From Marinobacter sp. F4218 (GTDB lineage Bacteria; Pseudomonadota; Gammaproteobacteria; Pseudomonadales; Oleiphilaceae): 64,000 nt of DNA. The notes below the pieces were generated by a model that worked only from the letters and a program-made list of their open reading frames with translations, was not told the DNA's origin and ran no database searches. Position numbers and translations under genes: made by a program. The DNA is taken from assembly GCF_019443085.1 (NCBI RefSeq), contig NZ_JAHZIL010000002.1, positions 62,001 to 126,000 on the forward strand, written 5' to 3'. Each line of letters opens with the position of its first letter. Position 1 is the stretch's first letter. Positions 1 through 64,000 of this stretch are shown piece after piece.

Positions 1-470
1 TTGGTGCATTCATCTCCGATGGATTGCTGAAGGTACCGCGCCGAACCTCCGTGTATGTGTCCGATCGCGACAAGGCACTGGGCTTTTCGCAGTTTCTGAC
101 CCGCCGCCAGAGGTTGGGGCAGCTCTGGGGTGGCGCTGGCGATGAGATGCTGCCGCTGGTCAGGCAGGCCCTGATCGATCTGAGTGACCAGCTTGCCTTC
201 ATCAACGTGAGCGAGGCGGAAGCCTCAGACCTGGGGAACGGTCACGGCTATTTCCTCAGTAGCCCCTGGGCCAGCAGTGACATCCTGATGACACTCTATT
301 ACGGCCTGACGCCCCAACAGAGAGGTCTCTTGATGCAGGAGGACATGCCCGTCTACACGTTCCCGCCGGACTACATCCTGCGGCTCTGGGATGCCATTGA
401 CGATGTCGACCCGGCGTTTGCCGCCGAGTTGGAGGCCTTGCGCGCATCTGAAGTCTCGCCGACGGAGTGA
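1..470 (+). CDS. C-terminal part of a DUF900-type alpha/beta hydrolase (cut by window edge)
   Basis: The reading frame is open from the first bases of the window, so the real start lies upstream. What remains, about 156 residues, begins near the stretch YVSDRDKALGFS, which fits the core of the DUF900 / COG4782 serine-hydrolase-like family (typically tyrosine-valine-serine, Arg-Asp, then a run ending in a small arginine-leucine-glycine element, here RQRLGQ). A His in the HGYF element is the likely end of a catalytic triad; the nucleophile serine would be outside the window. It is followed after 14 bases by a convergent gene. Substrate unknown. The family call is fairly safe, the function is not. 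Confidence 0.7.
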   Translation, partial: GAFISDGLLKVPRRTSVYVSDRDKALGFSQFLTRRQRLGQLWGGAGDEMLPLVRQALIDLSDQLAFINVSEAEASDLGNGHGYFLSSPWASSDILMTLYYGLTPQQRGLLMQEDMPVYTFPPDYILRLWDAIDDVDPAFAAELEALRASEVSPTE

Positions 471-484
471 ACCATTCTGCCGGG

Positions 485-1051
485 TCAGTTCCCGGGCCGG
501 GATTCGATATTGATGACGCGGCCGTTTCTCAAGGTAACGACCTGGCGAAACTGGTTGCTGGAGAAATCGTAAAGCCATTGCTGTATGAGTACCGGTTGCA
601 GGACTTGCCAGGTTTCGGAGCGCCTCCGGGGTGTGGGTAGTTGCCATTCCACCCGTTTCGATGCGGGTTGGCCGCAGCGGGTTACGAGTTCGTATTCGTT
701 CTGAATGTGCCGGAGTGTGTTTGGTCCGCAGGTGCCCATGCCGTCTGTGTGGAACCCGTACCCCAGACTTTCCACACGCGCGAGCCTGCCGTTGCGAAAG
801 ACAAGGAGACGGATGAAACGTTGGGGCCCCGGATTGTAATACCAATGCATTTCCGTTTGAACGACCCCCAGACCGGGGACGGTCGCGGAGGGGTATTCCG
901 CGACGTAATCCGGTGGCCCACAACGCTCCTCGACCTCGATTGGCCAGGCACCGTCACTGACCAGCGACGCGCCGCAACGCAGGGCACCCTGGGCGCCTGA
1001 CGTCAAGGTGGCAAGAATCAGCAGCATGATGAGTCGTTGATACCTGGTCAT
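485..1051 (-). CDS. Secreted DUF2845 protein
   Basis: This is a 188-residue protein with a clear N-terminal signal peptide (hydrophobic stretch LIMLLILATLT, cut probably after the alanines near residue 22). The mature part has two similar halves, each with a cysteine-glycine-x-P element (RCGPPDY and RCGQPASK) and an aromatic beta-rich end (MHWYYNPG and QWLYDFSS). That doubled layout is typical of DUF2845, a family of small periplasmic proteins of unknown role. It faces the preceding hydrolase tail to tail. A perfect 12-base palindrome lies at 1092-1103 just upstream and could be an operator; this is only a visual observation. Confidence 0.75.
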   Translation of the reverse strand: MTRYQRLIMLLILATLTSGAQGALRCGASLVSDGAWPIEVEERCGPPDYVAEYPSATVPGLGVVQTEMHWYYNPGPQRFIRLLVFRNGRLARVESLGYGFHTDGMGTCGPNTLRHIQNEYELVTRCGQPASKRVEWQLPTPRRRSETWQVLQPVLIQQWLYDFSSNQFRQVVTLRNGRVINIESRPGN

Positions 1052-1223
1052 GATCCGGCTCGGTACGAGTGCTGTGCATGAAGCTCATTGTACTCCCGGG
1101 AGTTACGGATAGACCAAATCGGTGTTCATGGCTTTTCAGAGATCTCATTTCGTCTGCCAGCGTGAAAAAACGTCCAGACCTGCTAGGGTTAATAATCATG
1201 GGCTTTTTAGGGAGAAAAAAGCC

Positions 1224-2045
1224 ATGTTCCGCCGAGCGAAAGTTTTTCTTCATCAGTTTGAGCAGATTCCATTCATTAATCATGCGCTTGATCGGCATTA
1301 CGCAAAGGAGTTTGCAAGCGCAACAAATGTAAACTGGTTCAAGGGCGTGTACCCGGACTTTGCATCCGCCATTGCCGATGCGCCCGCCAGTAAGCCTCTG
1401 GGTTACAACAACGAAGCTCCTGCCTCCGCTGAAATGTATCGTTTTCGAATGCAGGCGATTTCGCCTTGCGATTACCCCGTGGCGTTCTGGCTTAATCGAC
1501 TCCTGGAGCCGAACCAGAAGCTTCTGGATTTTGGTGGCCACGTTGGTGTGCTCTACTACGCGCTCACCAAGTATCTGACGTTCCCCACGCCGTTCGAGTG
1601 GCAAATTTACGATGTCCCGGCCGTCATCAAGGAAGCCAGAAAGTTCGCGGCTACCAACAATAAATCCGCTCAACTGAGTTTTATCGATGATCTGGCTGAA
1701 GCGAATGAGAATGACTGGGTGCTGTTTTCCGGTTCGCTGCAGTATGTCGACGAGCCGGTCAACTCCATCATCGAACGCCTGCCGTACCGGCCAACCTACG
1801 TGCTGATCAATATGCTGCCGGTGCATCCGCGAGAGAGCTACGTGACCCTGCAGAACATCAGCACGGCGTTCTGTCCGTACCGGATATACGGCGTTGGTGA
1901 TCTGCTGGAGGATATCCAGAAGATGAATGGCGAGGTGATTGATGAATGGAAGAACGCGGACAAGGAGTGCGTCATTCCGTACCATCCTGACCATTCCCTG
2001 GACCACTATTACGGGATGCTGGTTCGCTTGAAGCCCCGTCATTGA
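1224..2045 (+). CDS. TIGR04325-family putative methyltransferase
   Basis: The start is taken at 1224 because a GGGAG ribosome binding site sits about ten bases upstream; a longer reading from 1122 has none. The 273-residue product has the traits of the TIGR04325 methyltransferases: an early WFKGVYPDFASA element, a SAM-binding motif I around residue 101 (LLDFGGHVG), and the later run DWVLFSGSLQYV. In other genomes this family usually sits in surface polysaccharide clusters; here no glycosyltransferase is nearby, so the acceptor is unknown. Family assignment is good; substrate is open. Confidence 0.75.
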   Translation: MFRRAKVFLHQFEQIPFINHALDRHYAKEFASATNVNWFKGVYPDFASAIADAPASKPLGYNNEAPASAEMYRFRMQAISPCDYPVAFWLNRLLEPNQKLLDFGGHVGVLYYALTKYLTFPTPFEWQIYDVPAVIKEARKFAATNNKSAQLSFIDDLAEANENDWVLFSGSLQYVDEPVNSIIERLPYRPTYVLINMLPVHPRESYVTLQNISTAFCPYRIYGVGDLLEDIQKMNGEVIDEWKNADKECVIPYHPDHSLDHYYGMLVRLKPRH

Positions 2046-2098
2046 CTCTCTGGTCCGGGCAGGGCTTTTTACTTCGATACGATCAGCGGGGAGTCGAT

Positions 2099-2440
2099 AT
2101 GAAGCTTACCTCTCTGGCGATTGTTTGTGGGTGTCTTCTCCTGTCGGCTTGCGCGACGAGAGACATGCAAGGCAGCTTTATTCCACACTCCTACATTGAT
2201 CCCAAAGGCGAGTTCCAGGGAGAGCTGATAGGTCATGTGTCGGGTACTTCCTCCCAGACACTGGTTCTGTATATCTTTCCGGTGGGTGATGCGCCAAGCC
2301 TGGACGAAGCCATGGATGACGCAATGTCGAAAATTCCGGGCACAAAATACCTGACCAATATTTCTATTGATGACCGGACGGTGTGGGGTATCGGTTACAG
2401 CAGGGAAATCATTGAACTTGATGCGGACGCACGAAACTAG
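2099..2440 (+). CDS. Small predicted lipoprotein of unknown function
   Basis: The start at 2099 is chosen for its GGGGAG site seven bases upstream and because it gives a classic lipoprotein signal: a short basic start, a hydrophobic run and the lipobox LLSAC with Cys18. The mature part is about 95 residues with no motif I recognise. It follows the methyltransferase by about 50 bases and could share its transcript. A strong inverted repeat follows the stop. Confidence 0.6.
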   Translation: MKLTSLAIVCGCLLLSACATRDMQGSFIPHSYIDPKGEFQGELIGHVSGTSSQTLVLYIFPVGDAPSLDEAMDDAMSKIPGTKYLTNISIDDRTVWGIGYSREIIELDADARN

Positions 2441-2450
2441 ATGAGGGGAT

Positions 2451-2474
2451 CCTTGCCGGCACCTGCCGGCAAGG
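2451..2474. terminator. Inverted repeat between convergent lipoprotein genes
   Basis: Eleven-base arms (CCTTGCCGGCA and its exact complement) are separated by two bases, lying between the stop codons of two convergent genes. This is a probable two-way terminator, though no long T-run follows on either strand. Confidence 0.6.
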
Positions 2475-2494
2475 AGTCGTTGTTGCTATTGTCG

Positions 2495-3283
2495 CTACCG
2501 GCCTTCAATCATGCCTGACTCGTCAGAAATCACGATCTCAACCCGCCGGTTCTGCTGTCGCCCGGCGCTGGTGCTGTTGCTGGCGACCGGGTAAGCCTCA
2601 CCATAGCCTTCCACTTCAACCCGGCTGCTGGAGATACCCATGCCCAGCAGGGAATCGTAGACCGCCATGGCACGGCGCTCTGACAGACGCTGGTTGTAGG
2701 ACTCCTCACCGGTGCTGTCGGTATACCCCTCAATCCGTACGCGGCGGTTCTCGTACTCTCGCATGAACTCGGCCAGGCGTGAAACTGTGCGTTCACCGGA
2801 GGGCTTCAGTTCCGCCTCATTGAGGTCAAACAGTACATCCCCAAGCGTCAGCACCATGCCTCGATCGGTCTGTTCGGCCTTCAGTGCCTCCATTTCTGCT
2901 CTTAGTTTCTCGGCTTCGCTGGTTTTCATCTCCAACTGCATCTGCCGGCGACGTTCTTCAGCAGAGGCGACCTCCTCTTGCAGGGCCGCACGCATGCCTT
3001 GCTGCTGGGCAATCTGCGCGTGTCGGAGTGCCAGGTAGGCTGCCTGATCGACCCTTGGGTCATCGGCGTCTTCTTCCAGTAGCCGCTCGGCTCTATCCAG
3101 CTCAGTCCTGGCGGCACGCAGCTGGCTGTCGCCGCTGCGCGCCACATCCGGATCGTTTTCGATACTTAGATAGGTTGACCGGGCCTCGTCGAGCGTGGCG
3201 TTGTAGGGGGGCGAGCTGGCACAACCGGCCATCAATGTGAACAGCCCGATCACGATGCTTGTGTATAGTGTACGCGTCATCAT
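2495..3283 (-). CDS. OmpA-family lipoprotein with N-terminal DUF4398-like region
   Basis: Start at 3283 is chosen for a GGAG site six bases upstream. The 262-residue product begins with a lipobox (LMAGC, Cys21), then an alpha-helical, Glu/Arg/Ala-rich stretch (about 25-135) resembling DUF4398 and probably coiled coil, then an OmpA C-terminal peptidoglycan-binding domain (about 140-262) with FDLNEAELKPSG, the GYTDSTG element and NRRVEI. Such proteins anchor in the outer membrane by lipid and hold the peptidoglycan. The gene upstream in the same operon, 20 bases away, is a shorter DUF4398 lipoprotein, so the two probably act together in the envelope. Confidence 0.88.
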   Translation of the reverse strand: MMTRTLYTSIVIGLFTLMAGCASSPPYNATLDEARSTYLSIENDPDVARSGDSQLRAARTELDRAERLLEEDADDPRVDQAAYLALRHAQIAQQQGMRAALQEEVASAEERRRQMQLEMKTSEAEKLRAEMEALKAEQTDRGMVLTLGDVLFDLNEAELKPSGERTVSRLAEFMREYENRRVRIEGYTDSTGEESYNQRLSERRAMAVYDSLLGMGISSSRVEVEGYGEAYPVASNSTSAGRQQNRRVEIVISDESGMIEGR

Positions 3284-3303
3284 CTCAATCTCCTTGTCCG
3301 GGC

Positions 3304-3696
3304 TCACTGTTGATCCATCTCGAGTTGATTCTGAAGGTCTTCGATACTACGGCTGATCTCAGCCACTGCGCGCTGGGCTTTTTCTGTCTCGGCGCGGGCT
3401 CCGGCCAGCTGCGCATCGACTGCAGCCTGTTCCAGCAGCCGTCTCGCTTCGGTGTAGTCCTCCTCATCGGGGTCCGGTTTATCGATCAACTCGCGGGCAT
3501 CAGCCAGTTTGTTCTGGGCCTGATTCAACAACACGGGATCGAATTGCCGAGCATCGTTCGCTTCAGCCTGCTGGATTGAGGCCCGCGCTAATTGCAGCTC
3601 GCTGGTTGGCTTGGGGCCGGGCCCGGCACAGGCCATCAATGCTGAAGTCAGGGCGAGTATCACGAATGTACGTGGTATCAGTTTGTGCGGCTTCAT
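3304..3696 (-). CDS. DUF4398 lipoprotein
   Basis: The start at 3696 has a GGGAG site eight bases upstream and gives a 130-residue protein with a lipobox (ALMAC, Cys23). A longer upstream reading (to 3879) lacks a site and a signal. After the lipobox comes a helical region with an alternating Ala/Gln/Glu pattern (QLARASIQQAEANDA, then LLEQAAVDAQLAGARAE), the DUF4398 signature. Function unknown; likely periplasmic-side envelope protein. It is the first gene of a two-gene operon with the OmpA-type lipoprotein. Upstream, 3697-3988 carries no further gene; it holds the divergent promoters and a TTGACA hexamer (minus strand, 3756-3751) without a convincing partner. Confidence 0.8.
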   Translation of the reverse strand: MKPHKLIPRTFVILALTSALMACAGPGPKPTSELQLARASIQQAEANDARQFDPVLLNQAQNKLADARELIDKPDPDEEDYTEARRLLEQAAVDAQLAGARAETEKAQRAVAEISRSIEDLQNQLEMDQQ

Positions 3697-3988
3697 GTAG
3701 GAACTCCCTTGTCTACGGTGTAACCCGCCATCCGGCGGCGCAAGCAGGAATGTCAAGAAATGTAAAACAACTGGATATACTATAGCAGCGGATTTGAGAA
3801 TCGGCGTGAAGGAGCACCGATCAACTGACTTCCTGCAATTACTGGCGGGATGGCCGGCTGAACTTGGCTCGTCATTCATGTTCCAATGGGGAAGTGGTCT
3901 TGGGCGACTTAAGTGGCGTATGACTTACTGGAAATGCTCAGCGCAGCGGCCTGAGTTGTACATTTGTCTGGCAGGAGAAGTGATAGCT

Positions 3989-4870
3989 ATGAGTGATCCC
4001 ACCTATACCCCTCCGAAGGTCTGGAAATGGGAGGCCGAGAGCGGTGGCGCCTTTGCCAAGATCAATCGGCCCATCGCCGGGCCAACGCACGACACAGATT
4101 TGCCCATGGGCAAGCATCCGCTGCAGCTCTATTCGCTGGCAACGCCAAATGGCGTCAAGGTGACGATTATGCTGGAGGAGTTGCTGGCGCATGGGATTGA
4201 GGGGGCTGAGTATGATGCCTACCCAATCCGGATTACCGAAGGCGATCAATTTGGTAGTGGCTTTGTCGAGGTTAATCCCAATTCCAAGATTCCGGCGCTA
4301 CTGGACCGCAGCGCTGACCCGGCGATCCGGGTGTTTGAGTCCGGCTCCATTCTTCTTTATCTTGCCGAGAAATTCGGCGCGTTTTTGCCGAAAGAGATTG
4401 CCAAGCGAACCGAAGCACTGAACTGGCTGTTCTGGCAAATGGGCAGCGCGCCTTTACTCGGCGGAGGTTTTGGGCATTTTTACGCCTATGCACCGGAGCC
4501 CTACGAGTACCCCATCAACCGTTACACGATGGAAGTCAAGCGTCAGCTGGATGTGTTGGATCGGCAATTGGCCAACCATCAATACATCGCGGGCGATGAG
4601 TACACCATCGCCGATATGGCGATCTGGCCTTGGTACGGTGCTCTGGTAACGAACAAGGTATACGATGCCGCGGAATTCCTTGAGGCCCATACATACCGGA
4701 ATGTGATCCGCTGGACTGAGGAAATTGCTCACCGGCCAGCGGTTCAGCGGGGCAGGATGGTCAATCGTACCTGGGGAGAACCTGCCGAGCAGCTGCACGA
4801 GCGTCATGACGCCAGTGACTTCGAGAACAGGACCCAGGAAAAACTGGCCGCGATACTTGGTCATTCCTGA
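3989..4870 (+). CDS. yghU: YghU-type glutathione S-transferase (disulfide-bond oxidoreductase)
   Basis: The start is 3989, with GGAGAAG upstream; the reading frame extends to 3794 but that part is not family-like. The 293-residue protein has the long N-terminal arm of this group (residues 1-45), then a thioredoxin-like domain beginning HPLQLYSLATPNGVKV, in which the active-site TPNG replaces the usual Cys/Ser, then VNPNSKIPALLD and ESGSILLYLAEKFG for glutathione binding, and an all-helical C-terminal domain (LNWLFWQMGSAP, YTIADMAIWPWY). YghU/YfcG relatives bind two glutathiones and reduce disulfides in the cytoplasm. The gene stands alone, closed by a strong terminator. Confidence 0.9.
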   Translation: MSDPTYTPPKVWKWEAESGGAFAKINRPIAGPTHDTDLPMGKHPLQLYSLATPNGVKVTIMLEELLAHGIEGAEYDAYPIRITEGDQFGSGFVEVNPNSKIPALLDRSADPAIRVFESGSILLYLAEKFGAFLPKEIAKRTEALNWLFWQMGSAPLLGGGFGHFYAYAPEPYEYPINRYTMEVKRQLDVLDRQLANHQYIAGDEYTIADMAIWPWYGALVTNKVYDAAEFLEAHTYRNVIRWTEEIAHRPAVQRGRMVNRTWGEPAEQLHERHDASDFENRTQEKLAAILGHS

Positions 4871-4888
4871 CACGGATACTGAAACACG

Positions 4889-4916
4889 AAACGGCAGCCG
4901 AGGGCTGCCGTTTTTC
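4889..4916 (+). terminator. Rho-independent terminator after the yghU-like gene
   Basis: Eleven-base arms (AAACGGCAGCC / GGCTGCCGTTT) enclose a GAG loop and run into a T-rich tail, 18 bases after the stop codon. Confidence 0.92.
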
Positions 4917-5004
4917 GTTTGCAACGGCACCCTAATCTTTGAGCTATTCTTGATTAAACTGCGTGCAGCGCAATTTCTGCCAGACGCCCGTCGGGAGGAA
5001 GTTG

Positions 5005-7407
5005 ATGAAAGGAACCGCAGCGCTGACCGAGGAACAGGTCTACCGTCGATGCCCTCTCGGCCAACTGGATTTTGAAACCACGGATTCCCTGGAAGATCTC
5101 GAGCTACCCTGTGGACAGGCACGTGTCCTGCGGGCGCTGGAGTTTGGTGCGAACATGCAGGCAGAGGGGTTCAACCTGTTTGTCTTGGGGCCCTCGGGGG
5201 CAGGCAAGCAAGAGTTTGTGGAACGCTTTCTGGCCCGGCATACCGAAACGCAGCCGGTCCCGCCTGACTGGTGTCATGTTTTCAATTTCCAGTTTTCTGA
5301 CCGACCCCGCGCGATTCGCTTGCCGGCGGGCGAAGGGCGGCAGTTCAAGGACGATATGGTCGATCTCGCCGCGGAGTTACGTACGGCGATTCCCGCGACA
5401 TTCGAGAGCGAGGAGTACCAGGCCCGGCTTCAGGAACTCCAGGAAGAAATGGCGAAACGCCAGCATCAGGGCCTGTTTGATATCCAGGAAGAGGCCAATC
5501 GCAATAACATTGCCATGATCACCACACCTGCCGGTTTCACCTTTGCGCCCATGCGAAATGGCGAGGTTATCGATCCGGAAGAGTACAAGGCGTTCTCCGA
5601 GGAAGAAAAAGAGCTTGTTGAATCGAAGGTCGACGAGCTGCAGAAGAAGCTCCAACTGACCATTCAGCAGATTCCGCGGTTACGGAAAGAGGTGCGGGAG
5701 CGGGTGCATGCCCTGAATGAGGAAATGGTTCAACTGACCCTAGGTGGTCCCATCGGTGAACTGAGGGCCAAGTGGTCTCACTTGCAGGGGGTGGTGGATT
5801 ACCTTGACGCCGTGCGCGAGGATGTCGTCGAGCATGCGGAAATGTTTCAGGATGTCGAGAATGGCGTTCCCGGTGGCCTGATGGGGCGTTACCGGGTGAA
5901 TCTGATCACCGACAACGCGGAGACTGTGGGCGCGCCTGTCATTTATGAGGATTTGCCCAATCATCAGCACCTGGTGGGTCAGATTGAGCACCGGGCCCGC
6001 CAGGGAACCCTCTATACCGACTTCACCCTGATCCGCGGGGGCTCTGTGCATCGGGCCAACGGCGGCTTTCTTATTATTGATGCCCGCCGGGTCCTGTCAC
6101 AGCCAATGGCCTGGGAGAGCCTGAAGCGAATTCTGTTCTCCGGTGAAATCCGGATCGAATCCCTCGAACGTCTTTACGGCCTGGTCAGCACCGTAAGCCT
6201 GCAACCCGAACCCATACCAGTCTCGGTCAAAGTCGTGCTCCTGGGTGACCGGTTGCTGTACTACCTGCTGTCTCACTATGACCCGGATTTTCTGGACCTG
6301 TTCAAGGTCGAGGCAGATTTTGAGGACGATCTGGATCGGGACGAAGAGTGCTATACCTTGTACGCCCGCATGATTGCCACTATGACTCGCCATCTGAAAA
6401 GCCGGCCCCTCGACCGTGCCGCAGTGGCGAGGCTGATCGAACATGCCAGCCGGCTGGCCTCGGATCAGCGCAAGCTGACCGCTCATGATCGGGTACTCCG
6501 GGACCTCCTGAGTGAGGCGGATCACTGGGCAGATCAGGGGAGTTCCGGGGTCATTGGTGCCGGCCACATCCAGCAGGCGATCGACGAACGGGAATATCGC
6601 GCCAGCCGGATACGCCAGCGCAGTCGTGAACAGGTCGGCCGGGGCATTGTAATAATTGCCACGAGCGGTGAGGTGGTTGGTCAGGTGAATGGACTCTCCG
6701 TGCTCAGTCTCGGCGCTTCCATGTTTGGTCAGCCGACCCGGATTACCGCGACGGCGAGGCCCGGGAAAGGGCAGGTGGTAGACATCGAGCGGGAGGCAAA
6801 GCTCGGTGGGCCGATTCACAGCAAGGCGGTGATGATTCTCTCCCGCTTTCTCGCAAGCCGATACGCTGGCGAGGGGGACCTGTCGCTTTCTGCGAGCCTG
6901 GCCTTTGAGCAGTCCTATGGCGGCGTGGAGGGGGATTCAGCCTCTGTCGCTGAAACCTGTGTGCTGCTCTCGGCGATCAGTGGTGTGCCGTTGAAGCAGG
7001 GCTTTGCAGTAACCGGCTCCATGAATCAGCTTGGCGAGGTCCAGGCTGTGGGCGGGGTGAATGAAAAAATCGAGGGGTTCTACGACGTTTGCCGTCAGGC
7101 AGGAGAGGTGCGGAATCAGGGCGTGTTGTTGCCTGCCAGCAATGTGGAACACCTGATGCTGAATGAGGCGGTTCGCAAGTCGGTTGCCGTGGGCGATTTC
7201 AGCCTCTATCCGATCTCCGGGATCGACCAGGCGATTGAAATGCTGACCGGTATGGAGGCCGGTGAAGCGGACGCCGCGGGATGTTTTCCTGAGGGGTCGT
7301 TTAATCGCGCGGTGGCGGACCGCCTGGGGAAGTTTGCCGAGATCAGCAAGAAGCGGGACGACAACGACGCTGGAGAGGACAAGAGCGGTGACAAACGGGA
7401 GGACTGA
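5005..7407 (+). CDS. Lon-like ATP-dependent serine protease (AAA_32 / Lon_C type)
   Basis: Start 5005 follows GGAGGA by five bases. The 800-residue protein has an AAA+ module split by a long helical insert: Walker A GPSGAGK at 62-68, insert rich in charged coiled coil (about 130-260), and the element GGFLIIDARRVL near 355. The C-terminal proteolytic domain carries the Ser-Lys dyad: Ser645 in GDSAS and Lys688 in GGVNEKIEG. The 43-residue spacing equals that of classic Lon, but there is no Lon N-terminal substrate domain. Relatives are soluble proteases of poorly known substrate range. The last 20 bases overlap the stress-protein gene. A poor sigma-32-like match (CTTGAT near 4949) lies upstream but I do not rely on it. 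Confidence 0.9.
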   Translation: MKGTAALTEEQVYRRCPLGQLDFETTDSLEDLELPCGQARVLRALEFGANMQAEGFNLFVLGPSGAGKQEFVERFLARHTETQPVPPDWCHVFNFQFSDRPRAIRLPAGEGRQFKDDMVDLAAELRTAIPATFESEEYQARLQELQEEMAKRQHQGLFDIQEEANRNNIAMITTPAGFTFAPMRNGEVIDPEEYKAFSEEEKELVESKVDELQKKLQLTIQQIPRLRKEVRERVHALNEEMVQLTLGGPIGELRAKWSHLQGVVDYLDAVREDVVEHAEMFQDVENGVPGGLMGRYRVNLITDNAETVGAPVIYEDLPNHQHLVGQIEHRARQGTLYTDFTLIRGGSVHRANGGFLIIDARRVLSQPMAWESLKRILFSGEIRIESLERLYGLVSTVSLQPEPIPVSVKVVLLGDRLLYYLLSHYDPDFLDLFKVEADFEDDLDRDEECYTLYARMIATMTRHLKSRPLDRAAVARLIEHASRLASDQRKLTAHDRVLRDLLSEADHWADQGSSGVIGAGHIQQAIDEREYRASRIRQRSREQVGRGIVIIATSGEVVGQVNGLSVLSLGASMFGQPTRITATARPGKGQVVDIEREAKLGGPIHSKAVMILSRFLASRYAGEGDLSLSASLAFEQSYGGVEGDSASVAETCVLLSAISGVPLKQGFAVTGSMNQLGEVQAVGGVNEKIEGFYDVCRQAGEVRNQGVLLPASNVEHLMLNEAVRKSVAVGDFSLYPISGIDQAIEMLTGMEAGEADAAGCFPEGSFNRAVADRLGKFAEISKKRDDNDAGEDKSGDKRED

Positions 7408-8266
7408 CGACCGCAAGGCGCAGCGTCATTCGCGGCGCGGTGAGGGCCGTATTGTGGTTCTGTTGGATGGCTCCCCGATGAGCTACGCAGCGCTCAGAGC
7501 GGCCGCCAATATTGCTGCACAGACCGGCGCGGAGGTACTGGGTGTCTTCGTGGAGGAGATGAACCTTTTACGCAGCGCGGGTTTCAGTTTTTCCCGGGAA
7601 GTGGGTTCCGCGTCTGGCATCAGCCGTACCCTTGATACCGCCAGGGTGGAGCGTCGTCTTCAGCGTCTGGCGGATCACGCCCGCCAGGCACTGGCCAAAG
7701 CCATGGAAGGGCGTGGCGGACATCATGCGCTCAGCATCACCCGGGGTCGGGTTATCGAAGAGGTGTTGGCACTGGCAGGTCCGGAGGATTTGCTGGTTCT
7801 TGGCCGGGTAGGCTGGTCGTCAGCACCGGGCGCAAGGCTGGGTTCAACGGCCCGGGGCCTGGTCCAGCGATCCCCGGGGCGGGTCCTGTTGTGGTGTGAA
7901 CAAAATGTTCCCGCCCGGGACCGGATTGTGGTTTTTCTTAACGACCATCCTGAGGCCAATGAGCGGGCGCTCACCGCAGCGGCTGAGGCGTCCAGGCGCT
8001 ACCGGCAAGCGGTGACGGCCCTGCTGTGCCCGGGCTCATCGGTTTCCCAGGAGCAGCTCAGTGACTTCAGCCGTGATCTTGAGGTGATGGGGGGTGGCAT
8101 CCGATTGCGTGTTTTGCCAGCCTGTGATCCGGCAACCATCGCTCAGACAGTCCGGCAGGAACACGCCTCCCACTTGGTGATCAGCCGTGGGTGTGTGTTG
8201 TTTCAGAAGCCGGGAGCCGACCAGCTATTGGTAGTGCTTGATCTTCCGGTTACCGTTACACCCTGA
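7388..8266 (+). CDS. Tandem universal stress protein
   Basis: A GTG start at 7388 is preferred: it overlaps the end of the Lon-like gene by 20 bases and has GGAGAGG upstream; the longer reading to 7262 lies in another gene. The 292-residue product has two UspA-like folds. The first begins RIVVLLDGSPMSYAALRAA and includes VFVEEMN and, near its end, DLLVLGRVG; the second begins DRIVVFLNDHPEANERAL. The ATP-binding G-x2-G-x9-G-S/T pattern is only loosely kept (GARLGSTARGLV). Overlap with the protease indicates co-translation and a shared stress role. Confidence 0.8.
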   Translation: MTNGRTDDRKAQRHSRRGEGRIVVLLDGSPMSYAALRAAANIAAQTGAEVLGVFVEEMNLLRSAGFSFSREVGSASGISRTLDTARVERRLQRLADHARQALAKAMEGRGGHHALSITRGRVIEEVLALAGPEDLLVLGRVGWSSAPGARLGSTARGLVQRSPGRVLLWCEQNVPARDRIVVFLNDHPEANERALTAAAEASRRYRQAVTALLCPGSSVSQEQLSDFSRDLEVMGGGIRLRVLPACDPATIAQTVRQEHASHLVISRGCVLFQKPGADQLLVVLDLPVTVTP

Positions 8267-8311
8267 AGATTTCAGGATTAAAGGCTTTTTTCGATTTTCG
8301 GTAGCGCTTCT

Positions 8312-9037
8312 ATGTTTCTGGATATCCTTTACATCATCGGCTTGACCGCGCTTGCCGGCGCCTGTATTCCACTGGGCGGGTTGCTGGCCTGTGCCGAGCG
8401 CATCGGCCCGAACTGGCTGGAACAGGAGTTCCGCCATTTCCTGATCGCGTTCGGGGGTGGAATTCTGCTTGGTGCCGTAGCGGTGGTCCTGGTGCCGGAA
8501 GGGCAGTCGAGTATGGGCGATTCGTTATGGGCGATCCCCATGATTGTTGCGGGGGGACTGCTGTTCTTTCTGATCGAGCGTGTGCTGGGGATTCGGCGCC
8601 GCGAATCCCCCCAGTTGATGGGGCTGATGCTCGATTTCGTTCCGGAGGCGACGGCGCTGGGTGGGCTTGCGGTGGCGAGCCCCGGCACGGCGCCCCTGCT
8701 TGCAGTGCTGATCGCCTTGCAGAACCTGCCCGAAGGCTTCAACGCATACCGGGAGCTGTCTTCTTTGCCGGGTTATACCTCAAAAAAGACGCTGATTTTC
8801 ATGGCGGGCCTGGTGACGGCGGGTCCCCTTGCAGGTCTGCTCGGCTATTTTTTCCTGTCCGAGCAGCCTGTCGTTCTGGGTGCAATCATGCTTGCCGCTT
8901 CTGGCGGGATTCTTTATCTGATCTTCCAGGATATTGCGCCACAATCCCGGCTTGATAGGCATTGGGGCCCGCCATTGGGCGCAGTGATCGGTTTCTGTCT
9001 GGCCCTGTTCAGTCACGATCTGGTGGCGATTGCCTGA
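8312..9037 (+). CDS. ZIP-family metal transporter
   Basis: The 241-residue membrane protein has about seven to eight hydrophobic segments. Two helices carry the ZIP metal-site residues: DFVPEATALGG in the fourth and QNLPEGFNAY in the fifth, where the family usually has HNxxD/ExxAL and HNIPEG; here the first His is replaced, so metal preference may differ. ZIP proteins bring divalent metals such as zinc or iron into the cytoplasm. It follows the stress protein by 45 bases and is probably in the same transcript. No strong ribosome binding site is seen. Its neighbours include a zinc-dependent protease on the other strand. Confidence 0.8.
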   Translation: MFLDILYIIGLTALAGACIPLGGLLACAERIGPNWLEQEFRHFLIAFGGGILLGAVAVVLVPEGQSSMGDSLWAIPMIVAGGLLFFLIERVLGIRRRESPQLMGLMLDFVPEATALGGLAVASPGTAPLLAVLIALQNLPEGFNAYRELSSLPGYTSKKTLIFMAGLVTAGPLAGLLGYFFLSEQPVVLGAIMLAASGGILYLIFQDIAPQSRLDRHWGPPLGAVIGFCLALFSHDLVAIA

Positions 9038-9054
9038 ACGCCCGGTCAGGCAAT
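9029..9054. terminator. Hairpin made from the ends of two convergent genes
   Basis: Both the ZIP gene and the FtsH gene end in ATT GCC TGA. Facing each other eight bases apart, these ends form a perfect nine-base inverted repeat, followed on the plus strand by TTTT. It probably ends transcription from both sides. Confidence 0.6.
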
Positions 9055-10953
9055 TTTCCGGGCGTCTTCCTTGCGCAGAATCTCGTCGATCTCCTCGGCG
9101 GACAGCGTCTCCTTCTTCAGCACGGCTTGTGCCAGAGCCTCCAGTTGCCGGTGATGTTCCTTCAGGAAATCGAGGGTGGATTTTTCGAGGGCAAGGAGCT
9201 GTGACTGGATTTCCGTATCGATCAACTCCGCCATTTTTTCGCTGAACTCCCGGGGCAGGCCCATTTCCCGGCCGAGAAAAACGTGCTCCTCGCCAATGCT
9301 CAGGCCTAGCGGGCCGATTTTTTCACTCATGCCCCACTGCCCAATCATTCGGCGGATCAGCGTGGTCGCCTCTTTGAGATCGTTCTGGGCTCCGGTGCTG
9401 ACCTCGCCATAGATCAGCTTTTCCGCGGACCTTCCCCCGAGCATCACCTTGATCCGGTCTTTCAGGTAGCTTTCGGTGTAGTTGTATTGATCGTCTTTTG
9501 GGGTCTGCTCGGTCACCCCCATGGCCAGGCCATGGGGAATGATGGTGATCTTGGTGAGCGGATCCGCCTTGGGCAGGTAATAGGCCATGATGGCGTGTCC
9601 GCACTCGTGGTACGCCACGGCTTCCCGCTCTTCCTTCGACAGGTGGGCATCGCGCTCCTCACCAAGAATGATGCGGTCGCGGGCCAGCTCGAAACAGTGG
9701 GCTGTAACCTCGTGCAGGTTCTCCCGGGCTGCCGTCAGGGCTGCCTCGTTGACCAGGTTTTTCAGGTCAGCGCCGGAGAAACCGATGGTGCGCGCTGCGA
9801 GCTGGTCAAGGTCCACATCGTCCGCCAGTGGCACTTTGCGCGCGTGTACTTGCAGGATTGCGGCGCGCGCCTCCTTGTGTGGCCGGTCCAGTGTGATCTT
9901 GCGATCGAACCGCCCGGGCCGAAGCAGGGCGCTGTCGAGTACATCGGGTCGGTTGGTGGCCGCCAGAACGAGTATGTTTTCATGGGGTTCGAAGCCATCC
10001 ATTTCGGTAAGGATCTGGTTCAGCGTCTGTTCCCGTTCATCGTGTCCGCCGCCGAGGCCGGTGCCCCGTGAGCGGCCGATGGCATCAAGTTCATCAATAA
10101 AGATCAGAGCGGGCGCCTCCTTGCGGGCGTTCAGGAACATATCCCGCACTCGTGCCGCCCCCACACCCACGAACATTTCGATGAATTCCGAGGCACTGAT
10201 GCTGAAGAAAGGTACCTCGGCCTCACCAGCAATGGCGCGAGCCAGCAGGGTTTTACCGGTGCCCGGCGGCCCGACCAGCAGCACGCCCTTGGGCATTTCC
10301 GCACCCAGTGCCCGATATTTCTCAGGGGCCTTAAGGAAATCGATGATTTCACTGATCTCACGCTTTGCCGACTCAATGCCCGCAACGTCGTCCAGCGTGG
10401 TGGTGGAGGTTTCCTTGCGGGCACGACGAGCCTTGGACTTGCCGTAGTCAAACGGTCCGCCCCCCTGGGTCATGCGTTTCTGGGCGACGCCCCAGAACCA
10501 GAACATGAGGGCCAGGAGCAGAATCCAGGGCAGGAAGCCCCGAATCATTTCCTGCCACCAGGGCAGCCCCGAGGGCGTAGCGCGTATGGTGACCTCGTTT
10601 TCTTCAAGCAATGGCAGCAGGGAGGGGTCTTCCATCGGCGGACGAATGGTGTGAAACCCGGTGCCGCTCTCCTGGGGGGAGGTGTCTGAGCTGAACGACG
10701 CTGCACCGCTATCGGTGAACGTTCCGATGATGCTCTCCTCCATGAGAGTGACGTCCGCCACTTCGTTGTTTACCACCGCCGTCTTGAACTCCGAATAGGC
10801 CAGTTCGTGAAGCCTGGGCTGGCCGCCATCCTGGAGCCAGAGCACCATCAGGAAGATGGCGGCACTGAGCCACAGGAAGGAATACTGGTTCGGGATAGCC
10901 GGCTGCGGCTCATTTGACGGTTTATGGTTTCCAGGTTCGTTTGGCGTTGTCAT
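9046..10953 (-). CDS. ftsH: FtsH-type membrane AAA zinc protease (probable second paralogue)
   Basis: The 635-residue protein has transmembrane segments at about 24-40 and 139-155, with a periplasmic loop between. Then an AAA domain: Walker A GPPGTGKT (228-235), Walker B IFIDELD (about 285), second region of homology ATNRPDVLD..RPGRFDRK, and the pore motif EMFVGVGAARVR. The zinc protease site is HECGH at 449-453. The N-terminal stretch before the first helix is longer than in the housekeeping FtsH, and the gene is not beside rlmE, folP or glmM, so it is likely an extra copy. Its start overlaps the preceding small gene by four bases, so the two are co-translated. Confidence 0.92.
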   Translation of the reverse strand: MTTPNEPGNHKPSNEPQPAIPNQYSFLWLSAAIFLMVLWLQDGGQPRLHELAYSEFKTAVVNNEVADVTLMEESIIGTFTDSGAASFSSDTSPQESGTGFHTIRPPMEDPSLLPLLEENEVTIRATPSGLPWWQEMIRGFLPWILLLALMFWFWGVAQKRMTQGGGPFDYGKSKARRARKETSTTTLDDVAGIESAKREISEIIDFLKAPEKYRALGAEMPKGVLLVGPPGTGKTLLARAIAGEAEVPFFSISASEFIEMFVGVGAARVRDMFLNARKEAPALIFIDELDAIGRSRGTGLGGGHDEREQTLNQILTEMDGFEPHENILVLAATNRPDVLDSALLRPGRFDRKITLDRPHKEARAAILQVHARKVPLADDVDLDQLAARTIGFSGADLKNLVNEAALTAARENLHEVTAHCFELARDRIILGEERDAHLSKEEREAVAYHECGHAIMAYYLPKADPLTKITIIPHGLAMGVTEQTPKDDQYNYTESYLKDRIKVMLGGRSAEKLIYGEVSTGAQNDLKEATTLIRRMIGQWGMSEKIGPLGLSIGEEHVFLGREMGLPREFSEKMAELIDTEIQSQLLALEKSTLDFLKEHHRQLEALAQAVLKKETLSAEEIDEILRKEDARKIA

Positions 10954-11198
10954 TTCGGTCTCCGGTCACCCTCCATGATTTTGGCGACAAAAACGGATTT
11001 TCCATAGGTTTCGAAGGACCACTTCATAGTATCGGAGAGTACTTTCATGACTTCGTCATACTCACCGAAGATTTCCGTGCTCATGCGCCCCGGAACCACC
11101 TCAAGCGAGGTTTCCTCAAGACGCGCGATGAGGTCCCAGATCGGTTGTTTGTAGTCGTCTTTGAGCGGATAGCAGCTCAGTTGGACTGACAGGAACAT
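10950..11198 (-). CDS. YkoF / MTH1187-like thiamine-binding domain protein
   Basis: An 82-residue protein with an AAGGAGG site upstream. The sequence VQLSCYPLKDDY, then EVVPGRMSTEIFGEYDEVM and a short end with YGKSVFVAKI match the small YkoF/thiamine-BP fold, which binds thiamine or hydroxymethylpyrimidine in some members. It overlaps ftsH by four bases (ATGA) and is its first operon partner, so it may sense a small molecule or act as an adaptor for the protease; this last point is inference. Confidence 0.75.
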   Translation of the reverse strand: MFLSVQLSCYPLKDDYKQPIWDLIARLEETSLEVVPGRMSTEIFGEYDEVMKVLSDTMKWSFETYGKSVFVAKIMEGDRRPK

Positions 11199-11237
11199 GC
11201 TCGCCTCCTTGTTCAGCGTTTCAGTTGACCGGTCACG

Positions 11238-13001
11238 TTAATAGCCCCTGGCCGAGGAGGTGCTTCGCCTCGGGTCGGCGCCACCGTAAAGCGTACCGTC
11301 CTTTCCAATCATAATACTCTGAATGGCGCCCATCGCCGAATTGGTCACCACGGTGTGGCCTCGTTTTTCCAGCAGTGCAATGGTGTCAGGGCTGATCCCC
11401 TGCTCAATCCGAACCTCATCTGGCAGCCACTGGTGATGAATTCGGGGGGCATTGACCGCTGTCTGGATATTCATGCCATGGTCAATGACGTTCATGATTA
11501 CCTGGAGGGTAGTTGTGATGATCCTTGAACCACCCGGGCTGCCGGTAACGAGGAAGTTCCTGCCATCTTTTTTGACAATCGTCGGGGACATTGAGCTGAG
11601 CATGCGTTTGCCAGGCTCCACTTTGTTGGCTTCGCCGCCGATCAGGCCGTAGGCATTGGGCACGCCGGGTTTTGCACTGAAATCGTCCATTTCATTATTG
11701 AGCAGAAAGCCGGCGCCTTTTACGGTTATACCGGAACCGTAGCTGAAATTGATGGTATAGGTGTTGGACACGGCATTGCCCCATTTGTCCACGACTGAAA
11801 AATGCGTGGTTTCCGGGCTTTCGTAGGCCGCCGGCTGTCCCGGGCTGATTTCACTGGCTGGCCGGGCCCGACCCGGCTCAATATCGCCTCGCAGCGCTTC
11901 GGCGTAGGCCTTGCTGGTCAGGCCGGCCAGGGGGACATCGACGTAGTCAGTGTCTCCCAGGTATTCCGAGCGATCCGCGTACGCCAGTTTCATGGCTTCC
12001 GCCATCAGATGGAGGGTGTCGGCGGAGTTGTGGCCGAATTGGCCAATCGGGAAACCCTCAAGAATGTTCAGGATCTGGACAATGTGGGTGCCGCCGGAGG
12101 AGGGCGGCGACATCGAATAGATGTCGTACCCTCGATAGCTGCCATGCACCGGGGTTCGAACCACGGGGTGGTAGGCTTTCAGGTCTTCCCTGGTAATCAG
12201 ACCACCATGGCGCTGCATTTCCTCTGTGATCAGTTCCGCCGTCTTGCCCTCGTAAAACCCCTTAACCCCGTCATTGGCGATGCGCTGCAGGGTTCTGGTC
12301 AGGGCTGGCTGGCGAAACAGGTCGCCGGGCTGGTAGGCATCACCATTGCGCTTGTAAAAGGTATTGAGTGTGGCGGGCCAGCGCTCTAGGCGCGGTCGCG
12401 CGGATTCCAGGCCCTCGGTGAAACGCTTGGGCACCGTGAACCCGTCGCGGGCCAGTTTGATGGCCGGGGCCAAGGCCTCTTTCAATGAGAGCGTGCCGTG
12501 GCGTTCAAGCGCCAGTGCCAGCCCGGCGACCGTACCCGGAACCCCGGCGGCCAGGTGGGTAAAACGACTGCGGTCCTCGACCACCTCCCCGCTGTCGTCC
12601 TGGAACATGGTTGCGGTTGCCGCGGCTGGGGCCCGCTCACGGTAATCAATGGCTTCCGGGGCGCTGCCATCGCCCTTCGAAATCAGCATGAATCCACCGC
12701 CGCCAATATTGCCGGACCGGGGCTGGGTTACTGCCAGGGCAAAACCCGCAGTGACGGCGGCGTCAATGGCGTTTCCGCCGTCTCTCAGGACCTGCAGCGC
12801 GACGTCCGTTGCCAGGGTGTGGCTGGTTGCGACCATGCCATGGCGAGCAACGGTTGGGTGAAAGCGCTCGCCCTCGAGAATGGGCTGACCGGAAGCTGGA
12901 ACGACGGTTGTCATGGAAAGGAGGAATGCAATGACCCACAGGTGCCCTGAGCGCGTCATGAGGTGGCTTTTCCGGGTTTGCCGCTGTGGTGCAGTGTTCA
13001 T
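11238..13001 (-). CDS. ggt: Gamma-glutamyltransferase (periplasmic)
   Basis: 587 residues with a signal peptide (hydrophobic 19-38, ending VPASGQ). The precursor is processed into two chains; the nucleophile Thr398 starts the run TTHFSVVD, which opens the small chain. Other family marks are NIGGGGFM, the RERAP element, and GSPGGSRI near the end. The enzyme splits glutathione and other gamma-glutamyl compounds in the periplasm, feeding amino-acid recovery. The start has GAGGAAGAG upstream. It stands alone, facing away from purU. Confidence 0.95.
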   Translation of the reverse strand: MNTAPQRQTRKSHLMTRSGHLWVIAFLLSMTTVVPASGQPILEGERFHPTVARHGMVATSHTLATDVALQVLRDGGNAIDAAVTAGFALAVTQPRSGNIGGGGFMLISKGDGSAPEAIDYRERAPAAATATMFQDDSGEVVEDRSRFTHLAAGVPGTVAGLALALERHGTLSLKEALAPAIKLARDGFTVPKRFTEGLESARPRLERWPATLNTFYKRNGDAYQPGDLFRQPALTRTLQRIANDGVKGFYEGKTAELITEEMQRHGGLITREDLKAYHPVVRTPVHGSYRGYDIYSMSPPSSGGTHIVQILNILEGFPIGQFGHNSADTLHLMAEAMKLAYADRSEYLGDTDYVDVPLAGLTSKAYAEALRGDIEPGRARPASEISPGQPAAYESPETTHFSVVDKWGNAVSNTYTINFSYGSGITVKGAGFLLNNEMDDFSAKPGVPNAYGLIGGEANKVEPGKRMLSSMSPTIVKKDGRNFLVTGSPGGSRIITTTLQVIMNVIDHGMNIQTAVNAPRIHHQWLPDEVRIEQGISPDTIALLEKRGHTVVTNSAMGAIQSIMIGKDGTLYGGADPRRSTSSARGY

Positions 13002-13143
13002 GATTCTCTTCCTCGTTTCTGACGTTCAGATAGGCTATGATAGCCGGTCATTTTAATAGGTGCGTATCGTCAACCTGTCGAGTATCCGTCAGTGATTCCC
13101 CTGCGCACCTGCTTTCCCGGATTTTAGTTAAGGAAAGGCTTTC

Positions 13144-13998
13144 ATGGAGCATACCTATCGTCTTGTGATTTCCTGCCCGGACCGGGTGGGAATTGTCGCC
13201 AAGGTGAGTAACTTTCTGTCCACCTACAATGGCTGGATTACCGAGGCGAGTCACCATTCGGATACTCACACCGGCTGGTTCTTCATGCGTCATGAGATCA
13301 AGGCCAGTTCGATTCCCTTCGGCCTGGATCAGTTCCGCGCAGCGTTCGATCCCATTGCCCGTGAATTCAATATGAACTGGCACATTGCGGACTCCGCTCA
13401 GCCCAAGAAAGTCGTCCTGATGTGCAGCAAGGAATCCCACTGTGTGGCCGACCTTCTATACCGTTGGCACAGCAAGGAAATCAATGCCGAGATCGTGGCG
13501 GTGATTTCCAACCACGACGATCTGCGCAGAATGGTGGAATGGCATGAAATTCCTTACCACCACGTGCCCGTGAGCAAGGAAAACAGGGCTGAGGCGTTCA
13601 CCCACATCGACGAACTGTTCAAACAGTATGACGCTGACGTTGTGGTGCTGGCCCGATACATGCAAATCCTGCCCGCCGAGCTTTGCGCCCGGTACGCCGG
13701 CAAGGTCATCAATATCCATCACAGCTTCCTGCCATCATTCGCCGGAGCCCGCCCGTACCACCAGGCCTACAGCCGGGGTGTGAAGCTGATCGGTGCGACC
13801 TGTCACTATGTCACTCAGGACCTGGACGAGGGGCCGATCATTGAGCAGGACGTCATTCGCATCACCCACAGCGATTCCATCGAAGATATGGTGCGCCTTG
13901 GAAAAGATGTGGAAAAGAACGTGCTGGCCCGCGGTTTGCGATCCCATATCGAAGATCGCGTGATTACCTATGAAAACAAGACTGTGGTGTTTGATTAA
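13144..13998 (+). CDS. purU: Formyltetrahydrofolate deformylase
   Basis: 284 residues: an N-terminal ACT domain (about 5-80, YRLVISCPDRVGIVAKVSNF) that binds the regulator, then a formyl-transferase-like hydrolase domain with VVLARYMQILP, the active-site INIHHSFLPSF and the late element DLDEGPIIEQDV. It hydrolyses 10-formyl-tetrahydrofolate to formate and tetrahydrofolate, which balances one-carbon pools. The start has AAGGAAAG upstream. It shares the direction of gyrA but is about 126 bases away with its own transcription likely. Confidence 0.95.
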   Translation: MEHTYRLVISCPDRVGIVAKVSNFLSTYNGWITEASHHSDTHTGWFFMRHEIKASSIPFGLDQFRAAFDPIAREFNMNWHIADSAQPKKVVLMCSKESHCVADLLYRWHSKEINAEIVAVISNHDDLRRMVEWHEIPYHHVPVSKENRAEAFTHIDELFKQYDADVVVLARYMQILPAELCARYAGKVINIHHSFLPSFAGARPYHQAYSRGVKLIGATCHYVTQDLDEGPIIEQDVIRITHSDSIEDMVRLGKDVEKNVLARGLRSHIEDRVITYENKTVVFD

Positions 13999-14124
13999 GG
14001 CCGTCTCACAGTTGCCCCGGCGAGGGTGCGATTGTGGTAGACTTGGCGGCTTGTTGAAGAATAACTAGGGGGCCCGGAAACGGCCCTGACACGACTTCCA
14101 GATAACGCAAAGGAACCTTTCTCG

Positions 14125-16731
14125 ATGGGTGAGTTAGCCAAAGAGATCCTGCCGGTAAATATTGAAGACGAGTTAAAACAGTCCTACCTAGATTACGCCA
14201 TGAGCGTCATCGTCGGCCGGGCCTTGCCGGACGTCAGGGACGGCCTTAAACCGGTGCACCGCCGGGTTCTGTTCGCCATGTCCGAATTGAACAACGACTG
14301 GAACAAGGCTTACAAGAAATCCGCCCGTGTGGTGGGTGATGTTATCGGTAAATACCACCCCCACGGTGACTCCGCGGTCTACGACACCATTGTTCGTATG
14401 GCTCAGCCTTTCTCGCTGCGTTATCCGTTGGTCGACGGTCAGGGCAACTTCGGTTCCATCGACGGTGATAACGCGGCAGCCATGCGTTACACCGAAATCC
14501 GGATGGAAAAGATTGCCCATTCGCTGCTGGCGGATCTCGAGAAGGAAACGGTGGATTACGTCGACAACTACGACGGCACCGAGCGCATCCCTGACGTCCT
14601 GCCCACCCGGGTGCCCAACCTGCTGGTTAACGGTTCCTCAGGCATCGCCGTGGGCATGGCGACCAACATTCCGCCCCACAACTTGACCGAAGTGGTCAAG
14701 GGCTGCCTGGAGCTGATCAATAACCCGGATCTGACGGTTGACGAGCTGATGGAATTCATTCCCGGCCCGGATTTCCCGACCCAGGGCATCATCAATGGCC
14801 GTGCCGGCATCGTTGAGGCTTATCGGACCGGTCGCGGCCGCATCTACATTCGTGCCCGCCATGAAATCGAGCACGACAACAAGACCAACCGCGACGCGAT
14901 CATCATCACCGAGCTGCCGTACCAGCTGAACAAGGCGCGGTTGATCGAGAAAATTGCCGAGTTGGTGAAAGAAAAGCGTCTCGAAGGCATCTCGGAGCTG
15001 CGGGACGAATCCAACAAGGAAGGCATCCGGGTGGTTATTGAATTGCGGCGTGGGGAAAACCCGGACGTCATCATCAATAACCTGTTTGCTCAGACCCAGT
15101 TGCAAACCGTGTTCGGCATCAACATGGTTGCGCTTATCAATGGCGAGCCGAAGACCCTCAATCTGAAGCAGATGCTGGACGCGTTCGTGCGTCACCGCCG
15201 TGAAGTGGTAACCCGTCGGACCATCTTCGAACTGCGTAAAGCGCGGGAGCGGGGCCACATTCTTGAAGGCCTGACCGTTGCCCTGGCCAACATCGATGAA
15301 ATCATCGAGCTGATCAAAGCCTCACCGTCGGCGACCGAAGCCAAAGAAAAGCTGATGGACAAGGGCTGGTCCCCCGGTGATGTTCTGGGCATGCTGGAGC
15401 GCGCCGGTGAAGACGCGTGTCGTCCGGATGACCTGCCCGAGATCTATGGTCTGCGTGAAGGGCTGTATCACTTGTCGCCCGAGCAGGCCCAGGCCATCCT
15501 GGATCTGCGTCTGCATCGCCTGACCGGTCTGGAAACCGAAAAGCTTGAGAATGAGTACAAGGAAATTCTGGAAAAGATTGCCGACCTGCTCGACATTCTT
15601 GGCGATCCCGACCGCCTGATGCAGGTTATACGCGAGGAACTGGAAGCCATCGTTACCGAATTCGGTGATGAGCGCCTTACGGAAATCACCAGTTCGCGCC
15701 GCGATCTCACCATCGCGGACCTGATTGATGAAGAAGACCTTGTAGTTACCATCTCGCACAGCGGCTACGCCAAGACCCAGGCCGTTGAGGATTACCAGGC
15801 CCAGCGCCGTGGTGGTCGGGGTAAGGCAGCCACGTCCATGAAGGATGAGGATTTCGTCGAAAAACTGCTGGTGGCCAATTCCCATGACACCATTCTGTGT
15901 TTCTCGAACCGCGGCAAGGTCTACTGGCTGAGAGTTTTCGAAATCCCCCGTGCAAGCCGCGCTTCCCGCGGTCGTCCCATGGTGAACATCCTGCCGCTGG
16001 ACGAGGGCGAGCGAATTACGACCTTCCTGCCAGTCCGGGATTACCCGGAAGACCAGTTTGTACTGATGGCAACCTCCGCCGGTGTGGTCAAGAAGACGCC
16101 GCTGCCGAACTTCTCTCGTCCCCGGAGCAGTGGTTTGATTGCCCTGTCCCTGGATGAGGGCGATACCCTGATTGGCGCCGCCATTACCAAAGGCGATGCG
16201 GAAGTGATGCTGTTCTCCACCGCTGGCAAGGCCGTTCGCTTCGCCGAAGAGGCGGTGCGCCCGATGAGCCGGACCGCCCGAGGTGTGCGCGGTATCAAGA
16301 TGCCGGTAGGGCATCACGTGGTGTCTCTGATTATTCCCCAAGAAGACGGTGTGATCCTGACCGCCAGTGAAAACGGCTACGGCAAGCGAACCGCCATTGA
16401 TGAGTTCCCCACCTACGGTCGTGGCAGCCAGGGCGTTATTGCCATGCAGTGTTCCGAGCGTAACGGCAACCTGGTTACTGCGCTGCAGCTGTTTGATGGC
16501 GATGAGATGATGCTGATCTCCGACAAGGGCACGCTGGTACGGACCCGTACCGACGAGGTCTCTGTACTGAGCCGGAACACCCAGGGTGTGCGGCTGATCA
16601 AACTCAGCCAGGAAGACGAACGCCTCGTGGGCGTGGAGCGTATTGCCGAAACCGACGACGAGGAGCTCGACGGCGAAGAGGGTGAAGGTTCCGCTGAAGG
16701 CAGCTCCGAAGACAGTGCCGGCGAGGAATAA
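14125..16731 (+). CDS. gyrA: DNA gyrase subunit A
   Basis: 868 residues. The N-terminal breakage-reunion domain has the catalytic Tyr122 ([10 protein letters not shown]) and the quinolone region [10 protein letters not shown], with Ser83 and Asp87 as in drug-sensitive enzymes. The C-terminal beta-pinwheel domain holds the GyrA box QRRGGRG near residue 557, which is needed for DNA wrapping. The tail is acidic (Glu/Asp/Ser-rich), as in gyrase rather than topoisomerase IV. It opens the conserved gyrA-serC-pheA block. Confidence 0.98.
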
Positions 16732-16782
16732 GCCGGCACCGCCACAAGACCGAACCAGTAAGACTTGAGAGATCACAGGATC

Positions 16783-17865
16783 ATGAGTAGGGCGTATAAC
16801 TTTTGTGCAGGCCCGGCGACCTTGCCGGAATCCGTGCTGCAGCAGGCACGCGAGGAAATGCTGGACTGGCGCGGTACCGGCATGTCCGTCATGGAGATGA
16901 GCCATCGCAGTGAGGAGTTTGTACAGATTGCCGAAACTGCCGAGAAAGACTTCCGTGAATTGGCGGGTATATCAAATGATTACGCCGTACTCTTCATGCA
17001 GGGTGGAGCTTCTAGCCAGTTTGCTACCATTCCGCTCAATCTTCTGGGAGAGAAGACTTCCGCGGATTATGTGAACACTGGCATCTGGTCCAAGAAGGCG
17101 ATTGCAGAAGCAAAGCGCTATGGCGAGGTGAATGTGGTGGCCAGTTCGGAGGAATCCGGCTTCACCACCATTCCGGATGTGTCCAGCTGGCAACTCAACG
17201 CTGATGCTGCGTATCTGCACTACACGCCGAATGAAACCATCGGGGGACTCGAGTACGACTTCATCCCGGACAGTGGCAAGGTGCCGCTGGTGGCGGATAT
17301 GTCGTCCACCATGCTGTCCCGCCCGATGGATTTCTCGAAGTTCGGTCTGATCTATGCCGGTGCCCAGAAAAACATCGGACCCTCGGGGCTGGTTGTCGTG
17401 GCTATCCGCAAGGATCTGCTGGGCAAGGCCCGCAAGGAAACGCCGACGATGATGAACTATCAGGTCATCGCCGATAACGACTCCATGTACAACACCCCGG
17501 CGACCTATTCGTGGTATCTGGCCGGGCTGGTATTCAAATGGCTGAAGGCCCAGGGCGGCGTGGAAGCCATGGGTGAGATCAACCATCGCAAGGCGAGGAA
17601 GCTGTACGATTTCATCGATACCAACGACTTCTATGCGAACCCGATTGATCCCCGGTTCCGCTCCTGGATGAATGTCCCGTTTACCCTGGCGGACGACGGT
17701 CTCAACAGTGACTTCCTGAAAGGCGCGGACGCCCGCGGTCTTCTCAATCTGAAGGGGCATCGCTCCGTCGGAGGAATGCGCGCCAGCATCTACAATGCCA
17801 TGCCTGAGGCCGGCGTTGACGCCCTGATCCAGTACATGGCGGAATTCGCCAGGGAGCGTGGCTGA
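16783..17865 (+). CDS. serC: Phosphoserine aminotransferase
   Basis: The start is set at 16783 because the protein then begins MSRAYNFCAGPATLP, the usual SerC start; a TTG start 18 bases earlier is possible. 360 residues of a class V PLP enzyme: the PLP lysine lies in YAGAQKNIGPSG, and substrate residues in MEMSHRS and SVGGMRASIYNA. It makes phosphoserine from 3-phosphohydroxypyruvate, and also serves pyridoxine synthesis. pheA follows after two bases, so they share a transcript. Confidence 0.97.
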   Translation: MSRAYNFCAGPATLPESVLQQAREEMLDWRGTGMSVMEMSHRSEEFVQIAETAEKDFRELAGISNDYAVLFMQGGASSQFATIPLNLLGEKTSADYVNTGIWSKKAIAEAKRYGEVNVVASSEESGFTTIPDVSSWQLNADAAYLHYTPNETIGGLEYDFIPDSGKVPLVADMSSTMLSRPMDFSKFGLIYAGAQKNIGPSGLVVVAIRKDLLGKARKETPTMMNYQVIADNDSMYNTPATYSWYLAGLVFKWLKAQGGVEAMGEINHRKARKLYDFIDTNDFYANPIDPRFRSWMNVPFTLADDGLNSDFLKGADARGLLNLKGHRSVGGMRASIYNAMPEAGVDALIQYMAEFARERG

Positions 17866-17867
17866 GC

Positions 17868-18965
17868 ATGAGTGACGAGCAAGTTCGCCTGGCAGAGCTT
17901 CGGGACGAGATCGACAGCCTTGACCAGCAGATCATGGATCTGATCAGTGCCCGGGCCCGCTGTGCCCAGGAAGTGGCGCACGTCAAAATGGCTTCGAACC
18001 CGGACCAGGATGTCTTCTTTTATCGCCCTGAGCGCGAAGCCCAGGTGCTGCGCCGTATCAAGGAGCAGAACCCGGGGCCTTTGTCTGCCGAGGAAATGGC
18101 CCGGCTGTTCCGAGAGATCATGTCTGCTTGCCTGGCTCTGGAAAAGCCGATGCACATTGCTTTTCTGGGCCCGGTGGGCACCTTTACCCAGGCAGCGGCC
18201 CTGAAGCATTTCGGGCACTCGGTGGTCAGTGTGCCTTTACCCGCGATAGACGCGGTGTTCCGAGAGGTGGAGTCCGGCGCTGCTCATTACGGGGTGGTGC
18301 CCGTGGAGAACTCCACCGAGGGTATGATCAACCACACCCTGGACATGTTCATGTCGTCACCGCTGAAAATCTGCGGTGAGGTTCAGCTTCGAATTCACCA
18401 CCACCTGCTGGTATCACCGAAACACAAAGACCAGGAAATCACCCGGATCTATTCCCATCAACAATCCTTTGCCCAGTGTCGTCAGTGGTTGGACACCCAT
18501 CGCTACGGTATTGAACGCATTACCGTGTCGAGCAATGCCGAGGCGGCCAGGCGTGCGGCGGAAGAGCCCGGTGCGGCGGCCATTGCCGGTGATATGGCCG
18601 CGGAGCTCTACGGGCTGGAAATGCTGGCGAGCAGCATAGAGGACCGTCCGGATAACACGACACGGTTCCTCATTATCGGCCGCGAGGAAGTGCCGGCCAG
18701 CGGGCACGACAAGTCGTCCATCCTGGTGTCCATGCGCAATAAACCCGGCGCGCTCTATCAGCTTCTGGAACCCTTCCATCGCCATGGCATCAGCCTGACC
18801 CGGATCGAAACCCGGCCGTCGCCCAGCGGTACCTGGGCGTATGTGTTCTACATCGATTTCGAGGGGCACATGGAGAATGAGCAGGTACGCAATCTGCTGG
18901 CGGAAGTGGACGACGAGGCGGTTGAGCTCAAGCGGCTGGGTTCCTACCCGATTGGTGTGCTCTAG
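17868..18965 (+). CDS. pheA: Bifunctional chorismate mutase / prephenate dehydratase
   Basis: 365 residues in three parts: AroQ-type chorismate mutase (about 5-85, RDEIDSLDQQIMDLIS), prephenate dehydratase (about 95-275, IAFLGPVGTFTQAAA, and the catalytic region VPVENSTEG and TTRFLIIG) and a C-terminal ACT domain with the Phe-binding ESRP-like element (LTRIETRPS). It carries out the two steps from chorismate to phenylpyruvate and is held back by phenylalanine. Neighbours serC and hisC form the same operon. Confidence 0.97.
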   Translation: MSDEQVRLAELRDEIDSLDQQIMDLISARARCAQEVAHVKMASNPDQDVFFYRPEREAQVLRRIKEQNPGPLSAEEMARLFREIMSACLALEKPMHIAFLGPVGTFTQAAALKHFGHSVVSVPLPAIDAVFREVESGAAHYGVVPVENSTEGMINHTLDMFMSSPLKICGEVQLRIHHHLLVSPKHKDQEITRIYSHQQSFAQCRQWLDTHRYGIERITVSSNAEAARRAAEEPGAAAIAGDMAAELYGLEMLASSIEDRPDNTTRFLIIGREEVPASGHDKSSILVSMRNKPGALYQLLEPFHRHGISLTRIETRPSPSGTWAYVFYIDFEGHMENEQVRNLLAEVDDEAVELKRLGSYPIGVL

Positions 18966-19000
18966 ATTCGCGGTATTCAGGCTAGGAACGAGGTAAGGCT

Positions 19001-20134
19001 ATGGCGATTGATTACCAAAGCCTGGCAGTGAAAGGGGTTCAGGCGCTGTCTCCCTATCAGCCGGGCAAACCGATTGAAGAGCTGGCCCGTGAGCTGGGCC
19101 TGAATCCGGCCGATATCGTCAAGCTGGCCAGTAACGAGAACCCGCTCGGGCCCAGTGATAAAGCGCTTGCGGCCGTTAGGGAGGCGCTGCCGGAACTGTG
19201 CCTGTATCCCGATGGTAATGGTTTTGACCTGAAACAGGCTTTGGCGGCCCGATTTGGTGTCGGTATGGACCAGATCACCCTGGGTAACGGCTCGAACGAT
19301 GTGCTGGAAGTGATTGCCCGCTGTTTCGCGGACCGTGACTCGGAAGTCGTTTTCTCCCAGTATGCCTTTGCTGTTTATCCCCTGGTGACTCAGGCCATTG
19401 GCGCCAAAGGCATATCGGTACCGGCAAAGGCGTGGGGGCACGATCTTGACGCCATGGCCGCAGCCGTGACCGATCGCACGCGACTGATCTTTGTGGCCAA
19501 CCCGAATAATCCGACCGGCACGGTTCACGAGGCTGAAGCGATCGAGGCGTTTCTGGAAAAAATCCCCGCCAATGTCCTCGTTGTTCTCGACGAAGCCTAT
19601 TGCGAATACCTCCAGGGTGATCAGTACCCTGATGGCGTCAAGCTGCTGAGCCGGTTTCCCAATCTGATTGTCTGCAGGACCTTCTCCAAGGCTTGGGGAC
19701 TGGCCGCGCTCCGGGTCGGCTACAGTATCTGCTCAGCAGCGATTGCCGATATCCTCAACCGTGTTCGCCAGCCCTTCAACGTTGATACGCTGGCTCTTGC
19801 AGCTGCTACTGCGGTGTTGGGTGACGACCAGTATCTGGAGCGATCCCGTGAGGTAAATGCCGCAGGACTGAAACAGCTGGAACAGGCGTTCGACAGGCTG
19901 GGCCTGGGCTACATACCGTCAGCCGGTAATTTTATTGCCGTTGACGTTGGCGGGCGGGCCCAGGACATCTATCAGTCACTGCTCGCCCAGGGCGTCATCG
20001 TTCGGCCGGTTGCCGGTTACGGAATGCCGAACCATTTACGGGTATCGGTAGGCCTGCAGGCTGACAACGATCGCTTTATCGACGCGCTGGAGCATGCGCT
20101 GCAGCCGCCAGGGCAGGGAGCCGCGGATGTCTGA
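19001..20134 (+). CDS. hisC: Histidinol-phosphate aminotransferase
   Basis: 377-residue class I/II PLP aminotransferase. Visible marks: KLASNENPLGPS at the substrate site, NPNNPTG, the PLP aspartate in VVLDEAYCEY, and the Schiff-base lysine in RTFSKAWGLAALRVG. In this genomic place, between pheA and tyrA-aroA, such enzymes often also act on aromatic keto acids, so a role in Phe/Tyr transamination is plausible beside histidine synthesis. Its stop overlaps the next start. Confidence 0.93.
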   Translation: MAIDYQSLAVKGVQALSPYQPGKPIEELARELGLNPADIVKLASNENPLGPSDKALAAVREALPELCLYPDGNGFDLKQALAARFGVGMDQITLGNGSNDVLEVIARCFADRDSEVVFSQYAFAVYPLVTQAIGAKGISVPAKAWGHDLDAMAAAVTDRTRLIFVANPNNPTGTVHEAEAIEAFLEKIPANVLVVLDEAYCEYLQGDQYPDGVKLLSRFPNLIVCRTFSKAWGLAALRVGYSICSAAIADILNRVRQPFNVDTLALAAATAVLGDDQYLERSREVNAAGLKQLEQAFDRLGLGYIPSAGNFIAVDVGGRAQDIYQSLLAQGVIVRPVAGYGMPNHLRVSVGLQADNDRFIDALEHALQPPGQGAADV

Positions 20135-22355
20135 TCAGCAGCCGCTCTTCAAGCGTGTCGCGATCATCGGGCTGGGCCTGATCGGCGGATCTCTGGCCTG
20201 CGCGATCCGGCGAAACGGTCTGGCAGAGGTAGTGGTTGGCGCCGACAAGCGCGCCGACGAGCTGGCGCTGGGTCATGAGCTCGGTGTCATTGATGAGGCC
20301 GCGGCATCAATCGAAGAGGCGGTGAAGGGGAGCGATCTGGTGGTTCTCGCGGTGCCGGTCCGTGCAACGCGAGCGGTGCTGGAGGAAATCCAGCCGTGGC
20401 TCGGTGAGAGCGCCGTGCTGACCGACGTTGGCAGCACCAAGTCCAGCTTTGTCGCCGATGTGGAGGCGGTTTTTGGGGCGCTGTCGCCGCAGGTAATTCC
20501 TGGGCACCCGATTGCCGGTTCCGAGAAAAGCGGTATCCGGGCGGCCAATCCGGATCTGTTTGCCAGGCACAAGGTTATCCTGACGCCTGATGAGCAGGTC
20601 AACCAGTCCGCATTGGATCGTTTGAAGCGGCTCTGGGAGGGGTGCGGCGCTACCGTGCTGACCATGTCGGTGGCCTATCATGACGAAGTGCTGGCGGCGA
20701 CCAGCCACCTCCCGCATCTGATCGCTTTCTCCCTGGTGGATACCCTTGCCGGCGAAGATGAGAACATGGACATCTTCCGATACGCTGCCGGTGGTTTCCG
20801 TGATTTCACGCGGATTGCCGCCAGTGACCCGGTAATGTGGCACGATATCTTCCTTTCGAACCAACAGGCAGTGCTTCGGGTGATCGACCATTTCACCCAC
20901 GATCTGGAACAGCTGCGTGAGGCGATTGCCAATCAGGACAGCGCCACGCTGCTGCGAGTTTTCAGTCGCGCCAAAGCAGCGCGGGAACACTTTTCAAAGA
21001 TGCTTTCAGGACAGGCTTACGTGACAAACAACAGTGAGAAACAGGTAACGTTCCGTCTTCAGCCCGGCAGCGCCGTTACCGGCGATATCCGGGTTCCGGG
21101 TGACAAATCCATGTCCCACCGCTCGATTATGCTGGGCGCGTTGGCTGACGGGACCACCGAGGTGAAAGGCTTCCTGGAGGGTGAGGACAGCCTGGCCACC
21201 CTGCAGGCATTTCGGGACATGGGTGTCACCATTGAGGGACCGGATGCCGGATTTGTGCGCATTCACGGCGTTGGTGTCAATGGTCTGCAGGCGCCGCGGG
21301 GACCGCTTTATCTGGGCAACTCCGGCACTGCCATGCGTCTGTTTGCCGGACTGCTCGCAGCTCAGCCGTTCGATTCCGAACTGACCGGTGATGCGAGTCT
21401 GTCCAAGCGCCCCATGGGTAGAGTGGCCGATCCGCTGCGGGCCATGGGTGCGGTAATCGACACCGCCGAGGGTGGTCGACCGCCGCTGAAAATCCGCGGC
21501 GGTCAGCACCTGAGTGGCATCCATTATGAGATGCCGGTTGCCAGCGCACAGGTGAAGTCCTGCCTGTTGCTGGCCGGTCTCTATGCCGAGGGCAGTACTT
21601 CTGTAACCGAACCGGCACCGACCCGCGATCATACCGAGCGCATGCTGGCGGGTTTTGGTTACCACGTTCATCGCGACGGCGCGACCGCAAGCGTCTGTGG
21701 GGGTGGGCATCTCAAGGCCACCAACATCGACGTGCCGGCCGATATCTCGTCAGCGGCGTTTTTCCTGGTAGCCGCCAGTATCGCACCGGGCTCGGACCTT
21801 GTGCTGCGCCATGTGGGAATGAACCCGACACGGGTGGGTGTGATCAACATTCTCCGCATGATGGGGGCCGATATCGAAGTGCTTGACGAGCGGGAAATCG
21901 GTGGGGAGCCGGTGGCGGACCTGCGCGTCCGGGCGGCGGAGCTGCAAGGTATAGATATTCCCGAGGATCAGGTGCCACTGGCGATCGATGAGTTTCCGGT
22001 GCTGTTCATCGCCGCAACCTGCGCCAAGGGGCGCACCGTTCTCCGTGGGGCCGAAGAGCTTCGGGTCAAGGAAAGTGACCGGATCCAGGTGATGGCCGAT
22101 GGGCTTGCTGCGCTGGGCGTTGAAACCACGGTAACGCCGGATGGCATTGTCATCGAGGGCGACCAGACGATTGACGGCGGAACGGTCAACAGTCACGGCG
22201 ATCATCGAATTGCCATGTCCTTTGCGGTGGCATCGCTTCGGGCGGAAGCGGAGATAGAGGTCACAGACTGTGCCAACGTGGCAACGTCTTTCCCGGGATT
22301 CGTGGAGCTGGCCCGGAGCACCGGGATCCACGTCACCGCCGAGGGAGATGAGTAA
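20127..22355 (+). CDS. tyrA-aroA: Fusion of prephenate dehydrogenase and EPSP synthase
   Basis: Start 20127, with GGGAG six bases upstream, overlaps the hisC stop by eight bases. The 742-residue protein joins two enzymes. Residues 1-290 are prephenate/arogenate dehydrogenase: NAD site [25 protein letters not shown] and the ATSHLPH helix. Residues about 308-742 are 3-phosphoshikimate 1-carboxyvinyltransferase: [30 protein letters not shown] and LRVKESDRI. One polypeptide thus makes chorismate's precursor and uses prephenate for tyrosine. The same fusion is known from Pseudomonas and relatives. Confidence 0.96.
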
Positions 22356-23035
22356 TGTCTGAGAGCGTGGCGACGGTTATTACCGTTGATGGGCCGGGTG
22401 GATCGGGCAAAGGTACCATTACCCAGATGCTGGCGACGAAGCTGGGATTTCATCTTCTGGACAGTGGTGCACTCTATCGGCTGACCGCCCTTGCCGCCGT
22501 GCGCCAGGGGGTTTCCTTGGATGATGAGGCCAGCCTGGTAGGTGTTGCGGCCTCCCTGGATGTGGCGTTCCAGCCAACTCCGGCGGGAGAGCCGGCGAAA
22601 GTGATCCTGGCAGGGGAGGATGTGACCTCGGAAATTCGCACTGAGACCTGTGGCGACAACGCTTCCCGGGTTGCGGTGATGCAGCCGGTCCGGGATGCGC
22701 TGTTGCAACGGCAGCGGGATTTCAGGAAGCCCCCGGGATTGGTTGCCGATGGCCGGGATATGGGCACGGTTGTCTTTCCCGATGCGCCGGTGAAGATTTT
22801 CCTGACTGCCAGTGCCGAGGAGCGTGCCCGGAGACGATTTAGCCAGTTGAAGGACGCGGGTGTCGATGTTAACATTGATACCCTTTTAGAGGAGATACGG
22901 GTTCGTGATGAACGGGATATGAACCGTTCTGCAGCCCCTCTCAAGCCTGCAGATGATGCGCAAGTCATTGATTCTACGGGTTTGAGTATAGAAGAGGTGT
23001 TAGACAGGTGTATGGCCGCAGCAGGTCAGGCCTGA
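22355..23035 (+). CDS. cmk: Cytidylate kinase
   Basis: 226 residues. The ATP-binding P-loop is GPGGSGKGT, followed by [10 protein letters not shown], the CMP-binding [13 protein letters not shown] element and the lid region RARRRFSQL. It phosphorylates CMP and dCMP in the cytoplasm. Its ATG uses the last base of the tyrA-aroA stop (TAATG), so the two are co-translated. A gap of 130 bases separates it from rpsA. Confidence 0.96.
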
Positions 23036-23165
23036 CTACACCTTTTTGTCGTTCAAATGCCGGATGTGGCGTTATCGGCCAGCCACTGGCCATATCCGGA
23101 CATGACTAACAGACCGTGTTGCTGGTAGCACGGAGTAAACTTGCGTTGATCACATAGGACACATA

Positions 23166-24857
23166 ATGAGCGAGAGCTTTGCGGATCTTTTTGAAGAAAG
23201 CCTAAAAGAAATTGACATGCAACCGGGTTCCATCGTCCAGGGAACCGTAGTTGACGTCGACAGCGACTGGGTCACCGTTAACGCCGGACTGAAGTCCGAA
23301 GGCGTTATCCCCGCCTCCCAGTTCCTCAACGAAAAAGGCGAGTTGGAAGTTGCTATCGGCGACGTTGTCGATGTAGCTCTCGATGCTGTTGAAGACGGCT
23401 TCGGGGAAACCCGTCTGTCTCGTGAGAAGGCCAAGCGTGCCGAAGCTTGGAAGGTTCTTGAGAAGTCCTTCGAAGCGGAAGAGGTTGTCAAGGGTATTAT
23501 CAACGGTAAGGTCAAGGGTGGTTTCACCGTCGATCTGGCCGGCATCCGCGCCTTCCTACCCGGCTCTCTGGTAGATGTTCGTCCGGTTCGCGATACCGCG
23601 CATCTGGAGAACAAAGAACTCGAGTTCAAGGTTATCAAGCTGGACCAGAAGCGTAACAACGTGGTTGTTTCCCGCCGCGCCGTTCTGGAAGCTGAAAACA
23701 GCGCCGAGCGTGAAGCTCTGCTGGAAACCTTGACCGAAGGTCTGGAAATCAAAGGTATCGTCAAGAACCTGACCGACTACGGCGCGTTCGTAGATCTGGG
23801 CGGGGTTGACGGCCTGCTGCACATCACGGACATGGCTTGGAAGCGCATCAAGCATCCGAGCGAAATCGTGAATGTGGGCGATGAGATCAACGTTAAGGTC
23901 CTGAAGTTCGACCGTGAGCGTAACCGTGTATCACTGGGTCTGAAGCAACTGGGTGAAGATCCCTGGGTTGATATCAAGGGTCGCTATCCGGAAGGTACCA
24001 AGGTTACCGCACACGTAACCAACCTGACCGATTACGGCTGCTTCGCAGAGCTGGAAGAGGGTGTTGAGGGTCTGGTCCACGTTTCCGAAATGGATTGGAC
24101 CAACAAGAACATCCATCCGTCGAAAGTCGTCCAGGTTGGCGACGAAGTGGAAGTGATGATTCTGGATATCGACGAGGAGCGTCGTCGTATTTCTCTGGGT
24201 ATCAAGCAGTGCGTTTCCAACCCGTGGGAAGATTTCTCCAGCAACTTCAACAAGGGCGACCGTATCTCCGGTAAGATCAAGTCAATCACTGACTTCGGTA
24301 TCTTTATCGGCCTGGACGGTGGCATCGACGGTCTGGTTCACCTGTCTGACATCAGCTGGAACGAGACTGGCGAAGAAGCGGTTCGTGAATACAAGAAGGG
24401 TGATGAGGTTGAAACCGTTATCCTGTCTGTTGATCCGGAGCGCGAGCGCATTTCCCTCGGTATCAAGCAGCTCGAGAGCGACCCGTTCGCCGAGTTTGTA
24501 CAGCTGAACGACAAGGGCTCCATCGTGAAGGGCACCGTGTCTGCTGTTGATGCCAAGGCTGCGACCATTGCCCTGAATGACGAAGTCGAAGCCGTACTGA
24601 AGGCGTCTGAAATCAGCCGTGACCGTGTTGAAGATGCACGCAACGCGCTGAAGGAAGGCGAAGAAGTCGAAGCGAAGATTATCAGCATCGACCGCAAGAA
24701 CCGCATCATCAACCTGTCAGTGAAGTCCAAGGACGTTGAGGACGACAAGCAGGCACTTGAGGGTGTGCGGGCCAAAGCGGCTGAAACTTCTGGTGCGACC
24801 ACTATTGGTGATCTCATCAAGGAGCAGATGCAGCAGCAGAACGCCAACAAAGATTAA
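23166..24857 (+). CDS. rpsA: Ribosomal protein S1
   Basis: 563 residues made of six S1 RNA-binding repeats; the later ones show the pattern [21 protein letters not shown] and [43 protein letters not shown]1 helps mRNA bind the 30S subunit. The ORF begins [13 protein letters not shown] and has AGGA upstream. Codons are the strongly preferred set (many GGT, CGT, AAG), unlike the surrounding genes, as expected for a very highly expressed gene. A strong terminator follows. Confidence 0.98.
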
Positions 24858-24880
24858 TATCTCAAGTTGGTAAGAAAAAA

Positions 24881-24906
24881 ACGGGCTCTAAGAGCCCGTT
24901 TTTTTT
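24881..24906 (+). terminator. Terminator after rpsA
   Basis: Arms ACGGGCTC / GAGCCCGT with a three-base loop, preceded by seven A and followed by eight T, 23 bases after the rpsA stop. Confidence 0.95.
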
Positions 24907-24991
24907 GTGTTTTTTTTTGGTTTGGCTAAACTGGTAGTCATGAGAGTCCGGTAATCGACGGTCGAATAATAATGAAAGAGGGAAACGCCTC

Positions 24992-25288
24992 ATGACGAAG
25001 TCCGAACTGGTCGAGCTGATCGCGTCCAAGCAAACTCAGCTCTCCGTTAAAGATGTAGAATTGGCTGTGAAGACCATCATTGAGCACATGTCTCAATCCC
25101 TTGCCGATGGTCAGAGAATTGAAATCCGGGGCTTTGGCAGTTTTTCCCTGCATCACAGGGCTGCTCGCACCGGCCGTAACCCCAAGACCGGAGAAGCGGT
25201 TCAGTTACCCGCCAAGTACGTGCCCCATTTCAAGCCGGGCAAAGAGTTGCGGGAACAGGTTAACGACAGTCTGAAAAAAGGCTTCTGA
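24992..25288 (+). CDS. ihfB: Integration host factor subunit beta
   Basis: 98 residues of a HU/IHF DNA-bending protein: [13 protein letters not shown] start, [14 protein letters not shown] and the beta-arm [16 protein letters not shown] carrying the intercalating proline. The run IEIRGFGSF and the longer C-terminal end fit IHF beta rather than HU. It pairs with IHF alpha to bend DNA. It lies immediately after rpsA, the usual place. Confidence 0.96.
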
Positions 25289-25313
25289 CGCCGGATCGGG
25301 GAACGGGTATAAT
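25285..25313 (+). promoter_or_regulatory. Sigma-70-type promoter for lapAB
   Basis: A perfect TATAAT (25308-25313) lies 17 bases after CTGACG (25285-25290), ending 32 bases before the lapA start. It overlaps the end of ihfB. Confidence 0.6.
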
Positions 25314-25345
25314 TCGGGCTTTTCCGAAGCCCATCAGGGAGCGCT

Positions 25346-25654
25346 ATGGCTATGGCAGGATTGCAGAAAATTCTTATTATTCTGTTGGTACTGGTCCTTA
25401 TCCTGCTAGCACTCGTGTTTTCGCTCAATAATCAGGTGGCTGTTTCGCTCAATTTTCTGTTGTTCGAAACCCAGCCCCACGGGGTGGCTGTCTGGATTAT
25501 CATGGCATTTGTGATCGGCGCTCTGGTTGGAGTGCTGATCGCGATGCTGGCAACTGTTCGTAACTCGGTTTCCCGGCGAACTCTTCAGAAACGACTTGAT
25601 CGTGCCGAGCAGGCATTGGAGAAATCCAGGGCCCAGAACGACCGGACTCTTTAA
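25346..25654 (+). CDS. lapA: Lipopolysaccharide assembly protein A
   Basis: 102 residues with two membrane segments (about 8-27 and 44-65) and a helical cytoplasmic tail, the DUF1049 layout with VFSLNNQVAVSLNFLL between them. LapA works with LapB in the inner membrane to control LpxC level and so LPS synthesis. The start has CAGGGAG upstream; a second ATG six bases later is possible. The stop overlaps the lapB start (TAATG). Confidence 0.9.
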   Translation: MAMAGLQKILIILLVLVLILLALVFSLNNQVAVSLNFLLFETQPHGVAVWIIMAFVIGALVGVLIAMLATVRNSVSRRTLQKRLDRAEQALEKSRAQNDRTL

Positions 25655-26823
25655 TGGATATAGTGCTTCAGTGGCTGCTGCTCACCGCAGCGGTCGCGGC
25701 TGGCTGGGTAGCCGGCAGGCTAGGCAGCAATGGCCGCAGGACCAGAAAAACCATCTCCGACGAAGAGTCGGTGCGCGATCGTCTTCAGTTTCTGTTTACC
25801 AATTACTCCGACCAGGCCGTGGAAAATTTTGTTCAGTCCCTCGCGGTGAACAAGGATACGGTCAGTCTGCACCTCTCTATTGGCAGTCACTTCCGCCTTA
25901 AAGGCGAGACCGAGCGCGCAATCCTGATTCATCAGAATCTACTGGCCCGGCCAGAATTACCCACCCGCTTTTCACCCCAGGTAACTCTCGAATTGGCCAA
26001 GGACTATCTGAACGCCGGCCTTCTGGACCGGGCGGAAGCCTTGTTGCAACAATTGATGGGAGACCGAGACTACGGCCGCAAATCCGCCCAGCAGTTGATT
26101 GAGGTCTATCAGCAGGAAAAGGAATGGGGGAAGGCCGCTGACGTGGCACGGGCGCTGACTAAAGGCGATGCCGATCCGGCGATGTTCAAGATGCTTGCTT
26201 ACATTACCTGCGAATTGGCAGAAGAGTCGCTGCGGCGTGACGACCGCTGGGCGGCGCAGAAACTGGCGAAGGAAGCCCTGGATTACGATCATTCCTGTGT
26301 CAGGGCAACCCTGATACTGATGAAGCTGCAAGTTCGCCAGGGCAGTTTCCGGGAGGCGGCTAACCAGAGCCTGAAGGTCTTCGACCAGAATCCGGAGTTT
26401 GGCCCGGAGGCGGTTGACCGCCTGATGCGGTTGGAAAATGAGCACGGCGATGTTGGTCGCCTTGGTAAAAAGCTGCGCAAGCTCTACGAAAGCTATCCCA
26501 GTACGAGCCTGCTTCTGGCGCTGGTTGAATCGGTGGAACGTTCCTCTGGCCGACCGGCAGCCATTGATTTGTTAAGGCAGGAGCTCGAGACGCGCCCCAG
26601 TGTCAGGGGCTTGCTCCGGCTGGTGGAGATGGCCGGATACGAAAAAGGCATGACCACGGACGAAGGCCGGCTGGTCAGTCGGATTGGTCATCTGATTCTC
26701 TCCAATCGCCCGGTTTACCGTTGCGCGAATTGCGGGTTCTCCGGTCAACAGCTGCACTGGCTGTGCCCGAGTTGCAAACAATGGGAAACCGTACGCCCGA
26801 TCCAGGGCGTTGAAGCCGAATAA
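25654..26823 (+). CDS. lapB: Lipopolysaccharide assembly protein B
   Basis: 389 residues: one N-terminal membrane segment ([20 protein letters not shown]), a long run of TPR-type helical repeats (about 70-330), and a C-terminal rubredoxin-like metal site with two CxxC pairs (YRCANCGF and LCPSCKQW). LapB (YciM) brings FtsH to LpxC and thereby limits LPS synthesis; it needs the metal site. Co-translated with lapA. This is a direct link to FtsH function elsewhere in the cell. Confidence 0.95.
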
Positions 26824-26852
26824 CTTTTCTGACATTCCGCAGGACATTAAAC

Positions 26853-27563
26853 GTGCAAGACGCTAACGATCCGAAAATTATCGTCGCGCTGGATTTTCCC
26901 TCCGAGAATCCGGCGCTTGAGCTGGTGGACAAGCTGGATCCCGCCAAATGCCGTCTGAAGGTGGGTAAGGAGCTATTTACCCGTTCTGGCCCCCAACTGG
27001 TTCAGAACCTGCAACGGCGGGGATTCGAAGTCTTCCTTGATCTGAAGTTTCATGATATCCCCAACACAACGTCTGCAGCGGTGGCGGCTGCGGCGGACCT
27101 GGGGGTGTGGATGGTCAACGTGCACGCCTCGGGTGGCGAAAAGATGATGACCGCCTGTCGCGAACGCCTGGAGTCTTTCGGTGCCGATCGCCCATTGCTG
27201 ATTGCGGTAACGGTCCTGACCAGCATGAGCGCTGCAGACTTGGCAGGTATTGGCATTGTTGAATCGCCAGAGGCCCATGTGTCACGGCTTGCAACCCTGA
27301 CCCGAAATTGTGGTCTTGACGGTGTCGTGTGCTCGGCTCAGGAAGCGCCGACTCTGAAGGCGGAGCAGGGCGCCGATTTCCGGCTGGTCACGCCGGGCAT
27401 TCGGCCGCTGAGTGCGGCCAGAGGTGACCAGCAACGGATTATGACCCCGAGCGATGCGCTTCGGGCTGGCAGTGATTACTTGGTGATTGGTCGGCCGATT
27501 ACCCAGGCGTCTGATCCACTGGCGGCGCTGGAGGCGATACATCAGGAGGTGGCGACTCTCTGA
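26853..27563 (+). CDS. pyrF: Orotidine 5'-phosphate decarboxylase
   Basis: 236 residues from a GTG start (AGGA eight bases upstream). Active-site elements are IIVALDFPS, the [10 protein letters not shown] motif with the Asp-Lys pair, and the late phosphate-binding VTPGIRP and VIGRPIT. It catalyses the last step of UMP synthesis. A terminator with a tRNA behind it follows. Confidence 0.97.
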
Positions 27564-27588
27564 GTCGCTTTGCCTTCGGCCAGAAATG

Positions 27589-27625
27589 AAAAAAGCCGCT
27601 GATTCCAGAAATCAGCGGCTTTTTT
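27589..27625. terminator. Two-way terminator between pyrF and tRNA-Asn
   Basis: Eleven-base arms AGCCGCTGATT / AATCAGCGGCT around a five-base loop, flanked by A5 on one side and T5 on the other, so it works for pyrF (plus) and the tRNA (minus). Confidence 0.92.
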
Positions 27626-27631
27626 GAATAG

Positions 27632-27707
27632 TGGCTCCCCGAGCTGGGCTCGAACCAGCGACAAACGGATTAACAGTCCGTTGCTCTACCAACTGAGCTA
27701 TCGGGGA
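27632..27707 (-). tRNA. tRNA-Asn(GTT)
   Basis: 76 bases read on the minus strand: acceptor TCCCCGA/TCGGGGA, D-loop AGCTCAGTTGGTAGAGC, anticodon stem-loop with GTT, T-loop GGTTCGAGCC, encoded CCA. Identical to the copy at 42238-42313. It lies between pyrF and the aspartate aminotransferase gene, on the same strand as the latter. Confidence 0.97.
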
Positions 27708-27731
27708 ACGTCGTCGTGTGACGAGGCGCGT

Positions 27732-27760
27732 ATATTAAGTTGGCAATACGCCCCCGTCAA
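27732..27760 (-). promoter_or_regulatory. Promoter of tRNA-Asn
   Basis: Minus-strand TTGACG (27760-27755), a 17-base spacer and TAATAT (27737-27732), 24 bases before the mature tRNA. It lies just downstream of the aminotransferase stop codon. Confidence 0.85.
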
Positions 27761-27777
27761 CCCCTGGTCGGAACTTT

Positions 27778-28962
27778 TTAGCCAAGTGCTTTTTGAAGGC
27801 GCTCGATGGCCTTTTTCAGGTTTTCCATGCTGGTGGCGAAGCTCAGGCGCATGTGGCCCGGGCAACCAAAGGCGGAGCCTGGAACCAGTGCCACGCCGGC
27901 GTCAGTCAGCAGCTTTTCGGCAAATTCCACGTCGGTGCTGACGCCTGAATCGGCGTCGATGGCGCCGTGGAAGCTCGGGAACACGTAGAAGGTGCCGTCG
28001 CCATTCAGGCACTCAACGCCCGGCAGTTTGTTCAGAGCCTCAACCAGCCAGTCGTGGCGCTCCTTGAATGCCTTGACCATGTCGCCAACGCAGCCCTGGT
28101 CCCCATCAAGCGCAGCCTGTGCCGCCGCCTGGGAGATGGAGGCCGGGTTAGAGGTGCTCTGTGACTGGATTTTTTTCATGGCACCGATAATTTTGGCCGG
28201 GCCCGCCGCGTAACCGATGCGCCAGCCTGTCATGGAGTAGGCCTTGGATACGCCGTTGAGCACGAAGGTGCGATCGTACAGCTCCGGGGTGGCGTTCAGG
28301 ATGTTGCAGAACGGCTTGCCAGTCCAGAGGATCGGTTCGTACATGTCATCGGTCGCGATCATGATGTTCGGGTGCTTTTTCAGAACTTCGCCAATCGCCT
28401 GTAGCTCTTCCAGGGTATAGGCCATACCGCTCGGGTTGGACGGACTGTTGATCACGAACAGACGGGTGCGCTCGGTGATGGCGTTTTCCAGCTGCTCAGG
28501 CGTAATCTTGAATCGGGTTTCCGCGCCGGTTTCGATGATCACCGGCTTGCCCTCGGCAACCAGGACCATGTCTGGGTAGGATACCCAGTAGGGAGCCGGA
28601 ATGATGGCTTCGTCACCCGGATTAAGAGTGGCAAGCGCCAGGTTGAAAAAGCTCTGTTTGCCTCCACTGGATACCAGTATCTGGTTGGCTTCGTAATCCA
28701 GGCCGTTGTCCCGTTTAAACTTCGCAATAATCGCTTTCTTCAGGGTCGGCGTACCATCCACAGCGGTATACTTTGTCTGGCCGTTGTTGATGGCTTCAAT
28801 GGCTGCCTGTTTGATGTGATCGGGAGTGTCGAAGTCCGGCTCGCCTGCACCCAGGCCAATGATGTCCTGGCCAGCTGCGCGGAGTTCCGCGGCTTTGTTG
28901 GTGACTGCGAGGGTGGGAGAGGGCTTGATCGCCTGTACACGGCTGGAAAGTTGAAGGTCCAA
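27778..28962 (-). CDS. aspC: Aspartate aminotransferase (class I, PLP)
   Basis: A TTG start at 28962 is chosen: AGGAG lies seven bases before it and the protein then begins with the usual LQLSSRVQAIKPS. The longer reading to 29121 is out of family. 394 residues with GAGEPDFDTPDHIK, NSPSNPSG, the PLP lysine in GVSKAYSMTGWRIGY and the C-terminal arginine region CPGHMRLSFATS. It interconverts aspartate/glutamate with their keto acids; the I-beta subgroup may also accept aromatic substrates. The tRNA-Asn downstream lies on the same strand. Confidence 0.93.
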   Translation of the reverse strand: MDLQLSSRVQAIKPSPTLAVTNKAAELRAAGQDIIGLGAGEPDFDTPDHIKQAAIEAINNGQTKYTAVDGTPTLKKAIIAKFKRDNGLDYEANQILVSSGGKQSFFNLALATLNPGDEAIIPAPYWVSYPDMVLVAEGKPVIIETGAETRFKITPEQLENAITERTRLFVINSPSNPSGMAYTLEELQAIGEVLKKHPNIMIATDDMYEPILWTGKPFCNILNATPELYDRTFVLNGVSKAYSMTGWRIGYAAGPAKIIGAMKKIQSQSTSNPASISQAAAQAALDGDQGCVGDMVKAFKERHDWLVEALNKLPGVECLNGDGTFYVFPSFHGAIDADSGVSTDVEFAEKLLTDAGVALVPGSAFGCPGHMRLSFATSMENLKKAIERLQKALG

Positions 28963-29161
28963 ACTTGCGCTCCTTAAAGCTGCGTCTGATAGGGCTGCGA
29001 TCGGCCGGGACTCGGTGCTTAAGCCATGGAGCTGGCTGATTTTCGCCCAGCCGTCGATCGCACTGATGGTATCATGAAGCCGGCGTAACGCTAAATTTCT
29101 CGACGGTTCGGGCCTGCGCAAGGGCTGTGTCTGTCAAAAAACCGGAGGTTGTCCGCCTATT

Positions 29162-31219
29162 ATGGCCAAAAACGAGTCCAGTGCTGACAAAGAGGGTGTG
29201 TTCAAGGTTGATTCGCCCTACAAGCCTGCTGGTGACCAGCCAAAGGCCATCGACGGTCTGGTAGATGGCATTCAGTCAGGTCTGGCGCACCAGACGTTGT
29301 TGGGGGTAACCGGCTCCGGCAAGACCTTTACCATAGCGAATGTCATTGAGCAGATTCAGCGCCCGACCATTGTGATGGCGCACAACAAGACGCTTGCCGC
29401 GCAGCTCTATGGCGAGTTCCGGGAGTTTTTCCCAAATAACGCCGTCGAGTACTTTGTTTCCTATTACGACTATTACCAGCCCGAGGCCTATGTGCCTTCG
29501 TCCGACACCTTCATCGAGAAGGATGCATCGATTAACGAGCACATCGAGCAGATGCGGCTGTCTGCGACCAAAGCCCTGCTGGAACGGCCGGATGCAATCA
29601 TCGTGGCCACGGTTTCATCCATCTACGGTCTGGGTGACCCTCAATCCTATCTGAAGATGATGCTGCACCTTGACCGGGGCGACCAGATTGACCAGCGCTT
29701 AATCCTGCGTCGGCTGGCCGAACTTCAATACACCCGCAACGATATCGAGTTTCACCGGGCCAATTACCGGGTTCGTGGCGACGTGATTGACGTGTTTCCG
29801 GCAGAATCCGAAAAGGAGGCCATCCGGATCGAGCTGTTCGATGACGAGGTAGAAAACCTCAGTTACTTCGATCCGCTTACGGGCGAGGTCCTGCGCCGGG
29901 TTCCCCGGGTCACGATCTATCCGAAGTCGCACTACGTTACGCCCCGCCAGACCGTTCTGGATGCGGTGGAGAATATCCGGGTCGAACTCGACGAGCGCCT
30001 GCAGCAGTTACGCGACAACAATCGTCTGGTGGAGGCGCAGCGGCTCGAAGAGCGGACCCGCTATGACATCGAGATGATGATGGAGTTGGGCTACTGCAAT
30101 GGTATCGAGAACTACTCGCGTTATCTGTCTGGACGCCGTCCCGGTGAAGCACCGCCGACTTTGTTTGATTACCTGCCACCCAATGCACTACTGGTGGTGG
30201 ACGAGTCGCACGTGACCATCCCCCAGATTGGTGCTATGTACAAAGGCGACCGCTCGCGCAAGGAGACCCTCGTGGAGTATGGCTTTCGATTGCCGTCCGC
30301 GCTGGATAACCGGCCCATGCGATTCGATGAATGGGAACGTATCGCGCCCCAGATGATCTTTGTCTCGGCAACGCCGTCCAACTATGAGGCGGAGCATTCC
30401 GGGCAGGTTGTGGAGCAGGTGGTCCGGCCCACCGGTTTGCTGGATCCGGAGATCGAGATCCGGCCCGCGTCCACTCAGGTCGACGATTTGCTCTCGGAGA
30501 TCCATTCCCGGGTGGCCATCAAGGAGCGCGTGTTGGTGACGACCCTGACCAAACGGATGGCTGAGGACCTTACCGATTTTCTCATGGAACACGACATTAA
30601 GGTTCGGTATCTCCACTCCGATATCGATACCGTCGAGCGGGTTGAGATCATCCGGGACCTTCGGCGTGGTGAGTTCGACGTTCTTGTCGGAATCAACCTG
30701 CTGCGGGAGGGCCTGGATATGCCGGAGGTGTCGCTGGTAGCCATTCTTGATGCGGACAAGGAAGGTTTCCTGCGGTCTGAACGGTCACTGATCCAGACCA
30801 TTGGCCGGGCTGCGAGGAACATACATGGCAAGGCGATTCTGTATGGGGATCGGATTACAGGTTCCATGCAGAGAGCCATTGATGAAACCGAACGCCGGCG
30901 CGCCAAACAGACTGCACATAACGAAGAGCATGGGATTACGCCTCAGGGACTGAACAAGAAGATTGCCGATATCATGGAAGGCGCCGGTGGTGGCGGTCGA
31001 GGCCGCCGGAAGGGCGAGCGTCCGGGTCAGAAGGCTGCGGAGGAAGCGGAACGGTATCGGGCCAAGACTGGCAACAAGTCACCCGAAGAGGTGCTCAAAG
31101 AGGTGTCAAGACTCGAAGACGAGATGTACAAGGCCGCATCGGATCTGGATTTTGAGACTGCTGCACGGATCCGGGATGAGATTTCCGACCTGAAAGAAGC
31201 AGCTTTGCGTACCGGCTGA
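29162..31219 (+). CDS. uvrB: Excinuclease ABC subunit B
   Basis: 685 residues. The helicase fold begins with Walker A GVTGSGKT near residue 54 and shows the beta-hairpin region [15 protein letters not shown] (about 100-115), the DEAD-like VDESH, motif [15 protein letters not shown], and a C-terminal UVR domain (about 640-680) that binds UvrC/UvrA. It damages-checks DNA in nucleotide-excision repair. Its stop abuts the stop of the next gene with no spacer. Confidence 0.98.
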
Positions 31220-32338
31220 TCAGTTGCCCCGTTTGGGGCCGACGATGACGGCCGCCTGAAGTGGTTGCAGACGGCCGTAACGGGACATCTTGTTGAAGAT
31301 CCGGCGGTCGATGGGCAGATACTGCTTATCGGCCACGGTTTCGCCGGCCTCGACATCGATTTCCGGATCGTGCAGGTAGACGAACTGTTCGTCTATGGCG
31401 CAGACGGTCACCCAGTGAGGAACCCGGCTTCGATTCAGTTGCCAGGTGCTGATGAGGATGACCGGGATGCGGCCGTGCTGAAGAGCCTGCTCCATGCCCT
31501 CCAGCGTCAGAGGGTCGTGATGCAATTCAATTCCGGTCTGGCCGATGTCGTGCAGGAAGCCCTCGTGTACCAGTTCCAGTACCCGCTTCTTCTCCTCGCT
31601 CCTGACGGTGTCCTTGAACAGGGCGCCTTCCTTGCTGATCCAGGCGCTGGCCTGGAATCCCCGATTCCAGGCTGACAGTGCCAGTCCGTGGGGCCCGCAG
31701 CCCCCATGGCCGGCCAGCATGAAAATGGTGGTCGCTTCGCGCCAGAGTCTGAGTTCCTCCAGCGTGGTGACCGGTTGTTTTTCATCCAGTGCCGCCATGG
31801 CCATGATCAGTGCCGCGGGCCCGCATGAAAAATCCGTCGTTTGCGGGTAGTAGGGCACGGGGGAAAATTGCTTGGAGGGTTCGTAAAACAGAATGCGGCG
31901 TTCGAAGCGCAGGGCGTTGCCATGGTCCTCGTAATAATCCCGGTAAGTGCCGAACTGTCGGTAGCCCAGGCGCTTGTATAGATTGATTGCCGGATGGTTG
32001 TCCTCACGCACTTCCAGACGCATGATGATGCGACCGGCGTTGACCGCCTCACGTTCCGCCTCACGCACCAGTTTCTCGCCTGCACCCAGGCCCCGGGTTT
32101 TCGGTGAAACGGCGATCGAATATATGCGGGCAAGCCGGGTCGCTGCATTCATCAGGACCAGGCAATAACCCACCAGTGCATTATCGAGGGTCGCAACAAT
32201 CAGACGGTCTCGCGGCATGTCGAGAAATCGACGGAAACTGCGCCGCGATATCCGGTCTTCAGAGAAGCACCGATTCTCCAGCTGAACTAGGTCGTCGAGA
32301 TCGGTCTGTATGGCCTGTCTGATCTGGAGTAAGGACAT
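31220..32338 (-). CDS. GNAT acetyltransferase fused to a C39-like cysteine peptidase
   Basis: The start is set at 32338 (MSLLQIRQAIQT); upstream extension looks non-coding and no strong ribosome site is visible. The 372-residue product joins a GNAT domain (about 1-150, acetyl-CoA loop RGLGAG from Arg82, RimI-like TRLARIYSIAVSP before it) to a papain-fold C39-like domain (about 158-370) with Cys172 in TTDFSCGPAA, His308 in VPHWVTV and Asp324 in YLHDPEID. The trio looks complete, so peptidase activity is plausible. It is divergent from a RimK-type ligase 200 bases away, a partner that suggests amide-bond making and trimming. Function is inferred. Confidence 0.8.
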   Translation of the reverse strand: MSLLQIRQAIQTDLDDLVQLENRCFSEDRISRRSFRRFLDMPRDRLIVATLDNALVGYCLVLMNAATRLARIYSIAVSPKTRGLGAGEKLVREAEREAVNAGRIIMRLEVREDNHPAINLYKRLGYRQFGTYRDYYEDHGNALRFERRILFYEPSKQFSPVPYYPQTTDFSCGPAALIMAMAALDEKQPVTTLEELRLWREATTIFMLAGHGGCGPHGLALSAWNRGFQASAWISKEGALFKDTVRSEEKKRVLELVHEGFLHDIGQTGIELHHDPLTLEGMEQALQHGRIPVILISTWQLNRSRVPHWVTVCAIDEQFVYLHDPEIDVEAGETVADKQYLPIDRRIFNKMSRYGRLQPLQAAVIVGPKRGN

Positions 32339-32539
32339 TTTATCGGAGCCTTGGTGAGCGTCTTGGTGGGCAGGCCGGTGAACTTTCCTGGCGGCGCTAT
32401 TATGAGCCAGAGCCGATGACTGAAAAATAGCTGAAGTATGCGTAAAAGCACGCATCAGCAAACGATTGTGCAGGTTTCGGCTCAAGCGTATTGTTGCCAA
32501 AAATAATCAGGGTCGAACCTTCAGGGAGGAGCGCCTTTA

Positions 32540-34039
32540 ATGTCCCGTTTGCTCATAGTCGTCGATCGTGCGAAAGACTGGTCTCCTTATTACCCCAGTG
32601 AAGATGTCCTTACGTTCGATGAGTACCTCCAGTTCTCAGCGCCCGCGTCCAGCCGGGTGCGGGTTATCAATCTGTGCCAGAGTGCCCGTTACCTGAGCCG
32701 GGGTTACTATTGCTCCCTGCTGGCCGAAGCCCGTGGGCATCATGTGGTGCCGTCCGTGATGACGCTCAACGATCTGAGTCGGAAGGGGCTTTTTTCCCTG
32801 CAACTGGAGGAACTGGACGACAGCGTAGTGAACTGGCTGGAGGCTTCCGGTGCGGAGATTGATCCGGTCACGGATGCGCGTGAGGCCACCCATGAGGTGA
32901 GGATCCGAACCTATTTTGGCCAGGCGGCCCACGCGGAGCTGAAACCTGTTGCCCGCGCGCTGTTTGACCGGTTTCCGTGCCCGATCCTGGAAGTGGTCTT
33001 CAAGCGCCGAAAAGGCTGGCAGATCGAGTCGATGAAACCGGCGGCGCCGGCTGATCTGGATGAGCAGGAACAGGATGTCTTCGCGGAAGCCCTGGACCGG
33101 TTCAGCAGCATGGTCTGGCGCAAACCGCGCACCCGGCGTCGTTACCGTTATGACCTTGCGATTCTGGTCAATCCCGAGGAGGAGATGCCGCCCAGCGACA
33201 AGCTTGCTTTGAAGCGCTTCGAGAAGGCCGGACGCAAGCTCGGTATCAACGTGGAGCAGATTACCCGTCGCGATTACATGCGGCTGCCTGAATACGATGG
33301 CCTGTTTATCCGTGAGACTACGGCGATTGACCATCATACCTATCGGTTTGCCCGTAAGGCCGAAGCCGAAGGGATGGTGGTGATTGATGACCCGGTGTCC
33401 ATCCTGAAATGCACCAACAAGGTTTTTTTGGCAGACCTGCTGAAAAACAACAAGGTGCCAACACCGAAGACACTGATTCTATCCCGGGACCACAAACAGT
33501 CGGTGGAGCAGATCATTTCGGAACTGGGCTTTCCTGTGGTCATCAAGATACCGGACGGTGCCTTTTCCCGAGGCGTCACCAAGGCCGAGGATGAGGTATC
33601 GCTGCGCGCAGGCCTGAAGACGCTGTTCAAGCAGTCTGCCCTGGTGCTGGCGCAGGAGTACCTGTATACCGATTACGACTGGCGGATTGGCGTTCTTGGG
33701 GGCAGGGCCATCTACGCCTGCAAGTACATGATGGTGAAGGGGCATTGGCAGATCTATCAGCACGGTGAGTCCAGCAGTGAAAGTGGCGACTTTGAAACCA
33801 TGCCCACTTACGAGGTGCCGCGAAATGTCATTCAGGCGGCGCTGAACGCTACCCGGCTGATCGGCAACGGACTTTACGGGGTGGATATCAAGCAGTCCGG
33901 TAACCGTGTGGCAGTCATTGAGGTCAATGACAATCCCAGTATTGATGCAGGCGTGGAAGACCGCTTTCTCGGCGGAGAGCTCTACACGCTGATCATGCAG
34001 GAGTTTTTGTCGCGTATGGAGGACAACCGGCGTCGTTAG
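32540..34039 (+). CDS. RimK-family ATP-grasp ligase with N-terminal RLAN domain
   Basis: 499 residues with GGGAGGAG nine bases upstream. An N-terminal domain of about 200 residues (start MSRLLIVVDRAKDWSPYYPS) matches the RimK-like ATP-grasp N-terminal type. Then an ATP-grasp fold: FIRETTAID, KCTNKVFLADLL, FPVVIKIPDGAFSRGV (ATP lysine), and the metal residues Glu461, Asn463 and Asn465 in VIEVNDNPSIDAG. RimK relatives add glutamate or other amino acids to carboxyl ends. The GNAT/C39 gene upstream, on the other strand, shares the promoter region. Substrate unknown. Highly likely enzyme, unknown product. Confidence 0.88.
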   Translation: MSRLLIVVDRAKDWSPYYPSEDVLTFDEYLQFSAPASSRVRVINLCQSARYLSRGYYCSLLAEARGHHVVPSVMTLNDLSRKGLFSLQLEELDDSVVNWLEASGAEIDPVTDAREATHEVRIRTYFGQAAHAELKPVARALFDRFPCPILEVVFKRRKGWQIESMKPAAPADLDEQEQDVFAEALDRFSSMVWRKPRTRRRYRYDLAILVNPEEEMPPSDKLALKRFEKAGRKLGINVEQITRRDYMRLPEYDGLFIRETTAIDHHTYRFARKAEAEGMVVIDDPVSILKCTNKVFLADLLKNNKVPTPKTLILSRDHKQSVEQIISELGFPVVIKIPDGAFSRGVTKAEDEVSLRAGLKTLFKQSALVLAQEYLYTDYDWRIGVLGGRAIYACKYMMVKGHWQIYQHGESSSESGDFETMPTYEVPRNVIQAALNATRLIGNGLYGVDIKQSGNRVAVIEVNDNPSIDAGVEDRFLGGELYTLIMQEFLSRMEDNRRR

Positions 34040-34057
34040 GCGCCGGTCTCCCGGTTT

Positions 34058-35218
34058 TTACTGGCCACTTACCCAGACCCTTACACTGCCAAACCAGCCG
34101 TAGTCGGCCAGTTCTTCGCGAATTCTGTCGGCAGAAAGTATGTCGCCATCGGCCGCGGTGTCGAAAAACAGCTCCAGGTATACCTTGTTCTTCAGATAGT
34201 GCAGCCGAAGGCGGGTGTTCGACGGCAGTTCGCCGACATGCCGGGACAGGACATTCAGGATCTCTTCGCGATTGGGGAGGCGTTCCGAGGTTTGGGGTTG
34301 ATCCTCATCGTTTTCGGCGTCTATGTGGAAATTGATATCCCGTATGTTCTCAAGTGCGTGCCGCATGCCGCCAACGACCTGCATGCCGATCTGGTGGCCT
34401 TCGGAAACGCTGATATCCGGCCGAACGACCAGATGAATGTCGAGCAGGATGTCGTGCCCCATCCGGCGACTGCGCAGTTCATGGACATTCCTGACACCGT
34501 CGGTCTGGCGCGCAATATCCTTTAGCATGTCGGTGTCTTCCGGGGATAGGCCCGTGTCCACGAGCTCCTTGACGCTGTCCCAGGTGAACTTCCAGCCAAT
34601 GTGAATAATAATGCCGGCAATGACAACCGCCGCGAGGACGTCCAGCCAGAGCATACCGGCCATGGCGCCGACGGTGGAAAACAGCACGACAACCGAGGAG
34701 AACGCATCGGTTCGGCTATGCCAGGCGTTGGCGATGATGAGGTCGGAGCGAATTTCCTTGCCAATCCGTCTGGTATAGCGATAGATCCATTCCTTGCTGA
34801 CCACTGATAGCCCTGCCGCGACCAATACCGGCCAGCCGGGTACGATGTCCGCTTCGCCGTGAACCAGACGCAACGTATTCTCCCAGGCCAGCGCCGCGCC
34901 CACCGCAATCAGAATGCTGCCCAAAACCAGTGTGCCGAAGGTTTCGATACGCTGATGGCCGTAAGGATGGTCTTCGTCGGGCTCTTGTCTTGAGACCTTC
35001 ATGACGGCAAGTACCACCAGGTCCGATGCGACGTCGCTGAATGAGTGAATACCGTCGACCAACAACGCCTGAGAATGAAAAAGGGTACCTGCAATAACCT
35101 TAATGACGCCCAGAACCGCATCGAGAATCATCCCAATGATAGTGACGCTGGTTGCGGCCTTCATTTCCATGGCGAGATTTTCACGACGGCCTTGCGCCGG
35201 CGAAACAGGCTCTTCCAT
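34058..35218 (-). CDS. Cation diffusion facilitator (metal exporter)
   Basis: 386 residues with six transmembrane segments. The metal-site motifs are in the second (VDGIHSFSDVASDL) and fifth (AWHSRTDAFSS) helices, as in zinc/iron/manganese exporters. The C-terminal cytoplasmic region is longer than in small CDF proteins: one beta-alpha-beta CDF domain (VRNVHELRSRRMGHDILLDI) followed by a further about 90 residues. It has GGAG about seven bases before the start. The metal is not decidable from sequence; the family exports with proton exchange. Confidence 0.92.
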   Translation of the reverse strand: MEEPVSPAQGRRENLAMEMKAATSVTIIGMILDAVLGVIKVIAGTLFHSQALLVDGIHSFSDVASDLVVLAVMKVSRQEPDEDHPYGHQRIETFGTLVLGSILIAVGAALAWENTLRLVHGEADIVPGWPVLVAAGLSVVSKEWIYRYTRRIGKEIRSDLIIANAWHSRTDAFSSVVVLFSTVGAMAGMLWLDVLAAVVIAGIIIHIGWKFTWDSVKELVDTGLSPEDTDMLKDIARQTDGVRNVHELRSRRMGHDILLDIHLVVRPDISVSEGHQIGMQVVGGMRHALENIRDINFHIDAENDEDQPQTSERLPNREEILNVLSRHVGELPSNTRLRLHYLKNKVYLELFFDTAADGDILSADRIREELADYGWFGSVRVWVSGQ

Positions 35219-35299
35219 CAGGTTGCTCCGGTAATAGGATGGTGTGTCATTATAACGTTATTACTGAAGACGGGAGGGGCCAATTTTCAGGCACCTCGT

Positions 35300-35590
35300 G
35301 CACTATTTATGCACAATGTTGCTGAACTGTGACTGGCTAACATTTTGTTCATGTTTACTCAATACCTTCTCTAAAAAATTATAACTATCTGAAAATAAAC
35401 AATTAAATAACTGGTTAAAAAATGATCAATCTGTAGATTGGCGCAGTTATCAAGGGATGGAAACCGTTGCCCCTCGATTTTCAACAGGTTTATCCACAGA
35501 TTCCGTGGAAAAGATCTTGGGAGGTGCGTCAGGCAGTCATTTAGCGCTGATTCTTAATGGAAAAGCGAAGCTGTGGAAAACTTCCGGTAT
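35300..35590 (+). promoter_or_regulatory. AT-rich region with DnaA-box matches upstream of pyrD
   Basis: The 404-base space between the CDF gene and pyrD holds no convincing gene. It has two perfect DnaA 9-mers of the TTATNCACA form (TTATGCACA at 35307-35315, TTATCCACA at 35490-35498) and a TTTTCCACA on the minus strand at 35572-35580. Between them lies a very AT-rich stretch (about 35340-35430). GATC occurs at 35424 and 35513. The third box sits just before a TATACT hexamer (35588-35593) that could be the pyrD -10. It is either a DnaA-controlled promoter region or an origin-like element. Confidence 0.45.
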
Positions 35591-35622
35591 ACTCCGCTCA
35601 CTCATTGGCAAGGAGTTTTCAG

Positions 35623-36651
35623 ATGTATGGCGTAATCCGCAACCTGCTTTTCCGGCTACCCCCTGAACAGGCACACAATATTGCATTAAACGGTCTGGAT
35701 GCGGCCAACAGGCTCGGTTTACTGAAGATTTTTTCGCCGAAGATAGATGCATTGCCAGTGAATGTAATGGGGTTGGAGTTTCCGAACCCTGTTGGCCTTG
35801 CCGCCGGGCTGGATAAAAACGCCGATCATCTGGATGCGTTGGGTGCATTGGGTTTCGGATTTATTGAAGTGGGTACCGTGACACCGGTCGCCCAGCCGGG
35901 CAATCCCAAGCCGCGAATGTTTCGTTTGCCGGAACATCAGGCGATCATCAATCGAATGGGCTTCAATAACGAAGGCCTCTCGCATCTTCTGGAGCGGGTA
36001 GACCATCGACGCTACCAGGGAATCCTGGGAATCAACGTCGGCAAGAACAAGGACACGCCGAACGAGGAATCAGAGGCCGATTATCGTAAGGGCATTTTTT
36101 CGGTGTATTCTAGGGCGGACTACATCACCGTCAATGTGTCCTCGCCGAATACGCCGGGCCTCCGGGATTTGCAGTTCGGGGATTCCCTGAAGGGATTGTT
36201 GGAAGCCATCAAGGACGAGCAGGGCAAATGCGAGCGGGAATTTGGCCGCTACGTTCCGATTGCCGTGAAGATCGCGCCAGACATGGATGATGATGGCATA
36301 CGTTTTGTCGCTGATGCGCTGCGGCAAACGGGACTCGATGGGGTAATAGCCACGAACACCACCATCAGTCGCGATGCCGTAACTGGCCACCGCCACGCCG
36401 GAGAAACTGGTGGCCTGAGCGGGGCGCCAGTGCGAAAAGCCTCCCTGAGAGTGATCCAGGGACTGTACGCCGAGCTTGGAGAGGCGCTGCCGATCATTGG
36501 GGTTGGCGGCATCACGGATGGTGAGAGTGCTGCGGAAAAAATTCGCGCCGGGGCCAAGTTGGTACAGATATACACAGGCTTCATATACCAGGGACCGGCA
36601 TTGATCCGTGAAGCGGTGGAGGCCATTCGGCAGTTAAAGGAAGAGGGGTAA
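35623..36651 (+). CDS. pyrD: Dihydroorotate dehydrogenase (quinone), class 2
   Basis: The start at 35623 has AAGGAG eight bases upstream and gives the usual MYGVIRNLLFRLPPE membrane-anchor helix. 342 residues. The active serine lies in NVSSPNTPGLRDLQ; FMN contacts include NPVGLAAGLDKNAD, INVGKNKDTP and GVGGI. It oxidises dihydroorotate to orotate and passes electrons to quinone at the inner membrane. The gene is preceded by the DnaA-box region. Confidence 0.97.
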   Translation: MYGVIRNLLFRLPPEQAHNIALNGLDAANRLGLLKIFSPKIDALPVNVMGLEFPNPVGLAAGLDKNADHLDALGALGFGFIEVGTVTPVAQPGNPKPRMFRLPEHQAIINRMGFNNEGLSHLLERVDHRRYQGILGINVGKNKDTPNEESEADYRKGIFSVYSRADYITVNVSSPNTPGLRDLQFGDSLKGLLEAIKDEQGKCEREFGRYVPIAVKIAPDMDDDGIRFVADALRQTGLDGVIATNTTISRDAVTGHRHAGETGGLSGAPVRKASLRVIQGLYAELGEALPIIGVGGITDGESAAEKIRAGAKLVQIYTGFIYQGPALIREAVEAIRQLKEEG

Positions 36652-36692
36652 TGCCCTGATCGGCAGGAATACGCCGGGGCCAGAACAAGAAT

Positions 36693-36768
36693 GGGCCCGC
36701 TTAGCGGGCCCGTGCGGGGAATAAACCCCGTGGCGCTTCTTCGCATGGTACGGGGCGGGAGGCCCCGT
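36693..36768. terminator. Three hairpins between pyrD and rmf
   Basis: Stems GGGCCCGC/GCGGGCCC (36693-36711), CGGGG/CCCCG (36715-36730) and ACGGGGC/GCCCCGT (36750-36768) fill most of the gap between the convergent genes pyrD and rmf. T-runs are short, so their efficiency as terminators is uncertain; they may also stabilise the long-lived rmf mRNA 3' end. Confidence 0.5.
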
Positions 36769-36846
36769 TTGGGTTAGTCAGCGTACTGCGTCAAATTGTC
36801 GGTGTACAAAAGATCAGACTAGATCCGGAGTTTCAGTGAATGTCCG

Positions 36847-37059
36847 TCACGCCGAGGTGACGTTGGAAAGTCTGTGGATGCCGGAAACTCCGGTCATACC
36901 CTCCCAGTTATCGGTGCGGCCTTCTCGCCACCCGCTTAACCATTCCTGGCGGACTTCTGGTTGTTCGATGGGGCAGCTGTCCTTGGGTTTACCAGACACG
37001 CCAGCGAGATAACCCCGCTTGAATGCACGAGCGTACATATCTCTTTTCTGTCTTTTCAT
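36847..37059 (-). CDS. rmf: Ribosome modulation factor
   Basis: Start 37059 has GAGGAA five bases upstream. The 70-residue protein begins MKRQKRDMYARAFKRGY, then AGVSGKPKDSCP and WLSGWREGRTD, the clear RMF pattern. RMF pairs 70S ribosomes into inactive 100S dimers in stationary phase. Compared with the 55-residue enterobacterial protein it has about 15 extra residues at the end (IHRLSNVTSA). It stands alone. Confidence 0.95.
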   Translation of the reverse strand: MKRQKRDMYARAFKRGYLAGVSGKPKDSCPIEQPEVRQEWLSGWREGRTDNWEGMTGVSGIHRLSNVTSA

Positions 37060-37197
37060 GCCGTTCCTCACTGATGGATTAACAGAACATGCGTGTACAC
37101 ATCTGCAGTGGCCCTGACATGCGGCACCCCTCCGGGGAAAACCCACTATTGTCAGCTCAAGCCAGAGCAGTCAGGATCCTGTTAACGGAGGCAATTA

Positions 37198-37290
37198 ATG
37201 ACCTCCGGAACGACGCGTCACCTACAAGGTAAGTCGAAGGTCGAGCGGATGTACACTAATTATTTCGTCTATGTGGCGATTTTCTTATAG
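37198..37290 (+). CDS. Possible 30-residue small protein
   Basis: In the 318-base gap between rmf and rlmKL, an ATG at 37198 follows ACGGAGG by seven bases. The reading frame encodes 30 residues: a basic half (TRHLQGKSKVERMY) and a hydrophobic end (NYFVYVAIFL) that could enter the membrane. Its end at 37290 lies about 90 bases before rlmKL. I know no family for it. Coding is suggested only by the site and layout. Confidence 0.4.
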   Translation: MTSGTTRHLQGKSKVERMYTNYFVYVAIFL

Positions 37291-37377
37291 TTTCATGACA
37301 TAAGCGATGGTGGCCGTTTCAGGTAAAAGCCGCAATTTCGCCAACTTACCTGAAGCCTCTTCAATCAGGAGTAGAAC

Positions 37378-39552
37378 TTGTCCAAATCTGTCTTTTTCGT
37401 AACCTGCCCAAAGGGCGTCGAATACCTTTTGGCGGACGAGCTCAGTACTTTCGGTCTGGAACCAGTGCGCAATGCACCTGCAGGCGTCTGGGCAGAAGGT
37501 ACTCTTGAAGGCGGCTACCGGGTTTGCCTGTGGTCGCGTCTGGCGAACCGCATCATTCTGCACCTGGATGAGATTGACGCCACCAGCGGCGACCAGCTGT
37601 ACGACGGTGTCGTTCACATGGATTGGCAGCAACATATTCCGGTCAACGGCAGTTTCAGGGTCACGTTTCTGGGCCAGAACGATGCTATCCGCAACACGCA
37701 GTTTGGCGCCCAGCGGGTTAAGGACGGCATTGTCGACCGGTTCCGGGCAAGCGGAGGGCAACGACCCTCTGTGGATGCGAAAACACCGGACGTTACGGTG
37801 TCTGCGCGATTGAATCGGGGCCGGTTGTCGCTGGGAATCGATCTGAGTGGGCACAGCCTCCATATGCGCGGCTACCGGACCGAGAAAGGCGCGGCGCCCC
37901 TGAAGGAGAACCTCGCGGCGGCTCTGTTAATGCGGGCGGGCTGGCCTGACCTGGCGCGCGAGGGCGGTGATTTTGTTGATCCCATGTGCGGGTCGGGCAC
38001 CTTGGCGATCGAGGCGGCTATGATGGCTCTGGATCTGGCACCTGGCCGCAAACAAGAACGCTTCGGTTTTGAGAAATGGCTCGGCCACCAGTCGGAGATG
38101 TGGCTGTCATTACGTCAGGAAGCGGAGCGTCGGGCGCACGAGGGCAAACAAGGAAAGCTGCCCAGAATTTGGGGGTTCGATCAGGACAACCGCGTGATTG
38201 CCACTGCAAGGAATAACATTCAGCGAGCAGGGCTGGACGGCGTGGTTGAGGTTGGCATTTGCCCGCTGGCGGATCTCAAGCTTGAGGGCGAGTGGTCGTC
38301 CACCGGGTTGGTCTTGACCAACCCTCCTTACGGTGAGCGGCTGAGCGAGCGCCGCGAACTGGGCGCACTCTATGAGTCCCTGGGTGACGCTGTGAAACGT
38401 CTGGTTCCGGGCTGGCGACTTGGGGTGTTTACCGGCGCCCCGGAGTTCGGAAAATCAATCGGTTTGCGCAGTTACAAGCAATATCGTCTCTTTAACGGCA
38501 AGTTGCCGGCCCAACTTTTGTTGTTCACCATTGACGAAGTCAGTGCAATGACGCCGCGTGAACCCGATGTTCCCGGCGAAATTACCCCTCGAATCACCAA
38601 CGAGGACCGGGCGGCAATGTTACGGAACCGCTTGCAGAAAAACCGGAAAACGGTTGGGCAGTGGGCGCGCAAGCAGGGAATCAGTTGTTACCGTCTCTAC
38701 GATGCCGATATGCCGGAATTTGCCCTGGCCATTGATGTATACGAAGGGCGGGTGCATGTGCAGGAATACGCGCCACCAAAAACAGTTGATGAGCGCGCTG
38801 CCCGGGAACGCCTGGCTGAGGCGCTCGCCGTGATACCTGAGGCGTTGGGTGTCGAGCGGGAGTCGATGGTGTGTAAGCAGCGCCAGCGTCAGGCCGGAAC
38901 CAGCCAGTATGAAAAGCAGGCGGTGAGTGGTGAGTTTTTCCAGGTCCACGAACACGGTTGCGTGCTCAAGGTCAATCTCAAGGACTACCTGGATACCGGG
39001 TTGTTCCTCGACCATCGTCCGGTCCGGCACTGGATCCAGCAGCACGCCAAAGGCCAGCGTTTCCTGAACCTGTTCTGTTATACCGGTGCGGCAACGGTTC
39101 ATGCAGCGGTTGGTGGCGCGAGCCGGTCGCTGAGTCTGGATATGTCCAAGACGTACGTACGATGGGCGGAGGATAATCTGGCATTGAATGGCATTGATCC
39201 AAAGCGGCACCGGGTGGAGCAGGCGGATTGCCTGGCCTGGCTGGCGGAGAAGCCGTCCCCGGACCAGCGCTTCGACATGATTTTCATGGACCCGCCGACG
39301 TTCTCGAATTCAGCAAGGATGGCCGGGGTGTTGGATATCCAGAAGGATCACAGCCGGCTTGTGCGCCAGGCGATGCAGCGTCTCAGCTCGGAGGGGTTGC
39401 TGATATTCTCCAACAACTTCCGTCGCTTCAAGCTGGACGAGGAGCTGGCGTCCGAGTTTGATGTAGAGGAGGTGAGCCGCAGCACCATCGATAAGGACTT
39501 TCAAAGAAACGCACGCATTCACCGCTGCTGGCATATCCGCCATCGCGGCTGA
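37378..39552 (+). CDS. rlmL: Bifunctional 23S rRNA methyltransferase RlmKL
   Basis: A TTG start at 37378 has AGGAG six bases upstream. 724 residues: THUMP domain (about 45-155), the RlmL methyltransferase with FVDPMCGSGTLAIEAA and the NPPYGER motif from residue 315, and the RlmK methyltransferase with FLNLFCYTGAATVHAA and DPPTFS from residue 638. The enzyme makes m2G2445 and m7G2069 in 23S rRNA. A convergent beta-barrel gene begins only three bases after its stop. Confidence 0.96.
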   Translation: MSKSVFFVTCPKGVEYLLADELSTFGLEPVRNAPAGVWAEGTLEGGYRVCLWSRLANRIILHLDEIDATSGDQLYDGVVHMDWQQHIPVNGSFRVTFLGQNDAIRNTQFGAQRVKDGIVDRFRASGGQRPSVDAKTPDVTVSARLNRGRLSLGIDLSGHSLHMRGYRTEKGAAPLKENLAAALLMRAGWPDLAREGGDFVDPMCGSGTLAIEAAMMALDLAPGRKQERFGFEKWLGHQSEMWLSLRQEAERRAHEGKQGKLPRIWGFDQDNRVIATARNNIQRAGLDGVVEVGICPLADLKLEGEWSSTGLVLTNPPYGERLSERRELGALYESLGDAVKRLVPGWRLGVFTGAPEFGKSIGLRSYKQYRLFNGKLPAQLLLFTIDEVSAMTPREPDVPGEITPRITNEDRAAMLRNRLQKNRKTVGQWARKQGISCYRLYDADMPEFALAIDVYEGRVHVQEYAPPKTVDERAARERLAEALAVIPEALGVERESMVCKQRQRQAGTSQYEKQAVSGEFFQVHEHGCVLKVNLKDYLDTGLFLDHRPVRHWIQQHAKGQRFLNLFCYTGAATVHAAVGGASRSLSLDMSKTYVRWAEDNLALNGIDPKRHRVEQADCLAWLAEKPSPDQRFDMIFMDPPTFSNSARMAGVLDIQKDHSRLVRQAMQRLSSEGLLIFSNNFRRFKLDEELASEFDVEEVSRSTIDKDFQRNARIHRCWHIRHRG

Positions 39553-39555
39553 AAC

Positions 39556-40176
39556 CTAGAACTCGTAACGTAACCCGCCAGAGAACTGGAACGTGTTGAC
39601 CTCCGTTCCAGTGTCTTCGAAGAGTTTGCCGCCTTCGAACACCAGGAAGGTGTTCGTCATCACCTCGAAGTCGAGGCCTGCGAGCCAACTGACGCTGAAT
39701 CCGCTGTCCGGGAACTCGCCCTCCAGGGTCTGAAACTGGCGATTGCGGTCTGCCTCGGAATTGCGCAGTTCAGCCTCACCGCTGATGTAAGAGAAGCCGA
39801 ACTGGCCGTAGAGGTTGGCGTAGTCGGTGATGGGATGGTGCATGCCGATATACCAGCTGGCGAAATAATCCACCGTGAGAGTCAAATCGCTGTTCGGGAC
39901 TTCGGCATCCTTAAAGCCGCCGCCGGCACGCAATTCGGCATGAAAGAGGTCGGTGATGTGCCCGCCGACAATCAGTGTGCCGCCAGTGCCCCATGCTGCC
40001 TCATTGGTAATCTCGCCAATGCTGCGGTGGTTGAAGGTGGTTGCAAGCAATCCTACATAGTGGAGATCTTCCCTTGAGTCCGAGGCAGCACTTTCCTGGG
40101 CGAATGCGGCCGGGTTGATCATCAGTGTCGCTGTTAACAGCGCGGCAAGCAGGGACGTTCGCACAACCTTGTTCAT
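39556..40176 (-). CDS. Outer membrane beta-barrel protein
   Basis: 206 residues with a signal peptide (LLAALLTATLMINPAAFAQ). The mature part alternates short hydrophobic beta strands and ends in YEF, the terminal phenylalanine the BAM complex recognises. Aromatic strand ends (WYIGMHHPIT, FGFSYISGEAEL) suggest an OmpW/OmpA-like small barrel of about eight strands. Ligand unknown. Confidence 0.75.
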   Translation of the reverse strand: MNKVVRTSLLAALLTATLMINPAAFAQESAASDSREDLHYVGLLATTFNHRSIGEITNEAAWGTGGTLIVGGHITDLFHAELRAGGGFKDAEVPNSDLTLTVDYFASWYIGMHHPITDYANLYGQFGFSYISGEAELRNSEADRNRQFQTLEGEFPDSGFSVSWLAGLDFEVMTNTFLVFEGGKLFEDTGTEVNTFQFSGGLRYEF

Positions 40177-40283
40177 TGTTATCGGGCTTCCTGAGGTGAG
40201 CAGATACGGGCCTGATTCTGCCTTGCGTAACCGTTTGTTACGTCGACCCGTGTCACACTTCCCCGTGTCCGGCAGGCCCCGGC

Positions 40284-40844
40284 TCAGTCTTCGTCAAACA
40301 GCCCTTCCTCCCGGGCCATCAAGAGCAGGGCGTAAACGCCATTCTCCGGTAGCTGCGGTTCGAGGCCCTCATCAATCATGAGCTGGCGACGTCGGTCTTC
40401 AAGAGAGTCGCTGTCCAGACTGATAATGAGCTCGGTGATGGGGGCAATTTCGAAGGGTGGTTCCTGTCCGACGGCGCTGAAGAGCTTGTCGATCAGGATT
40501 TCATCCGGATCAAGGCCGTCTACATAAACGGTATGGTCCGGCAGGTCCTGATGGAGCTCTCTGGTCAGTTCCAGGGGCGGAACGCCCTGTTCCTCAAGAT
40601 ACCTGAGGTCGAAATCCCCCAGGTCGCCATCCTCCGGAAGCCAATCGTCTTCAGGGGCGATGACGACCGTTTTCATGCGGCCATCCGCAAGGGACCACGC
40701 CATGGCAACTGGAAACAGGGCGTCTTCGGTCTGGCAGTATTCGATATCTAGAAATCTCGGTGCTTGCACGCTGAGCTCCAGTTCTGAGAGGTAAGTGAAG
40801 TCGCGGTTATAAGGAATGTCCGCTGACCCGGTATGAGGCTTCAT
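40284..40844 (-). CDS. DEDD-exonuclease-like protein, probably divergent
   Basis: The start is uncertain (40844 is taken, MKPHTGS; an ATG at 40877 also exists and no good site is seen). The 186-residue product has FLDIEYC near residue 31-37 with an Asp33-x-Glu35 pair, then [20 protein letters not shown], and [16 protein letters not shown] with Asp109. This order fits the first two motifs of DnaQ-type 3'-5' exonucleases, but I cannot see the third (Hx4D or YxxxD), so activity is doubtful. It is divergent from the aminopeptidase gene. Without a search this remains a moderate guess. Confidence 0.4.
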
Positions 40845-40892
40845 GGCTTCATGCCATACTGTTCCGGCAATTATCATTCAATCAGGGACATC

Positions 40893-42182
40893 ATGGAACA
40901 CGCTGAATTTAACAAAGATTTGTTGAAGTTTCTGAACTCGTCGCCAACGCCCTGGCATGCAGTGGCGACCATGAAGGTCCAATTGGACGCTGCTGGTTTT
41001 GAAGAGCTGGACGAGAAAGATGATTGGAGCCTCGAACCCAATCAGGGGTACTACGCCATCCGGAACGGGTCCTCCATCGTCGCATTCCGCACCGGCACTC
41101 GGGACGTTTCTGCCTCCGGCATCCGGATGGTCGGGGCGCACACAGACAGCCCGTGCCTCAAGGTAAAGCCGAACCCTGAGGTGCGGCGCAAGGGGTTTTT
41201 CCAGTTGGGCGTCGAGGTGTACGGTGGCGTTCTGCTGAACCCCTGGTTTGACCGTGATCTCTCGCTTGCCGGCCGTGTGACGGTTCTGGATGAAGACGGC
41301 GAAGTGCGCGACACCCTGCTGGACTTCCGCAAGCCCGTGGCCTTTATCCCGAGCCTTGCGATTCATCTCGATCGCGAGGCCAACAGCAATCGCACGGTGA
41401 ATCCGCAGACCGATTTGCCGCCGGTGGTCATGCAGGTGCCGGAGAGTGATACCACCAGCTTTGCCGACCTGCTGCGCCAGCAGATTGCCACCGAGTCCGG
41501 CATGAAGGTGCGCAAGGTGCTGGGGTATGAGCTGAGTTTCTATGACGCCAGCGAAGCCTCTTTTATCGGTTTGCGCGACGAGTTCATTGCCTCCGCCCGG
41601 TTGGATAACCTGCTGAGTTGCTACATTGGCCTCCAGTCGCTGCTTAAAACCTCGGGTGATGAAGCCGCTTTGCTGGTGTGTAACGACCACGAGGAGGTGG
41701 GCAGCATGTCGGCAGAGGGCGCCCAGGGGCCGTTCCTCGCCTCCGTGCTCGAGCGCTGGTGCGGTGCGGGTAAATCTCGGGCGATTGCCCGGTCCATGAT
41801 GATCTCGGCGGATAACGCCCATGGAATTCACCCGAACTATATGGACAAGCACGACGAAAACCACGGCCCACAATTGAATGAGGGCCCGGTGATCAAAGTG
41901 AATCACAATCAGCGCTACGCGACCAACAGCCGGTCTGCAGCCGTTTATCGTCATATCAGCGATGAATTGGGGCTGCCGCACCAGACGTTTGTTGTGCGCA
42001 GTGATATGGGCTGTGGCAGCACCATTGGCCCCCTGACTGCAGGTAACCTGGGCGTAACCACGCTCGACATCGGCGTGCCACAGTTTGGCATGCATTCGAT
42101 TCGGGAACTCATCGGTACCGAAGACGGCTATACTTTATTTCGGGTGCTGACCGAATTCATGCAGCGTGATCGCGTTCTGTGA
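40893..42182 (+). CDS. apeB: M18-family aminopeptidase
   Basis: The start at 40893 has GGGA five bases upstream. 429 residues with the M18 metal and catalytic elements: [12 protein letters not shown], the middle [13 protein letters not shown] and [12 protein letters not shown], and a late [20 protein letters not shown]. The family consists of cytosolic, dodecameric zinc aminopeptidases preferring acidic or other N-termini. It is followed by a hairpin and tRNA-Asn. Confidence 0.94.
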
Positions 42183-42190
42183 GGCATGAA

Positions 42191-42228
42191 ACGAAAAATG
42201 CCGCTGCTTCGTATGAAGTAGCGGCATT
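42191..42228 (-). terminator. Terminator downstream of the second tRNA-Asn
   Basis: Fourteen-base arms AATGCCGCTGCTTC / GAAGTAGCGGCATT (one mismatch) around GTAT at 42197-42228, followed on the minus strand by TTTTT. It ends the tRNA transcript; on the plus strand it closes apeB less clearly. Confidence 0.85.
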
Positions 42229-42237
42229 CCGGAAAAG

Positions 42238-42313
42238 TGGCTCCCCGAGCTGGGCTCGAACCAGCGACAAACGGATTAACAGTCCGTTGCTCTACCAACT
42301 GAGCTATCGGGGA
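42238..42313 (-). tRNA. tRNA-Asn(GTT), second copy
   Basis: 76 bases, minus strand, identical base for base to the copy at 27632-27707, with acceptor TCCCCGA/TCGGGGA, anticodon GTT and encoded CCA. Confidence 0.97.
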
Positions 42314-42333
42314 ACAGTATCGAAGTGGCGCGC

Positions 42334-42362
42334 ATATTAAGTGCTTTGGTGGACCGGGTCAA
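42334..42362 (-). promoter_or_regulatory. Promoter of the second tRNA-Asn
   Basis: Minus-strand TTGACC (42362-42357), 17-base spacer, TAATAT (42339-42334), with nearly the same layout and distance to the tRNA as the other copy. Confidence 0.85.
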
Positions 42363-42436
42363 CCCCCTGAATTAGAAGGTTAAAAATTGTACGGAAGTGA
42401 GTGCTCGGCAGTGCATAGTGACAGGGAGGTGTTGTT

Positions 42437-43441
42437 ATGACCGCTTTTGAATCCGCCCCTTATCCTTTACCCGCCAATGTCAGGCTGGAGCGAATGCAAT
42501 ATGCGCCGCCGCCCTGGCTACGAAATGGTCACCTGCAATCCATCTGGCCCACACTGTTTCGCAAGGTGGATATGGTGGCGCCCCAGGCCGAAATCCTGCC
42601 CACCGACGATGACGATGAGCTCCATCTGGACTGGTACCGTCAGGGCAGTGACCGTCTGGCCATCGTGTCGCATGGTCTGGAAGGGCACAGCCGGAGGCCC
42701 TATGTGCTGGGTCTGACCCGCGCGCTTTTGAGTGCCGGCTGGGATGTACTTGCCTGGAACTATCGCTCCTGCGGCGGTGTGATGAACCGTCAGCCCCGGT
42801 TTTATCACAGCGGCGCCACGGGGGATCTGGAACGGGTGGTCCGGCATGGCCTGGCAGGCTCCTACAGCAGGCTTTTTCTGTCCGGATTCAGCATGGGCGG
42901 CAATTTGACCCTGTTGTACCTGGGCGAACAGGGAGAGCGGGTTGATAGCCGTATTTGCGGCGCTGTCACCTACTCGGTGCCCTGCGACCTGGCCGGTAGT
43001 GCAGACGTGCTTTCCCGGCCCAGCAGGAAGATCTACATGCAGCGTTTCTTGAACGATCTGCACGGTAAAATGAAGGAAAAGGCGGAAAAGTTTCCGAACA
43101 TCATCGATGTCTCCGGATTTGAATCGATTCGTAATTTCCGCCAGTTTGATGACCGCTACACCGCTCCACTGCATGGATTCCGGGATGCTGAAGATTACTG
43201 GGCGCAGGCCTCGGCGCTGGGACGCCTGCGAGATATCCGGGTACCGGCCCTGATGGTTAACGCCATTGATGACCCGTTTTTATCCGATCGGTGTTTTCCC
43301 GAATCCCGCAGCGTACTCGGCGCCCATGTTCGGGTTGAATCCCCACGCTGGGGCGGTCACGTAGGTTTTGTCGAGCACGCCCGGGACGGTTATTACTGGT
43401 CCGAGCGCCGGGCAATCGCATTCCTGCAGGGCTTTGTGTAA
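42437..43441 (+). CDS. yheT: YheT-family alpha/beta hydrolase
   Basis: 334 residues. The start MTAFESAPYPLP is followed by the family mark PPPWLRNGHLQSIWPTL. The catalytic triad is visible: Ser in SGFSMGGN, Asp in AIDDPFL, His in WGGHVGFVEH. The oxyanion region is VSHGLEGHSRRPY. YheT relatives are serine hydrolases (COG0429) of uncertain substrate, probably esterases. Bases GGGAGG occur upstream. Confidence 0.9.
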   Translation: MTAFESAPYPLPANVRLERMQYAPPPWLRNGHLQSIWPTLFRKVDMVAPQAEILPTDDDDELHLDWYRQGSDRLAIVSHGLEGHSRRPYVLGLTRALLSAGWDVLAWNYRSCGGVMNRQPRFYHSGATGDLERVVRHGLAGSYSRLFLSGFSMGGNLTLLYLGEQGERVDSRICGAVTYSVPCDLAGSADVLSRPSRKIYMQRFLNDLHGKMKEKAEKFPNIIDVSGFESIRNFRQFDDRYTAPLHGFRDAEDYWAQASALGRLRDIRVPALMVNAIDDPFLSDRCFPESRSVLGAHVRVESPRWGGHVGFVEHARDGYYWSERRAIAFLQGFV

Positions 43442-43464
43442 AGCGGTGCCCACTCGGGGGAGGG

Positions 43465-44094
43465 TTATTCCAGGTTTTGTTTGAGAACGGGCCAGATATT
43501 TTCCAGCAGTTTTGGCTGCGCCGCCTCTGACGGGTGGAGGCCATCGTCCTGCATGAACCCGTCCCGGTCGTAGACCCCCTGCAGAAAGAAGGGAACCAAT
43601 GCCGTGTTGTAGCGGTCCGATAACTTCGGAAAAATATCCGCAAACATCTCGGTGTACCGCTGACCGTAGTTTGGTGGTATCTGCATACCCACCAGCACGG
43701 TGCGAGCGCCAGTTTGCTGGACCTGTTCAATCATTTCCGCCAGGTTGGATTCGATGACATTGGGTGGAAACCCCCGCAGGCCATCGTTGCCACCGAGCTC
43801 AATAACGACAACATCCGGATCGTTTTCCCTGAGTAGATCCGGCAGACGTCTGGCGCCCCCGTCGGTGGTTTCACCACTGATGCTGGCGTTGATTACCTGC
43901 CACTGGGATAGCCCATTCTGGTCCAGGCGCTCCTTGAGCAGTTGCACCCAGGCACGTTCGGATGGCACGCCATAGGCGGCACTGAGACTGTCCCCCATGA
44001 TCAGCAAGGTATTCTGATTGGCCAATGCCGGCATCGCCAGTAAGGCGAGCACAACGAAAAGGATTGATCTGACGGACAGTCGTGCCGTATTCAT
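43465..44094 (-). CDS. tesA: TesA-type arylesterase / lysophospholipase L1
   Basis: The ATG at 44094 is preferred to a TTG two codons earlier. 209 residues with a signal peptide (LFVVLALLAMPALA). SGNH/GDSL motifs: GDSLSAAYG (Ser block), SGETTDGG (Gly block), ELGGNDGLRG (Asn block) and DGLHPS (catalytic Asp-His). Periplasmic esterase/thioesterase/lysophospholipase. As in other gammaproteobacteria it is divergent from a YbbA-YbbP ABC system, implying related lipid work. Confidence 0.95.
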   Translation of the reverse strand: MNTARLSVRSILFVVLALLAMPALANQNTLLIMGDSLSAAYGVPSERAWVQLLKERLDQNGLSQWQVINASISGETTDGGARRLPDLLRENDPDVVVIELGGNDGLRGFPPNVIESNLAEMIEQVQQTGARTVLVGMQIPPNYGQRYTEMFADIFPKLSDRYNTALVPFFLQGVYDRDGFMQDDGLHPSEAAQPKLLENIWPVLKQNLE

Positions 44095-44147
44095 AGACAA
44101 TTCGTTTACCCTAATTCAGTTTATTGACCCAAGGATTGAGAGCTTCC

Positions 44148-44876
44148 GTGAACCAGATGACCGATTTCAACGCCGAGCGCCGACAAACCATGTTACGAGT
44201 GGACAACCTTACGCACCGGGTCAGCCTGGAAACTGATACGTTGACGATCTTGCAGGGGGTCAGTCTGGAAATCAATCGGGGAGAGTCCGTAGCCATCGTC
44301 GGCCGGTCCGGCTCGGGCAAAACCACATTGCTTGGCCTGTTGGCAGGTCTGGACACGCCCAGTGACGGAACCGTGGAACTGGACGGCTCCGTGATCAGCA
44401 AGCTGACCGAAGATGAGCGGGCGAAGCTCAGGGCGCGCCGGGTGGGGTTTGTTTTCCAGTCGTTCCAGTTACTGCCGGCACTGACTGCCCGGGAGAACGT
44501 GATGTTGCCGCTGGAGTTGGCAGGGATGGAGTCGCCGGAAGCCCGGGCGCGGGAACTGCTGGAAAGGGTTGGCCTGGGCGAGCGTCTCAACCATACCCCC
44601 CGGCAGTTGTCCGGCGGTGAGCAGCAACGGGTTGCGATCGCCCGGGCATTTGCCTCCGACCCAGTCATTCTGTTTGCCGATGAGCCGACCGGCAATCTCG
44701 ATAACCGCACTGGCCAGTCGGTGTCGGATCTGCTGATGGAACTGAACCGTGAGCAGGGAACGACATTGGTCATGGTGACTCACGATGAACATCTGGCGGC
44801 CCGCTGCGGCCGCCAGTTCCATATTGAGGCAGGCATTCTGACGGAGCCGGAAGCGGCCCGGGAGCTGGCTGACTGA
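44148..44876 (+). CDS. YbbA-like ABC transporter ATPase
   Basis: The start could be the GTG at 44148 (GAGAG five bases upstream) or the ATG at 44157; a TTG at 44124 is less likely. About 242 residues: Walker A GRSGSGKT, Q-loop FQSF, signature LSGGEQQR, Walker B VILFADEPTG and switch His in THDEH. The closest type is the LolD/MacB/YbbA group, which powers FtsX-like permeases. Its stop overlaps the permease start. Confidence 0.92.
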   Translation: MNQMTDFNAERRQTMLRVDNLTHRVSLETDTLTILQGVSLEINRGESVAIVGRSGSGKTTLLGLLAGLDTPSDGTVELDGSVISKLTEDERAKLRARRVGFVFQSFQLLPALTARENVMLPLELAGMESPEARARELLERVGLGERLNHTPRQLSGGEQQRVAIARAFASDPVILFADEPTGNLDNRTGQSVSDLLMELNREQGTTLVMVTHDEHLAARCGRQFHIEAGILTEPEAARELAD

Positions 44877-47362
44877 TGGCGGCTGCAAGCAAGTTGATGT
44901 CGGTTCGCCGGGACTGGCGGGAGCGTGATGTACGGGTAGTGCTTGCTGCGTTGATCATTGCCGTCGCCACTGTCGCTACCATCGCGCTGTTTGCCAGCCA
45001 GCTGCAGCGTACCCTTGTGTCGTCTGCCAGCTCGTTTCTTGCAGCCGACCGGCAACTGGAGGCTGAAAACGGGCGGGAGATTCCCGGGGAGTGGCTGACC
45101 GAAGCCCAGTCCAGGGGGCTGGAAACGGGGCGTATGGTGGAGTTCTCCACCATGGTCTTCGGCAGCGGTGGTTTTCAGCTGGTGTCCGTAAAAGCCGTCA
45201 GCGACGAGTATCCACTGCGTGGTGAAATCGAGGTTCAGGACGCTGCGGACGCACCGAGAAAGCTGGTCGGGTCAGGCCCGAAACCCGGTGAGGTCTGGAT
45301 CAATCCACGGTTGCTGCGGCTGCTCGAACTGAACATCGGCGACTCCCTGGAGGTGGGGAACCTGAACCTCAGGGTGTCGGGCCTGCTGATCAGGGAGCCA
45401 GACGGCGGGTTCCGGCTCTCGTCACTGGCGCCACGGATCATGATCCACGCCGATGACGTGCCCTCAACCGGTGTTATCCAGGAGGGCAGCCGGGTCGAGT
45501 ATGTCTACCTGTTTGCCGGCGATGACGGTGCGCTTGAGGGCTATTACCAGTGGTTGCAGTCGCGACTGGAGCCCAGCCACGAGTGGGAGGGCGTTCGGGA
45601 CGGGGAAACCTTTTCGCGGTCTCTGGAGCGCGCGGAGAGTTTTCTGCTGCTGGGCGGCAGCCTTGCCGTCTTACTGGCGGCCGTGGCCGTTGCCGTTGCA
45701 AGCAGGCAATATGCACTGTCCCAGCGTGACACCGTTGCGCTGCTGAAAACGCTCGGGGTTCGCAGTCGGGGAATCGGCAAGCTGTACCTTCGTCGCCTGG
45801 CACTCTGGGGCCTGACCGGTATCGTCGGCGGGCTGCTGGTTGCCTTGCCCCTGTTCTGGTTGCTGACCCGGTTGCTGAGTAATGTGCTTGAGCGACCGGT
45901 CGAGTTTTACCTGGATCCGGCGGCGTTGGCCCCGGCATTGCTGACGGCCCTGGTTTCCCTGTTTGCCTTTGCCTATCCACCCATTCGCCGGCTACGTGAT
46001 GTTCCGGCCATGCGCGTGCTTCGTAGCCAGCCGGGCGAAGGAGGGCGTGAGGCTTTGCCGGACTTCGCGATTGCGATCATTGCGGTATTCGGGCTGGTCT
46101 GGTTGTACGCGGGCGAATTGAGTCTGGTGGCGGCCTTGTTGGGTGGGCTGGTGCTGCTGCTCGGTGCACTGGGCCTCCTGGGCTGGCTTCTGGTCGCAAC
46201 CCTGCGTAGGGTCAGGGGAGGCGGCAATGCCTGGCGTCTCGCGCTGGTCGGGCTCTACCGGCATCGTCGTGCCAGCCTGTCACAGATGGCGGTGTTCGCG
46301 ATGACACTGATGCTGGCAGCGACCCTGGTCCTGGTGCGAAGCTCGCTCCTGGACGATTGGCAGGCCCAGCTTCCCCCGGACGCTCCCAACCACTTCCTCA
46401 TCAATATCGCGCCTGACGCCGTTGAAGAGGTCAGTGCCTTCTGGCAGGAGCGTGGGCAACCCCTGAACCAGCAGTATCCAATGGTTCGGGGCCGGCTGAC
46501 CGAGTTGAACGGGCGGCCGGTGAAGGAGGCGGTGAGTAAGGATGAGCGCGTGGGCGCGTTGAACCGAGAACTGAACCTGACCTGGATGTCGACCCTGCCA
46601 ACGGATAACGAAATTATTCAGGGCCAGTGGTTTGACCCTGGCCAGACCGAGGGGGTTTCCGTTGAGGCGGAGCTGGCCGAACGTTTAGGCCTGTCTCTGG
46701 GAGACCGACTGACCTTCACCATTGGCTCAGAGAAGGTGACGGAATCGATCACCAGCATTCGTACGGTCCAATGGGACAGCATGAGGCCTAATTTCTACAT
46801 GGCATTTCCGCCAGAGGGCGGTCTGACCGATATGCCGGCGACCTGGATTACCAGCTTCTACCTGCCCACTGACAAGAAAACCGCGCTGAATGACTTCTCG
46901 AGGCAGTTCCCAACCATTTCAGTGCTCGAGATCGATCATATTATTGACCGTATCCAGCAGATTGTTCGCCAGGTGACGCAGGCGATTGAAGCCATTCTGG
47001 CTTTGATCCTCGCCGCTGCATTGGTCGTGATGGCGGCGGTTGTCAGTGCCACATTGCGGGATCGCCAGCGGGAGGGAGCCCTGCTGCGAACCCTTGGCGG
47101 TCGTCAGTCGTTGCTGGTGCGCAGCACCATGCTGGAGTTCGCGCTGCTGGGCGGTTTTGCCGGAGTGCTCGGCGTGGTTGCAGCCGAGGCAGCCGTATGG
47201 GCTCTTCAGTTCCGGATGTTTGAGGGTAACTTCAGCTGGCATTGGCAGGTGGTGTTGCCGGTGCCGCTTATCAGCGCCGTTGTGCTGGCCCTGTTCGGTC
47301 GGTGGCAGCTGAGCCCGGTGCTGAGCGTGTCGCCCATGCTGTTGCTTCGCCGGTTGGAATGA
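44876..47362 (+). CDS. YbbP-like FtsX-type permease
   Basis: 828 residues starting on the last base of the ATPase stop (TGATG). Topology: a helix at about 22-40, a large periplasmic domain (about 45-250), membrane segments near 262-285, 308-335, 350-370, then a middle block of helices (about 395-440), a second periplasmic region (about 490-690) and three C-terminal helices. That is two FtsX/MacB-type halves with the element LRDRQREGALLRTLGGRQSL. The YbbAP system is divergent from tesA. Substrate not known. Confidence 0.92.
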   Translation: MAAASKLMSVRRDWRERDVRVVLAALIIAVATVATIALFASQLQRTLVSSASSFLAADRQLEAENGREIPGEWLTEAQSRGLETGRMVEFSTMVFGSGGFQLVSVKAVSDEYPLRGEIEVQDAADAPRKLVGSGPKPGEVWINPRLLRLLELNIGDSLEVGNLNLRVSGLLIREPDGGFRLSSLAPRIMIHADDVPSTGVIQEGSRVEYVYLFAGDDGALEGYYQWLQSRLEPSHEWEGVRDGETFSRSLERAESFLLLGGSLAVLLAAVAVAVASRQYALSQRDTVALLKTLGVRSRGIGKLYLRRLALWGLTGIVGGLLVALPLFWLLTRLLSNVLERPVEFYLDPAALAPALLTALVSLFAFAYPPIRRLRDVPAMRVLRSQPGEGGREALPDFAIAIIAVFGLVWLYAGELSLVAALLGGLVLLLGALGLLGWLLVATLRRVRGGGNAWRLALVGLYRHRRASLSQMAVFAMTLMLAATLVLVRSSLLDDWQAQLPPDAPNHFLINIAPDAVEEVSAFWQERGQPLNQQYPMVRGRLTELNGRPVKEAVSKDERVGALNRELNLTWMSTLPTDNEIIQGQWFDPGQTEGVSVEAELAERLGLSLGDRLTFTIGSEKVTESITSIRTVQWDSMRPNFYMAFPPEGGLTDMPATWITSFYLPTDKKTALNDFSRQFPTISVLEIDHIIDRIQQIVRQVTQAIEAILALILAAALVVMAAVVSATLRDRQREGALLRTLGGRQSLLVRSTMLEFALLGGFAGVLGVVAAEAAVWALQFRMFEGNFSWHWQVVLPVPLISAVVLALFGRWQLSPVLSVSPMLLLRRLE

Positions 47363-47370
47363 AGCGGGTC

Positions 47371-48150
47371 TTATCGGTAGTTCGCGAGGATGGCTTCCAG
47401 TTCGCCGTTCTCGCGAATGTCTTTAAGTTCGGCGTTGAAGGCCTCGGCAAAGTCCTGCCAGTCTTTTCGGAGCATAAGACGGAACCCCACCTTGCTGATA
47501 CCCTCACGGGTGCTCCGGAAGCGATCCTGGAGCCCCTCCCGGCGAAGGATCCACTGGCCGACCAGTCTATCGGCGATGGCAGCGTCAAAGCGTTCACCGT
47601 GCAGCACAAACGTGAACATATCCCGATCCCGGGAAACATCGAAACGCTGGATGGTTCCCGCATCAAAATGTTCCTGCAGGAGGGGGTACTGGTAACCGAG
47701 ATGGGTAACGACGGTCTTTGAGAAAAGATCCTCTGGCGACCGGAAGGTCAGGTCGGACTCGGCGGGAATGAAGAAGACTTCCTCAATGGGCACTACCGCG
47801 TCGGTGAACAGGAAGCGCTCCGGCTCGGTGGTCCATTCGATTGCCCGGGGGGTGCCGTCAATAAAACCCTCGAGCAGCATTTCATCCACCCGTTTTCTGG
47901 GGACTTTCTCCGGCACGACCTTGTAACCGAGACGCTCTCCGATAAGCGAGACCACATCCCACATGATGCCGGAGGGTTGGCTCTCGTTTACGATGAGGTA
48001 CGGTGGATAGCCATTCGGAGAGACATTGAAATGGAAGGTTTTACTGTCTGCGGCGGCGATGGCTTCGGAACTGAGGGTCACGGCCCAGATTAAAAGTGCG
48101 GCGAGTTGCACGGCAGGAATCAATCGGCGAGACCGTTTTCGCATCATCAT
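47371..48150 (-). CDS. Periplasmic solute-binding protein (family 3 type)
   Basis: The first of three adjacent ATG codons at 48150 has AAAGAG upstream. 259 residues with a signal peptide (LAALLIWAVTLSSEAIAA). The mature protein has the PBP2 pattern: FNVSPNGYPPYLIV, SGIMWDVVSLIGERLGY, FIDGTPRAIEWTTEPERFLFTDAV and YDAAIADR-like DAAIADRLV. No permease or ATPase of its own is next to it; the ABC system ending nine bases away is of another type. It may be an orphan sensor or serve a transporter elsewhere. Confidence 0.82.
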   Translation of the reverse strand: MMMRKRSRRLIPAVQLAALLIWAVTLSSEAIAAADSKTFHFNVSPNGYPPYLIVNESQPSGIMWDVVSLIGERLGYKVVPEKVPRKRVDEMLLEGFIDGTPRAIEWTTEPERFLFTDAVVPIEEVFFIPAESDLTFRSPEDLFSKTVVTHLGYQYPLLQEHFDAGTIQRFDVSRDRDMFTFVLHGERFDAAIADRLVGQWILRREGLQDRFRSTREGISKVGFRLMLRKDWQDFAEAFNAELKDIRENGELEAILANYR

Positions 48151-48262
48151 GCAGGACTCTTTACTGTGTAAAGTTGTACCCGGCTTACTCCCTGCCAGTG
48201 TGGCCACAATTGTTACGCTTTTGTTAGATAAATTCAATCATTGTTTTGTCTGCAAGTGACTG

Positions 48263-48288
48263 AAAAAAGGGGCCCTCGCTGGGACCCC
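48263..48288 (-). terminator. Terminator after the iron-alcohol dehydrogenase gene
   Basis: Minus-strand stem GGGGTCCC / GGGCCCC with one bulge and a five-base loop, followed by TTTTTT (48268-48263). Confidence 0.85.
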
Positions 48289-48296
48289 GTCTTGAG

Positions 48297-49484
48297 TTAT
48301 GCCCAGGCCCGTCGCAAAACCGCGCGGGCGTCTTCCAGGGTAACTTCCTTCGGGTTGAACATGATTGATCCATCGTCCAGAGCCATCTCGGCAATGTGAT
48401 CGAGCTGTTCTTCCTGCACCTTGCCGGTTTCCTTGAGCGTGCGTGGCAACTGGCAGCGCTTGTACAACTGATCCCGGAGCTTCCGAAGGGCAGAGATGCT
48501 GGCCTCGGCGCGGCGGCTGGACGGTGTGGCGGAGTAGACCTCGGGCCCTTCAAGGTAAAGCAGGAGTTCGCCCAGCGGGGCGCGAATTTCTTCAAGGTTG
48601 TACTCAAGCACGTAGGGCAGATACAGGCTCATGCACAGGCCATGGGGAAGGTGACAGATGGCACCGGTCGCATGCCCAAGGGCATGCACCAGGCCCACCA
48701 TGGAGTTGGAAAACGCGATGCCGGCCATCGTTGACGCCTGGGCCAGTTCCAGGCGGCCGTCGGTGTCTTTGGGGTTGTCCATGACATGCAGCAGGGAGTG
48801 GCTGATCTTCTTCACCGCTGCGGTGGCGTAGGCATCACTGAGCGGATTCTTGGCCATGCAGGTGAAGGCCTCGGTGGCGTGTGTCATGGCATCCATCGCT
48901 GTGGCCGCGGTGATGTGCGGCGGCAGCGTCAGGGTCATTCTTGGATCAATAATGGCGGCATTGGGCAGCAGGAAGGATGAGGTGAAGGGCAGTTTGACGC
49001 CCTTGGCCTCGTCTGTAATGACGGCGACAGAGGTGACTTCCGAGCCCGTGCCCGCGGTTGTCGGCACAACAAAGAATGGCTTTAGTGGATGCTTGATGAT
49101 CCCGGCGCCACTGTATTTGGCGATATTGTCGCCACCTTCGGACACCAGAATGTTTACGGCCTTGCCGGTATCGATGGCGGAGCCACCGCCAACAGCGATG
49201 ATCGAGTCACATTTTTCCTGGCGGTAAATGCCGGCGATGTCCCGGACGACTGTGGTCGAGGAGTCCGGAGGCACGTCATCGTAAATGCTGACAATTTCCA
49301 GACCACTTTCCTCGCACGCCGCGATGACAGGGTCGAGCAGGCCGGCGGCTCGGACACCCTTGTCCGTCACAATCATGGGTCGTTTCGCTGCCAGTCCGGT
49401 CAATTCGTAGGGGATATGCTCCAGGGCTGACTTGCCGGCGATGACTTTTACCGGACAAAAGAACTCATAGTATTTGTTGGTCAT
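48297..49484 (-). CDS. Iron-containing alcohol dehydrogenase
   Basis: 395 residues of the Fe-ADH fold: NAD(P)-binding GGGSAIDTGKAV, VPTTAGTGSEVTSVAVIT, and metal residues in MDAMTHATEAFT, GLVHALGHATGA and CHLPHGL. Group III type, which oxidises or reduces aliphatic alcohols or aldehydes. Its ATG overlaps the stop of the preceding SCP2-like gene (TAATG), so the pair is co-translated; the operon has a palindromic upstream element. Lipid-alcohol metabolism is a reasonable guess only. Confidence 0.93.
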   Translation of the reverse strand: MTNKYYEFFCPVKVIAGKSALEHIPYELTGLAAKRPMIVTDKGVRAAGLLDPVIAACEESGLEIVSIYDDVPPDSSTTVVRDIAGIYRQEKCDSIIAVGGGSAIDTGKAVNILVSEGGDNIAKYSGAGIIKHPLKPFFVVPTTAGTGSEVTSVAVITDEAKGVKLPFTSSFLLPNAAIIDPRMTLTLPPHITAATAMDAMTHATEAFTCMAKNPLSDAYATAAVKKISHSLLHVMDNPKDTDGRLELAQASTMAGIAFSNSMVGLVHALGHATGAICHLPHGLCMSLYLPYVLEYNLEEIRAPLGELLLYLEGPEVYSATPSSRRAEASISALRKLRDQLYKRCQLPRTLKETGKVQEEQLDHIAEMALDDGSIMFNPKEVTLEDARAVLRRAWA

Positions 49485-50038
49485 TACGCTCTCACCGTCT
49501 CAACGAAATTGGTAGCAACCTTCAGGTAGATTCTTGCCGCGCTGATCAGCTTTTCCGGCAGGTGAAGGTTGGCGGGGTATTCCTTTACCGCCCTTTGGGC
49601 AATCAGTTTTGGAAGAATAAATGACTCAAGCCGGTTCAACACGCGGGTCATGCGAACGGCGTAGCTGATATCGCCATCAACGAGCATGCGGTCGTTGGCA
49701 AAGGCTACGGATGTCTTTTCCTGGAACGAGAGCACCAGAAAGGCGTGGGCGATGTGTTTGAACTGGATTGACAGGTCGATCGGTCGGGGCGCCGAGTCGC
49801 CATGAAAATGGAAACGGCCGAGGCCGGTATGCTCGACAATCAGTCGCGGCCCATCCGGCATGACCATCATCTCGAAGAGAAACCCTTCGGGCAGGGCCCG
49901 GGCCTCATTTTTGACCGAATCATCCACTTCACTCACTGCCTGCAACGCACGTCCCATCACCTGGAACATCATCTCCACGTACAGGCGACGAGCCTGGAAA
50001 ATCATCGGCTGGATACGTTTCGCTAGCATGGCCGTCAT
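49484..50038 (-). CDS. SCP2-like protein co-translated with the alcohol dehydrogenase
   Basis: 184 residues with no signal peptide. The middle and end resemble a sterol-carrier/UbiJ-like lipid-binding domain: FHFHGDSAPRPIDLSIQFKH, then SVAFANDRMLVDGDISYAV, with the typical order of a short beta sheet and the V-x-GD element. The first 45 residues are helical and Met-rich. It is the first gene of an operon with the iron-alcohol dehydrogenase. It could present a long-chain alcohol or lipid. The SCP2 call is my reading and would benefit from a profile search. Confidence 0.5.
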   Translation of the reverse strand: MTAMLAKRIQPMIFQARRLYVEMMFQVMGRALQAVSEVDDSVKNEARALPEGFLFEMMVMPDGPRLIVEHTGLGRFHFHGDSAPRPIDLSIQFKHIAHAFLVLSFQEKTSVAFANDRMLVDGDISYAVRMTRVLNRLESFILPKLIAQRAVKEYPANLHLPEKLISAARIYLKVATNFVETVRA

Positions 50039-50063
50039 CCATTTGTTGTTGGTGTAACCTGAT

Positions 50064-50085
50064 TTTTAGAGTTAATGCTCTAAAA
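50064..50085. promoter_or_regulatory. Palindromic operator candidate upstream of the SCP2/ADH operon
   Basis: Perfect eight-base arms TTTTAGAG / CTCTAAAA separated by six bases, 26 bases upstream of the first start codon. On the minus strand it directly follows a TTGACT hexamer (50090-50085), so a regulator bound there would cover the promoter. Confidence 0.5.
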
Positions 50086-50143
50086 GTCAATGTGGCAATG
50101 ACGTTTAATCTGCGTCAGCAGGGCAAACCCGGGCGTCAGGCAT

Positions 50144-50176
50144 AAAAAAAGCCGGCGGATGGGGCTGTCCGCCGGC
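50144..50176 (-). terminator. Terminator after the M48 protease gene
   Basis: Nine-base stem GCCGGCGGA / TCCGCCGGC with an eight-base loop, followed on the minus strand by seven T (50150-50144). Confidence 0.9.
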
Positions 50177-50201
50177 TTGCTTCCGAGCAGCATGGGGCTG
50201 A

Positions 50202-51479
50202 TCAGCCGGTGAGCGCTTCCAGTTTCTGACGTGCCTCCTTGGCAACGTCGCCTCCGGCTTCGGCCGCTTTGCTGTAATAGGCTATGGCTTCATCGCGGCG
50301 ATTCTCTTTGGCAGCAATGTCGCCCAGGCGCAGGAAGGCTATGGATGTGGGGACCACCTGATTGGCGCGTTCCAGGTTGGTCCGGGCTTTATCGAGATTA
50401 TTGAGTGCCAGCGCGTTCAGGCCGTTGTACAGCCGGTAAACGAACATTTCAGGGTAAAGGGAAACGGCTTTCTCAAAATCCGCCGAGGCTTGCTCAAGTT
50501 TCTTCTGTTCCTGGTAAATGCGGCCTCGCAGGCTGTAGAACAGGGCCTCATCCGGAGCCAGGCGAATGGCCTCGGTGATGTTCTCAAGCGCCGCTTTCAT
50601 GTCCCCGTCAGAGGCCAGTTTCATTGCCTTCTCATGGGCATCATAGGCTGGCTGGAGCTTGCGGAGGGTTGCCAGTTTGCGTTCAAAAACGTCTTCCCCA
50701 CGGTAGCCTCCGGCACCGACTTTATTGACGAGTTCCCGATTCTTCTGGACCCGCTTCGCCGAGGGCGGGTGAGTGGCAAACATGCCCTGGATAAAGTCGC
50801 TCTCCTTGCCCTCGGACAGTTCCAGGAACAACTGCTGAAGCTCAACGGCCGCGGTCGGGTCGTAGCCAGCTTTTTTCATGTACAGAATGCCGTAGTAATC
50901 CGATTCCAGTTCATCGGACTGGCTGTATTGCGCAAGCGCCAGCTGGGCGCCCACGGCGGCGCCACCCATGAGCAGGCCCGCCCACTCATTGTCGGAGAGA
51001 GCAAATCCCAGTCCGGCAACTCCGGCGCTGATCAGCATCCCCTGCTGCATGCGCTGGACACTGTGTCGCGCTGCTGCGTGTACAATCTCATGGCCGATCA
51101 CCGAGGCCAGTTGGGCTTCGTCGTCCAGTTCGGTCAACAGGCCGCGGTTGATGGCGATTTTGCCGCCGGGGAGCGCCCAGGCATTGGGCACGCTGCTGTT
51201 CAGGATCGCAAATTCATAGGGAAGGTCCGGTCGGTCACTGACCTGAGCCAGTTTCTGCCCCACCTCACGGACGTAGAGGGTGAGCTCCGGATCCAGGTAG
51301 AACTGACCTCCCTGGGTTTGCTGGGTAGGTGTATACTGCTCTGCACCCATGGCCAGCTCCTGATTTTCATCAATCAGGGACAACTGGCTCTCGCCGGTCA
51401 CCGGATTGACGGAGCAGCCAGTCACGGCCAGAGCCAGCACCAGCAGCATTACGCAACGTTTCAATACGAACTGATTCAC
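50202..51479 (-). CDS. M48-family zinc metalloprotease lipoprotein with TPR repeats
   Basis: 425 residues with a lipobox (VTGC, Cys22). The zinc site is HEIVH at 130-134, with the third ligand likely in the later ELESDYYG element (glutamate). The C-terminal half (about 265-425) is a run of TPR-like helices (AAYSKAAEAG-like YYSKAAEAGG). This matches BepA/YfgC and related envelope proteases that watch over outer-membrane assembly. In position and order it is alone. The start MNQFVLKRCVML is preceded by AAGGGAG. Confidence 0.92.
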   Translation of the reverse strand: MNQFVLKRCVMLLVLALAVTGCSVNPVTGESQLSLIDENQELAMGAEQYTPTQQTQGGQFYLDPELTLYVREVGQKLAQVSDRPDLPYEFAILNSSVPNAWALPGGKIAINRGLLTELDDEAQLASVIGHEIVHAAARHSVQRMQQGMLISAGVAGLGFALSDNEWAGLLMGGAAVGAQLALAQYSQSDELESDYYGILYMKKAGYDPTAAVELQQLFLELSEGKESDFIQGMFATHPPSAKRVQKNRELVNKVGAGGYRGEDVFERKLATLRKLQPAYDAHEKAMKLASDGDMKAALENITEAIRLAPDEALFYSLRGRIYQEQKKLEQASADFEKAVSLYPEMFVYRLYNGLNALALNNLDKARTNLERANQVVPTSIAFLRLGDIAAKENRRDEAIAYYSKAAEAGGDVAKEARQKLEALTG

Positions 51480-51640
51480 ACGGAACTCCCTTCACGGCAT
51501 TTCGCAACGTTATAGCACATCATTGCACGGCTTTGGTTGGCTGGAAATCCCCCTGGTTGTGGTGACGCCACCGACCTTAGCGTATTATAAGTATCTGTTC
51601 CCTCGACGTTTCACTCCGAATTCTGGCTCTAAGGCGTTAC

Positions 51641-52381
51641 ATGAGTAATTTCCTCGAACTGATCGCATTACTCTGGTTTCTGCTCTGTTGGCTGGGCTAC
51701 AGCCATTACTCCAAGCGCCGGGCCGGAGATCGGCCGTGTCTTTCCAATACCCTCGATCTGTATCGGGAGGACTGGATGCGCGTGATGCTTCGGCGCGAAA
51801 ACCGCATTGCCGACGCCTCGGTGGTCGGTAACCTGGAGCGCAACGGGGCGTTTTTTGCCTCCAGCTGTTTGCTGATCCTGGCCGGTATCATCACCGCCCT
51901 CGGTTATACCCAGGAAGTTATGGAGGTGTTCAGCACCATGCCGTTCGGTACCCTACCGAGCCGCGAAGTCTGGGAACTGAGGATGGTGGTCTTGCTGGTG
52001 GTCTTCATTTACGCCTTCTTCAAGTTCACCTGGTCCATGCGGATGTACAATTTCGTGTCGGTGATGGTCGGCAGCGCTCCACCACCGGATGACACCAAAA
52101 CCAGCCCGGCTGGTCGCGAGGCGTTTGCCCGCAGCGCCGGGAATGTCTGTAATCTTGCAGGCGATGCCTTCAACCTCGGATTGCGGTCATACTACTACGC
52201 CCTTGCCGTGGTCGGCTGGTTCATCCATCCGGTTGTCTTTATGGCCGCCTCTACACTGGTCGTGGTTGTTCTTTATCGGCGGGAATTCTGCTCCGACGCG
52301 CTCTTTGCGTTGCGCTCGGGCAAAGTGTTCGAGGAACCGGTGCCGGGTAAGTCCGAGAAAAATGAAAAGTCCAATTCTTGA
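51641..52381 (+). CDS. DUF599 membrane protein
   Basis: 246 residues with four membrane segments (about 5-20, 72-93, 113-133, 185-215). The start and the element WMRVMLRRENRIADASVVGNLERNGAFFAS, with the later FKFTWSMRMYNFVSVMVG, are the DUF599 pattern. Function unknown. It is followed after 18 bases by two thioesterase genes and may share their transcript. Confidence 0.85.
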   Translation: MSNFLELIALLWFLLCWLGYSHYSKRRAGDRPCLSNTLDLYREDWMRVMLRRENRIADASVVGNLERNGAFFASSCLLILAGIITALGYTQEVMEVFSTMPFGTLPSREVWELRMVVLLVVFIYAFFKFTWSMRMYNFVSVMVGSAPPPDDTKTSPAGREAFARSAGNVCNLAGDAFNLGLRSYYYALAVVGWFIHPVVFMAASTLVVVVLYRREFCSDALFALRSGKVFEEPVPGKSEKNEKSNS

Positions 52382-52399
52382 CTCACAGGTTTGTCCTGA

Positions 52400-52870
52400 A
52401 TGAACGATGCTATCCGCCTAAACCGGGTTACCCGGTTCATTGATACCCTCAAGCAGGCCCAGGAGTTGGGCCTGTCGGTAATCGAGGCCAGGGAAGGGAG
52501 CCTCACCCTGTGCCTGCCCTATAGCGACCGGATCATCGGGAACCCCGATACCGGCGTCATCCACGGTGGCGCGATCACCACGCTCATGGACACGGCGTCA
52601 GGGTCGGTCATTCTCTGCGCGCTGGATGACTTCGAGCTATGCCCGACACTGGACCTTCGGGTGGATTACATGCGACCGGCAGAGCCCCACAAGCCGGTCT
52701 ATGCCCGAGCGGAAACCTACAAGGTCACCCGCAATATCATCTTCACCCGCTGCGAGGCCTACCAGAAAGGTGGGGAGACCATCGCCAACTGCGTCGGCAC
52801 CTTCATGCGTATCGGAAAGGAGGCCTCGCCCAAGCACTACCGTGATCTGATCACCGGAGGTGGCGAATGA
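52400..52870 (+). CDS. Hotdog-fold thioesterase (PaaI type)
   Basis: 156 residues. The active helix of the fold is visible as GVIHGGAITTLMDTASG (His/Gly and Asp), preceded by the short beta start typical of PaaI. Strand elements LDLRVDYMRPAEP and ARAETYKVTRNI follow. Such enzymes hydrolyse acyl-CoA thioesters. It overlaps the next gene by four bases. Confidence 0.88.
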   Translation: MNDAIRLNRVTRFIDTLKQAQELGLSVIEAREGSLTLCLPYSDRIIGNPDTGVIHGGAITTLMDTASGSVILCALDDFELCPTLDLRVDYMRPAEPHKPVYARAETYKVTRNIIFTRCEAYQKGGETIANCVGTFMRIGKEASPKHYRDLITGGGE

Positions 52871-53301
52871 CCGATCCCGAAATCTACCGCTACACGCGGG
52901 AATCCGGCGATTTTTCCCGCCTGCTGCAAAGCATTCCGTACGCCACCTTCATCGGGCTGGAGTGTGACCAGTTTGGCGATGACCTGATCTTCCGCCTGCC
53001 GAAAAAGGAGGAAAACCTGGGTAACCCGATTCTGCCGGCGATACATGGTGGTGTGATCGGTGGATTTATGGAACTGTCGGCTGCGATCTACCTGATGATG
53101 TCACAGGACAGCATGCGTATGCCCCGCATCGTGGATTTTTCGCTGGATTACCTGCGGGCCGGCCTGAACCGCGAAACCTACGCAGAATGCCGTCTCACCC
53201 GCCAGGGCAATCGTGTTGCCAATGTCATGGTCACCGCGTGGCAGAAATCCCGTTCCCAGCCTATTGCCACGGCGCGCGCCCACTTTCTCATGGAAGACTG
53301 A
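52867..53301 (+). CDS. Second hotdog-fold thioesterase (PaaI type)
   Basis: 144 residues. The helix is LPAIHGGVIGGFMELSAAIYLMM with a Glu where the previous gene has Asp, then VDFSLDYLRAGLN and a final AHFLM element. ATGA overlap with the preceding gene means co-translation, and the two proteins may form mixed oligomers, a point that is inference. The space after it leads to the htpG promoter. Confidence 0.88.
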   Translation: MTDPEIYRYTRESGDFSRLLQSIPYATFIGLECDQFGDDLIFRLPKKEENLGNPILPAIHGGVIGGFMELSAAIYLMMSQDSMRMPRIVDFSLDYLRAGLNRETYAECRLTRQGNRVANVMVTAWQKSRSQPIATARAHFLMED

Positions 53302-53320
53302 TTTCCCCACGCGGCCGGGG

Positions 53321-53348
53321 CTTGAAAAGCTCTGGCACGCCCCCACTT
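53321..53348 (+). promoter_or_regulatory. Sigma-32-type heat-shock promoter of htpG
   Basis: CTTGAAA (53321-53327), 13-base spacer, CCCCACTT (53341-53348), very near the heat-shock consensus CTTGAAA-N13/14-CCCCATNT. It stands in the 219-base gap before htpG, giving a long leader of about 165 bases. Confidence 0.8.
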
Positions 53349-53520
53349 TTGCAGCAAGACAAAAAATCCGTGCTGAAGCAAGCACAGAGGTTTTGCTGAA
53401 ACTCGCTGCGAATACGCCCTTGTGCGCTCGGCTCTGCCAGACACGGCTCCGCTCGGTTTTGGAAAAACCTCTGCACTTCCTTCTCTGAACTGTGAGTTAA
53501 AATCAGGAGATTTAGACGCC

Positions 53521-55413
53521 ATGACGGTTGAGTCGCAAAAAGAGACCCTGGGTTTTCAGACCGAAGTGAAGCAGCTGCTTCACCTGATGATCCACTCCCT
53601 CTATTCCAACAAGGAAATCTTCCTTCGTGAGCTGATTTCGAACGCCTCGGACGCCGAGGACAAACTGCGCTTTGCCGCCTTGAAGGACGACAGTCTGTAC
53701 GAGGGCGATCCGGAGCTGAAAATCCGGTTGGACTACGACAAAGAGGCGAACACCATCACGCTGACGGACAACGGCATCGGCATGACCCGCGACGACGTCG
53801 TCCAGAATCTCGGCACCATTGCTCGTTCAGGTACCGCGGAATTCCTCAAGCAGCTCTCCGGGGACGAGAAGAAGGACAGCAAACTGATTGGTCAGTTCGG
53901 TGTTGGTTTCTACTCTTCCTTTATTGTGGCCGACAAGGTTGATGTCTTCACTCGCCGTGCAGGCGCTCCGGCGGAAGAGGGCGTGCATTGGGAGTCCAAA
54001 GGCGACGGCGAATTTTCCATCGAGCAGGTTAATCGGGAAAATCGCGGCACCGAGATTGTGATCCACCTGAAAAAGGATGCCACCGAATTTGCCGACGGCT
54101 TCCGGTTGCGCAATCTTGTGAAGAAATACTCGGATCACATTTCCTTCCCGGTGGTCATGAAATCCGAATCCGAGGACGAGGAAGAGAAGGGCAAAGACGA
54201 AACCGTCAACGACGCTACCGCTCTCTGGACCCTGCCGCGTACCGAGATCAAGGACGAAGAGTACAAGGAGTTCTACAAGCATATTGCCCACGACTTTGAG
54301 GATCCGCTGACCTGGTCCCACAACAAGGTGGAAGGCAAGCTTGATTACACCAGTCTCCTGTACATTCCGGCCCGTGCTCCGTTCGATCTTTACAACCGGG
54401 AAGCACCGCGTGGTCTGAAGCTCTATGTGCAGCGGGTTTTCATTATGGACGATGCCGAGCAGTTCCTGCCGCTGTACCTGCGGTTTGCCAAGGGTGTGAT
54501 CGATTCAAACGATCTGTCCCTGAACGTCTCCCGTGAAATTCTCCAGAATGACAGCACGGTGGAAAGTATTCGCTCCGCGCTGACCAAGCGGGTGCTGGAC
54601 ATGCTGTCCAAACTGGCCAAGAAAGACCCGGACCAGTACCAGAAGTTCTGGGGCGAGTTCGGAACCGTGCTGAAAGAAGGTCCGGCTGAAGACTTCAGCA
54701 ATCGCGAAAAGATTGCCGGCTTGCTGCGGTTTGCGTCCACCCACACTGGGGAAAGCACCCAGAACGTATCGCTGGACCAGTACATCGAGCGGATGAAAGA
54801 CGGTCAGAAGAAGATCTACTACATTACGGCCGATAACTTCATGGCGGCCAAGAGCAGCCCGCACCTGGAAGTTTTCCGCAAGAAGGGTATTGAGGTCCTG
54901 ATTCTCTCGGATCGTATCGACGAGTGGATGATGGGGTACCTGAACGAGTACGACGGCAAGCAGTTCCAGGACGTCGCGCGCGGTGACCTGGATCTCGGCG
55001 AAGTGGAAACTGAAGAGGACAAGAAGCACAAGGAAGAGGCGGCCGAGGAGCACAAGGAACTGCTGGAGCGTATCAAGACCGCCCTGGATGATCGCGTTCA
55101 GGAGGTTCGGGTTACCAACCGTCTGACCGATTCGCCAGCCTGTCTGGTTGTCGGGGACTTTGACATGGGTGCCCAGATGAAGAAGATCATGGAAGCGGCT
55201 GGCCAGAAGGTTCCCGACAGCAAGCCGATCTTTGAAATCAACGTGGACCACCCGTTGGTCCAGCGCCTGGAAAACGAAAAGGGCGAAGAGCGCTTCGGCG
55301 AGCTCTCTGCAGTACTGCTTGATCAGGCCACCCTGGCCAGTGGCGAGCAACTGCAGGATCCGGGTGCCTATGTGACCCGTCTGAACCGTCTGTTGCTGGA
55401 ACTGGCCAACTAA
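53521..55413 (+). CDS. htpG: HtpG (Hsp90 chaperone)
   Basis: The start is set at 53521, [16 protein letters not shown], with AGGAG about eleven bases upstream; the longer frame is leader. 630 residues: N-terminal GHKL ATPase ([39 protein letters not shown]), middle domain with the catalytic arginine loop ([13 protein letters not shown]) and a C-terminal dimer domain. Cytoplasmic chaperone. The heat-shock promoter upstream agrees with this role. A DUF2835 gene follows after five bases. Confidence 0.98.
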
Positions 55414-55418
55414 GCTCT

Positions 55419-55637
55419 ATGCAGCAGATCATCGTGGATCTGAGCATCAGCCCTGATGAGTGGCTCAAACTCTATCAGGGCGTTGCCAGAGATGTTCACA
55501 CCACGGCCCGGGACGGACGCTCAGTCCGTTTCCCGGCCCGTATTCTGTCCCGCTTCTATCTCCGCGACGGTGTGCGCGGCTCCTTCCGCATTGTTTTCGA
55601 CAATCAGGGCAAGTTCGCCTCCATTGAACGGTTGTGA
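55419..55637 (+). CDS. DUF2835 protein
   Basis: 72 residues in the operon behind htpG, starting with MQQIIVDLSISPDEWLKLY and ending FRIVFDNQGKFASIERL. This is the common DUF2835 pattern of small gammaproteobacterial proteins with basic middle strands (RSVRFPARILSRF). Role unknown; its placement hints at a stress link. Confidence 0.8.
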   Translation: MQQIIVDLSISPDEWLKLYQGVARDVHTTARDGRSVRFPARILSRFYLRDGVRGSFRIVFDNQGKFASIERL

Positions 55638-55735
55638 TAGCCAATAGCTTAAAACGTATTTTCTTTCTTTGATTTATCATCAACCCGTTTTCTCAACTAT
55701 CTTAGGGATATGCACTTCAGCGAAGGAGTTGTGTG

Positions 55736-55828
55736 ATGTCCCCGTGGATGAGATCCTGGTCTGAGCAGTGGAAAAAACAGAGCAAGGTGCTGGCGGATTA
55801 TTGTGTGAACTACGCCATCTCTCAGTAA
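55736..55828 (+). CDS. Possible 30-residue small protein
   Basis: In the 285-base gap before dusC an ATG at 55736 follows AAGGAG by seven bases. The frame encodes 30 residues, MSPWMRSWSEQWKKQSK and then VLADYCVNYAISQ: Trp-rich, amphipathic, with one Cys. No known family. A transcription start for it is not visible. Only the site and the layout support it. Confidence 0.4.
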   Translation: MSPWMRSWSEQWKKQSKVLADYCVNYAISQ

Positions 55829-55922
55829 CTTCGCCGCAAGGCCGAAACCTTGCGCTTCAATCTGCCTCAGAAACTGACTACAATGCCGGCCCGCTTAATC
55901 TTTAACCACTCCCGGAGCCGAC

Positions 55923-56900
55923 ATGCGAATAATCCTTGCCCCGATGGAAGGGCTGGTTGACGCACCCATACGCGAAACCCTGACGAAAGTCGGCGGCATC
56001 GACCGGTGTGTCACTGAGTTTGTTCGCGTGACTCATGGCATGTTGCCCCCCCGTGTTTTCTACAAGTACGCACCAGAGCTACACAACCGGTCACTGACCG
56101 AAGTGGGCACGCCTGTGGCCGTTCAGCTTCTGGGGTCTGACCCGGAGCAGATGGGGCGGCATGGGGCCCGGGCAGTGGAATTGGGTGCGACCCAGGTGGA
56201 TATCAACTTTGGCTGTCCGGCCAAGACGGTCAATCGGCACAAGGGTGGCTGCGTGCTGATGCGTGAGCCGGAACTGATGCACGGCATCACTGCTGCAGTG
56301 CGCAAGGCTGTGCCGGACCATATTCCGGTGACAGCCAAGATGCGCCTGGGCTACGACGATCGGTCCATGGGGGTTGCCTGTGGCCAGGCTCTTGAGGCGG
56401 CCGGAGCGTCGGAGATTGTGATACATGCCCGTAGCAAGGTAGACGGATACAAGCCGCCGGCATACTGGGAGGAAATTGCCAAGGTGCGCGAGGCGGTCTC
56501 CGCCCATGTTATTGCCAATGGCGAGATATGGACGGTGGCCGATTACTGGCGCTGCCGCGAGGTCTCCGGCTGCGCCGATGTGATGATCGGGCGTGGCCTG
56601 ATCGCGCGCCCGGACCTGGCCCGCAAGATCAAAGCCAGTCAGCGGGGTGAGGAGATTGCCGATATGACCTGGCCGGAAGCGGTAGCTCTGGTCCGGGAAT
56701 ACGCCGAAGTGCTGCAGGGCTGGCTCGAGGACCGTTATGTGACCGGCCGCATCAAGCAGTGGATGAATTTCCTTCGTCAGGGTTTTCCGGAAGCGGAAGG
56801 GGTCTGGCCGAAGGCCCGCAAGATCCGCGAAGTGGCCCCCATGCTGGCCAGTCTCGAGGAAGTGCCACCCGTCGAAAACGGTCAGGAGCGGGCGGCCTGA
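55923..56900 (+). CDS. dusC: tRNA-dihydrouridine(16) synthase DusC
   Basis: 325 residues of the TIM-barrel FMN family: start MRIILAPMEGLVDAPIRE, catalytic Cys98 in INFGCPAKTVN, then TAKMRLGY and the FMN phosphate region MIGRGLIARPDLA. The LVDAP and VTEFVRVTHG elements are of the DusC branch (U16 of tRNA) rather than DusA or DusB. It reduces uridine in tRNA using NADPH. Confidence 0.95.
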   Translation: MRIILAPMEGLVDAPIRETLTKVGGIDRCVTEFVRVTHGMLPPRVFYKYAPELHNRSLTEVGTPVAVQLLGSDPEQMGRHGARAVELGATQVDINFGCPAKTVNRHKGGCVLMREPELMHGITAAVRKAVPDHIPVTAKMRLGYDDRSMGVACGQALEAAGASEIVIHARSKVDGYKPPAYWEEIAKVREAVSAHVIANGEIWTVADYWRCREVSGCADVMIGRGLIARPDLARKIKASQRGEEIADMTWPEAVALVREYAEVLQGWLEDRYVTGRIKQWMNFLRQGFPEAEGVWPKARKIREVAPMLASLEEVPPVENGQERAA

Positions 56901-57027
56901 CGCATCCATTTTCGCCCGCAATCCCTTCCGCTGGTGCTCCCTGATTACCAACTACACTGGTACAGAATGCCGATGTATTCGTAACGAAGTACGTTATGAA
57001 GGCGAAATCATCCGGGAGGAACGAGCG

Positions 57028-58020
57028 ATGTTCGAACGAACGAAACAATGGGCACCTGCATGGGTCGCCGGTGGGTGTTTGCTGGCGATGGGACTGGTCT
57101 CAAGTGCCGGTGCCGCAGAGGGTAACGTCAAGGTAACGCCGCTCGGTAGTCACGATGGCGAATTCTGCAGCCGCGACCGGGCACTGGTCTTTGAAGATCC
57201 CAACGGCACCCGGATTTTGTACGATGCCGGGCGCACCGTAGCCGGACCGGACGATCCGCGGCTCGGTAATATCAACGTGATCCTGGTCTCGCACATGCAC
57301 GGGGATCATGTCGGTGATCAGCGCATCGCCAAGACCAACGCGGGAACCTGCGCCTCACCGGATACCTCGGTGTCGACTCTGCCACAATCCAACAGCGTTG
57401 ATATTGCGGTGAAGAAGCAGGCCAAGATTGTCACCGGGAGTGAAATGCCCGCGTTCTTCGCGGCCAAATTGAAGGCGGCTGGCGGTGACGCTGCCAATTC
57501 CATGCTGGTGCGTTTTGGTGCCGAACGTGAACTGGGCGGCGTGGCGATTACCACGGTGCCTGCGGTGCATAGCAATGGCGTATCCCCCGGTTTCCTTACC
57601 GGGCCGCTGGCAGAGCATTTGAAGCAGGCGGGTGTGGGCGCCAGCGTTGGACCGCCCACCGGTTATGTCCTGACCTTTTCCAATGGCCTGGTGGTTTACC
57701 TGTCTGGGGACACCGGCATCACCGCCGAGCAGGAACTGGTGGTTAAAGACCACTACGGTGCCCAACTGGTGGTCATGAATATCGGCGACACCTACACCAC
57801 CGGTCCCAAAGAGGCCGCCTATGTCATTAACGATCTGATCGAACCAAAGGCGGTCATTGCCTCTCACGCCAACGAGCCAGCGACGGCGGGGGGAGAGCTG
57901 AAACAGGGTACGCGCACCTCACTGTTCCGGGATTTGGTCAAAGTACCTGTGTACGTGCCACTGAGCGGCCAAACCATGTCGTTTGACAGTGATGCAAACT
58001 GCACAGAGGGCTGTGACTAG
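57028..58020 (+). CDS. Exported metallo-beta-lactamase-fold hydrolase
   Basis: 330 residues with a signal peptide (LLAMGLVSSAGAAEG) and GGGAGGA upstream. Metal-site elements: SHMHGDHVGD with the HxHxDH motif, then VPAVHSNG, LSGDTG and SHANEP for the further His and Asp ligands. The UlaG/L-ascorbate-lactonase-like fold is likely. Four cysteines (one near residue 47, one near 111, and a final C-x3-C pair at the end) suggest disulfides in the periplasm. Substrate unknown. Its stop abuts that of the next gene. Confidence 0.85.
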   Translation: MFERTKQWAPAWVAGGCLLAMGLVSSAGAAEGNVKVTPLGSHDGEFCSRDRALVFEDPNGTRILYDAGRTVAGPDDPRLGNINVILVSHMHGDHVGDQRIAKTNAGTCASPDTSVSTLPQSNSVDIAVKKQAKIVTGSEMPAFFAAKLKAAGGDAANSMLVRFGAERELGGVAITTVPAVHSNGVSPGFLTGPLAEHLKQAGVGASVGPPTGYVLTFSNGLVVYLSGDTGITAEQELVVKDHYGAQLVVMNIGDTYTTGPKEAAYVINDLIEPKAVIASHANEPATAGGELKQGTRTSLFRDLVKVPVYVPLSGQTMSFDSDANCTEGCD

Positions 58021-59034
58021 TCACGCTTCCATCTCGGGACTGTAGGTGCCAGCGCGGGCGGCGCCGTTGAGTCGCGCCCGTTTCAGGATTGCCTCCTGGG
58101 CCGCAGGACCGTTCTCCAGTCTACCTGCCCAGGCTTTCTGGGCCGGTTCCTGTAGCGCCCGACCGTAGGAAAAGCTCAGCGCCCAGGGTTGGTTACCAAG
58201 GCAGTTCATTGCATTCAGATTCAGCGTTGCCTCCTCCGGAGTCTGGCCACCAGACAGGAAATTGATTCCTGGCACCGCCGCCGGGACCACCTGTCTGAAC
58301 ACCGAAATTGTCGCTTCAGCAACCTCTTCGGGCGTTGCCTTGGCGGACTCTTTCCCGGGTGTCACCATGCTGGGTTTCAGGATCATGTGCTCCAACTGGA
58401 CTCTGTGCCGGGCGAGTGCAATAAAGACCTCCCTCAGTACCGTTTTGCTGACTTCTGCGCACCGGTCGATGCTGTGGCCGCCGTCGATCAGCACTTCCGG
58501 CTCGACAATCGGAACAATTCCCATGGACTGGCAGAGCGCGGCATAGCGTGCCAGCACCTCAGCGTTGGCTTCCATAGCCTGCCGGGAAGGTAGCGTGTCC
58601 GAGATATGGAAAACATCCCGCCACTTGGCGAACCGCGCACCCCGGTTCTTGAAGATTTCCAGCCGATCATCCAGACCATCCAGTCCGAAGGTGATTTCAT
58701 CACCCGGTGCATTGATCAACGGTTTCTTGCCCTTATCCACTTTGATACCCGGGACAATACGCTGGTTCTCCAGTAATTGCGGGATCGGGATGTCGTCCAG
58801 GCTGTTCTGGCCCAGAGTTTCTTCGAACAGTATGACGCCGCTGATGAATTCCCCGAGCCCGGGCGCGGACAGGATCAGGCTTCGATATTCCCGGCGTTTT
58901 TCTTCGCTGGATTCAACGCCCACTGCGGTAAACCGTTTGGCAATGGTGGGGTGGCTCTCATCGGCGGCAAGAATTCCCTGACCCGGCTGGATAAGATCCT
59001 CAATGGTTGCAGCGAGTTCACCCTGAATGCTCAT
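58021..59034 (-). CDS. Class I fructose-bisphosphate aldolase
   Basis: 337 residues of the Schiff-base, metal-free type: start LAADESHPTIAKRF, the substrate lysine in MILKPSMV, FLSGGQTPEEATLNLNAM and SFSYGRALQ. This is the animal/plant-like class I enzyme rather than the FbaB type. It cuts fructose-1,6-bisphosphate to DHAP and glyceraldehyde-3-phosphate. Start has GGAGGAG upstream. It ends with no gap to the MBL-fold gene. DHAP is also the backbone precursor of the ether-lipid step suggested next door. Confidence 0.92.
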   Translation of the reverse strand: MSIQGELAATIEDLIQPGQGILAADESHPTIAKRFTAVGVESSEEKRREYRSLILSAPGLGEFISGVILFEETLGQNSLDDIPIPQLLENQRIVPGIKVDKGKKPLINAPGDEITFGLDGLDDRLEIFKNRGARFAKWRDVFHISDTLPSRQAMEANAEVLARYAALCQSMGIVPIVEPEVLIDGGHSIDRCAEVSKTVLREVFIALARHRVQLEHMILKPSMVTPGKESAKATPEEVAEATISVFRQVVPAAVPGINFLSGGQTPEEATLNLNAMNCLGNQPWALSFSYGRALQEPAQKAWAGRLENGPAAQEAILKRARLNGAARAGTYSPEMEA

Positions 59035-59198
59035 GTTGGCTCCTCCATATCGGGTTTCGGTTTGACGGCTTGTGGAAGATGGCTCTGTACAGTGTAGACC
59101 CTGAATGAATGGCTGAACTTTGACCTGTGCTAAGGCGGAAAAGGTTTGTGTGATTTACGCTGAAAAGGATAACAACACTCACCGAACAGGGATGAGCC

Positions 59199-61265
59199 AT
59201 GAAGACGGTTGTGAGCGTCAGCCAGGGATCCTCCGAATACGATTACGATCTGGAAACGGAGTTTCTCGGACAGTCTTTCCGTATTATCCGGCTGGGGGCC
59301 GACGGTAATCTCTCCCGGGCGGAATCGATACTTGAATCGGTTCGTGAACAAGCCGATGCGATCGGTTTGAGCATGGTTCATGATCACTATGAGGTTGGGC
59401 GGGAAAAACTTCAGCACCCGGACACAGCGAGACTTGAAGCTTGGGTACCGGATCGGCCGGTAACGACCGGTGCAGGGCTCAGGGGCATCCTGCAGGAATG
59501 GGCTGTTCGCCACACGCAGTCTGAGCTAGGGCATTTCTTCGACAATGCCCGGGTGCTATTCATGAACGGCCAGGCCAGTTATCGAATAGCCAAATCATTG
59601 TCAGAACATACGGACAATCTATTTTTTGCCGATCCGTATAACGATTTTGGCGTGCCCCGCATGCTCACGTCCCTGAAGCAGCTCGAGACCTATACCTCGA
59701 TTACCGCGCCGTTGATGTTTCGGCCCACGGCGGTCAAGGCCGTGGAGACAATAATGCGTAATCCACTTTACCGTCTGGGAGAAGGCCTGGTTAAGGGCTC
59801 TCTCCATCAGGCGATTGAAAGTGCGCACGTCATCGTAGCCGCCATCGGCGATCTTGAACATTTCAGTCAGAAGCAGCTGGATGGCAAAACCGTTATCACC
59901 TCCCGGGTGACGGAGACTGCCCTGGACTGGCTGCGCTCCCGCCGGGTGGCGATGGTGGTGGATTACAGCCCCTGGCTGGAGGGCCGGCCCGTGGGGATGA
60001 ACGTCATGGAAGCAATGATCAGTGCGGCGCTGGCGCGAACACCTGAGCAGTTGGGGCCCGACGACTACCTCGATGTCATCCAGAACCTGGGAATCGAACC
60101 CAGGATTCTTTACCCGAACGGTTATCGCCGGGTAAACCGGTTTGCCTTTGTTATTCACCCGTTGTCGCAGCAGTATCTGACGAAAACTCCGCCGCTGGAC
60201 TGGATTGCAAACATTTCGCCACCCCTGGTGATGAATCTGGTTGAAAAAGCCGTGGCCTATGCGCCGCCGTTCCTTTACTCCAAGGTCTCCGGGATCCACT
60301 CGCCAACCGGTGACGAAGTTGAGGGCTGGCTGATCACGGTTGGCGGGACGCCCCGGGAAATCATGGCTCATGGTCCAGAGTTTACCTACAGTCGACTGCT
60401 CGCAGCCGCCCGGCTCGCGAAAAAACTCGGTGCTCAGGTGATGGGGCTGGGGGCCTTCACCAAGGTCGTGGGTGATGCCGGAATTACCGTGGCCAAGCGC
60501 GCGCCGTTACCGATAACCACGGGTAACAGCTACAGCGCCTCGGGGGCTCTCTGGGCCGCCCATGACGCCGTTAAACGGATTGGCCGGGTGCACATTGGCC
60601 CGAGTGGGAAAATGGCGGGTAAAGCGATGGTGGTAGGAGCAACGGGGGCCATTGGCTCTGTTTGCGCCCGGCTGTTGGCCAAGGCCGTGGATGAAATCTA
60701 TCTGGCTGCGCCTGAGCCAGCCAAGTTGCTGGCATTGAAGGAGAGCATTGAGCAGGAGACGCCGGGAGCCGTGGTACACGTAGCGGGCTCTGCGGATCGG
60801 GATGTGGCGGATATGGACATGATTGTTACCGCCACCTCCGGGGCCGGAAAACGGATTCTGGATATCATGAAAGTAAAACCCGGATGCGTAATTACGGATG
60901 TGGCGCGCCCGCTGGACATCCCGGCTGAAGATGTGGCGAAGCGTCCGGATGTCCTGGTGATTGAATCCGGCGAGATCCAGCTTCCCGGCGATGTTCATAT
61001 GAAAGATATTGGCTTACCACGAGGCATTGCGTACGCGTGCCTTGCGGAGACGATCGTACTGGCCCTCGAAGGTCGGTTCGAGAATTTTACCCTGGGCCGG
61101 GACATCGAATGGGAAAAAGTCCGTGAAATCTACAAGCTGGGTCTTCGGCACGGTATGAAACTCGCGGCCATCTCGGGCGTGAACGGCGTGTTCAGTGAGG
61201 AGGACTTTGAGCGGGTCAGGGCACTTGCGGCAGAACCTGAACTGCCCGCCCGATCAGTCAAATAA
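59199..61265 (+). CDS. Long-chain acyl-ACP-reductase-like protein with extra N-terminal domain
   Basis: 688 residues with GGGA seven bases upstream. Residues about 315-680 align by eye with cyanobacterial long-chain acyl-ACP reductase: VIHPLSQQ start, a basic LGAFTKVVG, ITTGNSYSA (439-446), Rossmann GATGAIG (480-486) and a late ACLAETIVLALEG with Cys614 at the place of the catalytic Cys. The first 310 residues are an added domain I do not know, beginning MKTVVSVSQGSSEYDYDLE. The family call predicts fatty aldehyde formation from an acyl thioester. It converges on an AGPS-like gene with 12 bases of overlap. Confidence 0.68.
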   Translation: MKTVVSVSQGSSEYDYDLETEFLGQSFRIIRLGADGNLSRAESILESVREQADAIGLSMVHDHYEVGREKLQHPDTARLEAWVPDRPVTTGAGLRGILQEWAVRHTQSELGHFFDNARVLFMNGQASYRIAKSLSEHTDNLFFADPYNDFGVPRMLTSLKQLETYTSITAPLMFRPTAVKAVETIMRNPLYRLGEGLVKGSLHQAIESAHVIVAAIGDLEHFSQKQLDGKTVITSRVTETALDWLRSRRVAMVVDYSPWLEGRPVGMNVMEAMISAALARTPEQLGPDDYLDVIQNLGIEPRILYPNGYRRVNRFAFVIHPLSQQYLTKTPPLDWIANISPPLVMNLVEKAVAYAPPFLYSKVSGIHSPTGDEVEGWLITVGGTPREIMAHGPEFTYSRLLAAARLAKKLGAQVMGLGAFTKVVGDAGITVAKRAPLPITTGNSYSASGALWAAHDAVKRIGRVHIGPSGKMAGKAMVVGATGAIGSVCARLLAKAVDEIYLAAPEPAKLLALKESIEQETPGAVVHVAGSADRDVADMDMIVTATSGAGKRILDIMKVKPGCVITDVARPLDIPAEDVAKRPDVLVIESGEIQLPGDVHMKDIGLPRGIAYACLAETIVLALEGRFENFTLGRDIEWEKVREIYKLGLRHGMKLAAISGVNGVFSEEDFERVRALAAEPELPARSVK

Positions 61266-62864
61266 AATGCCCGGGTTGAGGAGATGGTCGGGATCCACGG
61301 AGCCTTTTGCGCTACGTAGCATCGAAACAAACAGAGGCGATGCCTGCCTGAGATAATGCATTTTGTGGTCCCGTCCGACGGCGTGATGGTGGGTGATGGT
61401 CCCGCCTTCCTCGATCAAAGCGTCGGATACCGCGCGCTTGATGGCATCCCAGCGTTTCAGGTCGTCCTTGCCGTTCCCCTGGGCCATGATGGTGTAGTAG
61501 GGCGCGGGTCCGTCGGGATAAAGGTGCGTGAAGCGGCAGGTAATAAACCCTTTACCGCACTGGTCCCGGATGGCCGCATTGGCAGTGGTAAGGAGTCGCT
61601 GGTGGAACCGGTCAAACCTATCCCAGGTGATTGCCGTTTCCAACGTCTCGACGATCAGGCCCCGGCGAACCAGTTCGTCACGCAGGTAAGGCACGGTGAT
61701 GAACGCCTGTTTCCAGTTATCGGCGCCCGTGTCACGTTGCTTCGCATCGGGGTTCCCGGTCTGTGGTGACAGGTCTGTACCGCCACACTCAAGAGCCAGT
61801 GATATTGCCTGTTTCAGCCTGTCTGTCACCGGAAATGCATTGGATTCAAATCCGAGGATCAGGATGTCCTTGCTGCCATCACCCAGTCCCATGAACATGG
61901 CTTCCTGCCTGCCGATGTAGCGCGCATTGCTGGGCTGCAGGCCTGACTGACTTATCTGTCGACAGGCTTCCACGCCCTGGGAGTAGTCGGTGAATCCGAT
62001 GGTGGTCGCGGCCTTGTACTGTGGAATGGCCTGCAAGCGCACCCAGGCTTCCGTAATGATTCCCAGGGTTCCCTCGGAGCCGAGGATTAGTCGTTCCTCG
62101 CTGGGGCCGGCACCACTGCCGGGTAGGCGGCGGGTTTGCATGGTACCTTCGGGAGTGACCAGGCGGATCGATTCAACAAACTCGTCGATGTGAGTGTATT
62201 GCGTCGCGTAGTGCCCGCCCGCGCGGGTGGCGATCCATCCCCCGAGTGTCGAGAATTCAAAGCTTTGGGGAAAATGCCTCAGGGTCAGGCCAAAAGGCTT
62301 CAGCTGCCGTTCGAGGTCGGGGCCATAGGTGCCGGCCTGGATGCGGGCACATCGAGAAACCTCGTCTACCTCCAGTACCTGGTTGAAGTTCAGCATGTTT
62401 ACGGAGATCACGCCGTTGCTCTGATCCCTCGGTGGAGGCTCAATTCCACCTACCACACTTGATCCGCCCCCATAGGGAATTACATGAATCCCTTCCTGTT
62501 TGGCGAACCGGAACAGCTCGGCCAGTTGCCCGTCGGTGCCAGGAAAGGCAACGTAATCCGGAGGGTTGTCAAACTGCAGGTGTGTCGCTCGCCAGGAATC
62601 CCGGAAAGATTTGCCAAAGCAATGGTGAAGACGAATTTCCTTGTCGCTGGTCAGCCATTCGGCGAATGCCGCTGGAAGCACAAATCTTGGCTCAGGAAGC
62701 TCAATGGCTTGAGTGTCTGGCAATTCCAGAGGAGGGCTGGCACAGATTCCACTATATTGCTCCAGGAACGTGGTGAAAGCATCGACCATTGGGGTGGGAA
62801 CCGGGCTGGCCTGGTTTCCCCAACCCCAGTACCTGCGCTTCAGAAAGTCCTCGATTGTTCTCAT
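61254..62864 (-). CDS. Alkyl-DHAP-synthase-like FAD enzyme (AGPS family)
   Basis: The ATG at 62864 is preferred to a TTG at 62936. 536 residues: an N-terminal RRYWGWGNQ element (AGPS: WNGWG), FAD-binding PYGGGSSVVGG and GSEGTLGIITE, then the cap, and the His trio HHHAVGRDH at about 492-498, in the place of the active-site histidines of AGPS. The family exchanges the acyl of acyl-DHAP for a long-chain alcohol, making the ether bond of ether lipids. Related D-lactate/glycolate oxidases share the FAD fold, so the reaction needs proof. Last gene of an SDR-racemase-AGPS operon. Confidence 0.75.
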   Translation of the reverse strand: MRTIEDFLKRRYWGWGNQASPVPTPMVDAFTTFLEQYSGICASPPLELPDTQAIELPEPRFVLPAAFAEWLTSDKEIRLHHCFGKSFRDSWRATHLQFDNPPDYVAFPGTDGQLAELFRFAKQEGIHVIPYGGGSSVVGGIEPPPRDQSNGVISVNMLNFNQVLEVDEVSRCARIQAGTYGPDLERQLKPFGLTLRHFPQSFEFSTLGGWIATRAGGHYATQYTHIDEFVESIRLVTPEGTMQTRRLPGSGAGPSEERLILGSEGTLGIITEAWVRLQAIPQYKAATTIGFTDYSQGVEACRQISQSGLQPSNARYIGRQEAMFMGLGDGSKDILILGFESNAFPVTDRLKQAISLALECGGTDLSPQTGNPDAKQRDTGADNWKQAFITVPYLRDELVRRGLIVETLETAITWDRFDRFHQRLLTTANAAIRDQCGKGFITCRFTHLYPDGPAPYYTIMAQGNGKDDLKRWDAIKRAVSDALIEEGGTITHHHAVGRDHKMHYLRQASPLFVSMLRSAKGSVDPDHLLNPGILFD

Positions 62865-62951
62865 TGGCGGCGCTGCCCCTCGGCAAAGAATCGGTTGCAG
62901 GGCAGTATGGAACAGAACCTCTGAGCGTGCATTCAATGGCGTCCGGCTGGC

Positions 62952-63653
62952 CTAATTTGGTGACGCCCGAAGGGCCTCCTCCACCGCCTGTTCGGCGTGG
63001 ATGACCGTGGTGTCGTAAAGCGGAACGGGCGTATCCGATTGCTGAATCAGCAGGCCGATCTCGGTACATCCAAGAATGACGGCTTGGGCGCCCCGTGCGG
63101 ACAGGGATTCCACGATTTCCAGGTAACTTGTCCTGGAGGAGGAACGGATCGTGCCCTGGCATAATTCCTGGTAAATGACCTGGTGAACCCTTTCGCGCTG
63201 GACCTCATCCGGTATCAGAACCTCAATGTCCGCCTTTTCCAGGCGTTCCTGGTAAAATTCCTGCTCCATCGTAAACCGGGTGCCGAGGAGGCCGACCCGG
63301 GTAACTCCGTCCCGCTGTAAAACCCTGGCTGTTGCATCCGCGATATGGAGAAGCGGCATGTGTATCGACCCTTCGATCTGCGGAGCCACCTTGTGCATGG
63401 TGTTCGTGCCAATGACCAGAAAATCCGCGCCTGCGCATTCAAGTGAACGGGCGGCCGCGGAGAGGATCTCTGCCATCCTATCCCAGTTTCCCTGGTGCTG
63501 AAGTGCCTCGATCTCTGCGAAATCGACGCTGTATAAAATGACTTTTGCGGAGTGCAGGCCGCCAAGTCGCGCTCTTACTTGTTGATTGATACTTCGGTAA
63601 TAGCTCTGGGAAGATTCCCAGCTCATACCGCCCAGCAGGCCAATGGTTTTCAT
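62952..63653 (-). CDS. Aspartate/glutamate racemase (YgeA-like)
   Basis: 233 residues with a GIMSWESS-like start (GLLGGMSWESSQSYY). The two catalytic positions are Thr83 in GTNTMHK and Cys196 in LGCTEI; the Thr at the first site is the pattern of E. coli YgeA, a broad amino acid racemase. Substrate cannot be fixed from sequence. It sits 15 bases after the SDR gene and 87 bases before the AGPS-like gene, so probably co-transcribed. Confidence 0.9.
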   Translation of the reverse strand: MKTIGLLGGMSWESSQSYYRSINQQVRARLGGLHSAKVILYSVDFAEIEALQHQGNWDRMAEILSAAARSLECAGADFLVIGTNTMHKVAPQIEGSIHMPLLHIADATARVLQRDGVTRVGLLGTRFTMEQEFYQERLEKADIEVLIPDEVQRERVHQVIYQELCQGTIRSSSRTSYLEIVESLSARGAQAVILGCTEIGLLIQQSDTPVPLYDTTVIHAEQAVEEALRASPN

Positions 63654-63668
63654 CCGATTCGGTTCCCT

Positions 63669-64000
63669 TTATCGTCCCCCGGCTACATCGATAAATGATC
63701 CGGTCACATAGGATGCTTCATCCGATAAAAGCCAGCAAATTGCGTTGGCGACCTCTTCCGAAGTGCCTCCACGTTTCAGGGGAATGCCCGGTGCCAGTCG
63801 TTCCACGCGACCAGGTTCGCCGCCCGTGGCGTGAATATCGGTGTGAATGAACCCCGGCCGCACGGCATTCACCCGAATGCCACGGGTGGCCGCTTCCACG
63901 GACAACCCCTTGGTCAGGGTATCCACGGCGCCTTTCGAAGCTGCGTAATCAATATATTCAAAAGGCGAGCCGGTTTTCGAGGCCAGGGAGGAGACGTTCA
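63669..64000 (-). CDS. Short-chain dehydrogenase, C-terminal part (YgfF-like; cut by window edge)
   Basis: About 110 residues, open to the right edge. Visible: the catalytic serine in NVSSLAS, Tyr and Lys in YAASKGAV, then GIRVNAVRPGFIHTDIHA and the end ASYVTGSFIDVAGG. This agrees closely with E. coli YgfF, a classical SDR of unknown substrate. First known gene of the racemase-AGPS operon. It could reduce a keto group of an ether-lipid precursor; that is only a guess. Confidence 0.85.
   Translation of the reverse strand, partial: NVSSLASKTGSPFEYIDYAASKGAVDTLTKGLSVEAATRGIRVNAVRPGFIHTDIHATGGEPGRVERLAPGIPLKRGGTSEEVANAICWLLSDEASYVTGSFIDVAGGR

Follow-up and report, generated by a model that had tools for sequence, protein, structure and literature searches.

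The window analysed here is a stretch of 64,000 nucleotides from the genome of Marinobacter sp. F4218. Its plus strand carries at positions 59199–61265 a gene (hereafter RED) with an ATG start, whose 688 aa product is, judging from its sequence and predicted fold, a two-module acyl-thioester reductase of the AAR/PigE-N superfamily. On the minus strand it is faced by the gene of an AGPS-family flavoenzyme (61254–62864), an accessory gene at this site, which encodes 536 aa from the ATG at 62864 and has a stop codon ending at 61254. The two genes are convergent, and their 3′ ends share 12 bases. Such an order with overlapping ends had been correctly noticed in a preliminary description of this DNA, together with a class I fructose-bisphosphate aldolase (58021–59034, minus strand), the divergent neighbour of RED, considered here as context only, and an SDR, which is indeed present on the minus strand from 63669 and continues past the window end. 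An Asp/Glu racemase gene (62952–63653, minus strand), which was not part of that description, lies between AGPS and the SDR and forms the right-hand boundary of the segment that contains AGPS.

The second module of RED (residues 313–688, positions 60135–61262, plus strand) appears from profile, PDB and fold matches to be an active-type AAR-like module. Its residues 354–654 match acyl-ACP reductase (AAR) with E 1e-17 for profile TIGR04058 and E 8e-12 for PDB entry 6jzq, and PigE was matched more strongly, through its reductase half (E 9e-49; 4ppm, E 9.3e-25). In structure comparison residues 314–670 aligned with 6jzq_A with Z 29.0 and rmsd 4.5 over 322 positions at 25% identity, and outside AAR and TAD entries the fold matches of this module reached Z 14.7 at most. 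The dinucleotide-binding motif GxxGxxG is represented by GATGAIG (codons 480–486, positions 60636–60656, plus strand), and Cys614 (codon 61038–61040, plus strand) aligns with AAR Cys294 and PigE Cys296 (PMC8341465, PMC9594044); both the motif and the cysteine are conserved in all 29 aligned sequences. According to the same two papers, PigE and TamH modules are thioester reductases using this Cys. Thus, by fold, catalytic Cys and GxxGxxG the C-module belongs to the AAR superfamily, as had been proposed for the whole protein; by sequence AAR-likeness is limited to the second half, a restriction that the preliminary description did not contain. Family cut-offs are far above the scores obtained: 64.5 bits against 449.7 for TIGR04058 and 166.5 against 850 for the PigE equivalog NF053554, which was matched only over its positions 1–356 of 837, short of the aminotransferase domain that this family calls for. 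An amino-acid or shikimate dehydrogenase identity was rejected, as all Pfam matches of this kind were sub-threshold as opposed to a clear AAR fold. That RED might begin an alkane synthesis was also rejected, since a search of the genome for the partner enzyme, aldehyde-deformylating oxygenase (ADO, PF11266), gave no match.

For the first module (residues 1–312, positions 59199–60134, plus strand) no sequence match was found. Its predicted model (pLDDT 88.6) has an AAR-like fold, with Z 14.7 over 254 residues for AAR and 14.0 for the TAD domain, the best row outside AAR and TAD having 10.1. In the order of Foldseek E-values TAD was fourth and AAR thirteenth, with sugar-binding proteins above both; the highest query TM-scores among the 50 Foldseek matches listed belonged to TAD and AAR. 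Direct comparison of the profiles of the two modules by hhalign gave E 0.11, and 26 of 300 column shuffles reached at least the observed score, so that this similarity is not significant. Position 268, whose equivalence to the site of the catalytic Cys was read from the order of DSSP secondary-structure elements, is occupied in the 29 aligned sequences by N (27), D (1) or V (1), and GxxGxxG is absent from residues 122–128 in all of them. Another column, 82, contains Cys in 19 of the 29 sequences, the window protein not being among them. A four-electron enzyme with the N-module acting as aldehyde reductase was rejected for lack of GxxGxxG at the matching place and of any fully conserved Cys. 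The N-module is thus predicted to be an AAR-like fold devoid of cofactor motif and catalytic Cys, and on the basis of this model RED seems to be composed of two AAR units, a pseudo-AAR and, fused to it, one of active type.

The product of the convergent gene contains FAD_binding_4 and FAD-oxidase_C domains and matches AGPS of Dictyostelium (E 1.5e-74) and guinea pig (E 1.2e-58). Glycolate oxidase, its best match outside AGPS (E 4.5e-26), scored 94.9 bits against 254.9, which gives AGPS a lead of 160 bits. Among 13 positions checked against the guinea-pig enzyme 10 are identical, and three are changed (Ser527 to Thr, Cys576 to Ala and Lys628 to Leu). Those matched include the His-His-His triad, found by alignment to known AGPS at residues 492–494 (codons 61383–61391, minus strand), as well as Tyr578, Arg419, Arg515 and His300, all of which we take to have roles in the active site. 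The corresponding H197, R315, R395, Y456 and H492–494 are kept in 20/20 proteins of the window type. The scores and the active site rule out a D-lactate or glycolate dehydrogenase, and the sequence makes this enzyme a probable alkyl-DHAP synthase. Since both enzyme classes named in the preliminary description hold in profile and structure checks, the identities that it had listed as possible refutations, amino-acid dehydrogenase for RED and D-lactate dehydrogenase for AGPS, do not apply. A genus-wide AGPS-like paralog, about equally similar to AGPS overall, has H-Q-H in place of H-H-H in the seven paralogs examined. The paralog is accompanied by a glycerol-phosphate-oxidase-like gene and an FGGY kinase gene.

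The preliminary description also suggested that the gene pair could be a complete route from acyl-ACP to alkyl-DHAP, and this reading found no support. Being convergent, RED and AGPS do not form one operon. Their adjacency was registered at none of 40 other RED loci, 36 of which have at least 1.7 kb downstream (L006, L014, L028 and L032 have less), and at none of 19 other loci with the same type of AGPS; the query genome is the only one of 20 with window-type AGPS where the genes adjoin. Five relatives lack AGPS at this site, being collinear with the window to about 61222–61253 and then again from about 62980–62995, and in four relatives (L112, L017, L029, L040) the racemase immediately follows RED. 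On these observations a conserved pair or operon was rejected. The aldolase is found beside RED at 33 of 40 loci, one of the other seven being cut at RED. With GC 0.576 and GC3 0.662, AGPS resembles RED, aldolase and racemase, so there is no compositional sign of insertion, and foreign origin of AGPS by composition was rejected. Of the 20 genomes with this AGPS just three contain the SDR (at least 69% identity), which is therefore no fixed partner. Outside Marinobacter, RED contexts were available for Rhodoferax (L033), Hahella (L038) and two gammaproteobacteria (L109, L110), where the sole useful neighbour is an iron alcohol dehydrogenase divergent from RED in Rhodoferax.

RED is common in the genus (84 of 124 Marinobacter genomes). 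Window-type AGPS, an accessory gene, was found in 20 of the 124, and RED is present in every one of these 20. The uncorrected probability of such co-occurrence is 1.8e-4, and correction by a single gene tree gave 0.009 and 0.020. This HtpG tree covered 101 of the 124 genomes. It left out 18 that are RED-positive and AGPS-negative (among them G089, with partial HtpG) and five RED-negative ones for want of usable HtpG (partial in G050, no match in G063, G074, G075 and G076), RED-negative genomes having been listed by subtraction from the distribution table. Several loci and genomes represent the same assemblies (L017 and G060, for instance), and the two sets are therefore not independent. A control accessory SDR turned out to be equally confined to RED genomes (7/7). 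Co-occurrence beyond the tree-based null is thus only suggestive, given the same confinement of the control gene.

Since RED and AGPS stand side by side in the query Marinobacter alone among the relatives examined, they probably do not form a dedicated pathway. Most likely they are separate lipid-metabolism genes, which became neighbours through a lineage-specific rearrangement. By homology, Cys614 of the C-module would receive the acyl chain of an acyl-ACP or acyl-CoA, and the thioester would be reduced with NAD(P)H to fatty aldehyde. The N-module, having an AAR-like fold with cofactor and catalytic residues lost, may serve for carrier-protein docking, dimerisation or acyl-chain handling. AGPS, as an accessory enzyme with gene position shifting between species, would probably convert acyl-DHAP and fatty alcohol to alkyl-DHAP and fatty acid. 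Any pathway common to both proteins would operate in trans, via an alcohol pool to which two fatty-acyl-reductase (FAR)-like enzymes could contribute as well. Two such candidates are present in the genome and, judging by sequence, could be an alternative source of alcohol for AGPS; ten acyltransferases were found there as well.

A narrower form of this explanation as regards RED is that it acts as a source of fatty aldehyde or alcohol in Marinobacter, used for wax esters or in the general turnover of lipids, with no relation to ether lipids. Wax esters are made by Marinobacter, RED is common there with or without window-type AGPS, and the Rhodoferax dehydrogenase fits the same role; however, no RED locus by itself points to wax esters, and the FAR-like proteins could already cover alcohol formation, which leaves this possibility tentative. 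It is rather doubtful that the AGPS-like protein is some other FAD-linked oxidase of the same superfamily. Family names from sequence do not alone prove function, a similarly close paralog has H-Q-H and adjoins glycerol-phosphate-oxidase-like and FGGY kinase genes, and Ala replaces Cys576, with two more positions differing; yet the triad, Tyr and both Arg persist in all 20 proteins, and the distance from glycolate oxidase is large. A single ether-lipid route in trans, with the aldehyde from RED converted by an unlinked alcohol dehydrogenase to the alcohol used by AGPS, the genes having become neighbours once, seems unlikely. The intact AGPS active site, its confinement to RED genomes (all 20, against 84 of 124 overall), which exceeds tree-based expectation, the dehydrogenase in Rhodoferax and bacterial precedents of an alcohol-forming reductase near AGPS (MXAN_1675/1676, PMC9131029; FcrA, PMC11948995) speak for it. 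Against it are the rarity of adjacency, the 64 of 84 RED genomes without window-type AGPS, four RED genomes, out of nine more that were searched, where nothing AGPS-like was matched at E 1e-25, the FAR-like proteins and the behavior of the control SDR. Its most specific version, that in some Marinobacter the pseudo-AAR–AAR fusion feeds a eukaryote-type AGPS with H-H-H, Tyr and Arg through an unlinked aldehyde reductase to give 1-O-alkyl ether lipids, AGPS being kept only where the reductase exists, has a slim chance.

Under the favored explanation of separate genes, the RED–AGPS pair is mostly ordinary: plausible lipid enzymes, neighbours in one species. The modelled fusion of pseudo-AAR and AAR seems more unusual than the gene pair. 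If a common Marinobacter reductase does combine inactive and active-type AAR modules, it would exemplify regulation or docking of AAR by a pseudo-partner. As the accessory AGPS has a full His triad and the genus-wide paralog (seven examined) has one histidine fewer, AGPS is the gene to target in studies of Marinobacter ether lipids.

Among open-licence papers no literature on the RED reductase, on an AAR–AGPS route or on the roles of the AGPS residues was found, and comparison is possible with several related systems. With cyanobacterial AAR (TIGR04058, 6jzq) the C-module shares the fold, GxxGxxG and the catalytic Cys, but RED has an extra N-module of 312 residues, scores far under the family cut-off and comes from a genome without PF11266 matches. 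Thioester-reductase domains of PigE and TamH from prodigiosin and tambjamine synthesis, of which PigE is the closest by sequence (E 9e-49) and has the same Cys (Cys296), are fused to a PLP aminotransferase, whereas RED is fused to the AAR-like N-module instead. The carmabin TAD domain (9e4s/9e56) has the AAR-like fold in common with RED (Z 28.1; Z 14.0 for the N-module), but belongs to a natural-product assembly line and is only 17–18% identical. Window AGPS resembles known AGPS/ADPS (2uuu, 4bby; M. xanthus MXAN_1676) in domains, best PDB match and the H-H-H, Tyr and Arg positions. In M. xanthus, according to PMC9131029, AGPS shares its operon with the gene of a FAR-GNPAT fusion protein (MXAN_1675/1676), but no gene of this type adjoins the window AGPS. 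In ‘Ca. Promineifilum breve’ the fatty acyl-CoA reductase FcrA is encoded nine genes from AGPS, and the two form an earlier proposal of reductase plus AGPS for bacterial ether lipids (PMC11948995); FcrA, as described there, is a relative of HMG-CoA reductase making alcohol directly, whereas RED is of the AAR type.

The two-module reductase, designated here RED (59199-61265, + strand, 688 aa; N-module, residues 1-312, and C-module, residues 313-688), is the most unusual feature of the locus. A preliminary description had placed it, as acyl-ACP-reductase-like, next to a flavoenzyme resembling alkylglycerone-phosphate synthase (AGPS; 62864-61254, - strand, 536 aa), and the two open frames do stand tail to tail, their convergent 3' ends overlapping by 12 bases. 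Upstream of RED and pointing away from it lies a class I aldolase (58021-59034, -); on the AGPS side a racemase (62952-63653, -) is followed by an SDR (from 63669, -). Judged by the relatives of RED in named genomes, which belong to Marinobacter in 38 cases out of 40, the genome is Marinobacter-like.

The class proposed for RED proved right for its C-module. Among NCBIfam profiles PigE ranked first (E 9e-49, RED residues 314-676 against profile positions 1-356) and acyl-ACP reductase (AAR) next (E 1e-17), both scores being far under the curated cut-offs; in the PDB the best match was PigE 4ppm (E 9.3e-25), and AAR 6jzq was matched with E 8e-12. Cys614 is aligned to Cys294 of AAR and Cys296 of PigE, and both this residue and the motif GATGAIG (480-486) are kept throughout an alignment of the window protein with 28 relatives (29 of 29). 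The AlphaFold2 model of full RED, built on this 29-sequence alignment (mean pLDDT 80.3, pTM 0.77; 61.5-68.6 mean pLDDT in the remaining four models), aligned to AAR over 322 residues at Z 29.0; once the entries for AAR and for TAD (the AAR-like domain of carmabin biosynthesis) are set aside, the top row had Z 14.7. Passages of PMC8341465 treat the N-terminal domain of PigE as homologous to AAR, with Cys296 conserved, and conclude that PigE reduces the thioester, yet no product was detected when the purified protein was given NAD(P)H. A domain of TamH is classed as AAR from sequence and a coupled assay in the relevant part of PMC9594044, where free acyl-CoA was not accepted. Because of the AAR-type matches and these precedents, reduction of an acyl thioester to aldehyde by RED is a good inference by homology with PigE, TamH and AAR modules.

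For the N-module no NCBIfam family was found in any of five N-modules scanned, and the PDB sequence search with it gave chance-level matches only (best E 0.93). Predicted alone, it folded into a confident model (pLDDT 88.6), whose best relative in VIA-align, re-scoring the top 1000 of Foldseek, was AAR (residues 3-311 on chain positions 1-345, Z 14.7, 254 residues), then TAD (Z 14.0) and, as the next fold, malic enzyme (Z 10.1). Foldseek E-values placed sugar-binding proteins first (1.7e-5), TAD fourth (4.8e-5) and AAR thirteenth (3.0e-4), so that assignment to the AAR fold rests mainly on VIA-align; the highest query TM-scores in 50 Foldseek rows were those of TAD (0.50) and AAR (0.48). Read by eye, the order of helices and strands corresponds over most of the length of the two halves of the RED model, N268 taking the place of C614 (N in 27, D in one and V in one of the 29 sequences), and GxxGxxG is absent from residues 122-128 in all 29. 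Profile comparison of the halves was not significant (E 0.11; 26 of 300 column shuffles scored as high), its best stretch, 85-148 on 436-507, lying within the structural register. All 13 plasmid matches fell inside residues 302-681, 12 of them underlying genes annotated as class III aminotransferases, and in the 18-kb stretch examined of G441, a gammaproteobacterial genome with a relative in two overlapping frames, the C-module was matched and the N-module was not. RED is thus probably a fusion of a pseudo-AAR with an active-type AAR. Its gene is broken into two or three frames in L040, G065, G077, G088 and G441; in M. similis (locus L040, same assembly as G065) the adjoining gene is also split, and the split frames there may be sequencing errors.

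The second protein is by its sequence an AGPS relative, as had been proposed: it scored 254.9 bits with Dictyostelium and 202.5 bits with guinea-pig AGPS, against 94.9 for glycolate oxidase and 84.5 for a D-lactate dehydrogenase. Of 13 positions compared with the guinea-pig enzyme, ten are identical (His300, Thr309, Arg419, Arg515, Glu526, Tyr578, His615-617, Lys624); the exceptions are Ser527, Cys576 and Lys628, replaced here by Thr, Ala and Leu. His197, Arg315, Arg395, Tyr456 and His492-494 (window numbering) recur in 20 of 20 orthologues of the window's type, one copy of which carries an in-frame TAG (G069:C23:45324-46925, locus L063). A genus-wide paralog (C2:344625, 34% identical) matches AGPS equally well (258.9 bits), has H-Q-H for H-H-H in all seven copies examined and adjoins a GlpD-like FAD oxidoreductase and an FGGY kinase (L047:7464-12311, about 341463-346310 of query contig C2).

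The neighbourhood of RED and AGPS is not conserved, and a pathway argued from their linkage was not borne out. AGPS was found at none of 40 RED loci from named genomes (36 with at least 1.7 kb downstream of RED), and unlike this pair the aldolase-RED arrangement recurs in 33 of them. Orthologues of the window's AGPS occur in 20 of 124 Marinobacter genomes (47-100% identity); in the 19 besides the query they lie in 16-20 kb stretches lacking RED, beside glyS-like genes, a transport cluster and others (names by eye). Five relatives match the window's DNA as far as about 61222-61253 and again from about 62980-62995 but lack the AGPS stretch, and in one of them (G091) a glutamate-synthase-like gene fills the gap. 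The RED-racemase interval (about 61250-62980; L111:3959-5542) is variable between genomes: it holds AGPS in the window and a CDGSH/glutamate-synthase-like gene in one near relative, and shrinks to fewer than 100 bases in four others.

Co-occurrence across genomes gave a weak signal not shown to be specific. RED is found in 84 of the 124 Marinobacter genomes and, at E 1e-10, in 5 of 369 gammaproteobacterial ones. These five are the query, a relative matched over its full length at 54%, another in two frames, and two with short C-terminal matches. All 20 AGPS genomes carry RED (uncorrected p 1.8e-4), and when gain and loss were simulated on a tree of HtpG from 101 genomes (parsimony steps 9 for AGPS, 11 for RED), runs as extreme numbered 42/4669 (0.009) or 48/2370 (0.020). 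The SDR next door, a control, was likewise confined to RED-positive genomes at ≥ 69% identity (seven of seven); at ≥ 56% three of its 11 genomes were RED-negative. By hand count the racemase was present in 64 of the 84 genomes with RED and in 22 of the 40 without it, and a third, near-universal control (114/124) was uninformative. Of nine further RED genomes, some of the same species as those in the genus set, four had no AGPS match at E 1e-25 and five matched only at 33-38% identity.

Two strong FAR-type (NAD_binding_4) matches in the query genome, the strongest of nine for a domain matched in all 14 control genomes, occupy open frames 517 and 662 aa long, about the sizes of Marinobacter fatty acyl reductases (FAR); the alcohol for AGPS therefore need not come from RED. 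Ten PF01553 acyltransferases were found there, and no match to aldehyde-deformylating oxygenase. In one Rhodoferax genome an iron-containing alcohol dehydrogenase (L033:8614-9888) is divergent from the RED orthologue, which suggests an aldehyde-to-alcohol partner there. That RED and AGPS serve one ether-lipid pathway in trans appears improbable. The mammalian order of ether-lipid steps is given in a section of PMC9702350; many bacterial phyla hold AGPS homologues according to part of PMC11868695, which cautions, on elbD, that gene presence is no proof of the lipid. In the M. xanthus set described in passages of PMC9131029, AGPS MXAN_1676 is accompanied by a FAR-GNPAT fusion, and ether lipids were only slightly affected by disruption; in PMC11948995, the fatty acyl-CoA reductase FcrA lies nine genes away from AGPS.
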